Shown here: positions 1 through 64,000 of the stretch, in pieces
How the letters are laid out: the number at the start of each line of letters is the position of its first letter
Position numbering within the stretch: position 1 is the stretch's first letter
Source: Psychrobacter sp. Ps6
Lineage (GTDB): Bacteria > Pseudomonadota > Gammaproteobacteria > Pseudomonadales > Moraxellaceae
Length of the DNA: 64,000 nucleotides
NCBI RefSeq assembly: GCF_022129235.1
Contig: NZ_JADQAI010000001.1
Span: 248,001 to 312,000 of the forward strand
Direction of reading: 5' to 3'
Notes under the pieces: model-generated
Database searches by the model: none
What the model was told of the DNA's origin: nothing
What the model saw: only the letters and a program-made list of their open reading frames with translations
Position numbers and translations under genes: made by a program

Positions 1-48
1 GCTTGTTTAAGCTTTTACACATAAAATATGCAAATATAAGAAAACATC

Positions 49-951
49 ATGTCTCCTATCATTCATCGTCATATCTCGTCACTACGTGCAGCGCTTCAGC
101 CTTATCGTGGTCAGCAAAGCGACAGGCAGGATAGTCTGCAGCGTATTGCGTTAGTACCAACAATGGGTAATCTGCATGAGGGTCACCTAGAGCTGGTAAA
201 AATTGCTAAGCAGCATGCGGATATCGTCGTTGTTAGTATTTTTGTCAATCCTACTCAGTTCGGTGTGGGTGAAGATTTTGATAGTTATCCACGTACACTA
301 GACGAAGATGTGGCTAAGCTTGCCACTATTGGTGCAGATTATGTCTTTGCGCCAAGCGTTGATGCGATGTACCCAGTATTGCCACCACCGACTACCGTAT
401 TGGCCGGCGCTATTAGTAACCAATTATGTGGACAATCACGCCCTGGTCATTTTGACGGCGTTGGTATCGTTGTCTCTAAGCTTTTCAATATTATGCAACC
501 AGATGTGGCGATATTTGGCCAAAAAGACTATCAGCAGCTGGCTATTATTAAGCAGTTGGTGCGTGATTTGAGCTACCCAATTGAGATTGTTGGCGCCCCT
601 ATTATTCGTGCTGATGATGGACTAGCGCTCTCCTCGCGTAATCAATACTTAACCGAATCTGAGCGACAAGTTGCGCCTATACTGCATCGAGAGCTACAAG
701 ATTTGGCAGAGCAGTTGAAAGATGGTGGCATCAGCCAGCAAGCGTTTGAGTCATTACTAGCAGATAAGCGTACACGCATTAGTGAGGCAGGTTTCACGAT
801 TGATTATCTAGAAGTAAAAACGGAAGCGCTGGATTCTGTCGTAAGTGACTCTACAACCTTCAATATAGAAAATAAAAACATTGTTATTTTGGTTGCAGCA
901 TGGCTGGGACGCGCACGTCTATTGGATAACCAGTTAGTAGTGGTGGGGTAA
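49..951 (+). CDS. panC: Pantothenate synthetase
   Basis: Condenses D-pantoate with beta-alanine at the cost of ATP, the last step of cytosolic pantothenate synthesis for coenzyme A. The 300-residue product carries the family signatures in order: the nucleotide-binding MGNLHEGHL (HxGH) near residue 40, FVNPTQF, FGQKDYQQL, and LALSSRNQYL (the KMSKS-like SSRN element). Length is slightly above the usual 280-285 because of a short insertion after residue 20. panB, its usual partner, would lie just outside the left edge; the first 48 bases hold no recognisable gene. rapZ follows after a 50-base gap on the same strand. Confidence 0.97.
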   Translation: MSPIIHRHISSLRAALQPYRGQQSDRQDSLQRIALVPTMGNLHEGHLELVKIAKQHADIVVVSIFVNPTQFGVGEDFDSYPRTLDEDVAKLATIGADYVFAPSVDAMYPVLPPPTTVLAGAISNQLCGQSRPGHFDGVGIVVSKLFNIMQPDVAIFGQKDYQQLAIIKQLVRDLSYPIEIVGAPIIRADDGLALSSRNQYLTESERQVAPILHRELQDLAEQLKDGGISQQAFESLLADKRTRISEAGFTIDYLEVKTEALDSVVSDSTTFNIENKNIVILVAAWLGRARLLDNQLVVVG

Positions 952-1001
952 ACACTTTGGTACATAATGTATCGGATGCACTGAACTAGAATGGGTAGAT
1001 C

Positions 1002-1967
1002 ATGAATATGAATCAGGATCAAAGCGAGAATCAAGCTGCATCGACAACGCCAAAAATATCAGCGGACAAGCTCAGTATTCTAGTGGTATCAGGCCGTTCA
1101 GGATCAGGCAAAACATCAGTGTTAAATATCCTAGAAGATTTAGGATATTACTCTATTGATAATCTACCGTTGTCTTTATTGCCGAGCGCCGCCCACAAGC
1201 TGGTAAAAGAAAGCGGTATCCATCATATTGCCATAGGTGTTGATATACGGACGCCACGAGCTGATCTATCTAACTTTGCCGCCACCTATGCTTCTTTGAA
1301 AGAAACCTATGGGGCGCAGGCAGTACAAGTCCTATATGTGACGGCGCAAGAGAATACTCTGATAGCACGTTTCAATGCGACGCGCCGTGTTCACCCCTTG
1401 ATGTCTCAAGATGTTGATAGTGACAACGCAAAGCATATTGCATTTAATCTGCCTGCCGCGATTAAGAAAGAAATTGAATTATTGGAGCCAATTTCTGGTC
1501 ATGCCGATATCAAGATTGATACTACCAGTCTAAATATCCATCAGTTAAAAGACAGGTTACGCGAACATATTGGCATGGACAATCAGATTGTCATTAACCT
1601 GCTGTCATTTGGTTTTAAGCACGGTAGTCCCATTGATGCTGACTTTGTATTTGATGTCAGAATTTTGCCCAATCCACATTGGAAACCTGAGCTGCGTGCC
1701 TCAACAGGGCTCGATGCTGAAGTCAGCGCATTTTTCGCTGATTATCCCGAAGTGTTTGAAATGCTCAATGACATTGATAGGTTTTTGACACGTTGGCTAC
1801 CAGAGTTTTTGCACAATAACCGTCATACAGTGACGGTTGCGATTGGCTGTACTGGCGGTAAGCATCGTTCAGTATTTATCACCGATCATTTGCAGCGTCG
1901 CCTCACTGATACAATGCCAGAAGGTGTAAAGGTACTGGCAAAACATCGCGAAAAAAGTCATTGGTAG
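1002..1967 (+). CDS. rapZ: RNase adapter protein RapZ (P-loop nucleotide-binding)
   Basis: RapZ-family adapter; in enterobacteria it binds small RNAs and guides RNase E to GlmZ, controlling glucosamine-6-phosphate synthase. The protein of 321 residues has a Walker A element GRSGSGKT near residue 32, the conserved YYSIDNLP segment, the GFKHG motif in the middle and the C-terminal GCTGGKHRSV motif typical of the family. It is longer than E. coli RapZ (284) mainly through a hydrophilic N-terminal extension of about 25 residues. The usual rpoN-hpf-ptsN neighbours are absent here, so the target in this organism is not shown by context. darP follows. Confidence 0.93.
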   Translation: MNMNQDQSENQAASTTPKISADKLSILVVSGRSGSGKTSVLNILEDLGYYSIDNLPLSLLPSAAHKLVKESGIHHIAIGVDIRTPRADLSNFAATYASLKETYGAQAVQVLYVTAQENTLIARFNATRRVHPLMSQDVDSDNAKHIAFNLPAAIKKEIELLEPISGHADIKIDTTSLNIHQLKDRLREHIGMDNQIVINLLSFGFKHGSPIDADFVFDVRILPNPHWKPELRASTGLDAEVSAFFADYPEVFEMLNDIDRFLTRWLPEFLHNNRHTVTVAIGCTGGKHRSVFITDHLQRRLTDTMPEGVKVLAKHREKSHW

Positions 1968-2016
1968 TTATATTCAGCACTATTAATTTCATTACTTATT
2001 ATTTTGGAAAGCTTTT

Positions 2017-2529
2017 ATGATTGACTGGTCAGAACAAGATATGCGCGTCTCGCGCACAGAACTCAAAAAATCTCATGAGCGCTTGCAGCAACTGTCTATA
2101 CCGCTCGCTGGCCTATCAAAAAAACAGCTAAAAACGTTGCCAGCCAGTGATTATTTTATGGCGGAGCTCATGGCATTGGCCGATATTACCAGCGCCAATG
2201 CTCGTAACCGTCAGACCAAACGCGTCGGCAAGCTCATCAGTGAAGAAAATCGCCACGAGTTGGTCAAGGCATTGTTTGATGCATTTTTTCCTAAAGAGCA
2301 AGTGTCTAAAATTGAAAGTTGGTATGATCGCTTAAATATCAATGATGAGGGCACGCTCAAGCAATTTGTAAAACAATACAAAGCTTCTGAGCACAATAGC
2401 ATGTATCAATTACTACTATGGATTGAGTACGCCAAACATATGCAAGACGATGAGCTAATGGCAGAATCCAAAGCAGACTTGGCAAGCTATATTCGCGAAG
2501 TGGCGATCTTGTCGCAATTGAAAAAATAG
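2017..2529 (+). CDS. darP: Ribosome-associated protein DarP/YjgA (DUF615)
   Basis: Member of the DUF615/YjgA family, which associates with late 50S ribosomal subunits and helps assembly of the peptidyl transferase centre. The 170-residue, highly charged helical protein begins with the family-typical region containing VSRTELKKS, followed by a segment LPASDYFMAEL that matches the conserved core. An intrinsic terminator follows directly, shared with the convergent dsbA. The start at 2017 is the first ATG of the frame and is preceded by GGAAAG. Confidence 0.9.
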   Translation: MIDWSEQDMRVSRTELKKSHERLQQLSIPLAGLSKKQLKTLPASDYFMAELMALADITSANARNRQTKRVGKLISEENRHELVKALFDAFFPKEQVSKIESWYDRLNINDEGTLKQFVKQYKASEHNSMYQLLLWIEYAKHMQDDELMAESKADLASYIREVAILSQLKK

Positions 2530-2565
2530 ATATACGATAGTAATATCAATTAGATTTTAGAACGT

Positions 2566-2597
2566 AAAAAAGCCAATCAATGAATGATTGGCTTTTT
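2566..2597. terminator. Bidirectional intrinsic terminator between darP and dsbA
   Basis: Perfect inverted repeat GCCAATCA / TGATTGGC with a 5-base loop, flanked by six A on the left and five T on the right, so it can serve both convergent genes. Confidence 0.85.
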
Positions 2598-2657
2598 AGT
2601 CTGTCATATAGACATTATCGCACGTAAATGATGCTGTTCAAGCTAACGTGATTTAAG

Positions 2658-3278
2658 TTATTTCTTTTCAGCACGTACTTTATCGACTAGATATTCAACA
2701 ACTTTAGGCACTTTAGCATCTTCACCAGTTACCACGTATTTGCCTTGTACGACCACAGCTGGTACGCCAGAAAGCTGATAACGTTTGGCGCCTTCTTGTG
2801 AACGACCAATTTTTGTGCCAACAGCAAATGAGTTATATAGACTGTTGAACTTCTTTTCATTCACGCCTTTTGATGCGTACCATTTGCTCAATGACGATTG
2901 ATCAAACAGCTTTTTGCCATCTTTATGGATTGCGTCAAATAGTGCAGAATGGGTTTTGTCTTCGAACCCTAAGAGCTGAGCCGCATAAAAACCACGAGCG
3001 TTGGCTTCCCAAACAGGGTTAAGTGCCGCTGGCGTTTTGAAGAATACGACATCTTTGTCTTTAGTCTTTGCCCATTTTTCCATATGTGGATCAAGCACAT
3101 TACAGTGCGGGCAGCCATACCAGAAAAACTCACGAACAATGATAGCATCACCGCTGATGGTCTCTGGGTTGTCTATTACGCGATAATCTTTTCCAGCGAC
3201 ATAGTTCGCAGCTTGTGCGCCCATTGAGGCAAGTCCAATGGCCATCGCCAGACCAGTCAGTGTAATGACACGTTTCAT
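2658..3278 (-). CDS. dsbA: Periplasmic thiol:disulfide interchange protein DsbA
   Basis: Donates disulfide bonds to exported proteins in the periplasm and is re-oxidised by DsbB. The 206-residue precursor has a clear signal peptide (about residues 1-23, ending AQA-A), then a thioredoxin-like domain with the active site C56-P-H-C59 in the context FFWYGCPHC, and the cis-proline loop SGVPAVVV near residue 172. Length matches the family. Transcribed alone; its promoter lies in the long divergent gap towards ubiG. Confidence 0.96.
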   Translation of the reverse strand: MKRVITLTGLAMAIGLASMGAQAANYVAGKDYRVIDNPETISGDAIIVREFFWYGCPHCNVLDPHMEKWAKTKDKDVVFFKTPAALNPVWEANARGFYAAQLLGFEDKTHSALFDAIHKDGKKLFDQSSLSKWYASKGVNEKKFNSLYNSFAVGTKIGRSQEGAKRYQLSGVPAVVVQGKYVVTGEDAKVPKVVEYLVDKVRAEKK

Positions 3279-3804
3279 ACTTTATCCTTGAGGTGTAGGG
3301 ATTTAGAGTTCGTTAAAAGGTTAGGGTATTTATGGCATTTACAACATCGATATGTGAGATATACGATTTTCAGAGTGTCTGAACGATACAGCGTCAAGTA
3401 TAATCGAACAATATTGAAGTATCGACTATGATAGCGTAAAACGTGCACACTTGTGAATCGGATTCTTAACCGACAGTTATAAAGTTGTTAGCTATTATTT
3501 AAGGCGTATTGCTTGTCATTTCTGATAGTTAGCTCTTTTAAGCTTACGGCTCATCGCTATGCTTACTTTATGCTAATTATAAAGCACGCGAATAAGTATG
3601 TCTAAAGCAGCTATTCTCTATTATTTGCCATAAAATTGCAGGTAAGAAGCAGGTAAAAAGCAGGTAAGAAATGGACGTTTGCTAAGCCCATTCACAATCA
3701 GTGACGATGTACCTACGACAAATATACGGCGCTCATGCTAATATTAAGCACATAACCGTGCACTGTATACGATAACAACTATAATGACAATCAAGGAAAA
3801 TGCT
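3279..3804. other. Intergenic region dsbA/ubiG with three tandem 11-bp repeats
   Basis: About 525 bases between divergent genes. No ORF with a ribosome binding site was found. The region holds three consecutive copies of an 11-mer (GCAGGTAAGAA, with one substitution in the middle copy) at 3638-3670, and presumably the promoters of both flanking genes. Confidence 0.6.
3638..3670 (+). repeat. Three tandem copies of an 11-bp repeat
   Basis: Copies at 3638-3648, 3649-3659 and 3660-3670; first and third are identical, the second has A for G at position 9. It lies about 135 bases upstream of the ubiG start. Confidence 0.85.
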
Positions 3805-4647
3805 ATGAGCTCAGCTTTATCTTCTTCGCCATCTTTGAGCAATAAAATCAACGAAAATCTCGATAACACGGCGTCTGGCACTATAAACGTGGACCCCAGC
3901 GAAGTTGAAAAATTTAACAATTTGGCGAGCGAGTGGTGGAGCAATACAGGTGCATTTGCAACGTTACATGAGATCAATCCGCTACGTTTGAATTGGATAG
4001 AAGAGAACATCAAACGTGGCTATCAAAACGATACTCGCAGTAATGATGTGACTGATAAAACCGCTGAACAAGGGCTTACTGATAAAAAAGTGCTCGATGT
4101 AGGATGCGGTGGCGGAATATTGTCAGAGTCTATGGCACGTCGCGGTGCGGATGTGACAGGAATCGATTTGGGTACTGAAAACCTCAAGGCCGCTGCGCTG
4201 CACGCTGAGCAAAGCGGATTAGAAAGCACTTTACGCTATCAGCATATTCCAGTTGAAGAGCTAGCAAAAACGCATGCAGGTCAGTTCGATGTAGTGACCT
4301 GTATGGAGATGCTTGAGCACGTGCCTGATCCTAGCTCGATTGTACAGGCTTGTTATGAACTCTTAGCGCCTGGTGGCGTTTGTGTACTATCGACAATCAA
4401 CCGAAATCCTAAGTCGTACTTGTTTGCTATTGTTGGTGCAGAGTACGTGCTGCGATTGCTCGACCGCGGCACCCATGATTATGCCAAGTTTATTACTCCA
4501 GCTGAGCTAGACAAAATGGCCATCAATACAGGGTTTGTACGCCAAGATATCATCGGTTTGCATTATAATCCGCTGACTAAGCGCTATTGGCTCGCCCAAA
4601 ATGTTGATGTGAACTATATGATAGCTGTCCAAAAGCCATTGGTTTAA
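3805..4647 (+). CDS. ubiG: Ubiquinone biosynthesis O-methyltransferase UbiG
   Basis: SAM-dependent enzyme that carries out both O-methylations in ubiquinone synthesis. The protein of about 280 residues contains the class I methyltransferase motif [17 protein letters not shown], the UbiG-typical [13 protein letters not shown] near the N-terminus, and [13 protein letters not shown] (motif II). I chose the ATG at 3805 over the upstream in-frame ATG at 3784 because it is preceded by AAGGA at 7 bases. There is a low-complexity N-terminal leader of about 30 residues. It heads a ubiG-HAD phosphatase-SDR group that is conserved in pseudomonads. Confidence 0.95.
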
Positions 4648-4730
4648 CGCGGTAGATTTGACACTGTAGACGACTTTCTTTATCCATTGTAATTTTACTA
4701 AACACGTTATCAATTTCAAGAGCATTCACT

Positions 4731-5441
4731 ATGACCCAATTTGTAAAAGCTGTTTTATTTGACCTTGATGGGACGTTAATCGATACTGCTGCAGATTTTG
4801 TGCGTATCATTGGTAAAATGAGTCTCGAAAACGATTGGCAGGCGCCGCCTGAGGCAGAAATCCGCGAGCAAGTCTCTGCCGGCGCTTCAGCCATGGTGCA
4901 ATTAATGCTCAGGCATAACGACCAACTAGAAGTCAGTGAAGAGACATTGCTTGAGTTCCGCCAGCAGTTCTTAGATGACTATGAGGCAGATATCTGTGTC
5001 GACAGCTGCTTGTTTGAGGGGCTTGAAGCTGTGTTAGTTGATTTAGAGAGCAAAGGCGTACCTTGGGGTATCGTGACCAACAAGCCTCGCTATCTGGCAG
5101 AAAAACTACTAAATAAGATGCAATTAGACGAGCGCTGTGCCGTCTTGGTATGTCCTGATGATGTGTCACGCTCAAAACCAGATCCAGAGCCAATGTATAT
5201 GGCGCTAGAGAAACTGGGTATCCCTCGCGGTGCTGCTGGCTGTGTGCTCTATGTAGGCGATCATATACGCGATATCGAAGCGGGCAATGTAGCTGGCATG
5301 TCTACAATTTTGGCAGCTTACGGTTATATTCCACCTGAAGATCAAAAAACGCTAAAGAAATGGGGCGCAGATCATATTACTGACACCCCTGAGCAATTGA
5401 GCAAATTGCTGCTTTCTTCTGGCAAATTTGAGTATTTATAG
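4731..5441 (+). CDS. mupP: HAD-family phosphatase, probable N-acetylmuramic acid 6-phosphate phosphatase MupP
   Basis: The 236-residue protein has all HAD motifs: FDLDGTLIDT (nucleophile and acid/base Asp), TNKPR, the conserved Lys in SKPDP, and VGDHIRDIEAG. It resembles proteins usually annotated as phosphoglycolate phosphatase (Gph). However, the order ubiG - this gene - yciK-like dehydrogenase is the one seen in Pseudomonas for MupP, which dephosphorylates MurNAc 6-phosphate in the peptidoglycan recycling route that bypasses de novo synthesis. I infer MupP from this synteny. Sequence motifs alone do not separate the two activities. Confidence 0.75.
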   Translation: MTQFVKAVLFDLDGTLIDTAADFVRIIGKMSLENDWQAPPEAEIREQVSAGASAMVQLMLRHNDQLEVSEETLLEFRQQFLDDYEADICVDSCLFEGLEAVLVDLESKGVPWGIVTNKPRYLAEKLLNKMQLDERCAVLVCPDDVSRSKPDPEPMYMALEKLGIPRGAAGCVLYVGDHIRDIEAGNVAGMSTILAAYGYIPPEDQKTLKKWGADHITDTPEQLSKLLLSSGKFEYL

Positions 5442-5539
5442 ACTGAGTTCTGGGTAGTAAATGGTCAGTATGAATTATCTTGAGCTCATACTGATAAGCA
5501 TATATTTTAATGATTCAACGATAAGTAGTGAGCAATAGC

Positions 5540-6376
5540 ATGAGTGACAATATCAATCAGCCAGCTAATCAGACAAACAACCAAAAAAACGTTCAAAGTC
5601 TTACTCAACCTTTGACTCATGACGATATTCGCAACTTTGTGCCACCTACTCATTGTCTAGATGGAAAAACTATCTTAGTGACAGGTGCAGGGGATGGTAT
5701 TGGCCGTGTTGCAGCATTGACCTATGCTCGCTATGGCGCTACCGTTTTGTTACTAGGTCGTACCAGCAGCAAGCTCGAGTACGTCTATGACGAGATTGAG
5801 AGCCTTGGTGGTAAACAGCCTGCTATGTTGCCGATGAATCTAGAAGGGGCGACCTATGCTGAAATGCAGCAGCTAGAAAGACTGATTGATAAAGAAGTTG
5901 GTCAGCTGGATGGTATCTTGCATAACGCTGGTGTGCTTGGGCAATTGACGCCACTTGAGATGTATGACGTTGATACATTCGCTCAAGTCATGAAGGTCAA
6001 CTTTACAGCGACCTTTATGCTCACTCAAGCATTGCTACCACTGCTAAAAGATGCCGATCATGGCTCTATCGTTTTTACTTCTAGTACAGTTGGCACGCAT
6101 CCTCGCGCATTTTGGGGTGCTTATGCGCTATCAAAACAAGCAGTAGAGGGTATGAGTGATATCTTTACTCAAGAAACCCAAAATACCACGAATCTGCGTT
6201 TTAACTGTGTTAATCCAGGTGGTACACGTACTAATATGCGCGCCCATGCTTATCCAGGTGAAAACCCGATGAGCTTAAAAACACCTGAAGATATTATGGC
6301 CGGTTACGTCTGTCTGATGAGTGATGCAAGTATTGGCGTGCGCGGGCAGGTTGTTGAGTTACAGCCTAAAGATTAG
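5540..6376 (+). CDS. Short-chain dehydrogenase/reductase, YciK-like
   Basis: Classical SDR of about 278 residues: cofactor motif TGAGDGIGR, the NAG motif in HNAGVLG, the catalytic YxxxK as YALSKQA, and NPGGTRT after it. It belongs with the YciK group of oxidoreductases of unknown substrate. An alternative GTG start lies 12 bases upstream (5528); neither start has a strong ribosome binding site. The N-terminal 35 residues are rich in Asn and Gln and precede the family core. It is the third gene of the ubiG-mupP-yciK group, but no functional link is shown. Confidence 0.85.
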   Translation: MSDNINQPANQTNNQKNVQSLTQPLTHDDIRNFVPPTHCLDGKTILVTGAGDGIGRVAALTYARYGATVLLLGRTSSKLEYVYDEIESLGGKQPAMLPMNLEGATYAEMQQLERLIDKEVGQLDGILHNAGVLGQLTPLEMYDVDTFAQVMKVNFTATFMLTQALLPLLKDADHGSIVFTSSTVGTHPRAFWGAYALSKQAVEGMSDIFTQETQNTTNLRFNCVNPGGTRTNMRAHAYPGENPMSLKTPEDIMAGYVCLMSDASIGVRGQVVELQPKD

Positions 6377-6526
6377 CAGCGATATTTTTGCTTTAGGTTG
6401 TCATGTTTTATTTATGATATTGCGACGATTGTTAGGTTGCAATCAGTCGTATCTAGCCCCATCTATTTGTTATTAAAGAAATTATATACAGAATAATGAC
6501 TAATAAAAAACGAATAGGATAAAATT

Positions 6527-6793
6527 ATGGCAGGTGGCTGGTCAAGAGATGGTGCTGAGCACGAACAAATGGATGCGACGGTCAACGATGCTTTGGAGCG
6601 AGCAAGACGATCATTGCCAACAGGTGTGAGTGCAGAGTTTTGTGACGAATGCGGTAACCCTATTCCAGAAGCGCGGCGACTGGCAGTGCCTGGTATTCAG
6701 CATTGCGTCAGTTGTCAGACGGAGCTTGAACAAGAGGCAAAAGCGGCTGAGCTATTCAACCGTCGCGGTAGTAAAGACAGTCAGTTGCGCTAA
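6527..6793 (+). CDS. DksA/TraR-family C4 zinc-finger protein, YbiI-like
   Basis: Short 88-residue protein with a C-terminal zinc finger in which Cys39, Cys42, Cys60 and Cys63 form CxxC-x17-CxxC (context CDECGNPIPEARR and HCVSCQ). This is the finger of the DksA/TraR family, but the long coiled coil of DksA is missing, as in YbiI. Such proteins may bind RNA polymerase in the secondary channel; whether this one does is not known. Single gene with its own strong terminator. Confidence 0.9.
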   Translation: MAGGWSRDGAEHEQMDATVNDALERARRSLPTGVSAEFCDECGNPIPEARRLAVPGIQHCVSCQTELEQEAKAAELFNRRGSKDSQLR

Positions 6794-6806
6794 AAAGGAA
6801 GAAGAG

Positions 6807-6854
6807 AAAAGGGCGGGCATTGCTAGATAATATAGTAATGCCCGCCCTTTTTTT
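6807..6854. terminator. Strong intrinsic terminator
   Basis: GGGCGGGCATT pairs with AATGCCCGCCC, and the stem is extended by a further CTA/TAG. Seven T follow on the + strand and four A precede, so it probably serves the zinc-finger gene and the convergent GTPase gene. Confidence 0.9.
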
Positions 6855-6862
6855 GTCTATGA

Positions 6863-8101
6863 CTATACAACCATTGCCATCAGTTTGCGATCGCAATCCT
6901 CCCAATTTATAGAAGCTGCTGACGCCTTGGCATCATGCTCAGTTTCTGTAGCTGTATCGACCGCGACATCTAATTGCAAAATAATTTCTAATCGACTATC
7001 AGTCTGTGGGTCAATAGTTCTGGTGGTTAGACTACCAGGGTTAAAATTGATCTGCATCCAGCCATCAGAAGTATGCACCACGCCTTTGATGCGTTGCCAG
7101 TTTGGCAATGCTAACAACCAATCCTGTAAATCGTCAGCGTTTAGTATATAGTGTGCAGGTAGTCTCCATCCAGCCAATTGAAAATCCTGCTGCTCTTCAT
7201 GATAGCGATAGGGCAGATCACTATTAGCACTAGCCTGAGCTTCTGTCTCATCGGTAGATGAACTCGATGATGGCGCAGCTGCTAAAGAATTGGCTTGAGA
7301 CTGTAAACCAATCAGCGATTTTTGAGGGTGAGCGATACTGACTTTTCGTTGATTCGAAATGATAGAGCTGGGCTTCTTCAGCTGGTCGTTCAAAGTAGAC
7401 GAGTATGCATCTGCTATAAGTTTATTTGCTACAAACTTATCTGATGAATGGACATCTGATGAGTCTATTGTCTCAGATGCTGTTAGTCCTGATGCTGTCC
7501 AAATGATTTTTACGTGTGAATTTAGCTTGGCTATCCACTCCACCATCGATTGTTTTTCGCTAGTATTTAGTTGGGCGTAGCGATTAATTATCAGCACATC
7601 GGCATCACGAACATGCGCCTGAAAACCCTCATGGTCACGATATTTAGTCTGTTGCCACTGCTCGCCATTCAGTACGGTTATCACCGCATTCATCTTTAGG
7701 GCAGTTTGCCAATGCGGCGCACTGAGTTGTAGTATCAGCTCGCGTGGATGTGCCAATCCTGTAGGCTCAATTAATAGTCGCTGCGGGTGATGGTCACTAA
7801 GCAGACGACTGATCGCAATTTGTAAGGGCAGTTGACTGGTACAGCAAATACAACCGCCACTGACTTCTCGAATGGCGATATTCTTTTGCTCAAGATCATT
7901 ATCTTGAGAGCTTGCCAAGAGTGCACCATCAATACCGATACGGCCAAACTCATTGATTAAGAGAGCCCAGCGTTCGTTATTAGGTTTTGTGGCAAGTAGT
8001 TGATTGATGACGGTAGTTTTGCCAGCACCTAAAAACCCTGTCACTAACGTGCAGGGTATGTTTTGAAAAATAATAGGCTTTTTCACAAGTATGCTCATCA
8101 T
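6863..8101 (-). CDS. CobW/P47K-family metal-binding GTPase (COG0523)
   Basis: G3E GTPase of about 412 residues. Visible motifs are Walker A GFLGAGKT (residues 22-29), the metal-binding GGCICC (CxCC, residues 82-87), the EPTGLAHP segment and a guanine-specificity-like element around INRYAQLN. The C-terminal CobW_C domain is present (GWLRLPAH-like and VHTSDGWMQINF). Between the two domains is a hydrophilic Ser-rich insert of about 90 residues. Family members deliver or insert Zn, Co or Fe into target proteins. In-frame GTG at 8131 is an alternative start; neither is preceded by a good ribosome binding site. It lies directly downstream of ompR, probably co-transcribed. Confidence 0.88.
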   Translation of the reverse strand: MMSILVKKPIIFQNIPCTLVTGFLGAGKTTVINQLLATKPNNERWALLINEFGRIGIDGALLASSQDNDLEQKNIAIREVSGGCICCTSQLPLQIAISRLLSDHHPQRLLIEPTGLAHPRELILQLSAPHWQTALKMNAVITVLNGEQWQQTKYRDHEGFQAHVRDADVLIINRYAQLNTSEKQSMVEWIAKLNSHVKIIWTASGLTASETIDSSDVHSSDKFVANKLIADAYSSTLNDQLKKPSSIISNQRKVSIAHPQKSLIGLQSQANSLAAAPSSSSSTDETEAQASANSDLPYRYHEEQQDFQLAGWRLPAHYILNADDLQDWLLALPNWQRIKGVVHTSDGWMQINFNPGSLTTRTIDPQTDSRLEIILQLDVAVDTATETEHDAKASAASINWEDCDRKLMAMVV

Positions 8102-8165
8102 ATCGGCACGTGTTTGTGAGTAACCAAACACGGCCTATATTAAAAGAAATGCCATCAGTCAAAAG

Positions 8166-8924
8166 TTACTCACTCTTGACGGTTTCTACCTCAGCTTCAT
8201 CAGGAACGAACACATAGCCCACACCCCAAACCGTTTGAATATAACGGGCTTGTGAAGGGTTGTCTTCAATCAAGCGACGTAAGCGTGATACCTGTACATC
8301 GATAGAGCGCTCCATCGCACCCCACTCACGACCACGAGCAAGGTTCATCAACTTGTCACGTGTGAGCGGCTCACGTGGATGCTGAACTAAAGCTTTCAAT
8401 ACTGAAAATTCACCTGTCGTCAAAGTGACGACGTTGCCATCACGTTTGAGCGTGCGAGTCGATAGATCTAGTGTCCATGGACCAAATTCAACTACTTCTA
8501 ATTGGTGACTTGGCGCCCCTGGAAGCTCACGGTTTTGGCGACGTAGTACAGCTTTGATACGCGCCAATAGCTCTTTTGGGTTAAATGGTTTAGGCAGGTA
8601 ATCATCTGCACCCGCTTCCAACCCTGCGATACGGTCAGCATCGCCACCTTTAGCGGTCAGCATGATGATTGGAATATCCGCATTGTCTTCACGTAGGCGC
8701 TTGCAGATGCTGATACCGTCTTCGCCCGGTAGCATCAAATCTAACACAACCAAAGAGAAGAGCTCACGTTGCATGAGTTTGTCCATCTGACTGCCGTCAT
8801 GGGCAGTACGAACGACGAAACCATCGTCTTCTAGGAAGCGCTGTAGCAAAGAGCGCAGGCGAGCGTCGTCATCGACAACTAAAATACGCTGAGTCAAAGT
8901 ATCGGGGCTGTTGTTATCAGTCAT
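8166..8924 (-). CDS. ompR: Response regulator OmpR
   Basis: The 252-residue regulator has a receiver domain with acidic cluster DDD at 18-20, phospho-acceptor D62 in LVVLDLMLPGEDG, T90 and the conserved Lys in YLPKPF, followed by a winged-helix DNA-binding domain. The segments PREPLTRDKLMNLARGRE and SIDVQVSRLRRLIE are near identical to OmpR of enterics, so the assignment is specific rather than just OmpR-family. The cognate sensor EnvZ normally follows, but here the next gene is the CobW-type GTPase. Confidence 0.93.
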   Translation of the reverse strand: MTDNNSPDTLTQRILVVDDDARLRSLLQRFLEDDGFVVRTAHDGSQMDKLMQRELFSLVVLDLMLPGEDGISICKRLREDNADIPIIMLTAKGGDADRIAGLEAGADDYLPKPFNPKELLARIKAVLRRQNRELPGAPSHQLEVVEFGPWTLDLSTRTLKRDGNVVTLTTGEFSVLKALVQHPREPLTRDKLMNLARGREWGAMERSIDVQVSRLRRLIEDNPSQARYIQTVWGVGYVFVPDEAEVETVKSE

Positions 8925-9300
8925 ACAGGCATCCTCTTATAAAAATTATTGTTAGCAGAAATGACGAGTAAAAAGCGATGAGTAAAACACGGCCATTAAT
9001 TATCGTTATTTAATGATGGGTCAAAACAAGCACGTCATAAAATCAAAAACTATTGTTCAATATATCAGCACATCTCAATATTTGTGCTATTGATACTTTA
9101 GTGTATAAGATTGCATCGCGAATTGCATCACCCATGAGAATAAATGCTGTATGCGTTTGTTTAACAAGGCTACAGAACGTTTGATATAAAACGTTTTATG
9201 CCGCAAAACAGGCGATAATTAACGAAAAGATAAAAAGGATTTTTATTCATGCAGCTTTTGCTATAATGCAAAACTACATTTCTCAACGATTGATACGTAT
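8925..9300. other. Intergenic region between divergent ompR and tex
   Basis: About 375 A+T-rich bases without a credible ORF. It holds the probable tex promoter (extended -10 at 9259-9267) and must hold the ompR promoter. Confidence 0.6.
9259..9267 (+). promoter_or_regulatory. Extended -10 promoter element for tex
   Basis: TGCTATAAT: a perfect TATAAT at 9262-9267 with the upstream TG of an extended -10, 34 bases before the tex ATG. The -35 region is A/T-rich and weak. Confidence 0.6.
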
Positions 9301-11844
9301 ATGAGTAGCACTGATACCTTAACGTCATCTCAAACCTCGACAAATGCACAGGTTTTGGATGCAACCACACACGCGAATATTCACGACAAGCTTGCTCGCG
9401 CGCTTGGCATTAAGACTGCTCAAGTCAATGCGTTTGTGAAGCTTTATGATGAAGGCGCAACGGTTCCTTTCATTGCGCGTTACCGCAAAGAAAAGACGCA
9501 AAACCTTGATGACGCGCAGCTGCGTGCTTTAGAAAAATCTCTCAATTATGAGCGTGACATGGCCACACGTCGCATCAAAATCACTGAGCTACTGAGCACA
9601 CAGGGCAATCTGACCGATGAGCTACAGACGCGTATCGATAACGCGACGTCTAAGCTTGAGCTTGAAGACATCTATCTGCCATATCGTCCGCGTCGTCGTT
9701 CACCGGCTGCCAAAGCACGTGCTGCTGGTCTTGACGCTGCCGCCCAAGCGGTCTTGATGCAAGAAGTTACCCCGACAGAGGCGCTGGCTGATTATCAAGT
9801 TCAATCAAGTATTACTGATGATAGTGGTAATGAGATCGACGTTGATTTTAGCGATATCGAAAAACAGCTCGCTGGTGTACAAGCCATTATCGTTGATGAG
9901 TGGACACAAGCATTGGGCTTGTTGGATAACTTACGCAATGGTTTTGCCAAAACTGCCAGTATCGTATCGAGCGTTGCGAGTGAAGAAAAGCGTGAAGTCG
10001 GCGAAAAGTTCAAAGACTATTTTGAGCATAGCGAAAGCCTTGCCCGTCTGCCTAACCACCGCCTATTAGCGATGTTACGTGGTCGTCAAGAAAATGTTTT
10101 GGGTCTAAAAATTGAAGGCGAGGACGCACCCTTTATCGAAAAAATCATCAGTCATTTCGACGTCGATGCCAAAGCGCCAGCAGCACGCCGTGAGTTTTTG
10201 GCAGAGGCAGCCAGCAGCTTATGGAAAGACAAATGGCGTCCGCATATCGAGCATCGCCTATTGACTGAAAAGCGTTTGGCCGCAGAAGCAGATGCGATCG
10301 ATGTATTCGCTAGCAATCTACAGCATTTGCTAATGTCTGCACCTGCAGGTCCTAAAGTGATCTTAGGTGTCGATCCTGGTATCCGTCATGGCGTAAAAAT
10401 GGCCATCGTCGATGCGCAAGGTCATGTCATGTCAGATAGTGAAGAAAAACCTGTTATTGCAACGGTTTATCCATTTGCACCTGACAACAAAATGACTGAA
10501 GCCAAAAAAGTCATCGATGAGCTATTAAGCACTTATAATGTTGATTTGGTAGCAATCGGTAATGGTACGGCAAGTCGCGAAACCGATGCGATGATCAAAG
10601 AGATTCTAGCCGCAAATGATGGTCTGAAAGCCAAAGCCGTTATCGTTAACGAGTCGGGCGCTTCTGTCTACTCTGCCAGTGAGCTTGCCAGTGATGAGCT
10701 TGCTAATCTAGATGTGTCTGTGCGCGGCGCGGTTTCTATCGCACGTCGCCTGCAAGATCCATTGTCAGAGCTCGTCAAAGTCGATCCAAAAGCCATTGGC
10801 GTCGGTCAATATCAGCACGATGTCAATCAAAACCAGCTCGCAGATAGCCTTGATAAAGTCACTCAAGACAGCGTAAACGCAGTTGGTGTTGATGTAAATA
10901 CGGCGAGCCCAGCTATCTTGGCTCATATCGCTGGTCTTAACCGCAACGTAGCGCAGCAAATTGTTACTTATCGCCGCGAGCACGGTGCATTTGATAGCCG
11001 AGAAGCGCTCAAGAATGTCCCACGCTTAGGCGCTAAGACATTTGAGCAAGCAGCAGGTTTCTTGCGTATTCATAATGGTAGCAATCCATTAGATGCAACC
11101 GGCGTGCATCCAGAGAGTTATGCCTTGGTTGATAACTTACTCGCACAAGCGGGGAAGCCTTTATCAGAAGTCATCGGTAACGATGGTGTACTGAATGCTA
11201 TCGATACGACTGCGCTGGCTGCTAACGATGATAATGTTAGCGTAAAAGCAATTATCGAAGAGCTTGCAAAACCTGCTCGTGATCCTCGTCCTGAGTTTAA
11301 AACGGCCAACTTCCGTGATGACGTCAATAGCATCAAAGATTTGAGCGAAGGTATGCAGCTTGAAGGGGTAGTCACTAACGTAACCGCGTTTGGCTGTTTC
11401 GTTGATGTGGGTGTCCATCAGGATGGTTTGGTCCATATCTCACAGATGGCCAATGACTTTGTCGCAGATCCTATGAACCGTGTCAAACCTGGCGATATCG
11501 TATCGGTTCGTGTTATTTCTATCGATGAAAAACGTGGTCGTATTGGATTTAGTATGAAGCCTGAGTCTGACAAACCTGTCCGTACGGCTGCTAAGTCTAC
11601 TACAACCAGTACAGATGATAAAAAAGTAAGCCGTCCACGCAGTAATCAGACGAATAGTGATCGTCCAAATAATAGCCGTCCCGCTGCTGATAAGCGTTCG
11701 TCTAAGCCACGCGGTAAACGTCAGGATAATACGAATAGTAACCGTAGCAAACCAATCAAAAACGATAAAGCGGAAGCACCTAGCAAAATGGGTACATTTG
11801 GCGCCTTATTACAAGAAGCTGGCGTGACTAAAACTAAGAAATAG
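9301..11844 (+). CDS. tex: Tex transcription accessory protein (S1 RNA-binding)
   Basis: 847-residue Tex-family protein. From the N-terminus: helical Tex_N region with VPFIARYRKEKTQNLDD, a YqgF-like RNase H-fold domain beginning VILGVDPGIRHG near residue 352, a helix-hairpin-helix stretch around VNTASPAILAHIAGL, and an S1 domain near residues 683-755 (GVVTNVTAFGCFVDVGVHQDG). After it comes a basic Ser/Asn/Arg/Lys-rich tail of about 90 residues that ends in the conserved MGTFGALLQEA. Tex affects transcription and RNA handling in several pathogens. Single gene with its own promoter and terminator. Confidence 0.95.
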   Translation: MSSTDTLTSSQTSTNAQVLDATTHANIHDKLARALGIKTAQVNAFVKLYDEGATVPFIARYRKEKTQNLDDAQLRALEKSLNYERDMATRRIKITELLSTQGNLTDELQTRIDNATSKLELEDIYLPYRPRRRSPAAKARAAGLDAAAQAVLMQEVTPTEALADYQVQSSITDDSGNEIDVDFSDIEKQLAGVQAIIVDEWTQALGLLDNLRNGFAKTASIVSSVASEEKREVGEKFKDYFEHSESLARLPNHRLLAMLRGRQENVLGLKIEGEDAPFIEKIISHFDVDAKAPAARREFLAEAASSLWKDKWRPHIEHRLLTEKRLAAEADAIDVFASNLQHLLMSAPAGPKVILGVDPGIRHGVKMAIVDAQGHVMSDSEEKPVIATVYPFAPDNKMTEAKKVIDELLSTYNVDLVAIGNGTASRETDAMIKEILAANDGLKAKAVIVNESGASVYSASELASDELANLDVSVRGAVSIARRLQDPLSELVKVDPKAIGVGQYQHDVNQNQLADSLDKVTQDSVNAVGVDVNTASPAILAHIAGLNRNVAQQIVTYRREHGAFDSREALKNVPRLGAKTFEQAAGFLRIHNGSNPLDATGVHPESYALVDNLLAQAGKPLSEVIGNDGVLNAIDTTALAANDDNVSVKAIIEELAKPARDPRPEFKTANFRDDVNSIKDLSEGMQLEGVVTNVTAFGCFVDVGVHQDGLVHISQMANDFVADPMNRVKPGDIVSVRVISIDEKRGRIGFSMKPESDKPVRTAAKSTTTSTDDKKVSRPRSNQTNSDRPNNSRPAADKRSSKPRGKRQDNTNSNRSKPIKNDKAEAPSKMGTFGALLQEAGVTKTKK

Positions 11845-11868
11845 CCAAAATTTATAGCCGTGTTCAAC

Positions 11869-11897
11869 AAAAAAGGCAGCCAATTGGCTGCCTTTTT
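11869..11897. terminator. Intrinsic terminator after tex
   Basis: Perfect 18-base palindrome GGCAGCCAATTGGCTGCC, flanked by six A and five T. It can also serve the convergent secreted-protein gene. Confidence 0.85.
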
Positions 11898-11959
11898 ATA
11901 TGTCACTCATTGATAGTAGTAAGCTATTAATCATACTACTCAATCAAGCGCTGTCATTA

Positions 11960-12448
11960 TTAACGAATGGTGAAACGACGGTTTTCGTTGAATTCAACTT
12001 GACCAGGCTGAGTGGCTAAAAGCTCACCACGACGGTCTTTTTTCTTTTCTTGTAAGGTAATCTCGACTGGTTTTTTACGCATGTCAGCAGGTGTCACTTG
12101 GCTACTTTGAACATCATTTGTCATCTGTGCGCGGCGCATCATAGCGGCACGTGTTTGAGCGTCAGACATTTCGTTCTCTGCTGTAACGGTCATGTCTTCG
12201 TCCATGTTACCTTCTTCAGAATCCATATCGTCATTCATCGTGTCCATGTTGTTATCATCAACAACACCCGGCTGGGTAGCGAGAAGCTCACCATCAGGGC
12301 CTTCTATTTCAGCTTGCAAGGTATTGTCCACAGGCATGGTACGCATATCTGCTGGCATAATGTCACTAGTGTTGACAGGTGCAGCTATTGCTGCCGCTGG
12401 TAAGACAAGTGTCGCGCCCAATACTAACGGTAAAATATTCTTTTTCAT
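11960..12448 (-). CDS. Secreted protein of unknown function with an internal duplication
   Basis: About 162 residues. I do not recognise a family. The start at 12448 gives a signal peptide (MKKN, hydrophobic stretch, AIAA) and is preferred over an upstream in-frame start. The mature part contains two related units: one with PADMRTMPVDNTLQ and GELLATQPGVV, the second with PADMRKKPVEITLQ and GELLATQPGQV. They are separated by a Met/Asp/Glu-rich acidic linker. Probably periplasmic or exported. Confidence 0.7.
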   Translation of the reverse strand: MKKNILPLVLGATLVLPAAAIAAPVNTSDIMPADMRTMPVDNTLQAEIEGPDGELLATQPGVVDDNNMDTMNDDMDSEEGNMDEDMTVTAENEMSDAQTRAAMMRRAQMTNDVQSSQVTPADMRKKPVEITLQEKKKDRRGELLATQPGQVEFNENRRFTIR

Positions 12449-13200
12449 TATAAAACTCCAAATTTGATAAATTAACAATGTTTAAAAACGGCTGCCTCTG
12501 TTTTAATATAGCTAATTTTGAATGTGATTGGTTTAAAATATAGTCAATTAAAAACAGCCAGATTTTGGTTTGACCTTACTATAATTTATAAAAACAAAGT
12601 ACCAGTTATATAGCTGATATTTCAGTAGTAAACTCATTAAGGTTCTAACAGCTTGGTATATTCTTGTGACGTTGTGAAACCAATAAGCCTACATATTATT
12701 TAACAATTGAAGTAAGCATTCGGATTTTTTATTCAACAATGATATATTTACCAGTATCTGTCTCAATAGTAGGCTGCTGAGAATCTATATCTGGCACACG
12801 AACTACTGGAAAATTTTGAATAATATCAATTCGATCAATAATATTTTTTAGAGAAATATTTTTATTGGATGATGCTTTTCGAAGTGAACTTTGATTAAAA
12901 ACTTTAAATGAATATTCTCTATGATAACCAAACCGTAATGTGTTTTATCCTAGCGTACTGGTGAGAATATGGCTGTGACATTAAGCTAGGAATGTGTAGC
13001 ATAATGTATTGAAAAATCGAAAAGCTGCAACATTGATTACCGAAAAAGTACGCTATTAGTATTCGCTAACATGACAGATGATTGATATAAAATTTGCGTA
13101 TTAGAAAACCGCACCTTGTTATCAAGATACGGTCATAAAAATTATCAGTATTAATATATTGCTATTTAAGCATTTCACTATTTAATCATTGTGAGCTCGG
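12449..13200. other. Intergenic region with a decayed ORF end
   Basis: About 750 A+T-rich bases. The only coding-like signal is a 72-codon open stretch on the minus strand (12729-12944) that lacks a proper start; the rest shows nothing recognisable. Confidence 0.55.
12729..12944 (-). pseudogene. Probable C-terminal remnant of an unidentified protein
   Basis: The minus-strand frame is open for 71 sense codons, has no ATG, begins immediately after an in-frame stop at 12945-12947 and ends in TAA. The translation has protein-like composition (for example FGYHREYSFKVFNQSS near its beginning and ETDTGKYIIVE at its end), unlike the random translations around it. It reads like the tail of a longer gene whose 5' part is lost. 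The family is unknown to me. Confidence 0.4.
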
Positions 13201-14487
13201 TTAACCCTCAATAACCTCAAAGCTTAAGCCTGAATGTTCTTCTAAACGGGCTATGAGCTTATCACCCATCGCAGAGGCAGGCGTCCAGAATCCGCCGCCA
13301 ACGTCTTCTTTACTGACATCTTGCGCTAGACATAATGCTGCCTGCGCGAGCATACGAGAAGTGCTGCCGTAACCAGGATCTTTATCGCCGGTAACTTTGA
13401 CCGTGATGGTATCGTTTTTAGCTGTCTGACCGAAATGGCGAATATCAAAGTAGCCATTTTCCTGCTCATCCTTAGAAGGGCCTGTGCCTGCTTTAGGCAG
13501 AACATGCTTGGACAATAACTCACGGCTTGGTTTAATCATCATAGCAGTGGCAAATGCTAGTAGACCCGCGCTCATCGCATAGCTTGATAACTTACCTTTG
13601 ACACCATCTTTCATCCACATAGCTTCGTCATATTTAAAATCGCGGCCGTATTCATAACTGAGTAGCTGGTTACTGCGATGGACAATACGTGTGTTGATAC
13701 TCGCCATTACAAAAGGTGCCAACCAACGTTTATGGGTGCTGTCGTATTCTGGTTTGCTGACATTGTCTTGACGGATATTGGGCACATCTGTGTCATCGTT
13801 TAGCAGATAAGGGTTAGCCACTTGCTTACGGCGAGCTTTATCTTCACCAGCCTCTTCAAATATAGTAGCCATCGAAGCAATCGTACCACCAGATATGCCG
13901 CCTTTTGCCGCTTTTACTCGCATGTGAATCACATTACAAGCTTCTCCGAACTTCTCTTCTGCTCTGGTCTGCGTAAAGTACACGCCCAAATCTGATGGGA
14001 TAGAATCAAAGCCGCAAGAGTTGACAATCCGTGCGCCGCTTTGCTTGGCAGTATCTTGATATTTGTCCATCATGTCTTTGATAAAGATCGCTTCACCAGT
14101 AAGATCGACGTAATCCGTACCATTTTCAGCGCAAGATTTGATAAGAGGCTCGCCATATTTGAGGTAAGGGCCGACGGTCGAGATGATGACTTGTGTCTGT
14201 TTGGTCATCTCATCAAGGCTTGCAGAGTCTTTACTATTGGCAATGATAATATCTACTTTGCTCTCAAGTTTCGACTGTAGCTCATTGAGTTTTTCTTCAT
14301 CGCGCCCTGCAATTGCCCAAGTGACGTTAGAGCCATCTTTATCTTTAGCATTGGATAAAAAATTGGTTAAATAGTGAGCGGTTATTTGTCCGACAAAGCT
14401 TGTTGCGCCATATAAGATGACGGCATAAGGGCGATTGTCGCTACTATCTTGTTGCGTGGGTTTTGCGGTATCCGTCTCGGTACTCAT
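13201..14487 (-). CDS. Saccharopine dehydrogenase-like / trans-acting enoyl reductase family protein
   Basis: The 428-residue protein opens with a dinucleotide-binding motif (VILYGATSFVGQI) after a hydrophilic leader. It continues with WAIAGRDEEKL, VISTVGPYLKYG and VNSCGFDSIPSDLG, which are hallmarks of the saccharopine dehydrogenase NADP-binding family, including mycobacterial trans-acting enoyl reductases. The second half holds GGISGGTIASM and a short hydrophobic stretch around LSSYAMSAGLLAFATAMM. Substrate unknown; homologues are often linked to lipid metabolism. It stands alone, with long gaps on both sides. Confidence 0.82.
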   Translation of the reverse strand: MSTETDTAKPTQQDSSDNRPYAVILYGATSFVGQITAHYLTNFLSNAKDKDGSNVTWAIAGRDEEKLNELQSKLESKVDIIIANSKDSASLDEMTKQTQVIISTVGPYLKYGEPLIKSCAENGTDYVDLTGEAIFIKDMMDKYQDTAKQSGARIVNSCGFDSIPSDLGVYFTQTRAEEKFGEACNVIHMRVKAAKGGISGGTIASMATIFEEAGEDKARRKQVANPYLLNDDTDVPNIRQDNVSKPEYDSTHKRWLAPFVMASINTRIVHRSNQLLSYEYGRDFKYDEAMWMKDGVKGKLSSYAMSAGLLAFATAMMIKPSRELLSKHVLPKAGTGPSKDEQENGYFDIRHFGQTAKNDTITVKVTGDKDPGYGSTSRMLAQAALCLAQDVSKEDVGGGFWTPASAMGDKLIARLEEHSGLSFEVIEG

Positions 14488-14900
14488 AAGTATTGTCCTT
14501 AATAGATTGGATGATAATGTGATTTTAAACTATAAACCAAGTGGTCTAAATAAGTTAGAAGTTTATGGGGTCGCTATAGTTTTCATTGCCAAATCGCTTT
14601 TTTAGAAATTTTTGATGTTATTTATATGCAACTATAAGGTAATCAATAATTTAGCAAATAAGGTGCTCTTCATCCTAAATAATAGGTTTATAGAGACAAG
14701 AAAAAATAAAAGGTATTAACACTTGCTACAAACTTTACATAATCTACTGACATCATTACTAAAATGCACGTTCTTTAAAGAGAAATATTGCTAATCTATG
14801 TTTGTAAGCAGATATGACTGGTATTAAAAAAACAAAAAGTCAAATCAATACTATATAAAGTTTACTATCTGATTTTTAAAAATTATTTGAGGAGAATATT
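14488..14900. other. Intergenic region upstream of the DUF1328 gene
   Basis: About 410 A+T-rich bases between divergent genes. I see no ORF or RNA signature; it should carry promoters for both neighbours. Confidence 0.5.
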
Positions 14901-15056
14901 ATGTTTCGTTGGGCTATTATTTTTGCAGTAATCGCACTGTTAGCAAGTTTATTAGGATTTGGCGGCGTCGCAGGATTGTCTGCTAATCTTGCATATATTT
15001 TCTTGGCAGTCGCTGTCATTTTATTTATTGTGGCATTTGTCAGTCGCAAAATGTAA
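14901..15056 (+). CDS. Small DUF1328-family membrane protein (YtjA-like)
   Basis: A 51-residue ORF starting with ATG 4 bases after a very good ribosome binding site (GAGGAGA at 14889-14895 region). It has two hydrophobic segments (about residues 5-25 and 30-46) separated by [14 protein letters not shown], ending in SRKM. The pattern MFRWAIIF...GFGGVAG...[11 protein letters not shown] is that of DUF1328 (YtjA), small inner-membrane proteins of unknown role, often stress-induced. Followed by its own terminator. Confidence 0.9.
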
Positions 15057-15087
15057 ACACAGCTTATTACTATAAAAAATCCAGTAT

Positions 15088-15116
15088 AAAAAAAGACCCT
15101 CAATTGAGGGTCTTTT
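15088..15116. terminator. Intrinsic terminator
   Basis: Perfect palindrome GACCCTCAATTGAGGGTC flanked by seven A and five T, between the convergent DUF1328 and pterin dehydratase genes. Confidence 0.85.
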
Positions 15117-15164
15117 TATGTTCTACTAAAGCACTTCAGTTACTTATTTAACATAAGGATAAGG

Positions 15165-15458
15165 CTATAGACGTTTGGGCTGAACGATATGCTCCATGCG
15201 TTTTGCAAGGCGAATGTCCAAACTAGAGATACCACCCGTATCCTGATTGGTCAGGCGTACCTCGACTATATTGTATATATTACGCCATTCCGGGTGATGT
15301 TCGAGTGCTTCAGCATGAAATGCCGCTTGGTTCATAAAACTCATGGCTTCAATAAAGTCACTGAAGTGATAGGTCTTGACGATACTATTACCATCGCGCT
15401 GCCAACCAGCAAGCTCTTCTAACTGTAGATTGATTTGTTTGTCAGATAAACTACTCAT
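15165..15458 (-). CDS. phhB: Pterin-4a-carbinolamine dehydratase
   Basis: 97-residue dehydratase that recycles 4a-hydroxytetrahydrobiopterin after aromatic amino acid hydroxylation. The diagnostic motif [17 protein letters not shown] is complete, including the paired His and the Pro-Glu-Trp, followed by [13 protein letters not shown]. Length is typical. No phenylalanine hydroxylase gene (phhA) is in the window, so the partner reaction is not shown by context. Confidence 0.95.
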
Positions 15459-15586
15459 ATTAATAACCTTTATTGTTATATGGATTGGTTTATTAAAAGT
15501 TATATTGGGATCGGTCTCCTAATCTAAAATAGGTTGCTAAAATTATTATTGCACACAGTCTTTTATCGTTAAGGAGTAGCAGTAAG

Positions 15587-15880
15587 CTAGATAAGGTCTT
15601 GGTACTCAGGATGTTTGTTGATATATGAGGCGACAAATGAGCATTGCGGCACAACCTTTTTGTCATGTTCACGGGCATAATCTAGCGCATGCTTAACTAG
15701 TGCTGAACCGACACCTTGCCCGCCTAATTGTTGCGGGACGATCGTGTGGTCATAGACGAGCGTGTCATCACGGTCTTGATAGCTAATGTAGCCAGTTTGA
15801 CCATCAATAGTCGTCTCAAAACGATTTGCTACTTGGCTATGAGCAATATCTAAGTTTGGTTTGGTCGTTTGGTTGCTCAT
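15587..15880 (-). CDS. Small GNAT-type N-acetyltransferase (YidJ/Gcn5-like)
   Basis: 97-residue protein of the minimal acetyltransferase group (COG2388). The sequence TGYISYQDRDDTLVYDHTIVP leads into the acetyl-CoA loop LGGQGVGSALVKHAL and ends with VVPQCSFVASYINKHPEY, the Cys-containing motif of this subfamily. The acceptor substrate is unknown. Lies 130 bases upstream of the pterin dehydratase gene on the same strand. Confidence 0.9.
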   Translation of the reverse strand: MSNQTTKPNLDIAHSQVANRFETTIDGQTGYISYQDRDDTLVYDHTIVPQQLGGQGVGSALVKHALDYAREHDKKVVPQCSFVASYINKHPEYQDLI

Positions 15881-16135
15881 TGAACAACTCCATTTATTAT
15901 TATCGAATTTTTATAGTGAACTGAGGTTATTTAACAGGCGCTAAAACCATTATGCGTGCTAATAATTCTAGCCATATATTTATCAAACACTTGTTGTTAT
16001 TTTAGTATGACGCATTACCGCTTAACAATCTAGATGCTTACCACAATAGTAGACATGACAGCGGCTGTGTACATAGTTTTAGCGTTAACCAGTCTGCGTA
16101 AGAATGAGGTATTTCTAAAATACCATTTTGGCACA

Positions 16136-17491
16136 TTACCATGCATAGGATAAGGCTTGGCGGACAACTGGTGGTAAAAACCGACCAAGGCCACCTTTGA
16201 CCGCTGGTTTAGTCTCATGCTCGATACTAGTATCTGACATCGACTCATTATATGCATACCATTCTTGTTCGCTAGGTTTGCTAAAGTGGTGGATACGTCC
16301 TATTACTTGTCGCAGCTGTGTGCTAAAACGTCCAGTGTTGTAGGTCAGATTGTATTTGTGGCAGATGGCTTTTACCTGCGGAGCAATACTGGCATAGTGG
16401 CTGGCTGGCATATCAGGAAAGATATGGTGCTCAATCTGATGCGATAAATTGCCAGTCAAAATGTGAAACCACTTATTCCCTTTGATATTGCTAGAACCCA
16501 AAATCTGACGCACGTACCAGTCGCCTTTGCTCTCATCAGCATCGAGATGGGTATAGATATGTGCTTGCTCAGTGAAATGACCACAGAAAATCACCGCCCA
16601 CGTCCACAGATTACGAACCGTATTGGCCGTCATATTGCCACTCAGTGTGCTTAGGGCACTACGACGGCCTAGTGTCATTGCTACTATGGCGGGTAAGGCT
16701 ATATAGTCTTTACCGACTTGGCGGCCAATTTTGGCAAAGAGTGCGCGAGACTTTTGCTGCATGATTTTATGCAAGTCAGGGGAGTCGGCGTATTCATCGA
16801 CACTAATCTGAATATCATGAAAGGCAACCGCCCACTCAAACCCAAAGGCCAATACCGCTGTACTAAACATATTGTAGCGATCTTCTGGCGTCCAAGGCTG
16901 CTCATCGGTCACCCGAATTAAGTGATAGCCGACATCATGGTCACGCCCAACAATATTGGTAAACGTATGGTGTAAATAGTTATGCGAGTGTTGCCACAAT
17001 GGCGCAGGGCAAACAATATCCCAATCAAACTTCTGACTGTTCAGATGCGGGTGCTGCATCCAGTCATACTGACCATGCATGACATTATGCCCAAGCTCCA
17101 TATTGTTGAGTATTTTGCTAAAGCTAAGCATTGACGTACCCAATAGCCAAGTACCTATCTGCGAGCGGCGTGATGACAGGCGTCCTGCGGCGGCCAGTAA
17201 ACCACGGGCGACAAGCTCACTATAGACCACAGTCGCATAAATCCGCTGAATGTATTTGGCGTCATCGCTACCTAATGAGTCCATTACACCTTTATATAGC
17301 GCATTTAATTCTACTGCCAAGACATCACTTTGTGCTTTTGTTAATGGTGCATGGGCCACTGTTGGATAGCGATTTTGCTGTGATGATAGGGTTGGCTGCT
17401 CGCTATCATTTTTTGCCAACGGTGCATCGGACACTGGCGTCAAGATAGGTACGGCAGAATGTGCTGTATCAATAGGTGGTAATAAGCGCAT
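16136..17491 (-). CDS. Membrane fatty acid desaturase
   Basis: About 451 residues with the three histidine boxes of integral membrane desaturases: HNVMH, HNYLHH and HQIEHH, binding the di-iron centre. The last box has the QxxHH form of acyl-lipid/linoleoyl-CoA type enzymes. Four hydrophobic segments are recognisable. I chose the ATG at 17491 because AAGGAT lies 6 bases upstream; an in-frame GTG at 17530 is less likely. The gene follows a ferredoxin-type reductase gene on the same strand, which probably supplies its electrons, like the DesB/DesC pair of pseudomonads. Expected role: unsaturation of membrane lipids in the cold. Confidence 0.9.
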   Translation of the reverse strand: MRLLPPIDTAHSAVPILTPVSDAPLAKNDSEQPTLSSQQNRYPTVAHAPLTKAQSDVLAVELNALYKGVMDSLGSDDAKYIQRIYATVVYSELVARGLLAAAGRLSSRRSQIGTWLLGTSMLSFSKILNNMELGHNVMHGQYDWMQHPHLNSQKFDWDIVCPAPLWQHSHNYLHHTFTNIVGRDHDVGYHLIRVTDEQPWTPEDRYNMFSTAVLAFGFEWAVAFHDIQISVDEYADSPDLHKIMQQKSRALFAKIGRQVGKDYIALPAIVAMTLGRRSALSTLSGNMTANTVRNLWTWAVIFCGHFTEQAHIYTHLDADESKGDWYVRQILGSSNIKGNKWFHILTGNLSHQIEHHIFPDMPASHYASIAPQVKAICHKYNLTYNTGRFSTQLRQVIGRIHHFSKPSEQEWYAYNESMSDTSIEHETKPAVKGGLGRFLPPVVRQALSYAW

Positions 17492-17652
17492 ATATAAATC
17501 CTTAACCGAAACGGCACGAATAAACAGCACTGGGTTCGGTTTTATGAGTCATCTGAGTTTTAGCATACAATATGAGTTAACATCAGTCTATTTTTTAGTT
17601 TTAAGAGGTCGATAGTCAGGGGTTAGTGGTCGTATTTTTTATTTCAGCAGGG

Positions 17653-18861
17653 CTAGATGTCTAACACCACGTCTGTCATAGCGATATTGATGCACGTTTG
17701 GATAGACTCGTAACCATCACTACTTATCTTGCCAGTTTGGATGTTTTTGACTACGCCGCTCATTTTATTGCAGCGGCACAACTGGCAAATTCCTTGCCTA
17801 CAACCATAGGCCAGACGTATACTTGCATTTTCGGCAGCAACGAGTAATGTCGTGTCGCTATCGAACTGCCGTTGCCGTGATCGTAAATACACCGTATGCG
17901 ACTCTGTCTGTAGTGCATTATCTAATAACTGATTACCGTCGCCATCAAAATCAGTCAATGCATTACCGAAATTTTCTACGATAATGTTGTCACGTAGCTG
18001 GATGTTTTGTAGCACGCTAATCTCGTTTACTGCTTTATATAAGCCAGCTGATAATGCTTGTGAACCGCAGGCAAATATCTGCGTATCTGCCAGAGGTAGA
18101 TTAAGTGATAACAGACCCTCTGCACTTAAGTATCGTTCGTCAGCCAAATAAGTCGTAGGGTTATCAGTATGGATGAAATGATAGCTGAAGGTTGGATGAA
18201 TATCGCTCAGCTGTTGCCACTGATGCTGAAGCTGGGGAAGTTCTGTTCGATTATAATGTAGCAACGCCACCTGATGTCCGTTTGCAAGTGCTTGCGTAAT
18301 AAGTCCTAGCATAGGCGTGATACCGCTACCGCCAGCGACAAATAATAAAGGGTTCAGTTTTTGATTATCTGGCCCTCTATGATCTAAACTTGTCTTTGCC
18401 TGTGCCAAAGTAAAATCACCCAGTGGCATACTGGTATCAACGATGCTAAATAGTGGCAGTTGCTTGGTGAGGTAATTAGACACCAATCCTTGCGGTTTGA
18501 TCGCGATAGTAACCGCGTGACGTTTGCTTTTTGCGGTCTCAGTAATGACGGCATCATCTTGCCACCATAGTGGTTGATTCGCCAATCCTACGATTGAATA
18601 GCTGCGCTGATGATAAACTCCATCGATAAAAACACGTAAGTCAAGATATTGACCGCCTTTCCAATCATCTGTCCCTTTAAATATCTGCTGCCTAAACGCT
18701 TGATTGGTCTCAAATTGCAGTGCGATTAAATCATCACTCATCTCGTATCGAGCGAGAAGGCGTAGCTTGGGCGTCGTCAAAGACCAAAACGGATGTAAGC
18801 GCGATCCGATAAAATCGACAAATGCACGTTGAACTATTTCAGGGCGATAGCCGTTGGCCAT
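17653..18861 (-). CDS. Flavin/2Fe-2S oxidoreductase, probable electron donor of the desaturase
   Basis: 402-residue reductase with an FAD domain (RSYSI motif in QRSYSIVG), an NAD(P)H-binding domain (LLFVAGGSGITPMLGLI) and a C-terminal plant-type 2Fe-2S ferredoxin domain. The cluster ligands are visible as C-x4-C-x2-C in YGCRQGICQLC plus a distal Cys in QTCIN. This domain order matches the reductases found next to desaturases in Acinetobacter and Pseudomonas. It is the upstream gene of the pair, 160 bases before the desaturase ATG. Confidence 0.9.
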   Translation of the reverse strand: MANGYRPEIVQRAFVDFIGSRLHPFWSLTTPKLRLLARYEMSDDLIALQFETNQAFRQQIFKGTDDWKGGQYLDLRVFIDGVYHQRSYSIVGLANQPLWWQDDAVITETAKSKRHAVTIAIKPQGLVSNYLTKQLPLFSIVDTSMPLGDFTLAQAKTSLDHRGPDNQKLNPLLFVAGGSGITPMLGLITQALANGHQVALLHYNRTELPQLQHQWQQLSDIHPTFSYHFIHTDNPTTYLADERYLSAEGLLSLNLPLADTQIFACGSQALSAGLYKAVNEISVLQNIQLRDNIIVENFGNALTDFDGDGNQLLDNALQTESHTVYLRSRQRQFDSDTTLLVAAENASIRLAYGCRQGICQLCRCNKMSGVVKNIQTGKISSDGYESIQTCINIAMTDVVLDI

Positions 18862-19295
18862 ATCATCAGTACCTGTATAAATATTATATAAAAAATATAT
18901 GAGAAATAATGACTCAGCTTATAGCTAGTCTCATTGATAAGATATGAAACCATCCTTTTTTGCGCTGTTAAGCTACTCTAACATGCTAACGGTTATTGAT
19001 TAAATTTGCGAAAGTTTTGATGCTGTTTTTTGTGGTTTTTATAAAACAGCAATGAATCAGAATGTTAAACTTGTTATTTCAACAAAATATTTGTGACCGC
19101 TTTTATCCAAAAACGGCAATGCTGTATGACAAAACTCGCAAAACAAGGGGTAAAACAACCTGTTAGCTTGCAGGGTATGCGCCACAATGCGATAATGAAC
19201 GATAATTTGTAACCCTGATTTTGAGGTACGGCACGCTTGGCATCATCGCTGAGTGGCATTTGCTGTTCTCTTCTATGCAGTCTATCGGAGTGTTA
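18862..19295. other. Intergenic region upstream of ettA
   Basis: About 430 bases between divergent genes, with no credible ORF. The last bases carry GGAG (19287-19290), five bases before the ettA ATG, which decides that start over an upstream in-frame ATG at 19221. Confidence 0.5.
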
Positions 19296-20957
19296 ATGGC
19301 TCAATATATTTACACGATGAACAACGTGTCAAAACTTGTTCCGCCTAAGCGTGAAATCTTAAAAAACATCAACCTATCGTTTTTCCCTGGTGCCAAAATT
19401 GGTGTCCTCGGTATCAACGGTTCGGGTAAATCAACCTTGCTACGCATCATGGCAGGCGTTGACACTGAATATAGCGGTGAAGCACGCGCGCAAGCCGGTA
19501 CCAAAGTTGGCTATCTGCCGCAGGAACCACAACTTGATGACAGTAAAGACGTGCGTGGTAATGTCGAAGACGGCATGCGCGAAGCATTAGATGCGCTTGC
19601 TCGTCTAGATGCCATCTATGCTGAATACGCAGAGCCGGATGCTGATTTTGACAAACTTGCTGAAGAGCAGGGCAAAATGGAAGACATCATCCAGTCATGG
19701 GATGCGCATAACCTAAACAACCAGTTAGAAAAAGCTGCCGATGCTCTACGTCTGCCACCATGGGATGCGGATGTGAGCAAGCTGTCAGGTGGTGAGAAAC
19801 GCCGTGTGGCACTATGCCGTCTACTATTGTCACGCCCTGATATGCTATTACTTGACGAACCGACCAACCATTTGGACGCCGAGTCTGTTGCATGGCTAGA
19901 GCAGTTCCTGCAGAACTACAGCGGTACTATCGTTGCTATTACCCATGATCGCTATTTCTTGGATAATGTCGCTCAGTGGATCTTGGAGCTTGACCGTGGC
20001 CATGGCTATCCGTACGAAGGCAACTATACTGAGTGGCTAGAGCAGAAAAACAATCGTCTAGAGCAGCAGAATAAGCAAGAAGAGTCATTTGCTAAAGCGT
20101 TGAAAAAAGAGCTTGAGTGGATTCGTAAAAATCAAAAAGGCCAACAAGCCAAATCGAAATCTCGTGTACAGCGTTTTGAAGAGCTGAACTCAACAGAGTT
20201 CCAAAAACGTAACGAGACCTCTGAGATTTATATTCCACCTGGTCCACGTTTGGGTAATAAGGTGATCGAAGTCAATGACATCTCCAAATCATTTGGCGAT
20301 CGTTTATTGTATGAAAACCTAAGCTTTAACGTCCCAGCGGGCGCGATCGTTGGTATCATTGGTCCAAATGGTGCGGGTAAAACCACGCTATTTAACATGA
20401 TTACTGAGCGTGATACCCCAGATACTGGTTCGGTTGATTTGGGTGAAAGTGTCAAGGTTGCCTATGTCGGTCAGGTGCGTGATCACTTAGATGATAATAA
20501 AACCGTGTGGGAAGAAGTCTCTGACGGCCTTGATATCATTACCGTTGGTGATTACACCACGCCAAGCCGTGCCTATATTGGCCGCTTCAACTTCAAAGGC
20601 TCAGATCAGCAGAAACACGTCGGTCAACTATCAGGTGGTGAGCGTAACCGTCTGCAATTAGCGAAGACGCTGAAGCAAGGCGCAAACGTATTGCTCCTCG
20701 ATGAACCATCAAACGATTTGGATATCGAAACTTTGCGTGCGCTAGAGGATGCGATTCAAGTATTCCCAGGCACGGTCATGGTCGTCTCGCATGATCGCTG
20801 GTTCCTTGACCGTATTGCTACTCATATCTTGGCATTCGAAGAAGAAGGTCCAGTGTGGTTCGACGGTAACTACACTGAGTTTGAAGCGTATCGTAAAAAG
20901 ACAATGGGTGATGACGCCAGTCCTAAGCGTGCTAAATATAAGAAAATTACGAACTAA
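19296..20957 (+). CDS. ettA: Energy-dependent translational throttle protein EttA (ABC-F)
   Basis: 553 residues, close to the 555 of E. coli EttA. Two ABC domains are visible: Walker A GINGSGKS (39-46) with signature LSGGEKRRV and LLLDEPTNHLD, then Walker A GPNGAGKT with LSGGERNRL and LLLDEPSNDLD. Between them lies the charged P-site tRNA-interaction linker (EWIRKNQKGQQAKSKSR). The N-terminus MAQYIYTMNNVSK is the typical EttA start. EttA binds the ribosomal E site and gates entry into elongation according to the ATP/ADP ratio. Confidence 0.96.
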   Translation: MAQYIYTMNNVSKLVPPKREILKNINLSFFPGAKIGVLGINGSGKSTLLRIMAGVDTEYSGEARAQAGTKVGYLPQEPQLDDSKDVRGNVEDGMREALDALARLDAIYAEYAEPDADFDKLAEEQGKMEDIIQSWDAHNLNNQLEKAADALRLPPWDADVSKLSGGEKRRVALCRLLLSRPDMLLLDEPTNHLDAESVAWLEQFLQNYSGTIVAITHDRYFLDNVAQWILELDRGHGYPYEGNYTEWLEQKNNRLEQQNKQEESFAKALKKELEWIRKNQKGQQAKSKSRVQRFEELNSTEFQKRNETSEIYIPPGPRLGNKVIEVNDISKSFGDRLLYENLSFNVPAGAIVGIIGPNGAGKTTLFNMITERDTPDTGSVDLGESVKVAYVGQVRDHLDDNKTVWEEVSDGLDIITVGDYTTPSRAYIGRFNFKGSDQQKHVGQLSGGERNRLQLAKTLKQGANVLLLDEPSNDLDIETLRALEDAIQVFPGTVMVVSHDRWFLDRIATHILAFEEEGPVWFDGNYTEFEAYRKKTMGDDASPKRAKYKKITN

Positions 20958-20986
20958 TACCGCTGTTTGGTATATTGGAACTGCAT

Positions 20987-21020
20987 AAAAAAGACCGCTA
21001 ATCATTAGCGGTCTTTTTTT
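20987..21020. terminator. Intrinsic terminator after ettA
   Basis: GACCGCTAA pairs with TTAGCGGTC, with flanking A6 and T7. It also fits the convergent plsB gene. Confidence 0.85.
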
Positions 21021-21062
21021 GTTTGGCTTAATTGTTTGAAAGTTATGAGAAATGACTAACGA

Positions 21063-23867
21063 TTAACGCTTACGCCCAAATTTACGCTGCTTTTTATTAC
21101 TAATCTCAGTAATCGCATGAGTGATTTCTTCTTCGTTTAAACTTGCGACTTGCTGCAAGATTTGCATCATATCAGGCGTCAGCACATATTTGGCATGACT
21201 GGCGATGTCATTGATACGGTGGTCAAAGGTGAGTATACCCGTTTCCTCATCTTTTTGTAGATAGTCAAGACGAGTCAAAGCGCTGATAAAGCTCGTGAAT
21301 AATGCGCGATCAAAGAAGTCAGGAATGTCATCGGCATACAGTACAGACAAGCGTTGTCCAAGCAGGTGGCACAGGTCAACGACTTCGCTTTCGGTCAGAT
21401 TACCAGAGCCCTGCTGAGCGAGTAGGGCAAGCGTCATAAAATAACGCTCAAGGCTTTGTCCAACAGGCGTGGCCAATACTTGTAGCTGTTGATAGCACTT
21501 GCTATTAGACTCAGGAACACTAAGCGTGTCATCACCCAACTCAACGATCAACCCGTGAGACAGTAAGCTATCGACCTTTTTGTTGAGCGTCTCAGCCAAA
21601 CCATGCGCTGGATAGTATAAGAACAGCTCACCTTGCAAGAACGGGTATAGCTGCTCAGCAATACTATCTAAGCGACTGCGTTTGATACGGCCATTACGTG
21701 CCACGAGCGCTGATAAGAAAGACAGTAAGATAAAGACGTGTAGAATGTTATTGCGGAAGTAGCTGAGCAATGCTGCCTGCTTGCCAGCGACCTGAATGAT
21801 ATCGCCTAAGATGTGCGGCGTACGCTCTATCAGTTTTAGCTTGATACCGTAATCAATGATTTCTTGCGGCGTCATATCCGTGATGACAGTATCATCTGCA
21901 TAAGGAAGCTGCTGCGCTAGGCCTTGGTACAAAGCGATTTGCTCACGGCAACTGTTTTCATCCAGTGCCGCTTTCGGTGCAGACAGTAGTACCAATGATA
22001 GCAGCGACACAGGCGTTATCACCGCCGCTTTATTGATGTGCTGCATGACTTTTACACCGATGTTATCGACCATGGCACTGGCTTTTTCATCGAGTGGGGA
22101 GTCGGTGCGATCGGATGGCAAGCTGTTGGCTGGAACATCGAACTTTGTCATAAAATCGCTAAGATGCAGCGGTGTACCAAAACTTAGATGTACATTACCA
22201 AAAATACGCTCAATTTTACGACCAACCTTGAGTAGCCCGATCAAAGATTCTGACTCTTTTGGTTTGCCCTTTAACTCACCAATATAAGTGCCGCCTTCCA
22301 TAATACGCTCATAACCGATATAGGTTGGAATGAACACCACAGGCTTATTGGTTTGGCGTAACTGGCTATGTACAGTCATCGCCAGCATACCCATTTTGGG
22401 CGGTAGCAGGCGACCTGAGCGTGAGCGACCACCTTCAATAAAGTATTCGATCGGCGTGTTGCGCGTGATAAGGGTGTGCATATATTCACGCAGTACGGCG
22501 GTATAAAGGGCATTGCCGCGGAAGCTACGACGAATATAAAAAGCGACAGCGCCGCGCAATAGCGGCCCCAATACAGGCACATCTAAATTATCGCCTGCCG
22601 CAATGTAAGGAATACTCAAGCCGCGCTTGTAGATGACATAAGACAGCAATAGATAATCGACATGACTGCGATGGCACGGTACATAAATCAACTCGTAATC
22701 AGTTGCCAGATCGCGTACACGCTCAAAATGATGGACTTCGACACCATCATACAATTGCGTCCATAACCACGTTAAAAACTTATAAAAACCACGAATAATC
22801 GAATGAGAATAGTCATTGACCATCTCGTTGGCATAGCCTCGCGCTTGACTACGAGCGTCGCGTACGCTAGTGCCTTTTTCCGCAGCTTCCAGCTCTATTG
22901 CGTGCTTAATCGCTGGCGAGTAGACCAATTTGTCAACCAAATTGCGTCTATCTGACAAATCAGGCCCCAGCATACTGGCGCGCTGCTTATCTAAATAAAC
23001 CGTCAATTGCTGCTGTAACATCCGCACGAGTTCACGATTGCCATCAGCAGCCGCCACGAGCGTATAGTTGGGTGATGTTTCAGCATCAGGTTTGACATCA
23101 CTATCCGTTGTTACTGATTCAGTATCTTGTGAGTCTAAAGCAGTTGAGTTTTTAGCACCTGAATTCTCAGAAACCAAATCTTTAGAAATTGAATCAAAAA
23201 CGTTAGGGCCCGCGCTTTCACCTCTGAGACTGTCATTGATGATAGTACGTAAATCTTGGGGTGGGTGGAACTGTACAAAGGTATCGCGGCCCATCACGCC
23301 AATATTAAATAACTGCTTGCTGATACTTGGATCTTGCCAATTGTCAGCGGTTAACAGTTTAAATAAAGAGTCTTCTTTTTCAGGGGCGCGTCCCCACAGG
23401 ATAGATACGGGTACTAGGCGCACCTTTAGCTCTGGATATTGCAATACCGCAGAGACTAAGCGAAAAAGGCGCGGAGACAACTGATTGTCTTTGGCATGTG
23501 GGTGATTTAAAAATATGATGGCTGCATTTTCTTTGATATTGTGAGCCGCGTCATTGACCCCAACCAATGCAGGCGGCAAGTTATGCTCTTGCGTCTGCAA
23601 ATCGATCAAAATACTGTTGGAGCGAGAATAATCCTGTAGCACATAAAATCTAAGTACCTGATCGTCGCTATCAAAATCAGGCAATTCACCCAGTAGTTTT
23701 GGTTTGACAGCAACGTCGAGTAGCTGCCCCGATAGTTTACGATATAGCTGATTGATCGGAGCATTGGAATATGGCTTGGTGACGATTGGACCTGCGTCAG
23801 TTTCAGAAGTGCGGTCAGTGCTGACTGGCGCTTTAAAAATCCGTTTTTTTAGGAACTTCGGTATCAT
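21063..23867 (-). CDS. plsB: Glycerol-3-phosphate 1-O-acyltransferase PlsB
   Basis: Large membrane-associated acyltransferase (about 934 residues) that makes 1-acyl-glycerol-3-phosphate, the first committed step of phospholipid synthesis. The catalytic HxxxxD is present as HRSHVD, followed by GAVAFYIRRSFRG, the EGGRSRSGR box and VFIPTYIGYE, the four acyltransferase blocks in order. It is longer than E. coli PlsB (807); part of the excess is a Ser/Asp/Thr-rich insertion near residues 235-270. The ATG at 23867 is preferred over an in-frame TTG at 23879. Confidence 0.95.
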   Translation of the reverse strand: MIPKFLKKRIFKAPVSTDRTSETDAGPIVTKPYSNAPINQLYRKLSGQLLDVAVKPKLLGELPDFDSDDQVLRFYVLQDYSRSNSILIDLQTQEHNLPPALVGVNDAAHNIKENAAIIFLNHPHAKDNQLSPRLFRLVSAVLQYPELKVRLVPVSILWGRAPEKEDSLFKLLTADNWQDPSISKQLFNIGVMGRDTFVQFHPPQDLRTIINDSLRGESAGPNVFDSISKDLVSENSGAKNSTALDSQDTESVTTDSDVKPDAETSPNYTLVAAADGNRELVRMLQQQLTVYLDKQRASMLGPDLSDRRNLVDKLVYSPAIKHAIELEAAEKGTSVRDARSQARGYANEMVNDYSHSIIRGFYKFLTWLWTQLYDGVEVHHFERVRDLATDYELIYVPCHRSHVDYLLLSYVIYKRGLSIPYIAAGDNLDVPVLGPLLRGAVAFYIRRSFRGNALYTAVLREYMHTLITRNTPIEYFIEGGRSRSGRLLPPKMGMLAMTVHSQLRQTNKPVVFIPTYIGYERIMEGGTYIGELKGKPKESESLIGLLKVGRKIERIFGNVHLSFGTPLHLSDFMTKFDVPANSLPSDRTDSPLDEKASAMVDNIGVKVMQHINKAAVITPVSLLSLVLLSAPKAALDENSCREQIALYQGLAQQLPYADDTVITDMTPQEIIDYGIKLKLIERTPHILGDIIQVAGKQAALLSYFRNNILHVFILLSFLSALVARNGRIKRSRLDSIAEQLYPFLQGELFLYYPAHGLAETLNKKVDSLLSHGLIVELGDDTLSVPESNSKCYQQLQVLATPVGQSLERYFMTLALLAQQGSGNLTESEVVDLCHLLGQRLSVLYADDIPDFFDRALFTSFISALTRLDYLQKDEETGILTFDHRINDIASHAKYVLTPDMMQILQQVASLNEEEITHAITEISNKKQRKFGRKR

Positions 23868-24114
23868 AATCAGTATCAAAAATAGTCAAATATGTTGCGC
23901 TTATGATGCCATAAAAGCCACCAAAGCGATATATAGTGTCTGTATATACTGCTAATATTAATACTATTGGGTTACTCACTAGTAAGCGAGCAATGATATA
24001 AAACGGTCAAGTATTTGAAAGTTACGATATTTGGCGTAATAATATATTGACGCCATGTTTATCTAATCCGTATGACGCCCATTCTTTAGTTCTATTTTAT
24101 TAAGCCGAAATATT

Positions 24115-24603
24115 ATGACACCAGCTATCGATCTTGCCAAAAAACGCGGTCTTGATTACCGCATACACGAATATACGCATGACAGTCATGCGGCCTCTTT
24201 TGGTTTAGAAGCCGCAGAAAAGCTTGGCGTGGCAGTAACGCAAGTGTTCAAAACTTTGGTGGTGTCGACCGATACTGGCGCCCTTGCGGTTGCGATATTG
24301 CCAGTAGATAAAACCCTCAATTTTAAAAAAATGGCCAAAGCCTTATCTGCCAATAAATTGCTGTCCTGCAAAAAAGTACAAATGGCAGATCCCAAGCAAG
24401 TAGAGCGTAGTACCGGCTATGTGTTGGGCGGCGTCAGTCCATTGGGGCAAAAAAAGCGCCTAAAAACAGTCATAGATAGTAGTGCGAAAGATCAGACAAC
24501 GGTCTATGTCAGTGGCGGTCGTCGCGGTTTGGAGATTGAATTGCCACCAGCGCAATTAGCCAACACACTTGATGCGCATTTTAGTGCGATTACTGATGAA
24601 TAA
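24115..24603 (+). CDS. ybaK: Cys-tRNA(Pro)/Cys-tRNA(Cys) deacylase YbaK
   Basis: 162-residue trans-editing enzyme that hydrolyses cysteine mischarged on tRNA(Pro). YbaK/EbsC features are visible: YRIHEYTHD, the segment AEKLGVAVTQVFKTLVV, the conserved Lys of LNFKKMAKAL, and TGYVLGGVSPLGQKK. Divergent from plsB. The tautomerase-like gene follows on the same strand after about 90 bases. Confidence 0.94.
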   Translation: MTPAIDLAKKRGLDYRIHEYTHDSHAASFGLEAAEKLGVAVTQVFKTLVVSTDTGALAVAILPVDKTLNFKKMAKALSANKLLSCKKVQMADPKQVERSTGYVLGGVSPLGQKKRLKTVIDSSAKDQTTVYVSGGRRGLEIELPPAQLANTLDAHFSAITDE

Positions 24604-24691
24604 TATGCATAAAGGTTTTACGGTGGCTAAAGATACCGCGTAAACTTACCAGCCAGACCATCCATTACTTTTTATATTTAAGGACATACAC

Positions 24692-25066
24692 ATGCCGCAT
24701 TTAGCCATTCAAGCCACGCCCAACGTCAGTATCCCTCACGAAGAATCATTGCTAAAGTCGCTCAATAAAGCACTATGGGACAGTGGGCTGTTTAAACAAC
24801 CTGCTGAAATCAAAACACGTATCCTACCTATTGAGACGTTTTTAGTAGGCGTGGAAGATGATGAACAAGCGAATGGCTTTATCTATGCCAATCTAAAATT
24901 GATGAGCGGCCGCGATATAGAGACTCAAAACCAGCTGGCTGAGCTACTGGTCGCTACCATCGAAGAAAAGATCGGAGACGAGCAATCAGGTCGCGCGGCA
25001 CTGCAAATATGCGTAGAAGTCGAAGAGATTAGTGCGGTCTATCATAAGAAGATGCTAGGTAGTTAA
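24692..25066 (+). CDS. 5-carboxymethyl-2-hydroxymuconate isomerase-like tautomerase
   Basis: 124-residue protein of the CHMI branch of the tautomerase superfamily. Met is followed by Pro, giving the catalytic N-terminal Pro-1 after Met removal. Further matches are the central ILPIETFLVG and NLKLMSGRDIETQNQLAE, and a C-terminal ICVEVEEI strand. No other homoprotocatechuate degradation gene is present in the window, so the physiological reaction is uncertain. Confidence 0.85.
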   Translation: MPHLAIQATPNVSIPHEESLLKSLNKALWDSGLFKQPAEIKTRILPIETFLVGVEDDEQANGFIYANLKLMSGRDIETQNQLAELLVATIEEKIGDEQSGRAALQICVEVEEISAVYHKKMLGS

Positions 25067-25158
25067 TGTTAAACGCTTTAACCTCTTCCAAAGCGACTTA
25101 TTCTAGTTTGAATGTTATAGTTTGAAGGCTGTCGTTTGAAGGCGTTAGACGTATATGG

Positions 25159-25635
25159 TTAAACGGGCTTGCATAAGGACTCGCTGGCATATTTTGGTAG
25201 TATCATGACCTCAACTTTATAGCCAGCAGTTTTGCCATGAGTGGCCATCAGGTTACGTGCGATACGTAATCGATAATCGCCCGTGGTTGGCAGACAACCT
25301 TGATAAATGATACCGCCTTTGGTGCCATCTTGGGTACCATCCGGCATATGCAATACACCGACATTGGCAGTCTCGGGCGTGCCTGCAAGTGGCGAAATAT
25401 TGATCACGGCATATTGTGAACTGCCCGCCTGAAAGTGATACCACCGCTCATTTTCATGGGCGTTTAACTTGCCAGTGACGACGCTAGTGATGGCGCCTTT
25501 GGCAAAATGCAGAGTACTATCGCTACTTTTGGCAGCTGCACTGCTCATGCCAATACTGACAAGCGTGGTACTAATCACCAATGCTCGCATATATCGAGCA
25601 GCTAAAGACGCGTTTTTATGGTTAGGTAAAATCAT
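25159..25635 (-). CDS. Secreted protein of unknown function
   Basis: About 158 residues. The ATG at 25635 has AGGAG six bases upstream and gives a signal peptide (LVISTTLVSIGMSSAAAKS). The mature part (HENERWYHFQAGSSQYAVINISPL and TTGDYRLRIARNLMATHGKTAGYKVEV) looks like a beta-sandwich resembling the pre-peptidase C-terminal/inhibitor-of-g-type-lysozyme type of fold, with two Cys (in YQGCLPTTGDY and SLCKPV) that could form a disulfide. I do not assign a function. Confidence 0.7.
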   Translation of the reverse strand: MILPNHKNASLAARYMRALVISTTLVSIGMSSAAAKSSDSTLHFAKGAITSVVTGKLNAHENERWYHFQAGSSQYAVINISPLAGTPETANVGVLHMPDGTQDGTKGGIIYQGCLPTTGDYRLRIARNLMATHGKTAGYKVEVMILPKYASESLCKPV

Positions 25636-25700
25636 TATGTGCTCCTGAATTACAGATTGCTTTTGATAGTTTTTAATCATAATACGGTCAGTTAAACACA

Positions 25701-25729
25701 AAAAAGCGCCTAAATGATAGGCGCTTTTT
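25701..25729 (-). terminator. Intrinsic terminator of the acyl-CoA dehydrogenase gene
   Basis: AAAAAGCGCCTA pairs with TAGGCGCTTTTT around a 5-base loop, between two minus-strand genes, so each is its own transcription unit. Confidence 0.8.
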
Positions 25730-25749
25730 CGTGGATTATGAATACAGTG

Positions 25750-27570
25750 TTAGTCTAGAAAAGCAAAGTTTTCAATGTCCATATCTGTCATGCTATTGCT
25801 TGGTGCGACCATGGCTTCAGCATGTCCCGAGGTACGTGGTAGCAGCTTGTCAAAGTAGAATTCAGCTGTTTGAATTTTCGCTTTGTAGAATTCTGGTGCT
25901 TCTGTGCCGCCATTTTCAAGCTTATCATAAGCGACCGCTGCCATACGTGCCCAGTGGTAGCCCATCATAACGTAACCTGAGTACATAAGGAAGTCATCTG
26001 ATGCGGCTGAGATGATTTCACGGTCTTTACGAGCCATTAGCATCAAGCGCACTGTTAATGTGTTCCACTCAGCGCACAGTTTTGTGAGTGCCCAAACGAA
26101 TTTACGCATGTCTTTATCAAGGGCATACTCGCCGCACCATTTCATGATACTTGAGGTGTAGTCACGAATGATTTTACCTTTAGATTGCAAGATAACTTTA
26201 CGACCTAATAGATCCAATGCCTGTACCCCAGTCGTACCTTCGTACATGGTTGCGATACGAGCATCACGAGCGATCAGCTCCATACCCCATTCTTTGATAT
26301 AGCCATGACCACCATAGATTTGCTGACCGTGTTTGGCCGCTTCAATACCTAATTCAGTCAAGAAACCTTTTAGGATTGGCGTGTAGAAACCTAGCTTGTC
26401 ATCCCATTTTTCGAACTCTTCATCATCACCATTGACGATACCCTGTGCCATTTTGTCGGCATAGCGCGCTGAATGATAAATCATTGAACGTCCGCCTTCA
26501 GCAAAGGCTTTTTGCGTCAATAGCATACGGCGTACGTCAGCATGATGAATGATGGCATCAGCTACTTTTTCAGGATCTTTGGTGCCAGATAGCGTACGCA
26601 TAGAGCGACGTTCTTTGGCATACGGTAGCGCGTTTTGGAAAGATAGCTCAGTGTGCGCTAGACCTTGGATACCAGTACCGATACGAGCAGTGTTCATAAA
26701 GGTGAACATCGCTTTTAGGCCTTTGTGCGGTTCGCCAATTAAGTAGCCAGTAGCACCATCAAAGTTCAATACACAGGTAGAAGAGGCGCTGATACCCATT
26801 TTGTGCTCGATTGAGCCGCAGACAACGGCATTGCGCTCGCCAGATTCGCCTTCAGCATTCGGCGTGAATTTCGGTACGATAAATAGCGAAATACCGCGTG
26901 TGCCTTCTGGAGCATTTGGTAGACGTGCTAGAACAATATGAATAATATTGTCTGTTAAATCATGCTCACCGCTTGAGATAAAGATTTTGGTACCACTGAT
27001 TTTATAGGTACCGTCATCCTGCGGGATGGCTTTTGATTTTACTTGGCCCAAATCCGTACCACACTGTGGCTCGGTCAAACACATCGTACCTGCCCATGTG
27101 CCTTCGACCAACTTCGGTAGATACAGGGCTTTTTGCTCATCCGTACCATATTGTAGTAGCGTATTGATACAACCGGTTGATAGGCCAGAGTACATCGCCC
27201 ACGGCCAGTTAGCAGTACCGATCATTTCAGCTTTGATCAGGTTGATTGACGTCGGTAAGTTCATCCCGCCGTATTCTTCAGGATACGAGATACCTTGCCA
27301 GCCGCCTTCTACAAACTGGTTGTAAGCTTCTTTAAAGCCTTTTGGCGTAGTGACTTCGCCATTTTCAAAATGACAGCCTTCTTCATCGCCTGATTGATAG
27401 ATAGGAGCGAGGACGTTTTCAGAAAAGTCAGCCATGCCTTGTAGGATCATGTCAATCGTTTCAGGATCGGCATTCTCGCCATTATCTAGGCTTTTATAAT
27501 GCGTTTGGTAATCAAATACATCATTAATCAAAAATTTGATGTCACGTAAAGGTGCTTTGTAAGTTAACAT
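25750..27570 (-). CDS. Acyl-CoA dehydrogenase, 600-residue DmdC/FadE-like type
   Basis: 606-residue flavoprotein of the long acyl-CoA dehydrogenase group that has an extra C-terminal domain, the type often annotated as 3-methylmercaptopropionyl-CoA dehydrogenase. Visible are CLTEPQCGTDLGQVKSKA (FAD/substrate loop), ISGTKIFISSGEHDLT, GGHGYIKEWGMEL, and the catalytic-Glu region MYEGTTGVQALDLLGRK. The C-terminal 140 residues contain the extension with SDDFLMYSGYVMMGYHWARM. A role in fatty acid beta-oxidation is likely; a DMSP role cannot be claimed without dmdB/dmdD neighbours, which are absent. Confidence 0.9.
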   Translation of the reverse strand: MLTYKAPLRDIKFLINDVFDYQTHYKSLDNGENADPETIDMILQGMADFSENVLAPIYQSGDEEGCHFENGEVTTPKGFKEAYNQFVEGGWQGISYPEEYGGMNLPTSINLIKAEMIGTANWPWAMYSGLSTGCINTLLQYGTDEQKALYLPKLVEGTWAGTMCLTEPQCGTDLGQVKSKAIPQDDGTYKISGTKIFISSGEHDLTDNIIHIVLARLPNAPEGTRGISLFIVPKFTPNAEGESGERNAVVCGSIEHKMGISASSTCVLNFDGATGYLIGEPHKGLKAMFTFMNTARIGTGIQGLAHTELSFQNALPYAKERRSMRTLSGTKDPEKVADAIIHHADVRRMLLTQKAFAEGGRSMIYHSARYADKMAQGIVNGDDEEFEKWDDKLGFYTPILKGFLTELGIEAAKHGQQIYGGHGYIKEWGMELIARDARIATMYEGTTGVQALDLLGRKVILQSKGKIIRDYTSSIMKWCGEYALDKDMRKFVWALTKLCAEWNTLTVRLMLMARKDREIISAASDDFLMYSGYVMMGYHWARMAAVAYDKLENGGTEAPEFYKAKIQTAEFYFDKLLPRTSGHAEAMVAPSNSMTDMDIENFAFLD

Positions 27571-27963
27571 AATCGCTCTCTTTGGTTAGTTCACTATCAT
27601 GGACTTACGACGCAGTATTTGAGTCAAAAGTCATGTCAGCGATGTGTCATTATTTTAATTGAGATAGATACTATATCTGTTGTTATGAGTGCTAGTAATA
27701 AACAGCGAGTCCATTGTGAAGGGCTTTATGACGTCCTTGTTGAGCGTCAGCTATTATCGCGTTGATATGATTATAAATCTTATAGGTCGATAAATATACA
27801 ATTGATAACTATTATTCATGAATTTTATTTTAATTAATTAATTTTAGTTTTATGAAGTGGCTGATATATGTGCTGGATGTGCTCAAAAACCATCTGCTAT
27901 AGATGATTGATGATAAGCAGAAAACCGAAGAGGAATAGACATAATAAATAAGGAAGGCCATCT
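27571..27963. other. Intergenic region between divergent acyl-CoA dehydrogenase and FUSC genes
   Basis: About 390 A+T-rich bases with no ORF or recognised RNA. The only clear element is AAGGAAGG just before the FUSC-type ATG. Confidence 0.5.
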
Positions 27964-29088
27964 ATGAGCGACCCAAAATCTCACAAACAATCCTCTTGGT
28001 TGACCACATTCTTGATGCGCATTAAGTTGCTCATTGACGGCGAGCTTAGGCATTTACTGACAGTCAATCGTAGTCAAAGGCCATGGCATATGCCCATTGT
28101 TGCTGCAATTGCGATCAGCTTTCCAGTATTCGTGGGCGCTTACTTTGGTGACTTATCTGCTGGAATCAAAGCGTCGCTGGGGTCAATGATTATTTTAAAC
28201 CTGCCATTGGTGGGCGGGTTACCTTATCGATTGGTAACCGTAATGGCTTGGGGGTTTGCCATGATACTCAGTTTTGCGCTGGGTTTGATGGCGCAGCAAT
28301 TGCCTATACTCAGGCTGCCTGTTTTTATGCTTGTCGCGCTTAGCGTGGTGATGTTGGGTCGTTATTATAAGCAGCCACCACCAGCAGGGTTGTTTGTGTT
28401 GATGGCTGGTGCAATCGCGCTGTTTATTCCTGTCCCGTTAGATCGAGTACTCTCAGCGATAGGGCTTGTGCTATTGGGTAGCGGGTCTTCGATGTTGCTG
28501 GCGCTACTGTATACACTGTTTTTGCTCGCCACACGTCCTATTGCCCCTACGCCCAGTTATCATTATGAGCCAGATATGATCAGTGATAGCCTCATTGTCG
28601 TAGGTTTCATCAGTCTGGCATTGGTGATAGCAGTTTTGTTAGACATGCCTTATCCATATTGGGTCGCCATGAGCTGCTTTATCATTATTCAAGGCATCCA
28701 GCTACGAACCATGTGGATCAAGCAATTGCATCGTATATTGGGTACGTTGGTTGGTATGGTGGTTGCAAGTTGGATGCTGTCTTGGGGGCTATCGACTTGG
28801 GGTGTCGCCGTGGCTATATTATCAATGATGTTATTGATTGAGTCGCTTGTCGACCGGCATTATGGGCTGGCGGTGATTTTTATTACGCCATTGACGATAT
28901 TTATCGCGGAGTATGGCAGCACGATGCCGGTGCCGCCAGTGGCAGGAGATGTGATCCATACGCGCATGATTGATACGGCACTTGGCTGTGTGATTGGTCT
29001 CAGTGGTGGTTTGGCCATCCACTCTACACGATTGCGTGTACCACTGCGGCGTTTGGAGCATTGGCTGCTGCTGCGCTTTAGTGAATAA
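27964..29088 (+). CDS. FUSC/aromatic-acid-exporter-like membrane protein
   Basis: 374-residue protein with two blocks of hydrophobic segments (about residues 40-190 and 205-330), the usual organisation of FUSC/YccS/ArAE proteins. The second block contains PYPYWVAMSCFIIIQ and LHRILGTLVGMVVASWML, matching the conserved family repeat. It is a short version lacking the large cytoplasmic domain of YccS. Probably inner-membrane; the exported substrate is unknown. The start is supported by AAGGAAGG a few bases upstream. Confidence 0.85.
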   Translation: MSDPKSHKQSSWLTTFLMRIKLLIDGELRHLLTVNRSQRPWHMPIVAAIAISFPVFVGAYFGDLSAGIKASLGSMIILNLPLVGGLPYRLVTVMAWGFAMILSFALGLMAQQLPILRLPVFMLVALSVVMLGRYYKQPPPAGLFVLMAGAIALFIPVPLDRVLSAIGLVLLGSGSSMLLALLYTLFLLATRPIAPTPSYHYEPDMISDSLIVVGFISLALVIAVLLDMPYPYWVAMSCFIIIQGIQLRTMWIKQLHRILGTLVGMVVASWMLSWGLSTWGVAVAILSMMLLIESLVDRHYGLAVIFITPLTIFIAEYGSTMPVPPVAGDVIHTRMIDTALGCVIGLSGGLAIHSTRLRVPLRRLEHWLLLRFSE

Positions 29089-29090
29089 TA

Positions 29091-29110
29091 AGCAGCAGTT
29101 TAATGCTGCT
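29091..29110. terminator. Hairpin between convergent FUSC and aroE genes
   Basis: AGCAGCA pairs with TGCTGCT around a 6-base loop in A/T-rich flanks. There is no long T tract, so termination strength is uncertain. Confidence 0.5.
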
Positions 29111-29124
29111 AATTAAGAGTTCCA

Positions 29125-29988
29125 TTAAGTATTTTGACTCAAGGCGGCTGTCGCTTTTGCGACGTCGATCGTATGATTAGTCCAGCGCTCAAAACTCAAT
29201 GCGGCTTGTCCGATGAGCATGCCGTAGCCTTCAGACGTTTGGGCATCACGCGCCGCGAAATGCTGCAAAAAGGGTAGGTCGCGCCCATACATCATGTCAT
29301 AAGCGTATTGACAGTGTAGATTATCATCCAGCGGCAGTGTGTCGCCTGATAAGCCGATGGAGGTGGCATTGATAATCATATCAAAGTCGCCGCTCAAGTC
29401 GTGAGTGGCACATACCTGAATCTGCTGCGCTGCAATGACTGAGCTGGCTGCACTCAGCTCGTCTACCAAATCTGCCGCTTTACTCACTGTGCGATTGGCA
29501 ATAGTCAGTGAGCCAATACCTGCTTGAATCAGCGGTAGTATGACACCGCGTGCCGCGCCGCCTGCGCCAATAAGGGCAACGCGAGCACCTTCTAGTGGCC
29601 AATCTAAGCTTGTTATGTGATTGACGAGCCCTTGTCCGTCCGTATTATCGCCGTATATGGCCTCTTTTATCGACGCGCCTTGTTGTAATAGCGCCTCATT
29701 TATCATGAGGGTATTGACCGCGCCTGCTGTTTTGGCATGCTCTGATAAGCCGCCGCGCGCCGCACAGCAGTTATAAGCGACTTGCTTAAAAGGTACGGTC
29801 ACGTTAGCACCCACACCACCACCATGAAAAAACGCCTCAATGACCGCCGTAAAACTGGCAGCATCGTCAGGACAGTACTGGCGCTGGTAGCGAATATCAA
29901 TACCCGCCTGTAACGCAAATTGCTCATGAATTTCAGGGGATTTGCTGTGGGCAATCGGATTGCCAATAACGATGAAATGTTGGGTCAT
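29125..29988 (-). CDS. aroE: Shikimate dehydrogenase
   Basis: NADP-dependent reduction of 3-dehydroshikimate in the chorismate pathway. With the ATG at 29988 the protein has 287 residues and starts MTQHFIVIGNPIAHSKSP, the canonical N-terminus. Catalytic Lys is in VTVPFKQ, Asp in YGDNTDGQG, and the NADP motif is GAGGAARG followed by ANRTVSKA. A longer frame upstream (to 30078) has no family similarity. Convergent to the FUSC gene. Confidence 0.95.
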   Translation of the reverse strand: MTQHFIVIGNPIAHSKSPEIHEQFALQAGIDIRYQRQYCPDDAASFTAVIEAFFHGGGVGANVTVPFKQVAYNCCAARGGLSEHAKTAGAVNTLMINEALLQQGASIKEAIYGDNTDGQGLVNHITSLDWPLEGARVALIGAGGAARGVILPLIQAGIGSLTIANRTVSKAADLVDELSAASSVIAAQQIQVCATHDLSGDFDMIINATSIGLSGDTLPLDDNLHCQYAYDMMYGRDLPFLQHFAARDAQTSEGYGMLIGQAALSFERWTNHTIDVAKATAALSQNT

Positions 29989-30368
29989 AAAGGGTCCATT
30001 GGCTAAAAGAGGCAAGACATCATTAAAAATGCATCGCTTATGGCCATTTATCATAAGCGATAAAATGAGGATTGACAAACCAATGGCTCACTTCATAAGC
30101 CTTGTATCGGGCAGAGTTTGATGAGTGATATCTTTAACAAATATGTACTCTCTGGGAGCGTTGTGCGTAACCTAAAAGGTAGTCAAGCGCTGAGCAGTTG
30201 GGTAAACTATCGATTGTATGTTAATTAGTATAATATGCTCTAATGACTGTTAGGTTATAACTTTTATTAAATACATTTTTTATTAAAAAACCCTTTGTTA
30301 TCGGTGGCTTCTGGGCCAGCTCGTTAATATTATTGTAAGATCAATCTAAAAGTGTGAGTAAATTATCC
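29989..30368. other. Intergenic region upstream of the lipoprotein gene
   Basis: About 380 bases between divergent genes. A perfect TATAAT at 30229-30234 is a possible -10 for the + strand pabC transcription unit; its -35 is unclear. Nothing else recognised. Confidence 0.45.
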
Positions 30369-31040
30369 ATGTGGAATCATAACCTTCAGACTCTTCTAGT
30401 CGGTACGATAATGGCAGTTAGTGTGACGCTTGGTGGCTGTGATAGCACCAAAGAGGATGCTCAAAATCCAGAGACAAACGCTGAGAGTAGCGAGCAGACT
30501 GTGACGGATACCCCTGTACAGGATAGCGCTGTAGATAATCCTGATCTAGATGGCGCGACCGCCCAACAAGGTACACCAGTAAAATACGATGTCTCGGCAT
30601 GGGGCGCTGACAAGGGCGAGCCGCTTAGCACCGATGAGTTAGATGGTATCAAGTCAGCATTTGGTAAAGTAATCAGTACGGATGAAAATAGCCTAGACTA
30701 TGCCAGTAATCCTGCTACCAAATATCGCTTTATGAAGACGGACGCGCCTTATCTGGATATTATCGACTCCGAAAAATATCTTGAGCTTGGCTGGTATTAT
30801 GCCAATCCGACCGATTCTGATAAAGAAAAAGCGTTGAGCCAAGACCATGCTAAAAAAGCCTACCAACTGTCGCGCCGACTAATGGGTGATGAGGGTGGCA
30901 AAATGGTTGCTGAGATGCTCAGTAACCAAATCATCAAAAACAGAGTCATTGGCGGACAAAAAGTAGAGCTGGCAAAATGTGAGTTTTATAGCTGTATGCT
31001 AGTCATCAATAAATCCGCTGCCCAAATAGACAATAGCTAA
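30369..31040 (+). CDS. Putative lipoprotein of unknown function
   Basis: About 223 residues. The signal peptide ends in a lipobox (VTLGGC, lipidated Cys24) and is followed by an acidic, Ser/Thr/Gln-rich linker of about 45 residues. A folded part from about residue 65 contains KYDVSAWGADKGEPLSTDEL and TKYRFMKTDAPYLDI. An in-frame GTG 15 bases upstream (30354) is an alternative start. It ends 3 bases before the pabC ATG, so the two are co-transcribed. Function not recognised. Confidence 0.75.
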   Translation: MWNHNLQTLLVGTIMAVSVTLGGCDSTKEDAQNPETNAESSEQTVTDTPVQDSAVDNPDLDGATAQQGTPVKYDVSAWGADKGEPLSTDELDGIKSAFGKVISTDENSLDYASNPATKYRFMKTDAPYLDIIDSEKYLELGWYYANPTDSDKEKALSQDHAKKAYQLSRRLMGDEGGKMVAEMLSNQIIKNRVIGGQKVELAKCEFYSCMLVINKSAAQIDNS

Positions 31041-31043
31041 GCG

Positions 31044-32030
31044 ATGATAGATATGAGGTCACTGCCTAACCGTTGGGTCTGCCTATATCCACAAGATGAT
31101 ACGGCAACCAGCGAAGCAGTGACACTGTCACCAGACAACCGCGGATTGGCCTATGCGGATGGGTTTTTTACGACCATGGGTGTGATGGGCGGACTCATCC
31201 TATGGGCAGACTATCATCATCAGCGGCTCATCTCCCATGCTGACGCCTTGCAGTTAGATATAGATTGCGAGGAACTACTGGCAGTATTAAAAATGTATGC
31301 CCAGCAGCTAGAGCAGGGTATGCTCAAGCTCGTAGTGACTCGCGCCGCACAAGACATTCGCGGTTATGGCTATGTACCAAGTGAATCAGGAAGCGCTTGT
31401 GAGATATGGCTAAAACCGACTGTTATGAGAGTCTCTACTGCTGTGCAACTGTCATTACCTGATGGCAATCTAGTACCCATGCAGCCGAATGCCTCGGCGA
31501 TATGCTTATCTTCACAGATTGCCTGTCTGCCGCCGCCGCTGGCAGGACTCAAAAGCCTAAGCCGTCTAGATAATGTCCTTGCCAGTGGCGAGCTACAGCG
31601 TATAAAAGCTGAACCATTGGCGTCCAACGTTGCAAGGAGCCTCAGTGAAGGGTTGCTACGTGATATGAGTGGTCACTGGGTTGAAGGTACGATGAGCAAT
31701 GTGTTCTATCAGTTAGCAGATGAGCCTTTATCCGCATCTGAAACGCACTCTAGTAGATACGAAGGTGCTGATAATAATCCTGAGAATTATCTAACAACAG
31801 GTCAATGGCACACTCCCTCTATGACACAATCGGGCGTAGCTGGTGTAATGCGGCAGGTGATTATTGATGCTCTGTCCATGACAGAGTACCCAGTGGTGAT
31901 ACGGTCGTTATCAGATGAGGACTTGCCTAGGCTGACGGGGTTATTCTTTTGCAATGCACTGCGCGGTATCATGCCTATGAGCAGTTTGACGCTGTTGTCA
32001 GGTGATATTGTGGATTTTGAATCCGTTTAG
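31044..32030 (+). CDS. pabC: Aminodeoxychorismate lyase
   Basis: PLP enzyme of fold type IV that releases p-aminobenzoate for folate synthesis. The 328-residue protein has GLAYADGFFTTM at the N-terminus, the PLP-binding Lys at residue 170 in GLKSLSRLDNVLA, and the EGTMSNVFYQL motif. It is longer than E. coli PabC (269) through Ser-rich inserts. Its stop codon overlaps the 3' end of the convergent methyltransferase gene by 3-4 bases. In related bacteria mltG and tmk follow directly; here 3.6 kb of restriction-modification genes intervene. Confidence 0.92.
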   Translation: MIDMRSLPNRWVCLYPQDDTATSEAVTLSPDNRGLAYADGFFTTMGVMGGLILWADYHHQRLISHADALQLDIDCEELLAVLKMYAQQLEQGMLKLVVTRAAQDIRGYGYVPSESGSACEIWLKPTVMRVSTAVQLSLPDGNLVPMQPNASAICLSSQIACLPPPLAGLKSLSRLDNVLASGELQRIKAEPLASNVARSLSEGLLRDMSGHWVEGTMSNVFYQLADEPLSASETHSSRYEGADNNPENYLTTGQWHTPSMTQSGVAGVMRQVIIDALSMTEYPVVIRSLSDEDLPRLTGLFFCNALRGIMPMSSLTLLSGDIVDFESV

Positions 32031-32857
32031 TTGTTATTTTCTTTATTTAATAAACGATAGAAATGTTGTTTGAAAAACTCTTTTCTCCCTTCAAGTTGTA
32101 GGTCTTCATAGCGTGCTTGGCTGAGTTGTAGATATTCAGTTTCCTGTTCAATACCAATAAAACGTCTTTCTAAGATATTACCTGCGATACCTGTTGTTGA
32201 AGATCCAGCGAAAGGGTCAAGTATCAAAGCATTTTTTTTAGTAGAGGCTAAAATCATCTGTGCCAATAATGCCAAAGGTTTTTGCGTAGGGTGCTTACCA
32301 CAAGATTTTTCCCACTTAGCAATTGCTGGCAAGCGCCACACATCTTTCATTTGCTTATCGTTATTAAGTCGCTTCATCAAATCATAATCGAAGTAGTGCG
32401 GCACTTTAGGATGTTTTCTCGCCCAAATAATAAATTCTGTAGAATGAGTAAAAAACCGACAAGAAAAATTAGGCGGTGGATTGGTTTTTTCCCAAGTTAT
32501 AACATTGAGTATTTTAAAACCAAGCTGCGGCAAAATACGACCCAGAGTAAAAATATTGTGATGTGTACCACTGACCCATAAGGTTGCATTATCTGCCATT
32601 TTCTCTCGTACAGCAAAAAGCCATTCATAGGTGAATACATAAGCATCATTGTCACTGACAAGCTTGTCCCAATGACCTTTATTAACTGACTGTATTTTGC
32701 CATTTTTGACTGTTAAACCATCATTAGATAAGAAGTATGGAGGGTCGGCAAAGACCATATCTACGTTGTTATCTAACTGAGGAATAACTGTTAAGCAGTT
32801 GCCTTTCAGTAAGTTAAAATCTAAATTATCACTGTTAAAAAACGAATGACTTTCCAT
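32027..32857 (-). CDS. DpnA-like beta-class adenine-specific DNA methyltransferase
   Basis: 276-residue methyltransferase with motif IV DPPY (38-41, in FADPPYFLSNDGL) before motif I (DPFAGSS, 214-220), the beta-class order. Several stretches, such as the one ending WEKTNPPPNFSCR, then FTHSTEFIIWARK and KHPTQKP, closely resemble what I recall of DpnA (M2.DpnII), which methylates GATC including single-stranded DNA. It is probably the second modification enzyme of the module, protecting incoming or replicating DNA. It follows a small unknown gene by 2 bases on the same strand. A+T content is higher than in the flanking housekeeping genes. Confidence 0.88.
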   Translation of the reverse strand: MESHSFFNSDNLDFNLLKGNCLTVIPQLDNNVDMVFADPPYFLSNDGLTVKNGKIQSVNKGHWDKLVSDNDAYVFTYEWLFAVREKMADNATLWVSGTHHNIFTLGRILPQLGFKILNVITWEKTNPPPNFSCRFFTHSTEFIIWARKHPKVPHYFDYDLMKRLNNDKQMKDVWRLPAIAKWEKSCGKHPTQKPLALLAQMILASTKKNALILDPFAGSSTTGIAGNILERRFIGIEQETEYLQLSQARYEDLQLEGRKEFFKQHFYRLLNKENNN

Positions 32858-32859
32858 GT

Positions 32860-33108
32860 CTATTCCAGCATATCGGCTAAGAAGTAAAGAAGTTCGGGTA
32901 AGTTAAACTCTCCCTTTGCGAAACCATACTGCCCGCAATCGTCTGGAATAACAACAGTTTGACCAATAAACCTCTTATCTTCGCTAATGATGCGAAGCAT
33001 ATTTACTAATTCATCTCTCACTACTACAGAGTCTTCAGTATCTAATAATTCATTAGGTGCCGTTGAGTTGAATTCAATATTAATAGTCATATTTTCGATA
33101 CTTATCAT
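32860..33108 (-). CDS. Small protein of unknown function in the restriction-modification module
   Basis: 82 acidic residues, beginning MISIENMTINIEF and ending LPELLYFLADMLE. The stop lies two bases before the ATG of the DpnA-like methyltransferase, so the two are probably translationally coupled. Its promoter lies in the 58-base divergent region shared with the XRE regulator. I recognise no family. It could be a module-specific accessory factor, but nothing in the sequence shows this. Confidence 0.6.
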   Translation of the reverse strand: MISIENMTINIEFNSTAPNELLDTEDSVVVRDELVNMLRIISEDKRFIGQTVVIPDDCGQYGFAKGEFNLPELLYFLADMLE

Positions 33109-33158
33109 AACTTACTTTCCTCTATGATACTTATTGTATGTAGACTTATTGTATACAA
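33098..33158. promoter_or_regulatory. Operator-like repeats between divergent RM genes
   Basis: Two perfect direct copies of ACTTATTGTAT at 33129-33139 and 33144-33154 (15-base period), a related GATACTTAT copy overlapping the start of the small minus-strand gene near 33097-33105, and a perfect palindrome TTGTATACAA at 33149-33158. Placement between a controller-type XRE gene and a divergent operon is what is expected for autoregulation of a restriction-modification system. Binding is inferred. Confidence 0.55.
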
Positions 33159-33166
33159 AATATAGC

Positions 33167-33454
33167 ATGAGTCAAACAAAAAAACCAATATGCGTGCCTT
33201 ATATGAAAGAAAAAGTTCTATGTGATTTCGGTGAAAGAATACGCCAGTTGCGTAAAAAAAATGACTTGAGCCAAGAGCAGCTAGCCGAAAAAACCGGTTT
33301 TCATCGCACATATATAGGTATGGTTGAACGTGGTGAGCGTAATCCTGCTTTAGTAAATATCAAAGTTTTTGCAGATAGTTTTGATATCAGCTTGTCGGTA
33401 TTATTTAATGATAAATCATTTGAAAAAGAGGTTAAGAGTGGCAAAGAAAAATAA
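33167..33454 (+). CDS. XRE-family regulator, probable controller protein of the RM module
   Basis: 95-residue helix-turn-helix protein (FGERIRQLRKKNDLSQEQLAEKTGFHRTYIGMVERGERNP, shown here in part: DLSQEQLAEKTGFHRTYIG), of the size and pattern of C proteins that time expression of restriction genes. The ATG at 33167 has no ribosome binding site and lies just after the operator-like repeats, so a leaderless message is possible, as known for several C genes. In-frame ATGs at 33134 and 33203 are alternatives. Its 3' end overlaps the Dam-like methyltransferase start by 17 bases. Confidence 0.8.
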   Translation: MSQTKKPICVPYMKEKVLCDFGERIRQLRKKNDLSQEQLAEKTGFHRTYIGMVERGERNPALVNIKVFADSFDISLSVLFNDKSFEKEVKSGKEK

Positions 33455-34274
33455 ATTAGTCATGCCCTTCTTGAAGTGGGTAGGTGGAAAACGCCAACTT
33501 ATAACTGAGATTGAGCCGTTGCTTCCTAGCCGTATATCTACTTACTACGAGCCATTTTTGGGTGGTGGCGCAATATTTCTACACATGCAACCAAAAAAAG
33601 CAGTGATCAATGATTACAACTCTGAATTAATCAATGTTTACGAAACGATTAGAGATGATGTAGATGCTCTTATTGAACACTTAGCTATTCATGAAAATAA
33701 CTCCGAGTACTTTTATCGGATAAGAGCTCTAGATAGGCAGGAAGGTTTTGTTGAGTTAACTAAGATAGAGCGTGCATCTCGTGTTATTTACCTAAATAAG
33801 ACCTGTTTCAATGGACTATATAGAGTCAATAGTTCAGGTGAGTTTAATACACCTTTTGGGCGTTATAAAAACCCTAATATAATCAACGAAACTGTTCTGC
33901 AAGCGGTAAGTAATTACTTACAGAATAATGATATTGTATTGCGTAATGGAGATTTTGAGGAAGCTGTTAAGGGAGCACGTAAAGGCTCCTTTGTTTATCT
34001 TGATCCACCGTATGATCCTGTCTCGAAAAGCTCAAACTTTACAGGATACGTTCAAGGTGGTTTTGGTGATGATGAACAAGTAAGGCTTAGAGATACTTGT
34101 ATCAATCTAAATAAAAGGGGTGTTAATTTCCTTTTGTCTAACTCTGCTACTGCTTTTATGAAAGAATTATACAAAGACTTTGAGATAATTGAGGTAGGCG
34201 CTAGTAGGAGTATTAACTCTGTGGGGAGTAAAAGAGGTGAGGTTAAAGAGATATTGGTAAGAAATTATGAGTAA
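33438..34274 (+). CDS. Dam-like (D12 class) N6-adenine DNA methyltransferase
   Basis: 278 residues from a GTG start at 33438, chosen because AGAGG lies 6 bases upstream and because the frame further upstream is inside the XRE gene; ATG 33462 is an alternative. Motifs in alpha-class order: motif X FLKWVGGKRQL (11-21), motif I EPFLGGGA (38-45), and motif IV DPPY (189-192, in FVYLDPPYDPVS). It belongs with Dam/M1.DpnII/M.MboI. The nuclease gene overlaps its 3' end by 8 bases, so methylation and cleavage genes are coupled. Confidence 0.9.
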   Translation: MAKKNKLVMPFLKWVGGKRQLITEIEPLLPSRISTYYEPFLGGGAIFLHMQPKKAVINDYNSELINVYETIRDDVDALIEHLAIHENNSEYFYRIRALDRQEGFVELTKIERASRVIYLNKTCFNGLYRVNSSGEFNTPFGRYKNPNIINETVLQAVSNYLQNNDIVLRNGDFEEAVKGARKGSFVYLDPPYDPVSKSSNFTGYVQGGFGDDEQVRLRDTCINLNKRGVNFLLSNSATAFMKELYKDFEIIEVGASRSINSVGSKRGEVKEILVRNYE

Positions 34275-35556
34275 AGGTAAGAGTATACAAAACCTAAAAT
34301 GGGAAGAGATATTCAAAGATTATCCAATTATCGTTGCTGTGAAAGATGAGGGTTATTTCCGCATCACGTCATCTCAAATAAATTGTTACCATGAAGCTAG
34401 ACTGATGACTAAGTTCGACTTTCAAGATCAGCTACCTAAAATATTTAAAGATAATGGTTTAGCTATTCTCCCTATAACTAGAGGCAGCTATGTTATAGGT
34501 AAGTTTAATTTATTTGAAAAAATAGTAAATACCAAAAATATAAAGACAATTGGAGCTAAAAAACCTGATTATATTGAATCTATAGATATCGAAAATATAA
34601 GTAGTGAAACTACAGCGCTTCTGTGCGCAAATATATGTGAAATACTGACTTCTTTTTTTGAAGAAGAAAATATAACCCATGTAATAGGCGGTAGGATGGG
34701 CTCTGGAGACTTCGATTTTGAAATATCTAATTTGAAAATTGAGGTTTCAAAGTCGCAAATTGAGATAGATGGAGGGTTTGAATCTGAGACTTCAATTTAT
34801 CTTGTCGAAGTTAAAAACCTGATACACGATGACTTCTTAATTAGACAAGTCTATTATCCATACAGGGTCTGGACTAAAAAACTTGAAGAAAGGAGTATAA
34901 ATAAGAAAGTACGTAATATATTTCTAACTTATTCTGATGGTATTTTTCACTTAAGAGAATACGTATTTAAAAATATAAACAAGCCAGATTCAATAGAAAT
35001 GATTAGAGAGGGTAAATATAGTATTGTGAAGGACTCATTGAGTTTAGAACGACTTCAGAACATTGTGAACGACGCAATATTTGTAAAAGAACCTTATGTT
35101 CCTTTTCCTCAGTCTAACGATATAGATAAGACAATAAACCTCTGTGAGCTTCTTTACTATAAAAATGCTGAAATGTCTAAAGAAGAAATAGCAGAAGAGT
35201 TCCGTTTTGTACCAAGACAGGCTGATTATTATGGTAATAGCGCTAAGTATTTTGGTTTAGTGAATTATAGTAATGATAAAAAATATAGTCTTACAAGTTT
35301 AGGAAAAAATATTTTAGGAAAGCCAATAGAGCAAAGACAGTTTGATTTAGTCAGTTTGATTATGAAATATAAACCATTCAACCTCGTTATGAAAAGCTAT
35401 CTTGATAATGGTAGTTGCCCTTCGGTAGACGAGGTTAAGTTGCTAATAAAAGATTGTGATTTACACGGAGTAGGAAAAGATACGACTACTTTCGGTCGGA
35501 GATGCTCTACAGTTATTAGTTGGACTAATTGGATATTAGATAGAGTAGAGATATAA
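34267..35556 (+). CDS. Putative type II restriction endonuclease (PD-(D/E)XK)
   Basis: 429-residue protein encoded directly behind the Dam-like methyltransferase. A plausible nuclease core is IEIDGGFE (D168) followed by YLVEVKN (E181-x-K183), the spacing of a PD-(D/E)XK site; GSGDFDFEI lies just before it. The C-terminal third (ELLYYKNAEMSKEEIAEEF and later SVDEVKLLIKD) looks like winged-helix DNA binding. It does not resemble DpnII or MboI, which are under 300 residues. I call it the restriction enzyme from its position and the motif; the target site is unknown. Strongly A+T-rich. Confidence 0.7.
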   Translation: MSKGKSIQNLKWEEIFKDYPIIVAVKDEGYFRITSSQINCYHEARLMTKFDFQDQLPKIFKDNGLAILPITRGSYVIGKFNLFEKIVNTKNIKTIGAKKPDYIESIDIENISSETTALLCANICEILTSFFEEENITHVIGGRMGSGDFDFEISNLKIEVSKSQIEIDGGFESETSIYLVEVKNLIHDDFLIRQVYYPYRVWTKKLEERSINKKVRNIFLTYSDGIFHLREYVFKNINKPDSIEMIREGKYSIVKDSLSLERLQNIVNDAIFVKEPYVPFPQSNDIDKTINLCELLYYKNAEMSKEEIAEEFRFVPRQADYYGNSAKYFGLVNYSNDKKYSLTSLGKNILGKPIEQRQFDLVSLIMKYKPFNLVMKSYLDNGSCPSVDEVKLLIKDCDLHGVGKDTTTFGRRCSTVISWTNWILDRVEI

Positions 35557-35635
35557 AAGGTAAAAAACTTAATCAGCATTGAAAATCGTACGGTTCAGTG
35601 CTAAATTCTAGCAAACATCTGCCTCGCGAGTTGCC

Positions 35636-36916
35636 ATGAGCAAGCCCACACCCAATACACCACCTGAACGTCCCAATGAGTCGCCATCGAACGAGCAAGA
35701 TGGCACAGTCGAGGAGCGTGTAGACACCACGCTACCGGACGCACAACCAGTGGTAGATAGGGTGGAAGACACGCCAGCAACCAATGTCTCGCTGATCAGT
35801 GGCAACAGCAAACCGCGTCAATATAAAGTCAACAACCCCTCGTTTTTTATGCAGCGCGGTTATCAGGTATTGCTGGTACTAGGGCTCATTGCTGCATTCT
35901 TCTTAGTTATGGTGTATCAGACCTTATTTGGTCGTATCGAGCAGCCGCAGCAAATGGTCACGATTGAGCAAGGTCAGACGTATTATGGCCTATTGCCGCA
36001 GTGGCAAAATCAGATTCCGCTGTTCTCGGCCAGCGTAGCCAAGCTATATATCAAGTCGCAAGTCGATGCGCCTTTGCATGCAGGTATCTATCAATTACCT
36101 GAGAACCCAACCATCGCTGAGGCACTGCAAATATTAGAGCAGGGCGCAAAAGCGGCCATGGTAAAGGTGCAAATTATCGAAGGCAAAACCTCAAAAGATT
36201 TGTATCAAGCGCTGCGTGATAATGACAATATCGAAAAAGAAGTGCTGACCGCAGACAGTGATAATGCCAGCATCGCACAAGCGTTAGATTTGGCTGGTAT
36301 ATTGCCAGACAGCGTGACCAACAGCAGTGATCCTATCGTCAATCATAATCTTGAAGGTTGGTTTGCGCCCGATACCTATTATTATGGTGAAGGGACGAGC
36401 GACAAAAAAGTGCTCACTGATCTATATAAACGCCAGCAAAAAGCGCTGACTGATGCGTGGGAAAATCGTGCGCCTGACCTACCTTATAATAGCCCTTACG
36501 AAGCATTAGTAATGGCATCTATCATCGAAAAAGAAACCAGCGTACCAGAAGAGCGTCCGCTAGTCTCTGCCGTGTTTAGAAATCGCCTGGTTAAAAACAT
36601 GCGTATGCAGACCGATCCGACCATCATTTATGGTATGGGTAGCCGTTATGATGGTAATATCCGCCGCAAAGACATCGATGAAAAAACGTCTTATAATACT
36701 TATCAGATTGATGGCTTACCGCCAACGCCAATCGCGCTACCATCTGCCGCATCTATCGAAGCAACCTTACATCCTGCCGATAGCGACGCTCTTTACTTTG
36801 TGGCAACTGGTAATGGCGGACACAAATTCACCAATAGCTTGGCTGAGCATAATCAAGCGGTAAAAGACTATCTGAGCGTCATGCGTGAGAAAAAATCTCA
36901 AACACCGCCGCAATAA
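35636..36916 (+). CDS. mltG: Endolytic transglycosylase MltG
   Basis: Inner-membrane lytic transglycosylase that cuts nascent glycan strands and sets their length. 426 residues: a hydrophilic cytoplasmic N-terminus (1-68), one transmembrane segment (about 77-100, VLLVLGLIAAFFLVMV), a LysM-like region and the YceG domain with catalytic Glu in MASIIEKETSVPEERPLV, then MQTDPTIIYG. A candidate extended -10 (TGCTAAATT) at 35599-35607 could serve as its own promoter, useful since the RM module separates it from pabC. tmk follows. Confidence 0.94.
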   Translation: MSKPTPNTPPERPNESPSNEQDGTVEERVDTTLPDAQPVVDRVEDTPATNVSLISGNSKPRQYKVNNPSFFMQRGYQVLLVLGLIAAFFLVMVYQTLFGRIEQPQQMVTIEQGQTYYGLLPQWQNQIPLFSASVAKLYIKSQVDAPLHAGIYQLPENPTIAEALQILEQGAKAAMVKVQIIEGKTSKDLYQALRDNDNIEKEVLTADSDNASIAQALDLAGILPDSVTNSSDPIVNHNLEGWFAPDTYYYGEGTSDKKVLTDLYKRQQKALTDAWENRAPDLPYNSPYEALVMASIIEKETSVPEERPLVSAVFRNRLVKNMRMQTDPTIIYGMGSRYDGNIRRKDIDEKTSYNTYQIDGLPPTPIALPSAASIEATLHPADSDALYFVATGNGGHKFTNSLAEHNQAVKDYLSVMREKKSQTPPQ

Positions 36917-37002
36917 AGCACCTTCTTATCTCTTATAAAACTTATCGTTTATTGAGCGCTATAATCTAACGATAGCGCTCATCAATGACATAAGGTCATA
37001 TC

Positions 37003-37734
37003 ATGTCAGTACCTATACAGACCAACGCGCCATCCGCACAGGCGAGTACAGTATCGTCCACGCTACCGGAATCGAATGCTTCGCAAACGACGAACGCATC
37101 TACTGTAGGGCGGTTTATTAGCTTTGAAGGAACGGAAGGCGTCGGGAAAACCACGGCGATTGAGCAGCTCTGCTTGCAACTAGAGAAAAATGGTATTCAA
37201 TACCTTCGTACTCGCGAGCCGGGTGGTAGTCCGTTTGCTGAGCGACTGCGCGATATATTGCTAGACCCTGCAACTGAAATTGAGGATGATACAGAGCTTT
37301 TATTATTGTTTGCGGCGCGCTGTGATCATATGCAGCAAGTCATTCTACCCGCACTACAACGCGGCACATGGGTAATCTGTGATCGGTTTACGGACTCTAC
37401 TATTGCGTATCAGGGTTTTGGACGCGGACATGGCGATCAAGCGATGCTGACCAAAATTGACACGCTGATCGAGCAGTTTGTGACCCAATTACCTGAGCTG
37501 ACTTTATGGCTTGATTTACCTGTAGCAGAGGGCATGGCACGTGCCAATAAACGCAGCGCAGCAGATCGCTTTGAGCAGCAAGCGATGGATTTCTTTACTT
37601 GGGTACATACCGGTTTTAGTCGGCTTGCAAGCTCGCATCCTGAGCGCATACAGCGTATCGATGCGTCAGGCAGTACTGATGAAGTGAGCGCGCGGATATG
37701 GCAGGCAGTCGTAGACAGATTTGATGTTAAATAA
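37003..37734 (+). CDS. tmk: Thymidylate kinase
   Basis: Phosphorylates dTMP to dTDP. 243 residues with P-loop FEGTEGVGKTT (about residues 42-52), the DRFTDSTIAYQGFGRG segment and a lid region around ANKRSAADRFEQ. It has an unusually long Ser/Thr-rich N-terminal extension of about 35 residues before the family core; an internal start is possible but no better ATG is present. Ends the pabC-mltG-tmk group; holB is not adjacent here. Confidence 0.95.
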   Translation: MSVPIQTNAPSAQASTVSSTLPESNASQTTNASTVGRFISFEGTEGVGKTTAIEQLCLQLEKNGIQYLRTREPGGSPFAERLRDILLDPATEIEDDTELLLLFAARCDHMQQVILPALQRGTWVICDRFTDSTIAYQGFGRGHGDQAMLTKIDTLIEQFVTQLPELTLWLDLPVAEGMARANKRSAADRFEQQAMDFFTWVHTGFSRLASSHPERIQRIDASGSTDEVSARIWQAVVDRFDVK

Positions 37735-37799
37735 TCATATTTGAGTGAGCATTTTTATCTTGTAAGTAGATTTAATAATCAAGCAGATGTGATAAAAGT

Positions 37800-37830
37800 A
37801 AAAAGCCCCAGCATGTCGCTGGGGCTTTTT
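37800..37830. terminator. Intrinsic terminator after tmk
   Basis: AGCCCCAGC pairs with GCTGGGGCT with flanking A and T tracts and a 5-base loop; it can also serve the convergent antiporter gene. Confidence 0.88.
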
Positions 37831-37889
37831 ATTGATGACAGTTTGTTATTTAACCGATTATGACGTTAGCGAGTAAATAACGACAGAGT

Positions 37890-40193
37890 TTATTTATCAC
37901 TATTTTTGTCATTCAGCTCACTCTGCTCGGCTTCTTTCTCAGCCGCGCTAGAAGTGTCAGTGTCAGTTTTGGCAGTCGAATGAGTAGCATTGTCTTGACC
38001 AGAATCAGGCAAACGATTGGGATCAAGCGCTCCTTTTTTGTTTTTAGGCGCGTTACCATTACCGTTGGTATTACTATTACTAGACGTTTTGGTTTTCGAG
38101 GTCGAGGTCGAGTTTGCTGACATCACACCTTTATTTGCCGTATCAGTTGAGACAGCTTTTGGTGCCACAGCTTTATCATCCGTCGCTACTGGCGCGATAT
38201 TAGATGACTTATCTACGCCACTACTCACGCTCGCGGTACTTTTATCAGCGTTTTTAGCAGTGTCAGTGGTTGTCTCTGGTTCTGCTTTTTGAGTGATGTC
38301 GCTGCTCAGCTCTTTTTCTTTACGTTTTTCAGGTGCTTTTGAGCTCGATTCAAAGTTAGCATCGGCGACCATCCGCGCTTGCTCTTGCTTGGGTGTCACA
38401 TCTACTGGTTTTGGCTGTACTTCATCATCCACGACCAGTGAGATAAGCTTGCGATCACGCGGCACTGTACCGTCGAACTTATCAGTAATGACGTGCAGCT
38501 TGCCTTCTTTGTCTATGGTGTACAGCGGCACAAACTGCTTGTTATCCGCTTTATACTGCTCAAAGCTATAGCTGTCAGTGATGTTGGTGATTTTGATACG
38601 GGCTTTTTTGGACAGCATACTAGCAAGCTTGGTGTACGTCACATCTTTGCCAAATAGCCACTGTGAGTGAAAATTGGACTGCTTGTCGTCGCGCTCACTT
38701 CTGACTTTTTCATCACTGAACTTAAGACGGTATAGCTTACGTTCGCCAAATTCATGACGATAATGAATCTCAGACAAGGTATTCATCTCTTTGTCCATAC
38801 TCATGGCAAACAAACGACCAATACCGATAAGGTCGAGATGGTGATCAGCATGATCCGAGATGGGGTTGCCAAAATAAGTACGCAGTCCGCTCATGCGTGC
38901 GCGCGCGATATTGGTATAGTTATTATGCGCGACGATGACGTCGAAGCCTTGCTCTTTAAGAGAGGTGGCGATGAGTAGCGCAATCGGGTTTGAGCCGACG
39001 ATAAGAATACCATTGGTCTCAGGCTCACGTACGCCCAGCAAGTTGCCGACCACCTTTGCACCCAGACCCTGAATCATTACCGTACCAATGATGACCATAA
39101 ATACCAATGGTACAAGCAGCTCGACACCTTGAATATCATACTCTTGCAAACGAATCGCAAACAAGGATGAGATAGCAGCAGCGACGATACCGCGAGGACC
39201 AATCCAGCTGATCATCAGCTTTTCATTGGTTTTTAGGTTGGAGCCGATAGAGGACGCCCATACCGATAATGGACGCGCCACAAACATAACGATGGCAAGT
39301 AGCACCAGACCTGCAAATCCTACGCTCAATAAACTTGCCAGCTCTACACGAGCGGCCAAAATAATAAATAGCACAGAGATCAGCAGAACGGTTAAAGACT
39401 CATTGAACTCCAAAATTGTCTCGCGTGGGAATTTTGGCCAGTTTGCCAGTGCCACACCTAGTACGGTCACGGTCAATAGTCCTGATTCATGCTCTAAGTG
39501 ATTTGATACCGAAAACAAGACCAAGACGAATGCGAGGGTAAAAACATTGCGCAAAAACTCAGGAACCATATGACGACGCATGAGGAAGGCAAGCAACCAA
39601 GCGCCTGCCATACCAAGTGCGGTTGCCAATACGACAATCTTGGCAAATAGTAAGATACTACTGGCTTCGCCACCTGAGATGATATATTCATAGACCAATA
39701 CGACGGCGATTGCGCCGATTGGATCAATGATAATACCTTCCCATTTTAGGATGTTGGATATCGTTTTATTGGGGCGCACGCTACGCAACAGCGGCATAAT
39801 GACCGTCGGACCGGTCACGCAGACCAGCGCACCGAACAGGAGTGCAATCAATGGATCGACATCGAATAGCAAATAAGTCGACAGCGCCACGATAGCGATG
39901 GTGATGAGTACACCAACCGATACCAGCATTTGCACCACGGTACCGTGCTGTTTGATCTCATCGAATTCTAGGGTTAGCGAGCCCTCAAATAGGATAATCG
40001 CGACACCTAATGAGATAAAGGGAAACATCAATTCGCCCAGTACCAAATCAGGGTCAAATACGCCTAGTACTGGTCCGACGATAATACCAATCAATAATAA
40101 AAATAAAATGGACGGTTGCTTCAAATACCAAGCCAGCCATTGGGCGGCAATGCCAATCCCAACCACGCCGGATAGCAATAGGGCGGTATCCAT
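37890..40193 (-). CDS. NhaP/Kef-type cation:proton antiporter with TrkA-N domain
   Basis: 767-residue inner-membrane antiporter. Residues 1 to about 390 form some 12 hydrophobic segments of a CPA-type exchanger, with EGSLTLEF and CVTGPTVIMPLL, plus SWIGPRGIVAAAISSLF, a conserved NhaP element. A Rossmann-like TrkA-N domain follows (GILIVGSNPIALLIATSL), then a region before a long Ser/Thr/Asp/Lys/Asn-rich tail of about 150 residues with no predicted fold. Ion specificity cannot be read from the sequence. Confidence 0.9.
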   Translation of the reverse strand: MDTALLLSGVVGIGIAAQWLAWYLKQPSILFLLLIGIIVGPVLGVFDPDLVLGELMFPFISLGVAIILFEGSLTLEFDEIKQHGTVVQMLVSVGVLITIAIVALSTYLLFDVDPLIALLFGALVCVTGPTVIMPLLRSVRPNKTISNILKWEGIIIDPIGAIAVVLVYEYIISGGEASSILLFAKIVVLATALGMAGAWLLAFLMRRHMVPEFLRNVFTLAFVLVLFSVSNHLEHESGLLTVTVLGVALANWPKFPRETILEFNESLTVLLISVLFIILAARVELASLLSVGFAGLVLLAIVMFVARPLSVWASSIGSNLKTNEKLMISWIGPRGIVAAAISSLFAIRLQEYDIQGVELLVPLVFMVIIGTVMIQGLGAKVVGNLLGVREPETNGILIVGSNPIALLIATSLKEQGFDVIVAHNNYTNIARARMSGLRTYFGNPISDHADHHLDLIGIGRLFAMSMDKEMNTLSEIHYRHEFGERKLYRLKFSDEKVRSERDDKQSNFHSQWLFGKDVTYTKLASMLSKKARIKITNITDSYSFEQYKADNKQFVPLYTIDKEGKLHVITDKFDGTVPRDRKLISLVVDDEVQPKPVDVTPKQEQARMVADANFESSSKAPEKRKEKELSSDITQKAEPETTTDTAKNADKSTASVSSGVDKSSNIAPVATDDKAVAPKAVSTDTANKGVMSANSTSTSKTKTSSNSNTNGNGNAPKNKKGALDPNRLPDSGQDNATHSTAKTDTDTSSAAEKEAEQSELNDKNSDK

Positions 40194-41034
40194 AAATTAA
40201 TCCTTTTGTAATCTTGTCATATTTTATATCTATCAAATAGCTGCCATAAGATAGTCGCTACCGTTCACTTCATAATAAGTTGCTATCATTACTTATCTTA
40301 TCTGGGTCATAGCACTGATAGCCATCATGAATCACAACATGAGCTAGATATGATATATATACTATAAAGTAGCAAAGACAAAAGCAGTCCTAGACAAATA
40401 ATGTGGGTCTAGAAATGCAAAAGATGGAAAATAAGGGTGATGATAGCCAGCTTGATAAACGAGTAGTCGATAGTATTTTTACTAATTGACTTTTGTTTGT
40501 TTTGTGATTTGTTTTGCTTTGCTTGCTATCATAACATGGTTTGATTCATATACATGTATATAGCGCCTGCCACGATATCAGCGCGCAGCCACAAAATTGT
40601 ACAAAGTCAGTATGAAATAACCATGCCTTGGGTTATCCTGCATTATGGAAATAATGGCAAGATAACGTTTTGTTCATCATACAGTAGCTACGTTGGTCAT
40701 GCACGCCGCCAAAACGACAATAATATGGCGTTAATCAGAGACCATATATTGGTGCTAAGGGTTTATGTTCGCTAAAGCCACCCATTCTAATTTTTACTAA
40801 ATAAGTATAAAAACGGGGCTGATATGATCGTTACTATATCAGCCTAGCGATAAAACATATATGAAATCGATGCATAGTACGAATACCATCGTGTAATATG
40901 AGTATAACGATGTAAGCAAATATAAGAACGCTGACCAATAACGATTGAGGTTATGTGCGTCAGGCAAGACGTTATCGAGTACCACCATCATCTAATTACC
41001 AACAATAATAATGACCATTCATATGGGGGACAAT
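40194..41034. other. Intergenic region between antiporter and degP-type genes
   Basis: About 840 bases. A 73-codon frame at 40554-40775 lacks a ribosome binding site and coding-like composition and is not called. A perfect 9-bp hairpin (40817-40844) is the only structure I noticed. Confidence 0.5.
40817..40844. repeat. Inverted repeat (9-bp perfect stem)
   Basis: GGCTGATAT pairs with ATATCAGCC around a 10-base loop. No T tract follows, so it is not a typical terminator; it may be an operator or RNA hairpin. Confidence 0.6.
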
Positions 41035-42489
41035 ATGCCTATCAATATGTTTAAATCACGAACCACTGTCGATATACGACTTTGGTTACAGCGTAGTGCG
41101 CTGGCACTCGCTGTGAGTACGGCGATGGTGGCGAGTATTAATGTCACCACAATGAGCAATGCCCATGCGGCTGTAACCACGGCTGACTTTTCTGGCCTAG
41201 TTCAACAAGTGACGCCCGCAGTGGCACGTGTCAACGTCACCAAGACAGTCAGTGAGGCTGAGCTTGCTAAGGCGCAAACGGCTGAAGTGTTGCGGCAGTT
41301 TTTTGGCGATCGGGTGCGCATTCCTGATCGAGCAGTCACGCCAGCGATAGAGCATGCTTATGGTACGGGCTTTTTTGTCACATCTGACGGCTACATGCTG
41401 ACCAACCATCACGTCATTGAGGGCGCTGACAAAATCACCGTCACACTTAACGATAGAACCGAGCTTGATGCAACTTTGATTGGTAGTGACGAGCGCTCAG
41501 ATGTGGCGGTGCTAAAAGTTGAAGGCACTCAGTTCCCCGCGCTACCGATTGGCGACTCAAACAGCTTAAAAGTAGGGGAGCCCGTACTAGCCATTGGTTC
41601 ACCATTTGGTTTTGATTATTCGGCTTCCGCTGGCATCGTCAGTGCCAAATCACGCAGTTTCTCACGCGAAACCAGTGTGCCGTTCATTCAAACCGACGTG
41701 GCACTGAACCCTGGTAACTCAGGTGGCCCTCTATTTAATCAGCGCGGCGAAGTGATTGGTATCAACTCGCGTATCTTTAGTGGGACGGGCGGCTACATGG
41801 GACTATCGTTCTCTATCCCGATTGACGCTGCTATGGATATCTATGAGCAATTAAAGACCAGTGGTGAAGTCGCTCGCGCATATTTGGGTATCTATCCCCA
41901 AGATATCGACCGTAATCTGGCCGAAGCTTATAAATTGGATAAACCACAAGGCGCTTTGCTGACTCGCGTTTCTCCAGACTCGCCAGCACAAAAAGCAGGT
42001 CTAAAACCTGGTGACATTATCTTGCAGTACAACAATGTACAAATCATGCGAGCATCTGACTTATTGAATCTTCTCAATCGAGCAAAGCCAAGCGATCCAT
42101 TTCGCGCACAGATTCAGCGCAATGGTAAGCAAATGATCATTAGCGGTAAGCTCGCTTATGCACCTAATGATGTTAGAGCCCAAAGTGGGGATCAGCAGAG
42201 CAATGATGTACAACTGGGCTTACGCTTGCGTGATTTAACCGAGGAGGAGCAAGTAGAAGTCGCTAAGGATAGAAAAACAGGCATATTAGTGACGACTGTT
42301 GATCCGACAGGACTTGCTGCTCGCTCAGGTATTTTGGCAGGTGATGTCATTACTAACTTTCACCAAAAACCCATTAAAAACGTAAAGGACTTCTCTGGTG
42401 CGATTTCTTCTTTACCAAAGAAAGGCGTTGTGACCATAGAGGTTATCCGTCAAGGTATCCCTGCTATTATTGGTCTGCGTATTGAGTAG
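41035..42489 (+). CDS. DegP/MucD-type periplasmic serine protease
   Basis: 484-residue Do-like protease. Signal peptide ends near SNAHA-AV. Catalytic triad His126 (TNHHVIEGAD), Asp156 (RSDVAVLK) and Ser229 (NPGNSGGPL) are intact, followed by two PDZ domains (starting near YLGIYPQDI and QLGLRLRDL). The ATG at 41035 is chosen because GGGGGA lies 3-4 bases before it; in-frame ATGs at 41011 and 41023 are alternatives. It acts in envelope protein quality control. Confidence 0.93.
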   Translation: MPINMFKSRTTVDIRLWLQRSALALAVSTAMVASINVTTMSNAHAAVTTADFSGLVQQVTPAVARVNVTKTVSEAELAKAQTAEVLRQFFGDRVRIPDRAVTPAIEHAYGTGFFVTSDGYMLTNHHVIEGADKITVTLNDRTELDATLIGSDERSDVAVLKVEGTQFPALPIGDSNSLKVGEPVLAIGSPFGFDYSASAGIVSAKSRSFSRETSVPFIQTDVALNPGNSGGPLFNQRGEVIGINSRIFSGTGGYMGLSFSIPIDAAMDIYEQLKTSGEVARAYLGIYPQDIDRNLAEAYKLDKPQGALLTRVSPDSPAQKAGLKPGDIILQYNNVQIMRASDLLNLLNRAKPSDPFRAQIQRNGKQMIISGKLAYAPNDVRAQSGDQQSNDVQLGLRLRDLTEEEQVEVAKDRKTGILVTTVDPTGLAARSGILAGDVITNFHQKPIKNVKDFSGAISSLPKKGVVTIEVIRQGIPAIIGLRIE

Positions 42490-43147
42490 ATAAAACCATA
42501 AAAAAGTGATTTGGAGAGCAGCATACCGAAGAATACCGAAAAGTATAATTGTTCATCATAAATATCGCTCGCCATAATACGCAAACGGATATTGTAGTAG
42601 TCTGCGAATAATATATTTGAATATTCGTCAGCAGCGGTATTGGCACGCGAGGCCTGCCTTTTCGATTATATCGTCCCACCATCGATGTGTTGACGATTCG
42701 TTAACATTAATCAAAAGACTTATCAGTGCTGATTCATTACGCTAAACTAGCTATTGAGTTTAGCGTTTGTTTATTGATAAAGCTCTGAGCTTATATTTAT
42801 GATTTTTGGTAATATAAAAGTCTCTTTTTGACCTCTGATTTATGATTGCAGCCTCAATTGATTGATAGCGGTCAAATCAAAATATGCTACACTAGCAGGC
42901 GTTTTTATTATTATATTTTATGGCGCAGCAGGTATTCGCGGTCACTGGCATAGATAATGCCAATACTCACTTGAATACGCAGTAATTTATAATGTAAACG
43001 TTATGATAATAAATAAAATTTCAGCATTAACATCAAGCAAGGGTTGGCCATTAGCGTTTATCAACGCATATAATTTTTTGGCACTTGCAAACGACCTATC
43101 ATGTGACAGCTTTGATAAAAGCTAGGATAATACAGTAAGGCACGGTT
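42490..43147. other. Intergenic region upstream of dapA
   Basis: About 660 bases. An extended -10 (TGCTACACT at 42885-42893) would give a dapA leader of roughly 250 bases. I saw no lysine-riboswitch core and no ORF; the leader is unexplained. Confidence 0.45.
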
Positions 43148-44053
43148 ATGAGCACAGCATACGACGAGATCAAAACCCGATTACAAGGCTCAATGGTAGC
43201 CTTGGTAACGCCCATGCATCCTGACGGTACAGTTGATTATAAACGTCTGGCTGACCTCATAGACTGGCAGATAGAGCAGGGCACACATTGCCTCGTTGCT
43301 GTTGGTACCACTGGTGAGTCGGCAACCCTATCAATGCAGGAGCATAGCGATGTCATTCGCTATTTTATCCAGCACGTTAAAGGTCGCGTGCCAGTCATCG
43401 CAGGTACTGGCGCGAACAACACCATGGAAGCGATTAAACTGACTCAAGACGCAGCAGATGCTGGTGCAGATTGTGCGTTGTTGGTTGCTCCTTATTATAA
43501 TAAGCCGCCACAAGAAGGCTTGTTTCAGCATTATCAAGCCATTGCTAAAGCCGTCAATATTCCCCAGATGCTTTATAACGTACCGGGGCGCACGGTCGTT
43601 GATATTGCACAAGACACGGTTGAGCGTTTGTGTGATATCGATAATATCGTCGCTATCAAAGATGCGACAGGCTCTGTTGGTCGCGGTGAGCAATTGATTA
43701 AAGCCGTTGGTGATAGAATGGTCGTATTGTCTGGTGATGATGGCACAGCGCTTGATCTACTAAAAGTAGGCGGTAAAGGCAATATCTCAGTGACTGCCAA
43801 CGTAGCGCCAAAAGCCATGAGCGAGACTTTCGCTGCTGGCTTGCGCGGTGATTTCGCAGCCGCTGACAAAATCCACGATGTGGTCAAGCATTTACATCGT
43901 GATTTATTTATCGAATCAAGCCCTATCCCAGCGAAATACGCCCTACATAAAATGGGTATTATCGATAAAGGTATTCGCTTACCACTCGTTTGGTTGGCAG
44001 AGCAGCATCATGCGACTATTGATGAAGCGTTGGTTCGAGCAAACATACTATAA
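43148..44053 (+). CDS. dapA: 4-hydroxy-tetrahydrodipicolinate synthase
   Basis: Condenses pyruvate with aspartate semialdehyde, the first step of the lysine/diaminopimelate branch. 301 residues with TTGESATL, the catalytic Tyr in MLYNVPGRT and the Schiff-base Lys171 in IVAIKDATG, plus GDDG. Followed by a BamC-like lipoprotein gene and purC, the dapA-bamC-purC order known from other gammaproteobacteria. Confidence 0.97.
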   Translation: MSTAYDEIKTRLQGSMVALVTPMHPDGTVDYKRLADLIDWQIEQGTHCLVAVGTTGESATLSMQEHSDVIRYFIQHVKGRVPVIAGTGANNTMEAIKLTQDAADAGADCALLVAPYYNKPPQEGLFQHYQAIAKAVNIPQMLYNVPGRTVVDIAQDTVERLCDIDNIVAIKDATGSVGRGEQLIKAVGDRMVVLSGDDGTALDLLKVGGKGNISVTANVAPKAMSETFAAGLRGDFAAADKIHDVVKHLHRDLFIESSPIPAKYALHKMGIIDKGIRLPLVWLAEQHHATIDEALVRANIL

Positions 44054-44175
44054 CTTGATTTTCAGCGATTTAAGACTTGTTGCTCGACGATTAATATTCA
44101 AGCGAGCAATGAGTCAACTTATCATGATGAGTCAATCGCCTAAATGAGCAATAACTGCTAACTCAGAGAGACAAC

Positions 44176-44490
44176 ATGATGACAGTATCATCAAAGACGA
44201 CAAAACTACTTCCTGCAATGCTGACCTTAGTTTTGGGTAGTACGTTGGTATTGAGCGGCTGCCAAGCGACCAAGAGCTTGCTTGGAAAGCGCGACAATGG
44301 CAGCTTAGACTATCAACAAAGCAAAAAGCTTGCACCGATAGAACTACCAGCTGCTCAAGAAACAGCACCTTTCGTGCCTTTGTACCCAACGCCGAATGTG
44401 GGCGCGAACACGCTTAAACTACAGAATGAGTCAGGTAATCAGTATCAGCTGCCAAAGCCTCAGCGAGCTGTTAGTAGCCCTTCAAACTAA
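44176..44490 (+). CDS. Short BamC-like lipoprotein
   Basis: 104-residue lipoprotein with lipobox LSGC (Cys29). The mature part has only about 75 residues, with LDYQQSKKLAPIELPAAQ and YPTPNV. It sits exactly where bamC (nlpB) lies in enteric bacteria, between dapA and purC, and its residues resemble the extended N-terminal region of BamC that binds BamD. The two folded BamC domains are absent. I infer a reduced BamC; the similarity is short, so the call stays tentative. Confidence 0.65.
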   Translation: MMTVSSKTTKLLPAMLTLVLGSTLVLSGCQATKSLLGKRDNGSLDYQQSKKLAPIELPAAQETAPFVPLYPTPNVGANTLKLQNESGNQYQLPKPQRAVSSPSN

Positions 44491-44615
44491 TTTATTTCTT
44501 CATTTGTACCGCCGATTTTTATGATTATTGATTAAAATAATATCGATATTGTAATAAGAGTCAGCGGTCGCTGCGCGTTTTTACCACATAAGCTTGAACG
44601 AACAGGAACTCCATA

Positions 44616-45329
44616 ATGCAAAAGCAACAACTGCTGTATAAAGGCAAAGCCAAATCTGTCTATGAAACAGAAGACAATGATCTTCTGATTTTACACTTCC
44701 GTGATGATACCTCAGCGCTTGATGGTAAGCGTATCGAACAATTGGCGCGTAAAGGCGTGGTGAATAACCGCTTTAATGCTTTTATCATGCAAAAATTGTC
44801 TGATGCTGGCATCGAGACGCATTTTGAAAAGCAATTGTCTGACGACGAAGTATTGGTCAAGCGTTTGGACATGATTCCTGTAGAGTGCGTGGTGCGTAAC
44901 TTTGCCGCTGGTAGTTTGGTACGTCGTTTGGGCTTAGAAGAAGGGCAGGCATTGACGCCGCCAACGTATGAGCTTTTTTATAAAGACGATGCGCTAGGTG
45001 ATCCGATGGTCAACGAGTCGCTCTCTGTTTCTCTTGGCTGGGCGACCAAAGAACAATTGGCTAAAATGGAAGAGCTGACCTATCAAGTCAACGATGTACT
45101 CAAAGCATTGTTTGATGCAGGTGATTTGATTTTAGTTGATTTTAAACTAGAGTTTGGCGTATTCCATGACCGTATCGTATTGGGTGATGAGTTCTCACCA
45201 GATGGCTGCCGTATCTGGGATAAGAGCACCAAGAAGAAACTAGATAAAGACCGTTTCCGTCAGTCATTAGGCGATGTGATTGAAGCTTATGAAGAAGTGG
45301 CTGACCGTATCGGTGTGCCATTAAAATAA
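44616..45329 (+). CDS. purC: SAICAR synthetase
   Basis: Phosphoribosylaminoimidazole-succinocarboxamide synthase of purine synthesis. 237 residues starting [18 protein letters not shown], with [11 protein letters not shown], the EVEC-like [14 protein letters not shown], and LVDFKLEFG and [12 protein letters not shown]. Length and motifs match the bacterial enzyme. Terminator follows directly. Confidence 0.97.
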
Positions 45330-45352
45330 GCGTTTAATACTTAGCATAAAAT

Positions 45353-45382
45353 AAAAAACTGAGCCTTGTGCTCAGTTTTTTT
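45353..45382 (+). terminator. Intrinsic terminator after purC
   Basis: AAAAAACTGAGC pairs with GCTCAGTTTTTT around a 5-base loop, followed by further T. Confidence 0.88.
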
Positions 45383-45527
45383 ATGTCATTATATAATGGT
45401 AGTACCCTAGTGAGGACTTGAATGCTAAGCTGCGGGCTAATGTTATCAACGTTTTAAATCGCTGAAATATTCACAGTGTACTTCATGGTGTACTTAACAT
45501 ACATATTCTATTCATGATCGGTGCGAT

Positions 45528-45974
45528 TCAGGTTAAGCAGAGCTGCGCCGCTATTCGCTTTTCCCATTCAGATTTAGAAATGAAGCCGATATTGTCTGAC
45601 TTTATTTCTTCTAGAATAATATAATAAGCACTAAGCCGGTTAATAGTATTGATGATCTCAGTTTTTTGACGTTTCGCTTCAGTAAGTTTTTTGGAAATAG
45701 TAATTAAATCTTTATCAATATTGAGAGTGCCATTGAAATGATCATTTAGGTGTCTTTTAAATTCATTAAGAGTAAAACCGATAGCTTGTGCGCCTTTAAT
45801 CATTTTAATACGCTCAATACATTCAGGATGAAATTCAGTGTATAGGCGTGATCCCGCTTGGCGTTTTCGAGATTTCAGTAACCCCATCTCATCGTAATGA
45901 CGAATAGTATCTTTGGTTGTGTTAGCTTGGGCTGCTAAAGCTCCTATTAATAAGAATGATGTATCAGATTCCAT
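45528..45974 (-). CDS. MerR-family transcriptional regulator
   Basis: About 148 residues from the ATG at 45974 (a longer frame upstream has no similarity). The N-terminal HTH reads GALAAQANTTKDTIRHYDEMGLL and continues with SRLYTEFHPECIERIKMI, the MerR pattern; the remainder is a coiled-coil dimerisation helix. No Cys-based metal site is evident in the short effector region. Its target is unknown; an unknown gene lies just upstream on the same strand. Confidence 0.85.
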   Translation of the reverse strand: MESDTSFLLIGALAAQANTTKDTIRHYDEMGLLKSRKRQAGSRLYTEFHPECIERIKMIKGAQAIGFTLNEFKRHLNDHFNGTLNIDKDLITISKKLTEAKRQKTEIINTINRLSAYYIILEEIKSDNIGFISKSEWEKRIAAQLCLT

Positions 45975-46123
45975 ACCATATACCTTAAAAATATAATTTT
46001 TATCTAGTTTTAAATAATTATACCTAAATAGAACCAGTAAGAACTGATTTCTGACATCCAACGTCATAAACTCTGTTGTGGGAACATGATCGGTGCGCTA
46101 TACAGGCACCGAACTGTTGGATA

Positions 46124-46465
46124 CTAACGGCTATTCAATAAATTATTGTCAACACTTACTATCAAACTAGTTATATCACTTCTCAACTTTGTTAACACTT
46201 TGTTTGCTTCAACTCTTTCGTTAAAGTCTTTTCTCCAAATGAAGAAATCCGAAAAGCTACCATTACCGGAGTTCATAAGACTGTAGGTGTCTCCAACGCT
46301 TTTAATGGTTGCTTTAGCGTCTTCGTTATATTTTAACGAGTACTGTATTCTATTTATAATTACATTAATTCCTCTTATATAGTTGTGTTCATCCTCCTGA
46401 AGTAAAATTTCTCTCAATTTTAAAAAATAGTGATTTAGCTCAGTTAATTTATCTATATTATTCAT
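46124..46465 (-). CDS. Unknown A+T-rich accessory protein
   Basis: 113-residue, mostly helical protein with EILLQEDEHNYIRGINVIIN and a Gly-rich turn followed by SDFFIWRKDFNERVEAN. The latter segment feels like a conserved motif of small accessory-region proteins, but I cannot name the family. Base composition is more A+T-rich than purC or the glycosylase gene around it, as in the RM module, which suggests acquisition. Good ATG start; no recognised promoter. Confidence 0.6.
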   Translation of the reverse strand: MNNIDKLTELNHYFLKLREILLQEDEHNYIRGINVIINRIQYSLKYNEDAKATIKSVGDTYSLMNSGNGSFSDFFIWRKDFNERVEANKVLTKLRSDITSLIVSVDNNLLNSR

Positions 46466-46791
46466 TTTATTTGCCTATCGAATTTCCTGAAATAACGTTA
46501 GCTATACAATTTTTTATAGGGCATACCCCAAGGAAACCAGTTATCTCACCCTTCAAACCTATTAATAGACTACTTAAAACAGACCGCTATAATAGAACCA
46601 CTTATAACAGACTATAATTCCTATCCATTTATCAACAGTATCACTCTTCAGCCATAGGCTTATCATTTAGCTCGTATAAAAAATCAAACATAGCGCTAAC
46701 ACTGTCTTTGATACCTTATCTTACTTTTATGCTAATTTGTCAGTACTTACTCATATCAATTAGACCATAAAAATAAGAAAAGGTTTCGCTA
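46466..46791. other. A+T-rich intergenic region upstream of the glycosylase gene
   Basis: About 325 bases with no ORF or RNA signal that I can support. Confidence 0.5.
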
Positions 46792-47424
46792 ATGTCTACT
46801 GTCTCATCAACTGTTTTAGATCCTAGCTGGTTTACGCGTCCGACCTGTGTGGTCGCTGCCGATTTGGTGGGCAAAGTCTTATGTCGACAGCTAATCGACA
46901 GCGACGGATCAGAAAAAGTTTTGCGAATGCGTATCTCAGAGACCGAAGCCTATATTGGTCAAGATGACCCCGCTTGCCATTCACATGCAGGGTCACGAAC
47001 GGCGCGCACAGAGATTATGTATGAGCAAGGCGGTGTGTTCTATGTCTATTTGACATACGGTGTGCATCATATGCTAAATTTGATTAGCGGCCCTCTAGAG
47101 TCACCTGAATCGGTATTGATTCGCGCTGGGTTTTTGACGGATGATAGCGACCGTCTGATTGATGAGCAACAACTCAGCCCAAATAAGCAGCTGACTCACC
47201 CCAAGCAATTTGCAGGTCCGGGTAAGCTGACCAAGCGCTTGCAGATAACTCGCGACTTATATGGCAAGCCTATCACGCCAGACTCAGGCGTTTGGGTCGA
47301 AGATGATGGTTGCCAGCCGCCCGTGTCAGTGCGTCCGCGTATCGGTATTGATTATGCCGGTGATGCCAAAGACTGGTTGCTACGCTATATATGGACCGAT
47401 CATCCTTCTTTATCTAAGAACTAG
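46792..47424 (+). CDS. DNA-3-methyladenine glycosylase (AAG/MPG family)
   Basis: Base-excision repair enzyme removing alkylated purines. The 210-residue protein has SETEAYIGQDDPACHS, the active-site Glu and YxxDxAxH-like elements, RTARTEIMYEQGGVFYVYLTYG and QFAGPGKLTKRL, all typical of the AAG (MPG) fold rather than AlkA or Tag. A small YqfO-like gene follows 37 bases downstream. Confidence 0.93.
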   Translation: MSTVSSTVLDPSWFTRPTCVVAADLVGKVLCRQLIDSDGSEKVLRMRISETEAYIGQDDPACHSHAGSRTARTEIMYEQGGVFYVYLTYGVHHMLNLISGPLESPESVLIRAGFLTDDSDRLIDEQQLSPNKQLTHPKQFAGPGKLTKRLQITRDLYGKPITPDSGVWVEDDGCQPPVSVRPRIGIDYAGDAKDWLLRYIWTDHPSLSKN

Positions 47425-47461
47425 TAGATTGAGATTTAAAACTATTTTGTGAGGTAAGTTC

Positions 47462-47773
47462 ATGTATAAGTTGACGGTTTTTATTCCTGATGAGGCGTTA
47501 GAGCAAGTAAAGGCTGCATTGTTTGCTGCTGGTGCTGGGAGTATTGGCGATTACGAGCAGTGCTGTTGGCAAGTGCAAGGAACGGGACAGTTTATGCCGT
47601 TAGCAGGTAGCGCGCCGCATATCGGTAAGCAAGATAGTTTAGAAATGGTCGATGAGTGGCGAGTAGAGATGGTCGTCGATGACGCGTTTATTACTGCTGC
47701 TGTCATCGCGTTAAAAGAGGCGCACCCGTATGAAACGCCAGCGTATGATGTGATAAAAGTCTTGGATTTTTAG
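47462..47773 (+). CDS. YqfO/NIF3-associated domain protein
   Basis: 103-residue protein equal to the stand-alone version of the domain inserted in YqfO/NIF3 proteins (CutA1-like fold): VFIPDEALEQVKAALFAAGAGSIGDYEQC, FMPLAGSAPHIG and the conserved C-terminal AHPYETPAYDVI. Function unknown. Start has GAGG about 7 bases upstream. Confidence 0.88.
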   Translation: MYKLTVFIPDEALEQVKAALFAAGAGSIGDYEQCCWQVQGTGQFMPLAGSAPHIGKQDSLEMVDEWRVEMVVDDAFITAAVIALKEAHPYETPAYDVIKVLDF

Positions 47774-47823
47774 TTTTATATAGAAAAATATTAGCTTATT
47801 GAGTGTAAAAGTTCTCATAAAAA

Positions 47824-47856
47824 AACCAAATAAGCCACTTGATGACTTATTTGGTT
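47824..47856. terminator. Intrinsic terminator
   Basis: AACCAAATAAG pairs with CTTATTTGGTT around an 11-base loop; five A precede on the left, so it probably serves both the YqfO-like gene and the convergent lipoprotein gene. Confidence 0.7.
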
Positions 47857-47915
47857 GTAAATTTTCTGATGTTTCAACTGAGTATTAACAGTGAATATCA
47901 GACCCTAATAATCGA

Positions 47916-48296
47916 TTAATCCTTTTTGATCTTAATGACATTGTAGCTTGGATAGCCCAGTTCGATTTTATAATCGTCGCGACCACGCTCAGCTTTGACC
48001 TTGATTTTACGGTCGCCCTCTTTATATTTAACATCTTTGACACGGTATCCCATGCTGCTAACTTTATTGGCAGCTCGACGCTCGATAGCAGCTGAGTAGA
48101 CGTTTTTATCCGCTTTTTTATGCTTGTTTTTGTGCTTTTTATGCTCTTTGTTATCTTTGTAGACGTCTCCATAGATATCGTCATATACGTTATAGCCGCC
48201 AGGTGTGGTGACACAGCCAGTAGTTACCGCTAATAAAGTGGCGACAATACTGCCGGATATTACATTCTTTAGTGTTGAAAATGATAAAGCTTTCAT
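47916..48296 (-). CDS. Lipoprotein with one PepSY-like repeat
   Basis: About 126 residues from the ATG at 48296, which has GAGGACA upstream. Lipobox VTTGC (Cys28) is followed by a Lys/Asp/His-rich linker and one C-terminal domain of about 60 residues (ERRAANKVSSMGYRVKDVKYKEG and DYKIELGYPSYNVIKIKKD). The same domain occurs twice in the neighbouring gene, so the two are paralogues from local duplication. The alpha-beta pattern recalls PepSY-type domains, but this is a guess. Probably anchored in the outer membrane. Confidence 0.75.
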   Translation of the reverse strand: MKALSFSTLKNVISGSIVATLLAVTTGCVTTPGGYNVYDDIYGDVYKDNKEHKKHKNKHKKADKNVYSAAIERRAANKVSSMGYRVKDVKYKEGDRKIKVKAERGRDDYKIELGYPSYNVIKIKKD

Positions 48297-48398
48297 AAAA
48301 ATGTCCTCATAATACACTATCGTTGGATAAAGATAGTTTTCTAATATTTCAGTAAAGGGGCGTGTAGAACTGCTCTACTGACAGTAGTGTCAGCGTCA

Positions 48399-49067
48399 TC
48401 AGTCTTTTTTAACGCTAATAACGTCTAGATTTGGGTAGCTGAGCAATATCTCATACTCCTGTGAACCGCGTCTGGCCTCAATGTCAAAGACACCACGCTT
48501 GTTTTTTTCTTCAAGCTCGATATCTTCGACACGGTAACCCATAGACCTTACTTTATTGATGGCACGGCGCTTGATCGCTGGGTAACGTGATTCTCTTTTA
48601 ATGCTGTCCTCTATATCACCTTTTTTATAGCGCTTGTCATTCTTATATTTGCCATTATCTTTATGCTTATCTTTTTTATAACGGTCATTGTCTTTTTGAT
48701 ACTTGTTATCTTCCCAGTTGTTTGACCATGATCTTTTATTTGAGCTGATGAGTTTTAGAGAAGGGTAAGTGTATGTTAGCTCATAGAGCTGATTATTCTT
48801 TTTGGCAAAAGCTATCATTGCGCGATCGCCGCGATAACTGTCAGAGCGAATGTCTATAACTTGATAGCCTTTGCGGCGTAAGTCTTGGCGTAGCTGCTGG
48901 CTGACACGGTTGAAGCTATCGTTTTGCCGATTATTATCACCACGATATATGGGCTGGTTATCATAGCCTGGACCAACGACAGCACAACCGACAGTGGTAC
49001 CCAATAGGGCAACGATAAGACCAGTAGATATGGCTGTCTTAAAGGAGAACGGTTTTAGAGTTTTCAT
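48399..49067 (-). CDS. Lipoprotein with two PepSY-like repeats, paralogue of its neighbour
   Basis: 222 residues with lipobox TTVGC (Cys28). Repeat 1 (about residues 50-110) contains LRQDLRRKGYQVIDIRSDSYRG and YELTYTYPSLKLISS. A strongly basic linker rich in Lys, Asp, Asn and Tyr follows. Repeat 2 (about 160-222) contains IKRRAINKVRSMGYRVEDIELEE and YEILLSYPNLDVISVKKD. It is transcribed away from the probable Rsm-type RNA at 49380, and the GacA-type palindrome lies between the two. Function unknown. Confidence 0.75.
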   Translation of the reverse strand: MKTLKPFSFKTAISTGLIVALLGTTVGCAVVGPGYDNQPIYRGDNNRQNDSFNRVSQQLRQDLRRKGYQVIDIRSDSYRGDRAMIAFAKKNNQLYELTYTYPSLKLISSNKRSWSNNWEDNKYQKDNDRYKKDKHKDNGKYKNDKRYKKGDIEDSIKRESRYPAIKRRAINKVRSMGYRVEDIELEEKNKRGVFDIEARRGSQEYEILLSYPNLDVISVKKD

Positions 49068-49305
49068 GATGCAATATCCTATAAGGTTTCAGAGAGCTTG
49101 CGATAAGAATGCTCATATGAGTCAAAGGTAGGAGGATTCTAAAATATGTTGATACAGCCATATTCAGATAGATGTTAAAAGTCACCATTACTGAAAAGTC
49201 TATTTTTAGAAATGTTTTCTTACATTATCTATCATAGGATACGAAGCTTTATATTAAGTGTCATTTGCGTTAGTAAGTTGTAATTATTGAGGATAAATAA
49301 ATCGT

Positions 49306-49323
49306 TGTAAGCATATGCTTACA
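49306..49323. promoter_or_regulatory. GacA-type upstream activating sequence
   Basis: Perfect 18-bp palindrome TGTAAGCATATGCTTACA, which equals the TGTAAG-N6-CTTACA consensus for GacA binding upstream of rsmX, rsmY and rsmZ in pseudomonads. It is centred about 65 bases upstream of the inferred RNA start. Binding by GacA is inferred from the match. Confidence 0.85.
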
Positions 49324-49343
49324 TGCAATGACGTTTACGCGAC

Positions 49344-49372
49344 TTAACATGAGAGTGAGAGTTAGGCATTAT
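49344..49372 (+). promoter_or_regulatory. Promoter of the GGA-hairpin RNA
   Basis: -35 TTAACA (49344-49349) and -10 CATTAT (49367-49372) with a 17-base spacer, giving an inferred start near 49380. The suboptimal -10 fits an activator-dependent promoter. Confidence 0.55.
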
Positions 49373-49379
49373 GGTTACA

Positions 49380-49656
49380 CGGCATTAGGGAATGTGACTC
49401 AAGGATTGAGTTGACCGCATTAAGGATAATGATTCAATTATTAGCATCAGGATGATAATAGTAGTTGAAGTAAGGACACATACCCATTGCTGATAGCAGC
49501 AGTTAAGATTAGATGCTGTATGCAGTAATAAGGGCAGGATGCCCAGTATCACAATCACTGAATATTTGTGCAAGGATGCATAGAAAGCAGTCGTGATAGG
49601 TAACATGGATAGTTAACAATAAAACCGCATAACAATTTATTGCTATGCGGTTTTAT
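49380..49656 (+). ncRNA. Probable CsrA/RsmA-sequestering regulatory RNA (CsrB/RsmY/RsmZ type)
   Basis: About 277 bases with no ORF. Eight GGA motifs occur at 49389, 49403, 49424, 49450, 49474, 49537, 49574 and 49607. Most are in the loops of small perfect hairpins: CATT-AGGG-AATG (49383-49394), ACTCA-AGGAT-TGAGT (49397-49411), CATT-AAGGAT-AATG (49418-49431), ATC-AGGAT-GAT (49446-49456), GGGC-AGGAT-GCCC (49532-49544), TGCA-AGGA-TGCA (49569-49580) and TAAC-ATGGATA-GTTA (49601-49615). A(A/G)GGAT in a loop is the CsrA-binding consensus. A GacA-type palindrome and a promoter lie upstream and a strong terminator ends it. Such RNAs titrate CsrA/RsmA and release its target messages when GacS/GacA is active. 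The exact 5' end is inferred. Confidence 0.85.
49621..49654 (+). terminator. Intrinsic terminator of the GGA-hairpin RNA
   Basis: AAAACCGCATA pairs with TATGCGGTTTT, and the stem extends inward through CAAT/ATTG with one mismatch, ending in a T run. Confidence 0.88.
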
Positions 49657-49768
49657 CGTGTCTGGACGATGTTAATTATTATTAGCTGATATTAGCTTTT
49701 CGTTGATGCCAGATATGAAATAAGAGTTATACAATACTGCTTCTTTAATTTACGATTTGCATAATATA

Positions 49769-49798
49769 AAAAACCGCATAAATTTCTATGCGGTTTTT
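49769..49798. terminator. Second terminator with the same stem, probably for csbD
   Basis: AAAAACCGCATA pairs with TATGCGGTTTTT around a 6-base loop. The stem is the same as that of the terminator 115 bases to the left. Position fits the 3' end of the minus-strand csbD transcript. Confidence 0.85.
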
Positions 49799-49849
49799 AT
49801 TTTATCTGCTTTGAAAAAGACACTATTTATATTTCTCAAAGAAAATTTA

Positions 49850-50053
49850 TTAGTAATTGTTTTCGCGGCGCCAGTCATCTACTTCGCGCTCAGCATGGTC
49901 TTGAGCATGGCCATAACGCTCTTGTACACGGCCAACCAGCTTATCACGGCTGCCTTCAACTTGATCTAAATCATCATCGGTCAGCTCGCCCCATTTTTGT
50001 TTTACTGAGCCTTTTAGCTGTTTCCATTCGCCTTTTAGAGTATTCTCGTTCAT
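49850..50053 (-). CDS. CsbD-family stress protein
   Basis: 67-residue hydrophilic protein: MNENTLKGEWKQLKGSVKQ then KWGELTDDDLDQVEGSRDKLVGR, the CsbD signature, ending with a charged tail. CsbD-like proteins (YjbJ in E. coli) are abundant under general stress; the molecular role is unknown. Preceded by an AGGAATAT ribosome binding site. Confidence 0.93.
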   Translation of the reverse strand: MNENTLKGEWKQLKGSVKQKWGELTDDDLDQVEGSRDKLVGRVQERYGHAQDHAEREVDDWRRENNY

Positions 50054-50423
50054 AGTTATATTCCTTTTTCTTTAATTAATATATGTAATATAGTTTTTAA
50101 TTACTTTTCATAGTAGCTCTTTTTACTAGTTCTACTAATTTATTAATTTTTTTATTTTAGTAGTTCACAAGTATTGTTGGCTGTTACCAATTATCTTGTG
50201 GTATTAAATATAGGACGTTTCAATTCAGCTGTCTGTATTTGCTATGTTTATAGTGTTACTTAATTATAGTGAGCGTGCATTATGTGTTACCTGCCAGCTC
50301 GCTGTAGTAGCAAAGCGTAAATTACGTCTGTCGTGCGTAATAAAAATGCTCAAATCAATAATTGTCATTAAGTAAGAATAAGATAAAAAAACCAATATTA
50401 CGTAAAATATGTGGTCTAAGAAT

Positions 50424-50460
50424 AAAAAGCAGAAACCTAAAAATGGGTCACTGCTTTTTT
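50424..50460 (-). terminator. Terminator adjoining the oxidoreductase remnant
   Basis: AAAAAGCAG pairs with CTGCTTTTT around an 18-base loop that can form an inner ACC/GGT pairing. On the minus strand it lies directly after the stop of the remnant. Confidence 0.65.
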
Positions 50461-50626
50461 ATTTTGCAACATGGAATAAGAGCCAGCTTGTATATAAGCG
50501 CATTAACGTAGAGCCAGGGATTTGACCAACATCAGCCATATTTTCTTCCACGGCGGCTTTGGCTAAGCGATTGGACAAGGTGATACCACAAGGCAATATA
50601 AACGGTGAAAAAACAGGTGATGTCAT
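50459..50626 (-). pseudogene. Truncated N-terminus of an NADH:flavin oxidoreductase (Old Yellow Enzyme family)
   Basis: A 55-codon ORF from ATG 50626. The first 45 residues (VFSPFILPCGITLSNRLAKA, then AAVEENMADVGQIPGS and LMRLYTSW) match the conserved beginning of OYE-family oxidoreductases, normally 370-430 residues. Similarity stops after TSW and a stop follows nine residues later, so almost the whole barrel is deleted. It is divergent from a TetR gene 250 bases away, a common arrangement for an intact OYE gene and its regulator. Confidence 0.7.
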
Positions 50627-50877
50627 GATAGCAGCCTAAAATTATTGTTTTGTGAAGCGTGCGTTCTACTATGAATTTGGCTATAGACTTATCGTTTAAA
50701 TGACTATAACCTTATAGTTGAAACATAGTTAGTAAAAATTATTGTGGGTTTAAAAATGACGAGTCTAAAAATAGTGATCGATATGTGCCTATCATCACAC
50801 TTTTTTAGCACAATAGCACTTTAGGTAAATTACTGGCGTGTTGACATCATCATTTATCGAGTAGGGATACCTCTGTA

Positions 50878-51579
50878 TTGAATGCATTAGTGCAAAATGA
50901 AGCCGTACCTATAGAATCAAAACGTGAGCTGGCAAAAGCCAAGACGCGGCGTGCCTTATTAAAAAGTGCGTTACGGCTCTATAGCCTAGAAGGCGCTCGC
51001 GGTATGAGCATGAATAAAGTGGCTAAAGGGGCTGGCATTGCGCAGCCCAGTTTTTATAATCATTTTGAAAGCTTGGATGCGTTACAGAACGAGCTCAGCG
51101 CTCAGTTAAAAGACAACTATCTATCGCCGATGCGGCTGGCATGGGTCAATATGCTCAAGGACTATGACGTACTGACTAAGGATGAGTTTAATCGGCAGTG
51201 TCAGCAATGTCTGATAATGATTTTTGATTCAGCGTTTCAGAATATTGCGCTGTTTCAGCATTTGCTCGAAGATCGTCCTCGATTCACTGCCGATATAGAG
51301 AACCAATCCTCACTCAATAATGGACTGGGTAATCTAGTCAGCGAAATACAAGAGGAATGGACAGAGATATTTATTCAAGGATTGCAGCTATCCAATCGTT
51401 CTTGTGAACGCAGCGCTGTCAATCTCTGTGTGGATATGGCAGCGGCGCAAGTACATGAGCTGATATTGGGCTGTCATCAGCAGCGCTACTCGAGGGAGCA
51501 AGCGATTGCCACCTTGAATGTCAGCTTTGACGCACTGTTCGCCAATTTTTTGCAAGGAAGCAACCATAGCGAGTCATGA
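50878..51579 (+). CDS. TetR-family transcriptional regulator
   Basis: 233 residues from a TTG start; no ATG is available before the HTH. N-terminal domain: KTRRALLKSALRLYSLEGARG, then MNKVAKGAGIAQPSFYNHFES. The C-terminal ligand domain (about 150 residues) is generic. It is followed after 43 bases by a molybdopterin oxidoreductase gene and preceded by a divergent OYE remnant; it may control either or both. Confidence 0.88.
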   Translation: MNALVQNEAVPIESKRELAKAKTRRALLKSALRLYSLEGARGMSMNKVAKGAGIAQPSFYNHFESLDALQNELSAQLKDNYLSPMRLAWVNMLKDYDVLTKDEFNRQCQQCLIMIFDSAFQNIALFQHLLEDRPRFTADIENQSSLNNGLGNLVSEIQEEWTEIFIQGLQLSNRSCERSAVNLCVDMAAAQVHELILGCHQQRYSREQAIATLNVSFDALFANFLQGSNHSES

Positions 51580-51622
51580 TAAACATCATGAAAGCTAGGA
51601 TTTATAAAACACAAAAGGGAGT

Positions 51623-53827
51623 ATGACTATGGCCACTACAGCGGCTAGCGCGACGGACAACGAACAAATCCACTTTAGAACCTGTACTTTATGCGAGGCC
51701 ATGTGCGGCGTCGAGATCAAGCACGACGGCGAAAAAGTCTTATCGATTAAAGGGGATAAAAACGATCCTTTTTCTCAAGGCTACATTTGCCCAAAAGCCA
51801 CGGCTTTGCAGGATTTGTACGAAGACCCTGATCGTTTGCGAGGACCTGTCGAAAGAACGGCGGATGGTTGGAAATCGATCAGTTGGCCAGAGGCGTTAGA
51901 TAAAGTTGCTGCAGGTATCCAGTCCGTTCAGCAAAAATATGGTCAAAACGCATTTGGGGTGTATTTGGGTAACCCGAATGTCCATAACATGGGTGGTATG
52001 TTGACCATTAAACAGTTACTGACCAGCCTAAAGACGCGTAGTCGTTTTTCTGCGACCTCAATTGACCAACTGCCACACCATATCGTCAGCATGCATCTGT
52101 TCGGTCACATGCTGCGTATACCAGTCCCCGATGTGAATCGTACGCAGTATATGCTCATCATCGGTGGCAACCCGCTGGCGTCTAATGGCAGCATCATGAC
52201 TGCGCCAAACATGCGTCAAAAACTAAAAGACATCAAAGCTCGCAATGGCAAAGTGGTGGTGATCGATCCAAGGCGTACCGAAACCGCAGACATTGCCAGC
52301 GAACACCACTTTATTCGCCCAGCGACAGACGTATTGTTGCTACTGGCCATGCTCAATGAAATCTACGCCCAAGGCTACGCCAAGGTAGATAGCCGAGTGG
52401 CAGAGTTAGCACCAGAGATTGATCGTATTGAATCATTTGCAGAAGGATTCACCCCTGAGTCAGTAGCAGATATTACAGGCATTACCGCCACTGAAATCAA
52501 ACGTATCGTCAAAGAGTTTTGTGAAGCTGAAAGCTCGGTTTGTTATGGTCGTATGGGTATCTCAGTGCAAGAGTTTGGCTTGCTCAGCCAGTATCTCTCT
52601 ATGGTCATCAATATCGTCACAGGACGCTTAGATGAAGTAGGCGGACTCATGTTCCCGAATCCTGCTGTCGATGTGGTCAATAGCTCGGGCCCAGGTTATT
52701 TGGGCAAACGTCACAGCCGCGTGAGTAATCTGCCTGATTTTAATGGCGAATATCCAGTGGTTGCGATGGCCGATGAGATGCTGGTAGAAGGAGAAGGTCA
52801 ATTAAAGGGCTTTATGACTGTCGCGGGTAACCCTGTGCTCAGCACGCCAAATGGCGAAAAATTGAATGAGGCATTATCAGGATTGGAGTTTATGGTGTCG
52901 CTTGATTACTTTGTGACCGAGACCAGTCGCCATGCCAATATCATCCTGCCGCCTGTCTCGCCACTCGAGCGCGACCATTACGACATTACGTTTAATGGTT
53001 TTGCCGTACACAATGTTGCCAAATACTCGCCCGCCTTATTTAGCAAAACAGAGAATGAAAAGCATGACTGGGAAATTTATCTAGAGCTTGCCGATCGTTT
53101 GGATAAAGACGCGCCAGAAGCAATGCAAAAAGAACGTGCCGCGACCAAAGCCTTTGGACCGAAGTTCTTACTTGAGCAAGGTCTCAAATATGGACCTTAT
53201 AAAGACGTCACATTAGACACGCTAATAGATAATCCGCATGGTATCGACCTAGGACCTTTGCATCGTATGTTGCCAGAGGCTATCAAGCATGCCAATAAGC
53301 AAATCAATCTTAATGTTGATTTTTATCAGGCAGATTTGGCACGGGTCAAAGAGATGATGCAGCAGTACGATGATCAAGAGATTTTGCTCATTGGTCGTCG
53401 CCATGTGCGTAGCAACAACTCATGGCTGCACAATAGCTATCGATTGGTCAAAGGTAAATCTCGTTGTACGTTGATGCTGCATCCACAAACGGCAGTGCAG
53501 CACGGTATTACAGACGGGCAAGATGTGAGAGTGACCTCTCGAGTAGGCAGTGTGGTCATTGCAGCAGAAGTGACCGATGAGCTGATGCCAGGCGTGGTCA
53601 GCATTCCGCATGGCTTTGGTCACGGACGTAAAGGGGTTAAGCAAAAGATTGCGCAAGCGCATGCCGGTGTGAGTGTTAATGACTTAACAGACGATACCTT
53701 AATTGATCAGTTAAGTGGTAATGCCGCCGTGAATGGTGTGCCTGTGCAGTTAGAGGCGTTGGGTGCTAACGCAGACGATGTGGCTAATGCGGTATTAGAA
53801 AATTCAGCAGACAGCGCAATGGCTTAA
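51623..53827 (+). CDS. Molybdopterin-dependent oxidoreductase with 4Fe-4S cluster
   Basis: 734-residue member of the formate dehydrogenase/DMSO reductase superfamily. The N-terminal cluster ligands are Cys21, Cys24, Cys28 and Cys56 (RTCTLCEAMCGVEI and GYICPKA). Bis-MGD-binding parts follow (IGGNPLASNGS, VVIDPRRTETADIA) and the C-terminal molydopterin dinucleotide-binding domain contains HPQTAVQHGITDGQDV. No Tat signal is seen, so it is probably cytoplasmic. Substrate unknown; no electron-transfer subunit gene is adjacent. Co-directional with the TetR gene. Confidence 0.9.
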   Translation: MTMATTAASATDNEQIHFRTCTLCEAMCGVEIKHDGEKVLSIKGDKNDPFSQGYICPKATALQDLYEDPDRLRGPVERTADGWKSISWPEALDKVAAGIQSVQQKYGQNAFGVYLGNPNVHNMGGMLTIKQLLTSLKTRSRFSATSIDQLPHHIVSMHLFGHMLRIPVPDVNRTQYMLIIGGNPLASNGSIMTAPNMRQKLKDIKARNGKVVVIDPRRTETADIASEHHFIRPATDVLLLLAMLNEIYAQGYAKVDSRVAELAPEIDRIESFAEGFTPESVADITGITATEIKRIVKEFCEAESSVCYGRMGISVQEFGLLSQYLSMVINIVTGRLDEVGGLMFPNPAVDVVNSSGPGYLGKRHSRVSNLPDFNGEYPVVAMADEMLVEGEGQLKGFMTVAGNPVLSTPNGEKLNEALSGLEFMVSLDYFVTETSRHANIILPPVSPLERDHYDITFNGFAVHNVAKYSPALFSKTENEKHDWEIYLELADRLDKDAPEAMQKERAATKAFGPKFLLEQGLKYGPYKDVTLDTLIDNPHGIDLGPLHRMLPEAIKHANKQINLNVDFYQADLARVKEMMQQYDDQEILLIGRRHVRSNNSWLHNSYRLVKGKSRCTLMLHPQTAVQHGITDGQDVRVTSRVGSVVIAAEVTDELMPGVVSIPHGFGHGRKGVKQKIAQAHAGVSVNDLTDDTLIDQLSGNAAVNGVPVQLEALGANADDVANAVLENSADSAMA

Positions 53828-53848
53828 ACTCAGTTTTTATGTCAAAGC

Positions 53849-53885
53849 AAAAAACGGTGCTTACCTAATATAAGCGCCGTTTTTT
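53849..53885. terminator. Intrinsic terminator
   Basis: CGGTGCTTA pairs with TAAGCGCCG (one wobble pair), with A6 before and T6 after, between the convergent oxidoreductase and dadA genes. Confidence 0.8.
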
Positions 53886-53921
53886 ATGGGCATAACTTTG
53901 ATATATTATTTCAATATTAGG

Positions 53922-55247
53922 TCAATCGCTTGCTCCTACAAAGTCAAAATCAACGTTGGGCGTTTCGCCTTGTATCAATAAGCTGATGGCTTTTGCAGAG
54001 CCGCAAGCATGCGTCCAGCCTAACGTACCATGTCCTGTATTGAGCCATAGGTTGTCAAAAGTGGCTGAAGTATTGTGGCTACCATGCTTGACTTGACCAC
54101 AGTGTGCACGACCAATTAAAGGTACATTGGATGGGGTCATGGGCCGCAGTCCTGTCCAATATTGCACAGAATTTGCGATGATGCCCTTTGGAAATAATTG
54201 CTGCACGCGACGAGTAATGGCCTCACAGCGTGTGGTATTCAAATTTAAATTATAGCCATTAAATTCTGCGGTGCCAGCCACTCGCAACTTATCACCCAAA
54301 CGTGAAGTCACCAGCTTAAACTCATCATCAATGAGGCTCACAAAAGGCGCTAAATGCGGCGCTCGTGGATTGACCGTATAGGTGGCTGAATAGCCCTTTG
54401 CTGGAAAGATAGGCACGCGAATATCCAACGGTTTTAACAGAGGGACGCTATAGCTGCCAAGCGCAACCACATGACTATCAGCGCTAAAGGTTTGCGCGTT
54501 TTCGCTTTTTGGCCGAATGGTAATGCTATGCACATGCGGACGCGCAGAGTGAGCGTCAGTATTAAGCGCTAAAATCTCAGTATCATATAAGAACTGTACA
54601 CCCGCATCGATGCAGCGCTGTGCCAAGCGCTGCGTAAACAGATGCGCATTGCCAGACTCGTCGCGGCTGGTATAGGTTGCGCCTGTGAGTTTATGTGCAA
54701 TGGGATAGAGTGCTGGTTCCAAGTTAACGGCATTATTGATACCAATCACATGGCGCTCACAACCAAGCGCCTGCATACGCTCAGTGGGTTCAATCGCCGC
54801 ATCAAACTCCGCTTGGCTGGTATAAAAGTGCATGATACCGCGCGTTTGCTGCTCATAATTGATACCGATATCTGCGCGTAGTTGCTGTAAGGCGTCGCGA
54901 GAATACAACCCTAAGCGCACCATTTGCACCAGATTGGCATCGGCTCTATCAGCGCGGCACTCTTGCAAAAATTGCATGGCCCATTTGAGCTGATCCTTGT
55001 CCGCACGCAGGCGAAACAGTAGCGGCGCATCCTCTTTAAACAGCCACTTGAGCGCTTTCATTGGCGTCGCAGGATTGGCCCACGGCGTGGCATGAGAGAC
55101 CGATATTTGACCACCATTGGCAAAGGACGTCTGCATCCCTGCTGCCGACTCACGCTCGATCACGGTCACATCATAGCCTGCTTGACGTAGATACCATGCG
55201 GTGGTCACGCCCACCACGCCTGCTCCGAGTACCGCAATATGTGTCAT
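53922..55247 (-). CDS. dadA: D-amino acid dehydrogenase
   Basis: FAD enzyme oxidising D-amino acids to 2-oxo acids and passing electrons to the respiratory chain. About 441 residues starting MTHIAVLGAGVVGVTTAWYL (Rossmann GxGxxG), with QTSFANGGQIS and the C-terminal YWTGLRPMTPSNVPLIG and LNTGHGTLGWTHACGSA, which are DadA signatures. Longer frames begin at 55265 or 55274, but the family N-terminus begins at 55247. The alanine racemase gene dadX is not in the window. Four-fold overlap with ygfZ is absent; both are on the minus strand. Confidence 0.93.
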   Translation of the reverse strand: MTHIAVLGAGVVGVTTAWYLRQAGYDVTVIERESAAGMQTSFANGGQISVSHATPWANPATPMKALKWLFKEDAPLLFRLRADKDQLKWAMQFLQECRADRADANLVQMVRLGLYSRDALQQLRADIGINYEQQTRGIMHFYTSQAEFDAAIEPTERMQALGCERHVIGINNAVNLEPALYPIAHKLTGATYTSRDESGNAHLFTQRLAQRCIDAGVQFLYDTEILALNTDAHSARPHVHSITIRPKSENAQTFSADSHVVALGSYSVPLLKPLDIRVPIFPAKGYSATYTVNPRAPHLAPFVSLIDDEFKLVTSRLGDKLRVAGTAEFNGYNLNLNTTRCEAITRRVQQLFPKGIIANSVQYWTGLRPMTPSNVPLIGRAHCGQVKHGSHNTSATFDNLWLNTGHGTLGWTHACGSAKAISLLIQGETPNVDFDFVGASD

Positions 55248-55332
55248 GGGATTCTCTATGCTCATGTTAATCATGATGGTAGCCGTATATTAGCTTGCCA
55301 TCACCGTTGCTGTGCAGCTTTCTTGATTCGAA

Positions 55333-56085
55333 TTATTTTGGGCGCGCAACATCCACCTGTAGCGCTGCTGGCAAGTCTAGTATGCTAAGCGTACTTTCTG
55401 CCAATTGTTCAGGACGTGCCACGACAAGTGCAGTAAAGCCATTGTCATTTTCTATCGCATTCACCACTTGGATTTTATCAAGTTTGTCGCCTGCTGCTGG
55501 CACCGCGCCGCTACCTTTTACATAATGTAAAAATGCTTTTGGTGCAGATTTAAAATAAATACGGGCGATGACTTCTTGGCCCAAATAGCAGCCCTTATCG
55601 TAGTCCATGCCGCCGCGTTGATGCAGGCGCAGCTCTTGTGGCTGAAACTCGCTTTGAGTCGCCGCGACAATCCAATAATTACCAGTCGCCAGGCTGCATT
55701 CCATCCACGCCTGAGTGTCGGTGGCGGTATTGTGATCGTCCTTATGACTAAAGGTTGGTTCGTCTGCTAACACGCAAGGATAAATCGCGATCGACTCACT
55801 GGTATCAAATTTAGAAAACGCGCCAAACTTTTTTAAATGAGCTTGTAAGGCTTCTGCACAATCGCTGCTGATGACCACATCATAGTGCTTCTCGGCTTGT
55901 TTCTTAATCCAAATACCAAATTCGATCCGACCTTTTAAGTTGCAGATTGCAGCGGCTTGATAGCTAAGCCCAAGCTTGGTGACATCGCAAGTCAATTGCC
56001 CTTGCAAGAATTTTTCGGCATCCTCGCCTTGAATGGTCAACTGTGAAAACTGCGGCAATGCAGCGCTGTTTGGAGACTGAGTCAT
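55333..56085 (-). CDS. ygfZ: tRNA-modifying protein YgfZ (folate-binding)
   Basis: 250-residue member of the GcvT-like YgfZ family, which uses tetrahydrofolate and helps Fe-S enzymes such as MiaB. The signature MDYKGCYLGQEVIAR-like element is present as YDKGCYLGQEVIARIY, including the conserved Cys. N-terminal QGEDAEKFLQGQLTCDV also matches. It is shorter than E. coli YgfZ (326), as in related genera. It lies upstream of dadA on the same strand. Confidence 0.92.
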   Translation of the reverse strand: MTQSPNSAALPQFSQLTIQGEDAEKFLQGQLTCDVTKLGLSYQAAAICNLKGRIEFGIWIKKQAEKHYDVVISSDCAEALQAHLKKFGAFSKFDTSESIAIYPCVLADEPTFSHKDDHNTATDTQAWMECSLATGNYWIVAATQSEFQPQELRLHQRGGMDYDKGCYLGQEVIARIYFKSAPKAFLHYVKGSGAVPAAGDKLDKIQVVNAIENDNGFTALVVARPEQLAESTLSILDLPAALQVDVARPK

Positions 56086-56406
56086 TGTTATTATCCTTCT
56101 GCTGAATGCTTAATTATTAAAAATATATAGATGAAATCGAAGCGATAAGAATTATAGGTGCACTTTATATAGGCGCTGTTGTTACTGACAAAACCTGTCA
56201 GCAAAAATGTAAATAAGGTTAAGAAGAGTACCACAAAAATGGTGTCACAAAAACGTCATCCATAAGTGGGGCGCTTAAGTGTGGGTTAAGCACTAAATTG
56301 GGCGTAGTGCGGCATTTTCAACGGTACAAATTGGTTAAAAATGGCGAGTTACGGTACAATGTCCGCTCTACAATAAACCCAACGTCTGATGACTGCCGAG
56401 GATATG
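56086..56406. other. Intergenic region between divergent ygfZ and yjdM-like genes
   Basis: About 320 bases. The only clear element is GAGG (56399-56402) before the yjdM-like start; no RNA or ORF otherwise. Confidence 0.5.
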
Positions 56407-56760
56407 ATGAGCTTACCAAATTGCCCGAAATGTGATGCTGAATATACGTATGAAGATGGTGCGTTACTGGTATGTCCGATGTGCGCTCACGAGTGGACAG
56501 CAGCTGAGACAAATGCGGCGCAAGCGGAAGAGCAAGATGCTGTCATTCGTGATGCCGTTGGCAACGAGCTACAGGATGGCGATGCCGTTACGGTCATTAA
56601 AGATTTAAAGGTTAAAGGCTCTTCACTTGTCATCAAAGTCGGTACAAAGGCAAAGAGTATTCGCCTATTGCCAGACGCAACCGATGGCCACGATATTGAT
56701 TGTAAACTCGATGGCTATGGCCCAATGAAACTGAAATCTTCTGTCGTCAAAAAAGCGTAA
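56407..56760 (+). CDS. yjdM: Zinc-ribbon protein YjdM (PhnA family)
   Basis: 117 residues. The N-terminal zinc ribbon [21 protein letters not shown] has two CxxC pairs, followed by the PhnA domain ([43 protein letters not shown]). It matches YjdM, historically called PhnA, although it is not a phosphonoacetate hydrolase. The ATG at 56407 is chosen because the family begins MSLPxCPKC; ATG 56404 is just upstream. Confidence 0.93.
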
Positions 56761-56866
56761 ATTGTAAAAATGTCTTGAAAGATTCGATAATAAACAAATA
56801 TAAGACTGACGACATTTAGAAAACACAGAACTTACAGAATACAGAACCTATAAATAGAGAATAGCT

Positions 56867-58168
56867 ATGAGTACTAAAAACGAACAGCTCTTTGCACAAG
56901 CCCGCAAGCATATCCCAGGCGGTGTGAATTCACCCGTCCGCGCCTTTGCAGGGGTCGGTGGTACGCCAATCTTTATGCACCGCGCCAATGGTAGCAAGAT
57001 TTATGACACCGAAGACAATGCTTATATCGATTATGTTGGTTCTTGGGGCCCAATGATTTTGGGTCATGCCCATCCAAAAGTCATCGACGCGGTAAAAAAA
57101 GCGGCCGATGATGGCTTGAGCTTTGGGACACCAACGCCGTTTGAAACAACGGTTGCTGACAAGATTTGTCACATCGTCCCGAGCGTTGAGATGATTCGCA
57201 TGACCAGCTCGGGAACGGAGGCGACCATGAGCGCGATTCGTTTGGCACGTGGTTATACTCAACGTGACAAAATCGTCAAGTTTGAAGGCTGCTATCATGG
57301 TCATTCAGACAGCCTACTTGTCAAAGCAGGCTCAGGTATGCTCGATATCGGTGAGCCAACGTCTAAAGGCGTACCCGCCGATTTTGCGAAGCACACGATC
57401 ACGATTCCTTATAATGATCCGCAAGCGATCAAAGACTGCTTTGAAAAATGGGGTGATGAGATCGCTTGCGTGATCTTAGAGCCGATTGCTGGCAACATGA
57501 ATATGGTCATTCCAGCGCAAGAGTTTCACGATACACTGCGTGCCCAGTGTACTGAGCATGGTGCAGTATTGATTTTTGATGAAGTGATGACGGGCTTCCG
57601 TGTCGGTCTTGGCGGTGCGCAAGCACATTTTGGTATCACGCCTGATTTGACCTGTTTTGGTAAGATTATCGGCGCAGGCCTGCCAGTTGGTGCGTTTGGT
57701 GGTAAAGAAGAAATCATGTCTTGTATCGCACCGCTTGGTGGCGTTTATCAAGCGGGTACGCTATCAGGTAACCCACTTGCGATGCGTGCTGGTATTGCGA
57801 TGTTTGAAGACTTAACAGAAGAAGGTTTTTACGAAGACTTAGCTGCCAAAGTCGATCATCTGGTCGATGGTTTCCAAGCGGCGGCGGATAAGCATGGCAT
57901 CAATCTGCGCACCAATAAATTGGGCGGCATGTTTGGTATGTTCTTTGTTAAAGACGCTGATACCAAAACCCCAAGTAACTTTGATGATGTGACAGAGTGC
58001 GATATGGACGTGTTCAATACGTTCTTCCACGGTATGTTAGATCGCGGTATCTACTTGGCGCCGTCTGCGTATGAAGCAGGCTTTATGTCAATCAAGCATA
58101 GTAATGAAGATATTGATGCATCGATTAGTGCTGCTGATGAAATATTTGCAGAGATGGCAAAGGGTTAA
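56867..58168 (+). CDS. hemL: Glutamate-1-semialdehyde 2,1-aminomutase
   Basis: PLP/PMP enzyme of the C5 pathway that forms 5-aminolevulinate for tetrapyrroles. 433 residues with [12 protein letters not shown] at the N-terminus, [19 protein letters not shown], the YHG element in [16 protein letters not shown] and PLP-binding Lys266 in [17 protein letters not shown]. Length typical. Followed by a strong terminator. Confidence 0.97.
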
Positions 58169-58207
58169 TCCACTCTAAATCTCTAAAATCTTAGATATTT
58201 AAAAGAT

Positions 58208-58247
58208 AAACCAGCATTCATAATAAATTATGATGCTGGTTTTTTTG
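58208..58247. terminator. Intrinsic terminator after hemL
   Basis: AAACCAGCAT pairs with ATGCTGGTTT, and inside it CATAAT pairs with ATTATG; seven T follow. It also serves the convergent gene. Confidence 0.88.
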
Positions 58248-58644
58248 TGCGTTTGTCATACCTGCGATCTTTTAGGCTTAAATTTCCACGCAGTACGTCG
58301 CTATACATCCGAAAATCACTGGCAAAACTTTTTAGCGGAAATTTAAACGAGGCAGGTTTGTTTTTTTCAAAGAAAAAATGTCCGACCCAAGCACAAGCAT
58401 ATCCGGCAGCGATACCTTTTGCGAGAGGCTTTGCCGAGCCAGTTTTGATAGATTTTGCCAATCCTAACAAACCAAAGCTGCTACCTGCGAAATGGAGACG
58501 GCGACACGCCATATTTTGATGCTCGTCTAAATAAAAATCATAAAACGCCTGTTTGGGTGACGCTTCAGTTTTTGCCATATCCGTTCTGGTGCTGTTATGG
58601 GTATTGGCGGTTTCGATCGTATTTTTTTCAGTTGTTTGATTCAT
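58228..58644 (-). CDS. Mpo1/DUF962-family membrane protein
   Basis: 138 residues. The motif FYDFYLDEHQNMACRRLHFAG (His-rich, with two of the family His) and AWVGHFFFEKNKPASFKFP match DUF962, whose yeast member Mpo1 is an Fe-dependent dioxygenase acting on 2-hydroxy fatty acids. Two hydrophobic segments are visible. Function in bacteria not established. The last codons overlap the terminator stem. Confidence 0.87.
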   Translation of the reverse strand: MNQTTEKNTIETANTHNSTRTDMAKTEASPKQAFYDFYLDEHQNMACRRLHFAGSSFGLLGLAKSIKTGSAKPLAKGIAAGYACAWVGHFFFEKNKPASFKFPLKSFASDFRMYSDVLRGNLSLKDRRYDKRTKKPAS

Positions 58645-59032
58645 GCGGTTAGCTTCCTTGCTGGTGGGTTCATCGACTATCCATCGTCGGCAGTTTTTAG
58701 GTAAATAATTGATGGGTTTCGATGTGATTTATACCGATATAAAAGCAGTAAATAACGGTTTTTTATCACAATATTACGAGCTTTCAATGTAGCAAACCGA
58801 TATAGCTAACACAAGCGTTAGATGTAGGCTTGGTCATTAGCCTTTGATAGATTCGTTTTACACTTTTGCTATGATTTTGCGGCGCTTGCGCGTATTTGGT
58901 ATAAATGCTTTAATGGAAAAATGGCCCAGATTTGTGTGGCGGCTGCTTTTTCTATACCTATGATTTTATATCTATGTCGTACCTGATTTTGTTAAACTAC
59001 ACACTCTCTCTAACACGGTGACAACTTGTCCT
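58645..59032. other. Intergenic region upstream of ppx
   Basis: About 390 bases between divergent genes. No ORF or RNA signal seen. Confidence 0.5.
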
Positions 59033-60595
59033 ATGCCTATTGACTACCTTACGAATCCGCCAATTGGCGATGATGAAATGATGGCAGCCATCGATATTGG
59101 TTCCAACAGTTTCCATTTAGCTATTGCTCGTCTTGACCACGGGGAAGTGCGCAAAGTAGTCTCTATGTCTGAAAAGGTACAGCTCGCTGCTGGACTGGAT
59201 GAGCATAAAATCTTGAGCGAGACAGCTGAACAGCGTGGTCTGGATTGTTTGAGTCGGTTTGTGGCGCGTTTGGATTCTGTACCGCCAGAGCGTATTCGTG
59301 TGGTTGCGACCAATGCTTTGCGCCAAGCCAAAAATGCCAATGATTTTATTTCTCGTGCCAATAAGATTTTGCCCAAGCCCATTGAGATTATCGCGGGCCG
59401 CGAAGAGGCGCGATTGATTTATTTGGGCGTCTCGCATACTAACGAGAGTAGTGATAAACGCTTGGTTATGGATATTGGCGGCGGTTCGACAGAGTTTATT
59501 ATTGGTCAAAATTTCGATCCATTGTTGACTGAAAGTTTACAAATGGGCTGTGTTTCTTTTACCCAAAAATTCTTCGCGGACGGCCTGATTACTAAAGAAG
59601 CTTTTAATAGTGCGATTTCAGGTGCACGTAAAGAAGTCTTAGCGATTAACGGTCGTTATCAAAAGACGGGCTGGAGTAGCGTAGTTGGCTCAAGCGGTAC
59701 AATCAAAGCAGTGCGCAATGTCCTAGTGTCAAAAGGTTGGGCTGATGAGCAAGAACGCATTACCTATAAAGGTGTCAAAAAATTAGAGAAATTGCTGATT
59801 AAGATTGGCAATATCGATGATATCGAGTTAGAAGGCGTCAAAGAACATCGTAAAGCTGTATTTCCTGCTGGTGTGGCAGTGCTGCGCGCGGTGATGAAGG
59901 TGTTGGGCGTTGAGACCATTACCTACTCAGATGGTGCGTTACGTGAAGGCGTTATGTACGATATGCTTGGTCGTTTTGCTAGTGAAGATGTGCGTGACCG
60001 CAGTGTATTAGCATTAATCAAGCGTTATTCAGGGGACAAAAAGCAAGCCAAGCAAGTGGTGAAAACCAGCCGTCATTTATTTGAACAAGTAAAAGATAAG
60101 CTTGCGCTGTCCAATGATGATTGCGACTTGCTCAGACGTGCTGCTTTCTTGCATGAGATAGGACTGGCAATCAGTCACAGTAGCTATCATAAGCACAGTG
60201 CGTATTTGCTGGAGTATTCTGATATTCCAGGGTTTTCGCAAGTCGATCAAAAACGCATGGCACAGTTGATGCTGAACCATCGCCGCAAGCTCAAAGCCGA
60301 TATGCTAGAGCAGACTTGTCAGATTGGTGGTGATCAGTTGGTTTATCTCTGCTTATTGTTGCGCCTCGCCGTACTGGCACATCATAGCCGCAGTGATTAT
60401 GCGCTACCAGAGCTAGAACTAAAGGTAGTCGCTGAAAACAGCTGGCAAATCACCTTAGCGGATAGCAGTGAGCATTATGCGTTCTTGCTCGCAGATTTGC
60501 GTACCGAGATTGACCAGTTTGCCAAATGGGGCGTACAGCTTAGCGTGATGGAGGCCGAGGCGTCTGAGGTGTTACCATTGTCAGTATCGAGTTAA
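59033..60595 (+). CDS. ppx: Exopolyphosphatase (Ppx/GppA)
   Basis: 520-residue phosphatase releasing Pi from polyphosphate ends and possibly hydrolysing pppGpp. Actin-like ATPase-fold motifs: AAIDIGSNSFHLAIARL, VVATNALRQAKN, GREEARLIYLGV, LVMDIGGGSTEFI and the SDGALREGVMYD motif; a C-terminal HD-like helical domain has RRAAFLHEIGLAISHSSYHKHS. An in-frame GTG at 59018 is an alternative start. Confidence 0.95.
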   Translation: MPIDYLTNPPIGDDEMMAAIDIGSNSFHLAIARLDHGEVRKVVSMSEKVQLAAGLDEHKILSETAEQRGLDCLSRFVARLDSVPPERIRVVATNALRQAKNANDFISRANKILPKPIEIIAGREEARLIYLGVSHTNESSDKRLVMDIGGGSTEFIIGQNFDPLLTESLQMGCVSFTQKFFADGLITKEAFNSAISGARKEVLAINGRYQKTGWSSVVGSSGTIKAVRNVLVSKGWADEQERITYKGVKKLEKLLIKIGNIDDIELEGVKEHRKAVFPAGVAVLRAVMKVLGVETITYSDGALREGVMYDMLGRFASEDVRDRSVLALIKRYSGDKKQAKQVVKTSRHLFEQVKDKLALSNDDCDLLRRAAFLHEIGLAISHSSYHKHSAYLLEYSDIPGFSQVDQKRMAQLMLNHRRKLKADMLEQTCQIGGDQLVYLCLLLRLAVLAHHSRSDYALPELELKVVAENSWQITLADSSEHYAFLLADLRTEIDQFAKWGVQLSVMEAEASEVLPLSVSS

Positions 60596-60760
60596 AGATT
60601 AACGTAACAAAAGCAGTGCTGTCGATAATGTCATGCCATATAAGATGTGCTACTATAGCCTCTACTCAGTTTACAACTGTACTTTCATTATCTGAACACC
60701 GATAACGATATTATTCTTAAACATAAATACATTAAGTATAATGATTAAAGGGAAGCGTCT

Positions 60761-61564
60761 ATGAGCACTGTCTGGGATAGTGTGCAGCTTGCACGACATG
60801 CCAAGCGTCCATTATTTATGGACTATGTTAATCAGCTTTTTACTGAATTTGATGAGTTGCACGGCGATCGTGCTTTTGCCGATGACAAAGCCATTTTGGG
60901 CGGTCTGGCACGGTTCAATGATCAACCTGTAATGGTCATCGGTCAGCATCGTGGTCGCAGTACTCGTGAGCGTATCGAGCATAATTTTGGTATGGCCAAC
61001 CCTGAAGGCTATCGCAAAGTGATTCGCTTGGTCAAAATGGCTGAGCGTTTTAATATTCCTGTGATGACCTTTGTCGATACACAAGGTGCCTATCCTGGTG
61101 TTGGCGCAGAAGAGCGCGGTCAAGCGCAAGCGATTGCAGAGAGTATCGCGGTATTCTCTAGCCTAAAAGTGCCTATCATTGTCACTATTATCGGTGAAGG
61201 CGGTTCAGGTGGTGCATTGGCTATTGGCGTTGGTGACAAAGTCAACATGCTACAAAACAGTATCTATTCGGTCATCTCTCCTGAAGGCTGTGCTTCTATC
61301 TTGTGGAAAACGGCTGAAAAAGCACCAGACGCCAGTGAAGCATTGAAGTTAAACGCCATTAATCTATATCAAATGGGTTTGATCGATGCTGTTATTGATG
61401 AGGGTGAGGGCGCACATGTGCAGCCACAACCCGTTATGGAAGCTTTAAAATCACTGATCACTGAGCAGCTTGATGAAATCAAAGATTTGGGTGCTCAAGA
61501 GCGTTGTGAGCTCCGCTACGAAAAACTAAAGACGTTTAACTCAGAAGTGATGCTGCCTGCTTAA
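60761..61564 (+). CDS. accA: Acetyl-CoA carboxylase carboxyltransferase subunit alpha
   Basis: 267-residue alpha subunit of the carboxyltransferase that transfers CO2 from biotin to acetyl-CoA. Motifs: [55 protein letters not shown] and [11 protein letters not shown]. About 50 residues shorter than E. coli AccA at the N-terminus, the same short form as Acinetobacter. accD is not nearby. Own promoter region and terminator. Confidence 0.96.
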
Positions 61565-61610
61565 TGATAAGCTTTTCATATTAGAGACTGAGTCTTAATG
61601 CTAAAATAAA

Positions 61611-61637
61611 ACGTGTCATTCAATGGCGCGTTTTTTT
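61611..61637 (+). terminator. Intrinsic terminator after accA
   Basis: ACGTGTCAT pairs with ATGGCGCGT (with two G-T pairs), 3-base loop, followed by seven T. Confidence 0.7.
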
Positions 61638-61687
61638 ATGTCCATTAGTTTGCTCATGAATTTATCTATCTAAAACTAAGGCTGATT

Positions 61688-63250
61688 ATGACTAGCAGTG
61701 CTATCCTCACGCATCCTATTAGACCAATCAAAGATTTGCCGATTGATGAGACATTGGCAGATGCATTATTGGATAGTATGTCGGACTATAGTGAGCAGCT
61801 GCATGGTCGTCGCCTGTGGCTGGCTTGCAGTGGTGGGCGTGATTCATTGGCGCTTGCAGCGTTATGTGTGCAGCTCTATCGGCAAGGTAGCTTGCCCTGC
61901 TTACCGCAGCTGTTACATGTTGATCATGGTTTGCAAGCCGACAGTCAGCACTGGGCGACGCATGTCGCGAATTGGGCTAAGATTCAGCAGATACCTTGTC
62001 GCATCCTAAGAGCACAAGTGACAGGTCATGATGAGCAAGCCGCGCGTCAAGCCCGCTATAACGTCATGCGCGCGCATATCAATCAAGACGATGTATTGCT
62101 ATTAGGGCATCACGCCGATGACCAAGCCGAAACAGTGCTGATGCGCTTGATCCAAGGAGCTGGTGTGAATGGTCTGTCAGGCATGCAGCCATGGCGAGTA
62201 CAAACCCAGCATGGGCGACGCAATGTATTATGGCGGCCTTGGCTTACGGTGCGGCGCGCCACGATTAGTAATTATGCCAAGCGCTTAGCATTGCCTTATA
62301 TTGATGATCCGACTAATGACAGCGGTGATAATGTCCGTAGCGGACTGCGCCGCGATATCATGCCAGTACTGGCAACTTATAACCCAAATGTCATCGATAA
62401 TATTGCCCGTAGTGCGCAGCTATTAGGCGATGCACAAGCCACTGTCAATGCTCAAGCTGAGCAAGATATGCAGCAGACGGTCAATGAAAGCCTACAGTTG
62501 CCAGCTGCACAACGCGTGCTCAATATCGATACATTGCAATCATTACCTCTATATCGCCAGCGGCAACTACTGCATCATTGGTTGGGTCAAGACGAGCCAT
62601 TACCGCCTGCTAAGCAGCTCGTCGATGACGTCTGCAACCTTACTCAGCGCAGCGACCATGATCACCAAACTGAGCTGTTTTGGCAAGGTCGCACGCACTC
62701 CTATACCGTTCGCCGCTATCGTCAGCAAATCTATCGTCAAAGCAGTGAATGGTTGTCTTGGTTAGATAGACCATTGATGGAGCAAGCGCAGACATTATCG
62801 TGTTTGGATTTGACAACAAATGACTCAGTAGACGGTGATTTTTTACTACTGACTGTTCGTCGTAGTGAAGACTATATCTGGCAGTTGCAAGTATATCCAG
62901 ATGCGCTGGCAAGACTGATAGAAAGTCAGATAGGTGAGACAGCACTCAATGCAGTATTAAAGATAAAGCCATTAGATCGCAAGCAGCGTGTGCAGACAGC
63001 ACTGGCGACACGTCCACAGGAAGGCAAAAAACTGTATCAAACCCTTGGTATTCCATTGTGGCTGCGAGAAAGCTTGATTGTGGTCAGCGTAGCGTTTCTA
63101 GATAAAGAAAACGCTAAAAATGAGATACCCATCCTATTATTATCGCCTTTTGATAGGTGGATATTGAAAAATGACTTCTCGATCAATACCAAAAGTCTAG
63201 GTAGTGATATCGATGATGTTTTTAAGAATGTTCTAAGACAAACGGATTAG
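61688..63250 (+). CDS. tilS: tRNA(Ile)-lysidine synthetase
   Basis: Converts C34 of the tRNA(Ile2) anticodon to lysidine, so that it decodes AUA. 520 residues: PP-loop LACSGGRDSLALA (48-53 SGGRDS), LHVDHGLQADS, the GHHADDQAETVLMRLIQG segment and PWLTVRRATISNYAK, then a C-terminal TilS domain with PQEGKKLYQTLGIPLWLRE. Length is somewhat over the E. coli enzyme (432). Convergent with the acetyltransferase gene. Confidence 0.95.
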   Translation: MTSSAILTHPIRPIKDLPIDETLADALLDSMSDYSEQLHGRRLWLACSGGRDSLALAALCVQLYRQGSLPCLPQLLHVDHGLQADSQHWATHVANWAKIQQIPCRILRAQVTGHDEQAARQARYNVMRAHINQDDVLLLGHHADDQAETVLMRLIQGAGVNGLSGMQPWRVQTQHGRRNVLWRPWLTVRRATISNYAKRLALPYIDDPTNDSGDNVRSGLRRDIMPVLATYNPNVIDNIARSAQLLGDAQATVNAQAEQDMQQTVNESLQLPAAQRVLNIDTLQSLPLYRQRQLLHHWLGQDEPLPPAKQLVDDVCNLTQRSDHDHQTELFWQGRTHSYTVRRYRQQIYRQSSEWLSWLDRPLMEQAQTLSCLDLTTNDSVDGDFLLLTVRRSEDYIWQLQVYPDALARLIESQIGETALNAVLKIKPLDRKQRVQTALATRPQEGKKLYQTLGIPLWLRESLIVVSVAFLDKENAKNEIPILLLSPFDRWILKNDFSINTKSLGSDIDDVFKNVLRQTD

Positions 63251-63265
63251 ATGAACTAAAATCAT

Positions 63266-63775
63266 TTAGATAGTTAGAGGATCGGTATTTTTTATCATTT
63301 TAATATCTATTATTTTGGTGTTTTCATATATCTCCTCGTGACGCTCTGCACTCTGCTCAAAGCCATGTTTTTTATAAAAATTAATGGCGTTGATGTTGGT
63401 GTCTAAAACCCATAGATGAAAACGAGCTGCGGCATTAGCGGCTGTTATATCTTGCAATGAGGCTTTCATAAGCGCGCTGCCCATACCTTGATGTTGATAA
63501 GTAGGTAAAATATATAGCGTAGTGATTTCATAGCGCTCATCTTGAGAATGGTAACCGATGAAACCTGCAATGGTATTACCGTCTTGTGCTACCCAAACCT
63601 CTACTTCGGGTTGACGCAATATCTGTTCCCACATGGCTGTTTTTTTAGTCAGGTTATTTATCTCATTGATATAAGAGATGGGCAAAAGGTCTAAGTAAGT
63701 ATCATGCCAACTATAGACATGTACTTTTGCAATATCTGAGAAGTCTTTTCGAGTGGCCTTACGAATAAAAAACAT
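63266..63775 (-). CDS. GNAT-family N-acetyltransferase
   Basis: 169 residues. The core reads YEITTLYILPTYQHQGMGSALMKASL (acetyl-CoA binding Q/RxxGxG/A as QHQGMGS) and ends with LWVLDTNINAINFYKKHGFEQS, a clear GNAT fold. The ATG at 63775 is preferred over an in-frame GTG at 63784, because GAGGTG lies 7 bases before the ATG and overlaps the GTG. Substrate unknown. Confidence 0.9.
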   Translation of the reverse strand: MFFIRKATRKDFSDIAKVHVYSWHDTYLDLLPISYINEINNLTKKTAMWEQILRQPEVEVWVAQDGNTIAGFIGYHSQDERYEITTLYILPTYQHQGMGSALMKASLQDITAANAAARFHLWVLDTNINAINFYKKHGFEQSAERHEEIYENTKIIDIKMIKNTDPLTI

Positions 63776-63994
63776 ATTTGACACCTCAAAATATTTTATA
63801 AAAACTATTTCTCAATCTAACAGCTAAACCATGTCATAGTCGACGCCAGTTACGTGTTTCAACTAGGTTTACTACCGTTGTAGACGGCAGGAATTTATCA
63901 AACGATACTAGGAGCAGTATGATAAACTGAGTGTCGTTTTATATATCAGTATGTTACGTTGAATACTTTTAAATTTTGTGACTAGGAGACAAGT

Positions 63995-64000
63995 ATGTCG
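63995..64000 (+). CDS. First two codons of the next gene (truncated by the window edge)
   Basis: ATG at 63995 preceded by AGGAG (63984-63988) at 6 bases. Only Met-Ser is visible. Confidence 0.6.

Follow-up and report, generated by a model that had tools for sequence, protein, structure and literature searches.

The window analysed here is a stretch of 64,000 nucleotides from the draft genome of Psychrobacter sp. Ps6 (3.48 Mb in 195 contigs; window = G000:C1:248001-312000). It holds a predicted small-RNA gene between a probable lipoprotein gene and a csbD-like gene, with the following features in window coordinates.

48399..49067, minus strand: probable lipoprotein gene, divergent from the RNA gene (lipoprotein call made by eye from the N-terminus)
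49306..49323, plus strand: predicted GacA-type upstream activating palindrome, TGTAAG-CATATG-CTTACA (exact match)
49329..49349, plus strand: second conserved promoter block, TGACG-N9-CTTAACA (90-locus conservation profile)
49370..49375, plus strand: -10-like element TATGGT (TATAGT in the majority of relatives, TATAAC in the sister gene)
49380..49655, plus strand: predicted small RNA of ~275 nt (fold, alignment, covariation and R1 search)
49381..49491, plus strand: 5' domain, closing stems round three GGA hairpins (consensus fold; modelled as R1)
49397..49411, plus strand: GGA hairpin 1, ACTCA-AGGAT-TGAGT (GGA in 29/29 aligned relatives)
49418..49431, plus strand: GGA hairpin 2, CATTA-AGGA-TAATG (GGA in 27/29)
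49433..49469, plus strand: GGA hairpin 3, a long stem with an ATC-AGGAT-GAT tip (GGA in 29/29)
49474..49476, plus strand: single-stranded GGA, in AAGGAC (28/29)
49532..49544, plus strand: GGA hairpin 4, GGGC-AGGAT-GCCC (GGA in 28/29)
49568..49581, plus strand: GGA hairpin 5, TGCA-AGGA-TGCA (GGA in 29/29)
49601..49615, plus strand: GGA hairpin 6, TAAC-ATGGATA-GTTA (GGA in 29/29)
49620..49655, plus strand: terminator hairpin TAAAACCGCATA...TATGCGGTTTTA with a 12-bp perfect stem (conserved hairpin)
49850..50053, minus strand: csbD-like gene, convergent with the RNA gene (Pfam PF05532, 76.8 bits)

The lipoprotein gene product has a marginal match to PepSY_2 (PF13670, 24.6 bits; cut-off 24.3). Both flanking genes are found in a P. 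piscatorii contig (L041), where csbD is 97% and the lipoprotein 96% identical to the window. A second hairpin of the form CCGCAT...ATGCGG, which resembles a terminator on either strand, lies at 49769-49798, ~115 bases from the RNA gene, and is probably the csbD terminator.

Eight GGA motifs were identified in the 281-nt element (49389, 49403, 49424, 49450, 49474, 49537, 49574, and 49607). The sequence-only reading had placed most of them in hairpin loops, and the minimum-energy fold bears this out: six GGA hairpins carry the motif in or at the loop, with the GGA at 49474 single-stranded and that at 49389 partly paired within the closing stem. In 300 dinucleotide shuffles, the number of such hairpins averaged 0.54 and never exceeded 3. 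The GGA count alone is moderately unusual, with at least eight in 0.08% of all 281-nt stretches of the window (both strands, the element itself included; highest count 9) and in 1.7% of 2000 dinucleotide shuffles of the element. The count of A(N)GGA motifs is 8 against a shuffle mean of 2.6, a value reached in 0/2000 shuffles. Both this count and that of GGA hairpins are far beyond chance, and the bare number of GGA is the weaker sign. The fold has a minimum free energy of -83.9 kcal/mol (z -5.3), and equal stability was reached in 0/200 shuffles. The same reading had called the terminator strong; the 12-bp hairpin is indeed conserved, but the adjective does not hold, since the U-tract (UUUUAU) is short and weak and a simple terminator scanner missed the hairpin.

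To evaluate conservation of the element among relatives, we compiled 133 oriented palindrome sites followed by a terminator pattern, which yielded 100 unique sequences: 53 of the window type, 33 of the type of a sister gene described below, and 14 that were excluded (12 on the basis of terminator distance and two by hand, namely L158 and a row from L028 in the wrong orientation). Removal of rows more than 96% identical left 29 window-type and 17 sister-type rows. Rows were picked by an exact 18-mer plus the terminator pattern, and conservation of those letters is thus by construction in these alignments. The 29 non-redundant window-type rows (alignment A1) have a mean pairwise identity of 78%, promoter included. 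Their consensus fold comprises 71 pairs with 97.4% of cells paired, although the alignment used to evaluate covariation is also the one from which this fold was obtained, which favours it somewhat. When the structures were slid by 1 to 3 columns, only 29 to 45% of cells remained paired. Double (compensating) changes were identified in 23 of the 71 pairs compared to a shuffle mean of 10.0, and for each of five measures the observed value was reached in 0/500 shuffles.

Compensating changes are distributed across most of the hairpins. Hairpin 3 is the most variable, with double changes in 10 of 13 pairs and 93.1% of cells paired. Double changes also occur in the outer stem that encloses hairpin 5 (49547-49552 with 49593-49598; 4/6 pairs) and in hairpin 2 (2/4 consensus pairs; 100% of cells paired). 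Hairpin 4 shows a GC to AU double change in three rows. The stem of hairpin 1 is nearly invariant in the 29 rows and is therefore uninformative on pairing, with no covariation either way. The terminator helix is paired in 99.4% of cells of the 29 rows, rows that had been chosen using the terminator pattern. The GGA motifs themselves were kept, in order, in 25, 29, 27, 29, 28, 28, 29, and 29 of the 29 rows (86-100%), whereas trinucleotides of the alignment are on average kept in 64%. The loops thus stay constant while most stems change yet continue to pair, as would be expected if a protein recognizes GGA within loops.

A GacA-type site next to the array had also been proposed. The sequence TGTAAGCATATGCTTACA at 49306-49323 has zero mismatches to TGTAAG-N6-CTTACA, which we take to be the GacA consensus, and is thus a predicted GacA-type upstream site. 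Only two exact sites of this form exist in the draft genome, the other being at C1:483945, and both precede a GGA array. A one-mismatch relative of the palindrome, GGTAAGTAATTACTTACA, is present at window positions 33905-33922. So that loci could be found independently of the palindrome, we constructed a covariance model (R1) restricted to the 112-nt 5' domain, with the promoter excluded, and searched 299 genomes of the family with it. The window's own 5' domain scores 133.7 bits to R1, but it belongs to the training set of that model. The DNA surrounding the 89 matches other than the window's own was then compared, giving 90 loci in all (86 distinct sequences), part of which match by construction given that R1 was trained on 29 of the sequences. 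In 90/90 of these loci, the best match to the palindrome begins precisely 74 nt before the start of the modelled RNA; its half-sites are exact in 85 and carry one mismatch in the other 5, and its spacer is CATATG in 86. Among 1800 base-shuffled promoters, in comparison, none had fewer than two mismatches and six had two.

The 90-locus profile reveals that promoter conservation climbs sharply where the palindrome begins. Downstream are TGACG-N9-CTTAACA and then a TATAGT-like -10 element. The TTAACA within this block (49344-49349) may be a -35 element or a degenerate second half-site for the activator. A promoter scan listed a promoter-like TTAACA-17-CATTAT, and sigma-70-like sites were no commoner than in shuffles (6 compared to a mean of 3.9, sd 2.1). 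Based on the sequence, transcription is predicted to start at 49379-49383. At the other end of the gene, the terminator pattern was matched at 85 of the 90 R1 loci; among the five others, a variant hairpin was recognized by eye in four and none in L303, which corresponds to a weak match among the 90 (G284, 30.8 bits).

Under strict filters, R1 matched once per genome in 90 of the 105 genomes of the genus; no match was identified in the remaining 15 or in any of 194 genomes from other genera of the family. The gene neighborhood is stable: among 48 window-type loci in named contigs, csbD and the lipoprotein gene both lie within 3 kb in 38, and one of the two does so in the remaining 10. TGTAAG-N6-CTTACA occurs twice in 66 of the 105 genus genomes, once in 19, three times in 15, four times in one, five times in one, and not at all in three, two of which (G166 and G228) have an R1 locus whose palindrome carries one mismatch. 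The exact 18-mer was found in 33/36 genus genomes and in 0/21 genomes from other families of the order, with a reversed control giving 0.

The second exact site belongs to a sister array 187 kb away (L003:1501-1780 = G000:C1:483945-484224), which has an identical 18-base palindrome, seven GGA in a 280-nt stretch, and a similar terminator hairpin at its end. The sister gene, predicted to be ~205 nt, sits between prc (a tail-specific protease, S41) and an FKBP-type isomerase gene. Sister-type loci in named contigs are associated with prc in 34/34 cases and also with the FKBP gene in 30. In the 17-row sister alignment, 99.4% of cells are paired, and double changes occur in 12 of 55 pairs, a result obtained in 0/500 shuffles. 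A DNA search with the sister gene gave a match of any kind in 97 of the 105 genus genomes, some of them to the promoter only, and matches extending beyond the promoter in 84.

Tandem arrays were identified beside prc in several genomes. The gene order in P. phenylpyruvicus is prc, RNA, csbD (on the opposite strand), RNA, RNA, and that in P. pasteurii is prc, RNA, csbD, RNA. Three loci (L304, L305, and L306, from genomes G023, G035, and G005) have two or three arrays beside prc, with csbD lying between RNA genes in two of these genomes (G023 and G005). In the third, G035, prc is followed by three arrays, and a csbD match was absent from the 5-kb stretch that was examined. Each of the tandem arrays in P. 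phenylpyruvicus, P. pasteurii, and G035 has 8 to 14 GGA, and the main-type model scored nothing above 19.4 bits on them. These gene orders suggest that an array spanning prc and csbD was ancestral and was split later.

Homologs of the proteins with which such an RNA would act were identified in the genome. A single csrA gene (domain at C42:56856-57011) scores above the Pfam and NCBIfam cut-offs (NCBIfam 118.5 against 73 bits), and residues 1-60 of its product align closely with the CsrA structure 1y00, from Escherichia coli. The gacA homolog encodes a 213-aa response regulator for which the best NCBIfam model is UvrY/SirA/GacA, with a score (240.7 bits) below the cut-off of 280. Screening of genomes revealed csrA in 105/105 members of the genus and a GacA homolog (E ≤ 1e-55) in 104/105, as well as in 286/299 genomes of the family. 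As the candidate GacS, we took a 1165-aa kinase (L214:997-4494) comprising HisKA, HATPase_c, REC, and Hpt domains, an order that we take to be that of BarA/GacS; its best stretch scores 376.5 bits against the BarA model, below the cut-off of 890. A 954-aa kinase (L164) was considered for the same role and dropped, as it lacks a HisKA or Hpt match.

Covariance-model searches did not assign the element to a described family. No family of Rfam 15, including CsrB, CsrC, RsmX, RsmY, and RsmZ, reached its gathering threshold in the window, and among 14 related loci only two tRNAs did so. CsrB (RF00018) gave a weak match to the element over the full model length (16.5 bits, E 0.021; gathering threshold 71), and no CsrB-type match to the sister gene was found even at E values up to 1. 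Rfam membership was therefore dropped for both the element and its sister, which fall below the threshold of every family. The working type of CsrB and RsmX/Y/Z is nonetheless already known, and the Psychrobacter gene is a further member of that kind. Among the open-licence papers listed for Csr, Gac, or small RNAs in Psychrobacter, none describes such an RNA as judged by title, opening of the abstract, or term counts. A 2006 study by Kulkarni and colleagues, reportedly the original genome-wide prediction of RNAs of this type, may already list a Psychrobacter RNA.

RsmX, RsmY, and RsmZ of Pseudomonas are GacA-activated, sequester CsrA-type proteins, and are encoded by several genes per genome (PMC7366521), properties that are here predicted from sequence. 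The Psychrobacter genes differ in length (~275 nt, and ~205 nt for the sister), in having layouts of their own, and in their neighbors csbD and prc. CsrB and CsrC of E. coli also comprise a GGA-motif array, with 22 and 14 GGA, respectively (PMC11882849), compared to eight here. RNAs that regulate RsmA/CsrA have been computationally predicted in the related genus Acinetobacter (ADP1; A. baumannii) (PMC5568370; PMC7366521), and the coordinates in Table 2 of one of these give lengths of 119 and 139 nt (PMC5568370), compared to ~275 nt here. Pf1, Pf2, and Pf3 of Pseudoalteromonas fuliginea are similar in being Csr RNAs of one genus that were recognized by GGA motifs, promoters, and terminators; these have 25, 21, and 9 GGA and are reported as experimentally verified (PMC11882849), unlike the Psychrobacter element, which is known from its sequence.

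Collectively, these observations suggest, with high confidence, that 49306-49655 is a gene, conserved in Psychrobacter, for a small RNA of the CsrB/RsmZ working type that likely sequesters CsrA. The type assignment of the sequence-only reading is very likely correct, and the regulatory role that it envisaged in the Gac/Csr pathway is supported, with three amendments: the RNA reaches the threshold of no Rfam family, it is one of a pair in the genome, and its terminator has a weak U-tract. Two outcomes that would have spoken against this reading did not occur, as relatives retain the GGA hairpins with compensated stems and the genome encodes both csrA and a gacA homolog. An RNA that is conserved, structured, intergenic, and furnished with a terminator hairpin would also be expected of a GacA-controlled small RNA that acts mainly through Hfq-dependent base pairing with mRNAs and in which GGA repeats are incidental. 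We consider this very improbable in light of the retention of GGA well above the trinucleotide background, the compensated changes in the stems, and the persistence of GGA arrays in tandem copies that the main-type model scores at 19.4 bits or less.

A structured DNA or RNA element with no regulatory role, such as a REP-like repeat or a terminator repeat lying between convergent genes, might be suggested by the second CCGCAT...ATGCGG hairpin ~115 bases away. This reading is less probable still and was dropped: R1 has a single match in each of the 90 genomes in which it matches, the gene neighbors are stable, and conservation of the promoter is sharp and begins at the activator site. Least probable of all, to the point of being nearly negligible, is a gene for a small protein. 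Consistent with the earlier claim that no open reading frame is present, the listing of frames gave none of at least 40 aa on the plus strand inside the element. The minus strand does contain an open frame of 73 aa at 49385-49606, but the longest open stretch on this strand is anywhere between 43 and 91 codons among the 29 relatives, element lengths differ among them by amounts not divisible by three, and sequence change follows RNA pairing. The coding reading was dropped, given the lack of a plus-strand frame and of retention of the 73-aa frame among relatives.

In the CsrA-sequestering model, GacS would phosphorylate GacA, which would bind the palindrome and switch on both RNAs; CsrA dimers would then bind the GGA loops and be drawn off target mRNAs, altering the translation or stability of the latter. 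Transcription of the RNA, its control by GacA, and its binding of CsrA are all predicted. A broader proposal, which we offer tentatively and regard as somewhat more likely to be wrong than right, is that the whole direct output of GacA in Psychrobacter runs through two sister sponge RNAs that share one 18-base operator, near-frozen throughout the genus with its CATATG spacer, and that both genes split from an ancestral prc-RNA-csbD-RNA array still standing in P. phenylpyruvicus and P. pasteurii. The locus provides a candidate RNA arm of the Gac/Csr switch for a genus whose genomes encode csrA and a gacA homolog, and with two RNA genes known the pathway becomes testable genetically. The frozen operator and its two exact genomic sites offer a clean system in which to ask if GacA has other direct targets, and the alignments would support new Rfam entries.

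The exact 18-mer was also detected in records from other taxa. Sources included Halomonas, Vreelandella, Legionellaceae, Treponema, Moorena, Paenibacillus, Flavobacteriaceae, and Firmicutes; among the matches listed, 9 of 10 such loci had no run of at least four GGA ahead of a recognized terminator, the exception being L083 from Vreelandella maris with seven GGA. In Cycloclasticus, 4 of 6 loci among the matches listed (L048, L074, L090, and L113) carry 6 to 10 GGA after the 18-mer, which a terminator follows at 182-213 nt, and on this basis the arrays are likely CsrA-sponge RNAs; no Rfam match was found in L090 or L113. A locus on the minus strand of Moraxella sp. Bco_11 (L071) comprises two adjoining arrays, each with TGTAAG-N6-CTTACA, five GGA, and a terminator, and gave no Rfam match. 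In another genus of the same family (g36), TGTAAG-N6-CTTACA accompanied by at least four GGA and a recognized terminator was found in 7 of 30 scanned loci. In five g36 loci (L171, L182, L184, L186, and L198), CAGGA-type arrays follow the site, and the terminator loop itself carries a GGA.
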